A stretch of DNA of 11,539 bases, from the NCBI GenBank assembly GCA_029986975.1, contig DALTWR010000008.1, positions 1 through 11,539 of the forward strand. Direction: 5' to 3'. Both the position numbers and the translations under genes were made by a program. Below the pieces are notes generated by a model. That model saw only the letters and a list, made by a program, of their open reading frames with translations. It did no database searches and was not told where the DNA came from. The DNA is from Methanocorpusculum sp. (lineage in GTDB: Archaea; Halobacteriota; Methanomicrobia; Methanomicrobiales; Methanocorpusculaceae). Below, one piece after another: positions 1-11,539 of the stretch (the first letter of the stretch is position 1; every line of letters starts with the position of its first letter).

Positions 1-73
1 ACAAATAGGTCTGCTGGATAGTTATGCTTTGTGTCACAGCACGGTTAAAAAAAGAACAAGTGTATAGATTCTG

Positions 74-1003
74 TTACGCCGGATAATGGAACTCAGGCAT
101 CTTTCCGGCAAGAACAGCATCTTTGTATTCTTTTACATTTGCTTCAATGCAGAACACATCAATAGATTCACGAAGACGTTTTGAAAAGACCTCTTCTGCT
201 TTTTCGGGAAGAATCCAGCGCGAACCTGACTTCTGTGCGCCGGAAAGAAGACCTTCTGCTGCAGTCTTAATTACTGCACGGTCAACCATTGGGGCAAGAG
301 CAGGCTCCATGATTTCGCGGACACAGGGGTATCCGCTGCAGGGAACTTCACGCCCGAACAAAGAACTTTTTGTAAGGTCAAGACCCGCACCGATACAAGC
401 CGTCTGAACAGTTGCATAGAGCGCTGCATAGCCTTTGGAAAAGAGGACATTAACAGGATCTGCAGCGTCGCTTTCACATCTTCTTCTATACCCAAGATCT
501 TTGGGGACAGCACGGGAGATGATTTCATAATACATGTCGCGGGTAAGCGTAAACGCGCGGGTAAGTACAGGAAGAGTTATCAGATATTCCAGTTCCCCGC
601 GTATTTGTGCCAATATTTCAAACTCTCCTTTGCAGTAGAAGTTTTCGTGCGTTTCTGCAAGCTCATGCAGAATCCGCATCCGCGCCTCAATGGAAGACTC
701 AATTACTGCTTTTGCGTAAGCATGCGCTGATACGGCATCCTGTGCTGCAGAAAGACGCGGAACTTTTGCAAGCGTGCATCCTGCAGGGTTTCCTCTGATG
801 TCAAAAAATGAAATCGGAATGTTCCGCGCAGAACACTTTGCGACAACTGAGGTGTGCAGGACAGTATCTCCGGCGATGAGAATATGAGAAATGTCTGCAA
901 GCTGATATGTGTCCGGGACACGCTGACCTTTTTTCCGCACAAAAAGAGTGTCACCTGCTGCGCGAATCTCAGCGCCGTATCCCCAGATGGTAAGCCAGTC
1001 CAT
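74..1003 (-). CDS. Cas1-family protein, stand-alone, probably catalytically inactive
   Basis: A 309-residue protein with Cas1 architecture. The N-terminal beta domain (about 1-80) carries the typical strand pattern ending in SFFDIRGNPAG (65-75). The alpha-helical C-terminal domain contains DPVNVLFSKGYAALY (182-196), the Cas1 signature around DPVN, followed by GAGLDL and IMEPxLxPMVDRAV (231-244). Active Cas1 integrases use Glu, His and an Asp/Glu pair to bind metal. Here the region about 64 residues before the His site (149-154) has Thr but no Glu, the usual GFLH position reads SSLF (F216), and only the last acidic pair persists (E230, E233). I infer loss of integrase activity but retained fold. 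The start ATG overlaps the archaemetzincin stop (TAATG) and has an AGGAG site about 9 bases upstream. No Cas2, other cas gene or repeat array is in the window; the 73 bases to its left hold no gene. Family assignment is firm; function is unknown. Confidence 0.86.
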   Translation of the reverse strand: MDWLTIWGYGAEIRAAGDTLFVRKKGQRVPDTYQLADISHILIAGDTVLHTSVVAKCSARNIPISFFDIRGNPAGCTLAKVPRLSAAQDAVSAHAYAKAVIESSIEARMRILHELAETHENFYCKGEFEILAQIRGELEYLITLPVLTRAFTLTRDMYYEIISRAVPKDLGYRRRCESDAADPVNVLFSKGYAALYATVQTACIGAGLDLTKSSLFGREVPCSGYPCVREIMEPALAPMVDRAVIKTAAEGLLSGAQKSGSRWILPEKAEEVFSKRLRESIDVFCIEANVKEYKDAVLAGKMPEFHYPA

Positions 1004-1605
1004 TAGTATGTACTCCTTCTGATTCCGTTTTCGAGTTCAAGACGGCATTTTCCGCAGAAAAAGGTGTCTTTGCGGTCAAGGTCGTCTAAGTTATTCGGGC
1101 AGTACATTATGCACCCGGGGTTGCTGCAGTGCTCAAGTCCGCATAAGTGGGCAATCTCATGGCATCCTTCGGTAACAATCCGTTTAATTAACGCATAGTC
1201 ATCCGGATGGCGTCCGTAGAAGACGTTAGTAAGACGCGCGGCGGATACTACAGCCACTCCTAATTTTATGTGCGCAAGACCGAAGACGAAATTATTCCGC
1301 GGGGTATAGAGGTCTTCGGATGTTACCAGCAGAACTTTTTCATAGAGATGGCAGTGCTGCGAAAAAAAGTCCATGCTCATTTTTTCCGGTTTGAATAGTT
1401 CCGGATGAAGACTTCTGAACAAATCAATCTTTGATAGAATTTTCATTGCATCATACTGTCCGCGGGATGCGTCGTAGCCTTCGAGCGGAAATGTTCCGCC
1501 GTCAATTCTGGATACTGCGGTATTCAGTACTGATGACATCTCCTCTGTTGCCGGCTGAGCAAGCCCTGACGGGACACGGCTGTCCCAAAATATATGTATG
1601 CCCAT
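1003..1605 (-). CDS. amzA: Archaemetzincin, zinc metalloprotease
   Basis: A 200-residue protein of the archaemetzincin family, soluble peptidases whose physiological substrate in archaea is unknown. The active site is H149-E150-x2-H153-x2-G156-x2-H159, the extended metzincin motif with three zinc-binding His and a general-base Glu. It is followed at once by the family's second zinc site: C160, C165, a C-x-M (M167, the Met-turn) and C184-x2-C187. Length fits the family. It is the first gene of a two-gene unit; its TAA overlaps by one base the ATG of the downstream Cas1 homologue, so the two are probably translated together. The start has no Shine-Dalgarno site. A box A candidate ACATTTATGT (minus strand) at 1634-1643 would give a nearly leaderless mRNA. 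The 44-base gap to the divergent UPF0146 gene must hold both promoters. All catalytic residues are present, so it should be active. Confidence 0.95.
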   Translation of the reverse strand: MGIHIFWDSRVPSGLAQPATEEMSSVLNTAVSRIDGGTFPLEGYDASRGQYDAMKILSKIDLFRSLHPELFKPEKMSMDFFSQHCHLYEKVLLVTSEDLYTPRNNFVFGLAHIKLGVAVVSAARLTNVFYGRHPDDYALIKRIVTEGCHEIAHLCGLEHCSNPGCIMYCPNNLDDLDRKDTFFCGKCRLELENGIRRSTY

Positions 1606-1649
1606 TATCGATAGTTATTTTCACATCTCAAAGACATAAATGTATTCAC

Positions 1650-2051
1650 ATGCAGTACGGAATTGAGCGGGCTGTAGGAAACTACATAAAAGACCATTAT
1701 CATTCAGCAGTGGAAGTCGGATTCGGCGGAAAAACGGTTGCAGCAGAAATTGTGTCTGCTGCAGGGATTCCAATTCTTTGTACGGATGTGCACAGCTATC
1801 CTGAATGCAGCAGTGTTTCTTCGGTTGTTGATGACTGTGTTGAGCCGAGATATGACCTCTATGAAGGTGCGGATGTAATTTATGCTATTCGTCCGGGTGT
1901 CGAGATAGTGTCTGCCCTAATTGAGCTTGCAAAACGGGTGAATGCTGATTTGATTATCTATCATTTGGGATTTGAGGTTTATATGCATGGGGGGGAGGTT
2001 ATCGAGTACGAAGGAGTGCAGCTTCACCGGTATGTGAAAAAAGTATGGTAA
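1650..2051 (+). CDS. UPF0146 family protein, Rossmann-like
   Basis: A 133-residue protein matching the archaeal UPF0146 family, which has no established function. The sequence begins with a helix (IERAVGNYIKDHY) and then VEVGFGGKTV (21-30), a glycine-rich loop like motif I of class I methyltransferases. It continues with an acidic strand end LCTDVH (D46), DDC (61-63) and YAIRPGVEI (78-86). The fold is therefore probably Rossmann-like and nucleotide or SAM binding, but a reaction cannot be assigned. The reading frame stays open upstream to 1431, but that part overlaps the archaemetzincin gene on the other strand and looks non-coding. Homology-like sequence begins at ATG 1650, which I chose as start. 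No Shine-Dalgarno site is seen, so it is probably leaderless. It ends in a spacer convergent with the NYN gene, and an ATTCAGC element begins three bases after the stop. Confidence 0.85.
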   Translation: MQYGIERAVGNYIKDHYHSAVEVGFGGKTVAAEIVSAAGIPILCTDVHSYPECSSVSSVVDDCVEPRYDLYEGADVIYAIRPGVEIVSALIELAKRVNADLIIYHLGFEVYMHGGEVIEYEGVQLHRYVKKVW

Positions 2052-2053
2052 CC

Positions 2054-2087
2054 ATTCAGCTATTTTTCTAAAATAAAGAAAGTTAGC
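2054..2087 (+). terminator. AT-rich hairpin with ATTCAGC element, candidate terminator
   Basis: ATTCAGC (2054-2060) starts three bases after the UPF0146 stop. GCTATTTTTCT (2059-2069) can pair with AGAAAGTTAGC (2077-2087) in 9 of 11 positions over a 7-base loop. The T5 run suits archaeal termination. TCTAAAATAAAGA (2067-2079) recurs inverted at 3045-3057 with the same spacing to ATTCAGC. Terminator function is inferred. Confidence 0.5.
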
Positions 2088-2090
2088 AAA

Positions 2091-2122
2091 CTATTCAGCC
2101 TTCCCTCCACACCGAAATAGAG
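2091..2122 (+). repeat. Intergenic repeat copy: CTATTCAGCCT ... CCGAAATAGAG
   Basis: Two 11-base blocks, CTATTCAGCCT (2091-2101) and CCGAAATAGAG (2112-2122), occur in the same order and strand at 4488-4498 and 4504-4514. Spacers are 10 and 5 bases. Both copies lie in gaps between convergent genes, so they look like a dispersed intergenic element, possibly a transcript 3'-end signal. Confidence 0.6.
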
Positions 2123-2158
2123 ATCTGCGGCTTCTGTAGTCAAGAGAGATCGAATTGA

Positions 2159-2698
2159 TTATTTTCTCGTAAATTGAGCATAGAGTTCCGGCGTAATCTC
2201 GCATGATTCGGTAACACTCTTAAGTAAATCTCTGTTAAAAGACGGCTGGTAATAATACAGGACTGTTTTCACGCCACATTGCTCTGCCTCCTCTATGGCC
2301 GGAATAAAATCACTGTCCCCTGCAAATAACACTGCAGTATCAATCTCATTTTTCCATGCAGCTTTTGCGAGGTCAAGAGCAAATAGGACATCAACACGCT
2401 TTTGCACAAAATGATTTCCATGTCTCTGCAGTTTCCCAAGCCTGACCTGCATATTCGGGAGTTTGGAGATATGACTTACCAACTTCTGCTGTCCTGCATA
2501 GAGAGTTTTTTCATATGGCGACGGATTAGGCGATAAGTGGCGCATACATGTATAGTAATATCCTGCCTTAAGCACTCCTTCTCTTGAAGCAGCAAACGGA
2601 ATAAATTTTCTAAAATCAAATTTTCCGGTAAATCCGTGTCTATCCATGTGGTCAATATATCCGCCGTCGATAAAGATACCTACCTGCTTTAACTCCAT
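2159..2698 (-). CDS. NYN domain (LabA/DUF88-like) putative nuclease
   Basis: A 179-residue soluble protein made almost entirely of a NYN domain, a PIN-like fold that in characterised members cuts RNA with a metal held by clustered Asp residues. The expected acidic positions are visible: IDGGYID (D11, after the first strand), KRVDVLFALDLAK (D103, D109) and AGDSDFIPAI (D128, D130). C-terminal to this is a strand VLYYYQPS and a short helical end. No other domain is fused. It is transcribed alone, between a convergent UPF0146 gene and the gene-poor region to its right. No Shine-Dalgarno site precedes the ATG. A 6-bp inverted repeat, CTCAGA...TCTGAG, lies about 34-53 bases upstream. LabA-like proteins occur in diverse contexts, so RNase activity is a family-based prediction and the target is unknown. 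Confidence 0.88.
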   Translation of the reverse strand: MELKQVGIFIDGGYIDHMDRHGFTGKFDFRKFIPFAASREGVLKAGYYYTCMRHLSPNPSPYEKTLYAGQQKLVSHISKLPNMQVRLGKLQRHGNHFVQKRVDVLFALDLAKAAWKNEIDTAVLFAGDSDFIPAIEEAEQCGVKTVLYYYQPSFNRDLLKSVTESCEITPELYAQFTRK

Positions 2699-2731
2699 AA
2701 AATACTCAGAAAATAAAACCTACCGTTCCTT

Positions 2732-2751
2732 CTCAGATCACATTGTCTGAG
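2732..2751. repeat. Inverted repeat CTCAGA-N8-TCTGAG upstream of NYN gene
   Basis: CTCAGA (2732-2737) and TCTGAG (2746-2751) are perfect complements with an 8-base spacer, between the NYN start codon (2698) and a TATA-like stretch near 2765-2785. It could be an operator or a leader hairpin. TCTGAGGGAT (2746-2755) also recurs directly at 2884-2893. Function is not shown. Confidence 0.35.
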
Positions 2752-3041
2752 GGATCAGTAGGGATTACATATACTTATTTGACATATACAGAAATAAACA
2801 TTTGTGCTGTTGCAGTCATCTGTGATGTCCAGAAATTACTTTCCATACTCCTCCTTTTCTCTGTGTATCCATCCAAGAGGAACTCTGAGGGATACAGAAT
2901 CCAAGGAGGTCTTTGTAACCCTTCATCTATGTATATGAAATCAAGGGTGTTGTTTTTGTCAGCTGGCATCTGCGCGCGAATGTATGCCCTAAATTCAATG
3001 CAGCAGTCAATCCTTTTCTTTCTTCATAGTTGAATTGTTGT

Positions 3042-3070
3042 CTATCTTTATTTTAGATAGGAGGCTGAAT
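3042..3070 (-). terminator. Hairpin plus ATTCAGC element downstream of rnhB
   Basis: Read on the minus strand, 24 bases after the rnhB stop, ATTCAGCCTC (3070-3061) is followed by CTATCT/AGATAG (3042-3047 and 3055-3060), a perfect 6-bp stem with a 7-base AT loop. ATTCAGC-N6-TCTAAAATAAAGA-N-AG matches 2054-2082 in exact register. It is probably a member of the same 3'-end element. Confidence 0.5.
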
Positions 3071-3093
3071 TGTTACAATGCGGATAGAATATT

Positions 3094-3732
3094 TCAGAAA
3101 AATCCGTCGAGACTTTTCTGCGCAGATGAGGATAACAAATCTTTTGTTGTCTGCCACGTAAGACGGGCGCAGGACGGGGCTTTTCCGTACTCTCTGATAT
3201 ATCCGCGCAAAAATGCTACTGTGGTCTCATCTGAAGGGTAGCCGCTTCCAATATCTCCGAACTCTGTTTTCAGTTCTTCAATTATTCTGTCGCGGGTTAC
3301 TTTTGCAACAATACTTGCAGCGCCTACGACCTCATATTTTGCATCTGCTTTGTGAACTGAAATGACTTCTGCCTCAACACCTGATGCGGATAAGACGTTT
3401 TCTCCGAAGCGTTTTGCATTTACATCACATGCGTCAAGTATGACTTTGTCCGGACGGAGATTTCGTAAGACTTCTGCATGACAGGCGACGGTGAACTGAT
3501 TCATAGTTCCAAGGCGGGAATCAATTTCCTGCGGCGTTCTTACAATTACTGAATACTCAAAGGAGGAGGTTATTTCATCAAAAAGCTGTTCACGCTTCTT
3601 CGGCGTGAGCTGTTTTGAATCTCTGATGCCAAGTCCTGACAGTGCTGAGTCATCTTCTGCGACAACGCCCGCTGCAGTCATGGGTCCAAGGACAGGTCCT
3701 TTGCCTGCTTCATCGATTCCACAGATGCGCAT
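3094..3732 (-). CDS. rnhB: Ribonuclease HII
   Basis: A 212-residue RNase HII, which removes ribonucleotides from DNA and RNA from RNA-DNA hybrids. The N-terminus GIDEAGKGPVLGPM (5-18) contains the first two catalytic acids D7 and E8. RDSKQL (38-42) is the conserved DSK loop. VILDACDVN (98-105) supplies the third acid (D100), and HKAD-KY...GAASIVAKVTRD (127-148) supplies the fourth (D130) and the substrate-contacting segment. The C-terminus QKSLDGFF (205-212) fits the PCNA-interacting consensus Q-x2-L-x2-F-F, so the enzyme probably docks on the sliding clamp. It is a single gene divergent from the TrkA-like gene across 86 bases. No Shine-Dalgarno site is present; a box A candidate CTATTAATACC at 3755-3765 lies about 28 bases from the ATG, consistent with a leaderless mRNA. 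Confidence 0.97.
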   Translation of the reverse strand: MRICGIDEAGKGPVLGPMTAAGVVAEDDSALSGLGIRDSKQLTPKKREQLFDEITSSFEYSVIVRTPQEIDSRLGTMNQFTVACHAEVLRNLRPDKVILDACDVNAKRFGENVLSASGVEAEVISVHKADAKYEVVGAASIVAKVTRDRIIEELKTEFGDIGSGYPSDETTVAFLRGYIREYGKAPSCARLTWQTTKDLLSSSAQKSLDGFF

Positions 3733-3754
3733 GGATATATGGTATCTATTCTGA

Positions 3755-3794
3755 GGTATTAATAGGACAGGTTTTTCAATAGGATAGATTATTA
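3755..3794. promoter_or_regulatory. Divergent box A pair between rnhB and trkA-like gene
   Basis: Minus-strand CTATTAATACC (3755-3765) is centred about 28 bases before the rnhB ATG, and plus-strand GATTATTA (3787-3794) about 28 bases before the ATG at 3819. Both spacings predict transcription starting at or within a few bases of the start codon. Inferred from spacing and composition only. Confidence 0.45.
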
Positions 3795-3818
3795 CCTGTA
3801 ACTTTCATACAAGTAGGT

Positions 3819-4481
3819 ATGTATCTGATAGTTGCAGGTTTAGGCGGATTTGGAAGAGCGCTTGCGGGTTTTTCTGCGCAGAAAGGAAACAGTGTTGCAG
3901 TGATTGATACGGACCCGGAAAAATGTTCAAGGATTCTTGAAGAGTATGACCTGCTTGCCATAGCCGGAAATGCAACTGATTTAGAGACTCTTGAAGAGGC
4001 AGGGATTTCGCAGGCGGATGCATTTGTTGCGGCAACCGGTGATGATGCAATAAATCTTATGGCATGCTGGATTGCAAAACGATATAATATAACGTCTCTT
4101 TTTGCGGTGGTAAATCAGAAAGAGCATGAGAGTCTGTTCCATGAGGCAGGCATTAAGGTTTGTGAGAATCGTGATGATATTGCAGCACGCAGTCTCCTTT
4201 TGAAACTGGAAAACCCTGACGCGCAGATTCTTGCATCGATTGAGGGCGGATGTCTCTATGAAATAACGGTTGCCGAAGGTTCAAAAGGCGATGGTAAAAC
4301 GGTTCGTGAGGTTTCAGGCAGCAAGGATGATTTATATGTGGCTGTCAGAAGAAAAGGAGAGCTCATTATCCCGAACGGGGATGTGATGTTTAAACCTGAT
4401 GATAGAATTCTTGTCTTTACGAAAAAGACGGATGAAGCAAAATCTGTCGAACGAATGAAGGGGCTTTTTGGGAATAATTAA
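3819..4481 (+). CDS. TrkA-family potassium uptake regulatory protein (RCK domains)
   Basis: A 220-residue cytoplasmic regulator with a complete TrkA-N and TrkA-C pair. TrkA-N (about 1-120) opens with the dinucleotide-binding loop GLGGFG (7-12), an acidic residue closing the second strand (VID, D30) that would hold the NAD ribose, and the family motif AGNATD (49-54), then FVAATGDDAINL (69-80). TrkA-C (about 136-203) shows the beta-rich NGDVMFKPDDRILVF end (186-200). Such proteins gate K+ transporters (TrkH/KtrB) or channels in response to nucleotides. No membrane subunit is present in the window, so the partner must lie elsewhere or be unlinked. ATG 3819 is preceded only by a weak AGGT. The gene is monocistronic, divergent from rnhB and convergent with cmk, and a hairpin element begins seven bases after its stop. 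Confidence 0.93.
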   Translation: MYLIVAGLGGFGRALAGFSAQKGNSVAVIDTDPEKCSRILEEYDLLAIAGNATDLETLEEAGISQADAFVAATGDDAINLMACWIAKRYNITSLFAVVNQKEHESLFHEAGIKVCENRDDIAARSLLLKLENPDAQILASIEGGCLYEITVAEGSKGDGKTVREVSGSKDDLYVAVRRKGELIIPNGDVMFKPDDRILVFTKKTDEAKSVERMKGLFGNN

Positions 4482-4487
4482 TTGTAT

Positions 4488-4525
4488 CTATTCAGCCTCA
4501 TGTCCGAAATAGAGGAACTGAATAG
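4488..4525. terminator. Bidirectional hairpin between convergent trkA-like and cmk genes
   Basis: CTATTCAG (4488-4495) is the exact complement of CTGAATAG (4518-4525). CCTC (4496-4499) also pairs with GAGG (4512-4515), giving about 12 base pairs with a two-base bulge and a 12-base loop. It sits between two convergent stop codons (4481 and 4537), so CTATTCAG is downstream of the stop in the sense direction for both genes. It carries a copy of the element at 2091-2122. Confidence 0.6.
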
Positions 4526-4536
4526 CTGCAAAAATA

Positions 4537-5067
4537 TTATTTCTTCAGAAGGCAGTCAACCGCCGCTGAAGAAATTGCCAGAACCTCATCCTGATTAAAC
4601 AGCTCAGTGCTGATAACAAGGTCGAACGGTTCTGTTGAAAGAATATCAATACCGTAGTACTCACGATACCGGAGTGCTTCGCAGGCTTCACGCTCAACCG
4701 TCAGCTCGTATGACTTTTCAGGCGTAAGCCCTTCACGCTCTGCAATGCGTTCCGAGCGGCACTTCTGAGATGCGGTAAGCAAAATCTTGATATCTGCATT
4801 TTCAACAAACCAGCCGGACAAACGGCTTTCAATTATGATATTGTCGTTGTCTTTTGCAAACTGAGTCTGACGTCTGTCAACTTCGTGGTCGATATCCGGA
4901 TTCTGTTTTGCAAGTTCCCCGAACTCAGCAAGAGTCATCCCGCGTTCTGCTGCACTGTCGCGGAAAAAAGAACCGCCTGAGTAAAAACTCAGACCGTACT
5001 TTGCGGCAAGGGCTTTGCCGAGAGTGGTTGTCCCGGAACCCGGCTGCCCGCCGATACAGATTCTCAT
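4537..5067 (-). CDS. cmk: Archaeal cytidylate (CMP) kinase
   Basis: A 176-residue P-loop kinase of the archaeal CMP kinase family, which phosphorylates CMP and dCMP with ATP in the cytoplasm. The N-terminal loop is GGQPGSGTTT (6-15). The usual Walker A lysine position (13) is Thr, a point to check against close relatives. Other family landmarks are YSGGSFFRD (29-37), NPDIDHEVDRRQ (56-67), IIIESRLSGW (77-86) and the lid segment REACEALRYREYYGID (126-141). It is the last gene of an adk-DUF106-cmk unit. Its ATG directly follows the DUF106 TAA with no gap, and GGGAG lies about 9 bases upstream. This order with DUF106 is a known archaeal arrangement linked to the secY region. Transcription ends in the hairpin at 4488-4525. 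Confidence 0.93.
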   Translation of the reverse strand: MRICIGGQPGSGTTTLGKALAAKYGLSFYSGGSFFRDSAAERGMTLAEFGELAKQNPDIDHEVDRRQTQFAKDNDNIIIESRLSGWFVENADIKILLTASQKCRSERIAEREGLTPEKSYELTVEREACEALRYREYYGIDILSTEPFDLVISTELFNQDEVLAISSAAVDCLLKK

Positions 5068-5706
5068 TTAGTAACTCCCGATGTTTAATGCTTTGCGGAT
5101 AATCTGCGTCATACAAAGAGAACAGAGAATATACCAGATAAGCCATGCCGGGAAGACAAGAATTGATGCCTGATACGAGGTAAGACCTGCAAACGGCAGA
5201 ATAATTGAGTTCGTTAAATCCGCAATTTCCGGAATAAGCATATCTGCAGTCGGCATCTGACTGATGCGTTCATAAAGCCAGAAGAAAATCGGAATGGTCA
5301 CGACTAAAATATAAGCCATCGGCTTAAACTGTGCCTGACTCATCTTCATCTGCTCACTCATCATCTGCTGCTGCTGTGCCTGCATCTTCTTAATCAGACG
5401 TTCATCACCCAGTTTCTGAGCTTCACGGAACTTTGCGTTGAACTCCTTCATCTTCTCCTGATTTTTGGTCATCGCCTCATAGTCGATGGTGTACTTCTGG
5501 AGAAGGGAAGAGTAGAAACCGGTAACCGTTGCAAGAATCAGCACCAGTCCGAAGAAGGGAATACCCATAGCCTCGAAAGGCGCGATTACGACGTTGGCAA
5601 TCCCTGCAATAACAGCGCGTGCTTCCTGCCACTGGTAGAGCAGCATCATGGCAATCATAGCTCCGAAAGCTATGAACATACCATACTTGTCGCCAATTTT
5701 ACCCAT
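5068..5706 (-). CDS. DUF106 membrane protein, archaeal EMC3/YidC-like
   Basis: A 212-residue integral membrane protein of the DUF106 family, regarded as archaeal relatives of the Oxa1/YidC/EMC3/TMCO1 insertases. Hydrophobic segments fall at about 8-24, 50-70, 128-146 and 182-203. Between the second and third lies a long, highly charged and Gln/Met-rich stretch (about 75-127, including KKMQAQQQQMM) typical of the cytosolic coiled coil that meets the ribosome or nascent chain in this superfamily. It lies between adk and cmk, six bases from the adk stop and abutting cmk, as in many archaeal genomes where this block follows secY. A GAGG site lies just upstream of the ATG. Role in membrane protein insertion is inferred from the family. 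Confidence 0.9.
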   Translation of the reverse strand: MGKIGDKYGMFIAFGAMIAMMLLYQWQEARAVIAGIANVVIAPFEAMGIPFFGLVLILATVTGFYSSLLQKYTIDYEAMTKNQEKMKEFNAKFREAQKLGDERLIKKMQAQQQQMMSEQMKMSQAQFKPMAYILVVTIPIFFWLYERISQMPTADMLIPEIADLTNSIILPFAGLTSYQASILVFPAWLIWYILCSLCMTQIIRKALNIGSY

Positions 5707-5712
5707 GAAGGT

Positions 5713-6348
<636 letters not shown>

Positions 6349-6609
6349 TTAGTGCTCCTCTCTTACCATGGTTATGCATTTCTTCGGACACTCGTTGGAA
6401 CAGATTCCGCAGCCTTTACAGTAGACTAAATCAATCTCCTGTGTGTCTGCATCAATTACTGCATCCGGACAGTACATAGCACAAATTCCGCAGTGGTTGC
6501 AGACTTCGCGGTTTACCACCGGACGGAATGTTCTCCACGTTCCTGTCTGTCCCATCGCTGCTTCTTTCGGGGTGCTGATGGTGATTTTCGGGATTCCCTG
6601 ATACGTCAT
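6349..6609 (-). CDS. porD: Pyruvate:ferredoxin oxidoreductase delta subunit (2[4Fe-4S] ferredoxin)
   Basis: An 86-residue ferredoxin-like subunit. Two full cluster-binding motifs are present: C37-x2-C40-x2-C43-x3-C47-P and C64-x2-C67-x2-C70-x3-C74-P. The N-terminal lead with TGTWRTFRPVV (22-32) is characteristic of PorD. The two [4Fe-4S] clusters carry electrons from the thiamine site in PorB to external ferredoxin. The gene overlaps the end of porG by four bases (ATGA) and has a strong GAGGAGGT site, so it is translated as part of the operon. It is the last gene of porB-porA-porG-porD. Length is normal for a free-standing delta subunit. Confidence 0.94.
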   Translation of the reverse strand: MTYQGIPKITISTPKEAAMGQTGTWRTFRPVVNREVCNHCGICAMYCPDAVIDADTQEIDLVYCKGCGICSNECPKKCITMVREEH

Positions 6610-7136
6610 GCCTTTACCTCCTCGTATGCGGTTTCAGCTGCTTCGACGTTTCTTACATCAGTGAACGTCTCCTGAATTGCTTTCTTGCCGGATTCGGATG
6701 AGAAGATGCCGAGTTTTGCCATTGCGCCGATGACCGGCGTGTTTAAAATCGGACTTCCTGCGACAAACATATTTTTCGCAAGAGCGATACCGGTTAAGTC
6801 CGCACAGTACGCTTTAAACTGCGGCGGGAACTTCAGATCTTCATGCGTGTTTACAAAGATAACGCCGCCTTCCTTTAATCCGTCAAGAACGTTTACCGTT
6901 TCCATGACGGTGGGGTCGAGGACAACAATCATATCGGGCTTGGTAATCTGCGAGTAGATTCTAACCGGTGCATCATCAATTCTTACGAATGAAACGATAG
7001 GTGCGCCGCGGCGCTCTGCTCCGTAGAACGGACATGCGGTTGCAAACTTTCCGTCTTTAACGGCAGCAGATGCCATCATGCGTGCTGCGGTAACGCCTCC
7101 CTGTCCTCCGCGTGAGTGAATACGAATTTCGTACAT
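6606..7136 (-). CDS. porG: Pyruvate:ferredoxin oxidoreductase gamma subunit
   Basis: A 176-residue gamma subunit (also called PorC in methanogens). It begins IRIHSRGGQGGVTAARM (4-20), the glycine-rich signature of the 2-oxoacid oxidoreductase gamma family, followed by FYGAERRGAPIVSFVRI (37-53) and DMIVVLDPTVM (70-80). The domain helps bind coenzyme A and close the active site. Its ATG overlaps the porA stop by one base (TAATG) with GGAGG upstream; its own stop overlaps porD. Sequence is intact and of normal length (about 175-185). Pyruvate specificity is inferred from the alpha and beta subunits of the operon. Confidence 0.93.
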   Translation of the reverse strand: MYEIRIHSRGGQGGVTAARMMASAAVKDGKFATACPFYGAERRGAPIVSFVRIDDAPVRIYSQITKPDMIVVLDPTVMETVNVLDGLKEGGVIFVNTHEDLKFPPQFKAYCADLTGIALAKNMFVAGSPILNTPVIGAMAKLGIFSSESGKKAIQETFTDVRNVEAAETAYEEVKA

Positions 7137-8263
7137 TACTGTTCCTCCGTAATTCCGAACCAGAACTCTGTACCCATCTTTCTGGATTTAACAAACTCTG
7201 CGATATCTTCGTAGGTGACTTCCTGACCGCCGAGACCTGCGATTACACGTGCCATTTTTGCCTCGGGGTAGCGTGCCTGAATTTCACCAGCGATAACGCC
7301 GCCGAATCCGAATGAGTAGTCGCGGTCGATGACTACCAGTTCGCGTCCGTTAATCTTCATATCAAGCGGGAACGGGCGAAGCCATCTGATGCGCATAACA
7401 CCTGCTTTGATGCCTTCTTTTCTGAGATTGTCTGCTGCAACTTCCGCCTCTTTTCCAAGCGTTCCCATCGCAACAATTATGACCTCTGCATCATCGCAGA
7501 GATACTCTTCGACCGGAGCGTAGTGTCTTCCGAAACGCTTTGCAAATTCTGCTTCGGTTTCTTTAATGACCTCGCGTGCAGCACGCTGAGCCTTTTCCAT
7601 GTCGAATCTGAACTGGTAGTGAACGTTTGAGGGACTCATTGCGCCGTATCCGTGCGGATCATCTAAGTCGATTGCATGCGGTAAAGAGATTGGCGGGATA
7701 AAGTCGCCTGGTTCTGTCATCTCATACGGCTGCATGATGTGAGACAATAAGAACCCGTCCATATTAATCATGACAGGCAGAAGGATTCTATTGTCTTCTG
7801 CGATTCTGAATGCCATCAGTGTTGCATCGTATGCTTCCTGAACAGTGGAGACGTAAATCTGCAGCCATCCGGTATCACGCTGGGATAATGCATCAGAGTG
7901 TTCTGCCCACGTGTTCCAGCCGGGTGCGATGGTTCTGTTAACCTGACCCATGACGATTGGAAGGCGTGCGCCTGCTGCCCAGTGAAGCATTTCGTGCATG
8001 TATAAAAGACCGTGAGAACTGGTTGCAGTAAAGACACGAACGCCGGTTGCTGCAGCACCTATACATGCGGTCATTGCGGAGTGTTCGGATTCGACCGGGA
8101 TGTAGCGGGCATCCATCTCGCCTGCTTCTACGTACTCTGCGATGGATTCGATGATTTCAGTCTGCGGGGTAATCGGGTATGCTGCAACGACTGTAGGCTG
8201 TGCCATTTTAACAGCTGCTGCGACTGCTTTGTTTCCCGTTCCCATTACTAATTCGCCTTTCAT
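7136..8263 (-). CDS. porA: Pyruvate:ferredoxin oxidoreductase alpha subunit
   Basis: A 375-residue alpha subunit of the pyruvate synthase complex, which in methanogens mainly runs in the biosynthetic direction (acetyl-CoA + CO2 + reduced ferredoxin to pyruvate). Key segments are AAYPITPQTEIIE (27-39), the YPITP motif of the pyrimidine-binding domain; VESEHSAMTACIGAAATG (57-74); and ATSSHGLLYMHEMLHWAAG (80-98). The C-terminal transketolase-like domain contains VIIVAMGTLGKEAEVA (261-276) and VVIDRDYSFGFGG (310-322). Its ATG overlaps the porB stop by four bases and a strong GGAGG site precedes it. Length is normal for a split four-subunit enzyme. A ketoisovalerate enzyme is the main alternative but less likely. 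Confidence 0.93.
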   Translation of the reverse strand: MKGELVMGTGNKAVAAAVKMAQPTVVAAYPITPQTEIIESIAEYVEAGEMDARYIPVESEHSAMTACIGAAATGVRVFTATSSHGLLYMHEMLHWAAGARLPIVMGQVNRTIAPGWNTWAEHSDALSQRDTGWLQIYVSTVQEAYDATLMAFRIAEDNRILLPVMINMDGFLLSHIMQPYEMTEPGDFIPPISLPHAIDLDDPHGYGAMSPSNVHYQFRFDMEKAQRAAREVIKETEAEFAKRFGRHYAPVEEYLCDDAEVIIVAMGTLGKEAEVAADNLRKEGIKAGVMRIRWLRPFPLDMKINGRELVVIDRDYSFGFGGVIAGEIQARYPEAKMARVIAGLGGQEVTYEDIAEFVKSRKMGTEFWFGITEEQ

Positions 8264-9150
8264 GCGATTTCCTCCGAAACTTTCAGTTCAGCTTCAATCT
8301 TTTTGAGGTTCTTGTCAACGTTTGCCTGTATCTGTGCGGCAAGGGCTGCATCGACTTTCCTGAATCTGCCCTGCATTGATAAGTAGTCTGTTACCGGAAC
8401 AGGTCTTTTCATGGCGGCACGTGAGGGAGCGCTTACGGTTAATTTGTCGTACTCTTTTTCCCAGAGAACCCATACGCCTGATTTGACAGCGAGTTTTCCT
8501 ACTTCAACGGTCTTTTCAGACGGAGTCTTCCATCCCGGCGGACACGGTGCTAAGATATGGATGAACTTCGGTCCCGGAATTGAGAGGGCTTTTTTGACTT
8601 TGTTGTAGAGGTCTGCCGGATATGATGCGCATGCGGTTGCCTGATAGGGAAGGTTGTGTGCTTCAATCATGCGGTCGAGGTCTTTTTTGACGATGCGTTT
8701 TCCGTTCGGAGTTGTGGTGGTGATTGCTCCAAGCGGGGTTGCACCTGACCGCTGCATTCCGGTGTTTCCGTATGCTTCGTTGTCGTAGCAGATGTAGAGG
8801 AAGTCTTCACAGCGTTCGAGGGCACCGGATAATGCCTGAATGCCGATGTCTGCTGTTCCGCCGTCTCCGGCATAGACGATGACGTTTGTCTTCTTTCCTT
8901 TTGCACGGAATGCTTCAGACATTCCCGATGCACAGGCAGCGGCAGCTGCGAAGGCGATGTTATAGACAGGGATGGTGTGCAGCATATAGGGATATACGCC
9001 CTGAATAACACTGTTGCAGCAGGCAGGGATTACCAGTACGGTGTCACGCCCTGCAGCTTTTAAGATATATCTGAGTGCTAAAAGCGATCCGCAGCCGGCA
9101 CAGGTTGACGGACACTTTAAGAGCATCTCTTCTTTTGGAATTTCTGTCAT
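8260..9150 (-). CDS. porB: Pyruvate:ferredoxin oxidoreductase beta subunit (thiamine diphosphate site)
   Basis: A 296-residue beta subunit carrying thiamine diphosphate and the proximal [4Fe-4S] cluster. Likely cluster ligands are C17 and C20 (CAGCG), C45 (or C44) in IPACCNS, and C203 in LAPCPPGW. The diphosphate motif is GDGGTADIG (96-104), leading to NEAYGNTGMQRSGATPLGA (124-142), a stretch typical of PorB. This is the first gene of the operon; beta-alpha-gamma-delta is the reverse of the gamma-delta-alpha-beta block order usual in methanogens. No Shine-Dalgarno site precedes its ATG, unlike the three genes after it. A possible box A TTAAATAAT lies at 9222-9230. It faces away from the toxin-antitoxin pair across a 249-base gap. 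Confidence 0.95.
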   Translation of the reverse strand: MTEIPKEEMLLKCPSTCAGCGSLLALRYILKAAGRDTVLVIPACCNSVIQGVYPYMLHTIPVYNIAFAAAAACASGMSEAFRAKGKKTNVIVYAGDGGTADIGIQALSGALERCEDFLYICYDNEAYGNTGMQRSGATPLGAITTTTPNGKRIVKKDLDRMIEAHNLPYQATACASYPADLYNKVKKALSIPGPKFIHILAPCPPGWKTPSEKTVEVGKLAVKSGVWVLWEKEYDKLTVSAPSRAAMKRPVPVTDYLSMQGRFRKVDAALAAQIQANVDKNLKKIEAELKVSEEIA

Positions 9151-9221
9151 GAAATCATTATTTATTTGTCATGAGATGATATGAGAGTTGTTATCAGCAG
9201 GGGATGAAGTCTGCTGTTCAG

Positions 9222-9230
9222 ATTATTTAA
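9222..9230 (-). promoter_or_regulatory. Candidate por operon box A
   Basis: Minus-strand TTAAATAAT about 75 bases before the porB ATG would give a leader near 50 bases. An AT-rich tract (AAATAAATAATG) just before the ATG is too close to act as box A. Weak call from composition only. Confidence 0.3.
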
Positions 9231-9291
9231 TACACGTTTACGTTCCTGAATTAAGATGAATTAGAAGAGTACGGATTTGTTTTGTGAGGTT

Positions 9292-9360
9292 AGGTTTGCC
9301 GGAGGAGTTTGTTGAAAAAACAGAACTGAAAAGCATGTCTACATCTATCCGGCTAAACCT
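9292..9360. repeat. Imperfect inverted repeat upstream of toxin-antitoxin genes
   Basis: AGGTTTGCCGG (9292-9302) and CCGGCTAAACCT (9349-9360) are complementary except for one extra base, with a 46-base spacer. The right arm ends 39 bases before the antitoxin ATG. It might be an autoregulatory operator or the trace of an insertion boundary; no function is shown. Confidence 0.4.
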
Positions 9361-9370
9361 GCAAAAAGGA

Positions 9371-9378
9371 TATTATCT
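9371..9378 (+). promoter_or_regulatory. Candidate box A for the toxin-antitoxin operon
   Basis: TATTATCT centred about 26 bases before the antitoxin ATG at 9400 predicts a leaderless mRNA; no Shine-Dalgarno site is present before that ATG. Inferred from spacing. Confidence 0.4.
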
Positions 9379-9399
9379 ATGAGATCATAATTATAACAA

Positions 9400-9645
9400 A
9401 TGACAGATGAAGTTATGGTTTCACTAAGTCAGGACACTGCAGGAAAACTTGACAGACTGTTTAAAGATTCGTCATTAAATTATGCTGATATGATTAGCAA
9501 AGTCGTAGATTATACGTTTGCTGATTTAGATGATTTTGACGAACAGGATTATCGTGAAATTTCATTAGCTGTTGCTGAAGTTAATTCCGGGAAATTCTAT
9601 ACATCTAAAGATGTTGAAGATATGATTTCCGCAAAGAAAGAGTGA
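9400..9645 (+). CDS. Probable antitoxin of a RelBE/ParDE-type pair
   Basis: An 81-residue acidic protein directly upstream of a RelE-type toxin, its stop immediately followed by the toxin ATG. The N-terminal part (VMVSLSQDTAGKLDRL, 5-20, then helices to about 40) looks like a short DNA-binding beta strand plus helices, as in ribbon-helix-helix antitoxins. The C-terminal half (46-81) is Asp/Glu-rich with NSGKFYTSKDVEDMI, a segment like those that wrap around the toxin. I cannot assign it to a specific antitoxin family; identification rests on size, charge and position. It probably represses its own operon together with the toxin. Codons are visibly richer in A/T than in the por genes, which suggests acquisition from elsewhere. 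Confidence 0.72.
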   Translation: MTDEVMVSLSQDTAGKLDRLFKDSSLNYADMISKVVDYTFADLDDFDEQDYREISLAVAEVNSGKFYTSKDVEDMISAKKE

Positions 9646-9900
9646 ATGATGTATCAGGTAATCTATTCACCTCAGGCATATTCATTTTTAGAAAAACTTG
9701 ATAAAAAGACTGCAATCCGCATTGTCAATAAAATAAACGCATCCCTCGAAAATCCGTTTGCCTGTTCATTGCCTTTGACAGACATGGAGGGTTTACGTAA
9801 AATTCGTGTGGGGGACTTTAGAATCCTGATTATGATTAATGAAAAAACGGTAATCGTAACGGTAGTTCGGATAAAACACCGCCGAAATGTGTATAAGTAA
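9646..9900 (+). CDS. RelE/ParE-family toxin
   Basis: An 84-residue protein with the RelE/ParE layout: strand YQVIYSPQAYSFLEKL (3-18), helix KKTAIRIVNKINASLENPF (20-38), then EGLRKIRVGDFRILIMINEKTVIVTVVRIKHRRNVYK (48-84, given here as landmarks R51, R54, FRIL 58-61 and HRRNVY 78-83). RelE members cut mRNA in the ribosomal A site and ParE members act on gyrase; the C-terminal basic HRRxVYK fits the RelE side, but the sequence alone does not settle it. The antitoxin stop TGA is followed directly by ATGATG, so either 9646 or 9649 could be the start. Base composition is AT-rich like the antitoxin. The gene ends just before strong hairpins and converges on tfb. Confidence 0.88.
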   Translation: MMYQVIYSPQAYSFLEKLDKKTAIRIVNKINASLENPFACSLPLTDMEGLRKIRVGDFRILIMINEKTVIVTVVRIKHRRNVYK

Positions 9901-9905
9901 ATCAG

Positions 9906-9950
9906 GGCAGGTATTTTCCTGCAGATGGGAAATACCAATTTCCACCTGCC
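9906..9950 (+). terminator. Alternative hairpins directly after relE-type toxin gene
   Basis: Starting six bases after the toxin stop, two competing folds are possible. Fold 1 pairs GGTATTTTCC (9910-9919) with GGGAAATACC (9927-9936), ten pairs including one G-T. Fold 2 pairs GGCAGGT (9906-9912) with ACCTGCC (9944-9950) and, nested inside, GGAAAT (9928-9933) with ATTTCC (9938-9943). Probably a transcript end or stabilising structure. Confidence 0.5.
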
Positions 9951-9966
9951 AAAACAACAAACCTCC

Positions 9967-10067
9967 TGTACTTCCTGAACTTTTTTTCACACTCTCTTAT
10001 CTATTACACACATTTTAAAAACACACCAATACTAAAAGAGATACGTAAAAAAAGTTCAGGAAGTACA
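9967..10067. repeat. Perfect 21-bp inverted repeat between convergent toxin and tfb genes
   Basis: The 21 bases at 9967-9987 (TGTACTTCCTGAAC then T7) are exactly complementary to 10047-10067 (A7 then GTTCAGGAAGTACA), with a 59-base AT-rich spacer. On each strand one arm ends in seven T residues, suitable for archaeal termination in both directions. It could equally be the terminal repeats of a 101-base miniature element, but no target-site duplication is apparent. The tfb stop lies 37 bases to the right. Confidence 0.75.
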
Positions 10068-10103
10068 AGAGCAAAAATAGAACTGAACAAACGTAAAAAA
10101 GAA

Positions 10104-11132
10104 TTATAAGATAATTTCTATATCCAGCTGTTCGGCAAGTTCCTTGTATCTGTTTCTGATAGTAACCTCCGTAACACCTGCAACATCAGCGACTTCACGC
10201 TGGGTTCTTCTCTCGCCGGAAAGAATGGATGAAATATAGATAGCAGCCGCTGCAACACCCGTAGGTCCGCGGCCGCTGGTGAGTTCACGCTCTCCTGCCT
10301 GCTTTAAAATCTCCATCGCACGGGACTGAACCTCGCCTTTCAGACCAAGACCGGAACAGAACCGCGGGACATAATCGCCCGGAGAAGTCGGAAGAAGCTT
10401 TAATCCAAGCTCGCGGGAAATGAAACGGTACGTTCTTCCAATCTCCTTCCTCGTAACACGGGACACCTCCGCAATCTCATCAAGAGTACGCGGGACATTA
10501 CACTGCCTGCACGCAGCATACAGGGCAGCTGCTGCAACACCTTCAATACTTCTGCCGCGAATCAGATTCTTATCAACGGCATCACGATAAACAACCGCTG
10601 CAGTCTCTCTCACATTTCTTGGAAGACCAAGAGCAGAAGCCATACGGTCCAGTTCCGATAATGCGAATGCGAGGTTTCTTTCCGTTGCATTTGAAACACG
10701 GATTCTGCGCTGCCATTTGCGCAGACGGTATAACTGCGCACGATTCTTAGAAGAAATTGCTCTGCCGTATGAATCACGGTTTCTCCAGTCAATCATAGTA
10801 GAAAGACCTTTATCGTGAATCGTAAAGGTCATCGGAGCGCCGACACGGGAACGCTTCATGCGCTGGTCATGATCGAACGCTCTCCACTCCGGTCCACGGT
10901 CAATGAAGTCGTCATCAAGGACAAGACCGCAGTTCTGACAGACAAGTTCTGCACGTTCGTAGTCATGAACAAGCTGCTTGCTGCCGCACTCAGGGCATAC
11001 TGTAATCGCCTGAGTGTCACGGGTAACTTCCTGAGATTCCCTTTCTTTCGGAGCTGCTGCGATACCCTGGCGCTCCTTCATCTTTTCCCGCTGCTGCTTT
11101 AACTGTCTTAACTTTTCAATTTCAGATTCCAT
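10104..11132 (-). CDS. tfb: Transcription initiation factor B (TFB/TFIIB)
   Basis: A 342-residue general transcription factor that binds TBP-DNA at box A/BRE and recruits RNA polymerase. An N-terminal charged, probably helical extension (1-44, rich in Glu, Lys, Arg, Gln) precedes the zinc ribbon C46-x2-C49...C65-x2-C68. The B-reader/linker region follows (about 75-125, [19 protein letters not shown]). Two cyclin repeats occupy about 148-236 and 248-336; the second contains the BRE-reading helix-turn-helix near [20 protein letters not shown] (309-328). The protein is complete. Its ATG follows the gar1 stop after one base, so the two genes form an operon. Whether this is the only TFB of the organism cannot be told from the window. 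The downstream side carries the 21-bp inverted repeat, a likely terminator. Confidence 0.98.
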
Positions 11133-11133
11133 A

Positions 11134-11415
11134 TTATCTCAGATTCCTCTTTCTGCGATGATACTTTTTTTCGTGTTCCGGTTTTGAGCCGGCAACAACG
11201 TATACTTCAGTTCCTACATCTGCCGGAACGTTTTCAGCGCAGAATATAGTTACATACGGCTTTCCTACACTGCCGTATAAGTCAACGATTTTGCCAACAG
11301 GACGATTAGTGCCGTCTGCAACCTCTGTATATAACGGAGGAAGCTGACCCGCGTCACACCTGGCAACCAGAAGACGGCTGCCCAAACGTGCAGTAATAAT
11401 TCCTGCTGACTTCAC
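11134..11415 (-). CDS. gar1: H/ACA ribonucleoprotein subunit Gar1
   Basis: A 93-residue Gar1/Naf1-domain protein, a subunit of the archaeal H/ACA guide RNP that helps Cbf5 convert uridine to pseudouridine in rRNA. A six-strand barrel is suggested by [17 protein letters not shown] (3-19), [20 protein letters not shown] (38-57, with the conserved VGKIxDxxG and PY) and VGTEVYVV (67-74). The C-terminus is a basic tail ([13 protein letters not shown]). The start is GTG at 11415, with GGAG (11423-11426) seven bases upstream; no better ATG lies near. It heads the gar1-tfb pair, an order common in euryarchaea. A strong box A is at 11464-11474, with an inverted repeat between box A and the leader. Confidence 0.93.
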
Positions 11416-11441
11416 GTGTGTTCTCCGAATCTTATCGCATG

Positions 11442-11463
11442 CTGCGGCGATACGAAACCGCAG
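11442..11463. promoter_or_regulatory. Inverted repeat CTGCGG-N10-CCGCAG at gar1 start site, candidate operator
   Basis: CTGCGG (11442-11447) and CCGCAG (11458-11463) are perfect complements, 10 bases apart, lying exactly between the gar1 box A and the predicted transcription start (about 11442). A protein bound here would block initiation; alternatively it forms a hairpin at the very 5' end of the RNA. Function is inferred from position. Confidence 0.4.
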
Positions 11464-11474
11464 AATTTATATGC
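11464..11474 (-). promoter_or_regulatory. gar1-tfb box A
   Basis: Minus-strand GCATATAAATT is a strong archaeal TATA element. Transcription would begin near 11442, giving a leader of about 27 bases that includes the GGAG site for the GTG start of gar1. Confidence 0.6.
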
Positions 11475-11495
11475 ACTTACTAATGAGTATGATAT

Positions 11496-11507
11496 AGTAT
11501 AAATACT
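11496..11507. promoter_or_regulatory. Second strong TATA element, probably for a gene beyond the window
   Basis: AGTATAAATACT is nearly symmetric and could serve either strand. On the plus strand it predicts a start near 11528, just before the window ends in GAAGCCGCGC, so it may drive a rightward gene (possibly a stable RNA) that begins at or beyond the edge. On the minus strand it would add a longer leader to gar1. Confidence 0.45.
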
Positions 11508-11539
11508 TTTTGTGAGTTCCGGTAAACACGAAGCCGCGC

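Follow-up and report, generated by a model that had tools for sequence, protein, structure and literature searches.

The window analysed here, a stretch of 11,539 nucleotides from Methanocorpusculum sp., carries near its left edge the gene of a protein that the original prediction had described as a stand-alone Cas1 with the catalytic Glu and His replaced; this description stands, except that the gene lies on the minus strand (Table 1). Retention of the Cas1 fold, likewise proposed, was borne out by matches to the profiles PF01867 of Pfam (1.2e-28) and TIGR00287 of NCBIfam (80.2 bits versus a cut-off of 71.7 bits), and by an AlphaFold2 model built with 77 sequences (mean pLDDT 93.9, pTM 0.90). 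Among the 50 PDB matches listed for this model per program, all were Cas1 or casposase entries, the best of those listed spanning nearly its full length, and the protein is thus predicted to have a complete Cas1 fold. Its closest relative with a name, encoded in a Methanocorpusculum MAG (locus L001), is 69% identical, and a protein search retrieved a sequence (P0001) with 98% identity. The gene is also stand-alone in the window, as had been stated: neither cas2 nor a CRISPR array was detected there, and a scan of 14 window proteins revealed no recognisable polB, with only 73 bases of sequence available downstream of the gene. A plasmid similarity search with the whole window gave no match. The remaining scanned genes look like ordinary archaeal genes.

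Table 1. Features of the window, with the evidence on which each assignment is based.
Feature	Position	Strand	Basis
Cas1-solo group 1 protein, 309 aa, without intact integrase active site	74..1003	-	profiles, alignments, predicted fold
Glu230...Glu233, acidic pair left from the former metal site (Asp + Glu in 19 canonical Cas1)	305..316	-	alignment
Phe216 codon (TTC), position of the canonical catalytic His	356..358	-	alignments
Tyr158-Tyr159-Glu160...Arg164, invariant in the solo family (108/108 each)	512..532	-	alignment
Phe151 codon (TTT), position of the canonical catalytic Glu	551..553	-	alignments
Arg149 codon; Gly/Ala in 19/19 canonical Cas1 (Gly in 18/19), Arg in 108/108 solo proteins	557..559	-	alignment
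Archaemetzincin (peptidase M54), directly upstream of solo Cas1	1003..1605	-	profiles; one-base stop/start overlap (TAATG)
Possible RelB/RelE-like pair, 81 + 84 aa	9400-9900	+	RelE NCBIfam 23.4 versus cut-off 27.9 bits; first gene without NCBIfam match
UPF0146, NYN domain protein, RNase HII, TrkA-like protein, (d)CMP kinase			profile matches
Adenylate kinase, 2-oxoacid:ferredoxin oxidoreductase gamma subunit, TFB			profile matches
Membrane protein			weak YidC match
Protein with Gar1 match			match below cut-off
Further oxidoreductase subunits			named by eye

In an alignment with 19 canonical CRISPR Cas1 proteins of related genomes (18 from one set of loci and one from whole-genome searches), F151 of the window protein falls on the catalytic Glu, F216 on the catalytic His and E230/E233 on the acidic pair. 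The same correspondence was obtained when a profile of 77 solo sequences was aligned with a profile of 14 canonical ones. Since both alignments agree on the Glu and His positions, the earlier residue reading (Phe at the His site, no Glu, acidic pair kept) holds and can now be sharpened, the former Glu position being exactly F151; an alignment artefact as the source of the Glu/His loss is ruled out by the agreement of two independent alignments. A substitute Glu and His elsewhere in the active site, looked for by sequence and profile alignments, did not come to light. E146 was considered as a stand-in for the catalytic Glu and rejected, as this residue is Val in the window and, by helix arithmetic, would lie on the opposite helix face. 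The codon concerned lies at 566-568; Glu is found at this position in 95 of 108 family members, and also in the 98% identical protein.

To place the window protein in its family, 53 relatives from the protein search were combined with 80 of 92 encoding stretches of a genome collection, each of the 80 having an ORF above 290 bits (a few of them, as in L008 and L058, cut by the contig end), and with deeper members from whole-genome searches. The 121 solo proteins above 200 bits reduced to 108 distinct ones when compared by their last 200 residues; the 53 protein-search relatives sit in the residue alignment but outside the 108. The copy of genome G142 scored below this threshold and was examined separately. 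The full E-H-D-E set is present in none of the 108, and the remnants differ between lineages. Written in the order Glu-His-acid-acid, Methanoculleus-like proteins have S-H-D-E and many Methanoregula-like ones H-H-D-E or H-H-D-D, while Methanocorpusculum-like proteins show F or Y at the Glu site and F, Y or H at the His site. In 12 genomes (G199-G210) Glu/Asp is retained at the Glu site, but the His site is Asn/Ser and the second acidic site is Asn. Overall, the former Glu site is His in 41 of 108 members, position 230 is D or E in 107 (the remaining row being a gap), and position 233 is Asn or Gly in 14. About three in five alignment columns are less variable than the two former catalytic ones.

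Other positions are invariant. R149, Y158, Y159, E160, R164, R175, D182 and N185 do not vary across the 108 solo proteins, and D241 is present in 107, the last row again being a gap; no His or Cys occurs among the columns conserved to at least 95%. Along the helix predicted for residues 144-165 lie both the old Glu position and several of the newly invariant positions. With a turn of 100 degrees per residue, an arithmetic on predicted secondary structure and not a measured geometry, positions 149, 153, 157, 160 and 164 (together with 146) would fall within 0-80 degrees, and 151 and 158 at 180-200 degrees. The solo proteins are also more acidic, with a median net charge (K+R minus D+E) of -4.5 versus +2 for canonical Cas1, counted on whole ORFs of which some have overlong N-termini. 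In a tree containing 68 of the 108 solo proteins, all 68 are separated from 24 other Cas1 rows by a single branch (SH-aLRT 100); this tree came from a quick search, has long branches, retains the trait columns and includes no known casposase row. The minimum number of changes on it was 15 for the Glu site and 20 for the His site, compared with zero for the R149, Y158, Y159 and D241 sites.

The family is restricted to the Methanomicrobiales, as judged from the 80 loci and from 392 genomes of its own phylum. Methanogens of this order or Euryarchaeota bins account for 79 of the 80 loci. The remaining one (L067, 13777 bases) is labelled Geobacter sp. UBA4074; its solo score equals that of L059 from Methanoregula sp. 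UBA154, and it is probably a wrongly binned contig. In the 392-genome sample, all 83 matches of at least 304 bits belong to the order, and four matches outside it, at 148-167 bits, have the Glu and His motifs. Within the order, presence is nearly universal: 217 of 232 genomes have a solo match, the weakest best match being at E=3.2e-62, as compared with 216 for ribosomal protein S8. Both are absent in 5 genomes, the solo protein only in 10 and S8 only in 11, which is the pattern that assembly gaps would give. One genome (G152) has two solo matches of nearly equal score (C101:7427-8323 and C67:6573-7472), possibly reflecting a mixed assembly or a duplication. With the profile PF09827, cas2 was detected in 85 of the 232 genomes, all 85 of which also have the solo protein, and 132 of the 147 genomes without detected cas2 carry it as well. 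This profile misses some Cas2 types (an E. coli control was silent) and genome completeness values are not given, so that 132 may overstate the true number of solo genomes that lack cas2.

The coding sequences are under purifying selection. Median dN/dS was 0.145 over 26 non-overlapping pairs out of 268, all within a dS range of 0.1-0.8 in which the window itself has no partner, and values above 0.5 occurred in just one of the 268. In an earlier run, in which the sequence ends were left loose, 737 pairs had a median of 0.34 and 103 pairs lay above 0.5; we consider this median inflated by N-termini that were too long and by the inclusion of pairs with dS values of up to 1.5. Taken together with the order-wide presence, the lower value upholds the view that the inactive form is conserved. 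When the same locus pairs were compared, neighbouring gene families yielded 0.008-0.136 (3 to 15 pairs each) and solo Cas1 0.150 (23 pairs), the highest of the eight families: the protein is constrained, yet least so. A few copies appear damaged. One is split into two frames (G117:C6, L137); a second, that of G142 (C6, L147), is damaged or strongly diverged, with the early start codon missing and DPVN lost; and in G007 a TGA lies within the match, the frames being open in the other rows among the matches listed.

The gene neighbourhood gave no functional hint. The archaemetzincin gene is directly upstream only in the Methanocorpusculum-like and Methanocalculus-like lineages, where it overlaps the aligned solo start or lies at most 110 bases from it in 19 of 20 rows, the window included; the exception (L002) has a truncated frame 332 bases away. 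Downstream of the solo gene, many relatives have a YGR210-like GTPase or an acylphosphatase, the GTPase together with archaemetzincin forming the Methanocorpusculum context. At many loci in the rest of the order, the neighbours are an acyl-CoA-ligase-like pair, an acylphosphatase, a protein of about 1,188 aa and a phosphomannomutase, on the strand opposite to the solo gene. The family of the ~1,188-aa protein (e.g., L042:11189-14755) stands beside the solo gene at 43 of 77 loci; one representative had weak TPR matches only and another was without a Pfam match. At a further locus (L151 of G198, 1534-7171), the genes of RNA polymerase A' and A'' and a NusA-like KH gene precede solo Cas1 in the same orientation. 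No cas genes were found among the scanned representatives (10 + 7) of the larger neighbour families of the 77 loci, a survey that omitted L067, which probably duplicates L059, and from which L013, L050 and L056 dropped out because their solo gene was absent from the non-overlapping gene set. A conserved operon partner is rejected, the context being of the housekeeping type and differing between lineages.

The dead form is found in nearly every sampled relative regardless of whether cas2 was detected, and the protein therefore probably has another job. That it is a pseudoenzyme we regard as very likely. As a whole, the explanation we favour, a Cas1 turned into a conserved non-catalytic protein that recognises DNA structure, is in our estimate a probable one. 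According to this proposal, a Cas1 ancestor would have left CRISPR or casposon integration behind before the Methanomicrobiales diversified, the Glu/His chemistry would then have been lost, and the non-catalytic protein would have been retained throughout the order. The resulting pseudo-integrase, which most likely would still form a dimer of the Cas1 type, may act in chromosome maintenance by recognising DNA ends, flaps or forks that it does not cut. The new charged stripe of R149, E160 and R164, which would face away from the old Glu on this helix, might form a salt-bridge network or a partner-binding surface. DNA binding, which the original prediction had suggested beside a scaffold role, is the less secure part, conceivable but somewhat doubtful; the acidic net charge of the family speaks against it, as does the dependence of the Haloferax volcanii Cas1 on its catalytic Glu. 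The proposal as a whole also has to accommodate the dN/dS rank and the uninformative neighbours. More tentatively, the integrase may have been domesticated once, prior to the radiation, into a core non-catalytic protein of chromosome maintenance, with selection having moved from the active site to the R149-E160-R164 surface of the same helix.

Among the alternatives, a protein scaffold or regulator that does not bind nucleic acids, such as a partner of archaemetzincin in Methanocorpusculum, is unlikely, though not without a basis: the TAATG overlap in the window, the 1-4 base overlaps of the two genes in several relatives, the invariant charged residues specific to the solo family and the slightly acidic character of the protein would all be in line with it. 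For archaemetzincin in particular, however, linkage is not general, since all 30 genomes examined have this gene and only 8 (G001, G004, G006, G008, G009, G012, G016 and G023) have it within 0.5 kb upstream of solo Cas1. An active enzyme with a rebuilt centre, acting as a nuclease or in another phosphoryl transfer, is similarly improbable. Such a centre could be composed of D230, D241, D182, E160 and Y158/Y159, all of which are invariant or, at 230 (D or E) and 241, missing only where a row has a gap, complemented in many members by the His at the former Glu site; PMC4046053 leaves activity as 'less likely'. Yet the positions nearest to the old metal site (151, 216 and 233) vary freely, the first two being Phe in the window, the strongly conserved columns offer neither His nor Cys, and E146, R149, E160 and R164 would, by the same arithmetic, project from the helix face opposite to 151. 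We consider it very unlikely that the protein is a regulator or dominant-negative partner of the CRISPR adaptation Cas1 of the same genome: the two share the Cas1 fold and every genome with detected cas2 has the solo protein, but so do most of those in which cas2 was not detected, bearing in mind that their number may be overestimated. A vestigial, decaying gene, the wording of PMC9755687, is highly improbable, as the incomplete active site of every member examined and the few damaged copies are outweighed by otherwise open frames among the matches listed, new invariant residues, dN/dS and a presence like that of ribosomal protein S8, the last two of which led us to reject it as a general description.

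The favoured reading, a conserved non-catalytic Cas1, would make the family a clear example of a CRISPR-type integrase that has been retained for a purpose other than integration. What the present analysis newly adds is the near-universal presence, the per-site change counts, the solo-specific invariants, dN/dS and the neighbour survey; the counts indicate a core gene of a methanogen order that is under purifying selection and has invariant residues of its own.

The name Cas1-solo is said to have been coined by Makarova et al. in 2013. The CRISPR adaptation Cas1 proteins (Synechocystis, PDB 7cr6; A. fulgidus, PDB 4n06) differ from the window protein, which has lost Glu and His, has Arg in place of Gly149 and is accompanied by neither cas2 nor an array in the window. 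Group 2 of the solo proteins, the casposases (PDB 6opm, from Methanosarcina mazei), have a set of four catalytic residues that is incomplete in the window protein. According to PMC4046053, casposases keep all four and are encoded in a mobile element together with polB. The Cas1 of Haloferax volcanii resembles the window protein as an archaeal Cas1 with a role beyond CRISPR; according to PMC9051519, its role in DNA repair needs the catalytic Glu (E158A impaired rescue), a residue absent from the window protein, so this precedent is not transferable to a dead Cas1. In the open-licence literature, subscription papers being mostly outside this coverage, we recognised no functional study of group 1. 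On one point the original prediction has to be given up, since it placed a conserved inactive form outside the Cas1-solo groups already known: Krupovic et al. (2014, PMC4046053) distinguish two groups, the first from Methanomicrobiales and without a full active site, which is exactly such a loss, and set its activity aside as unlikely. The account is repeated in PMC9939771, and PMC9755687, after Krupovic et al., calls such proteins "probably vestigial". The window protein shares with group 1 its affiliation with the Methanomicrobiales, the lack of CRISPR linkage, the incomplete active site, membership in one clade and, in our sample, no sign of transfer outside the order; we found no difference between the two. 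It fits this published group, the inactive state of which was already known, as its Methanocorpusculum-type member.
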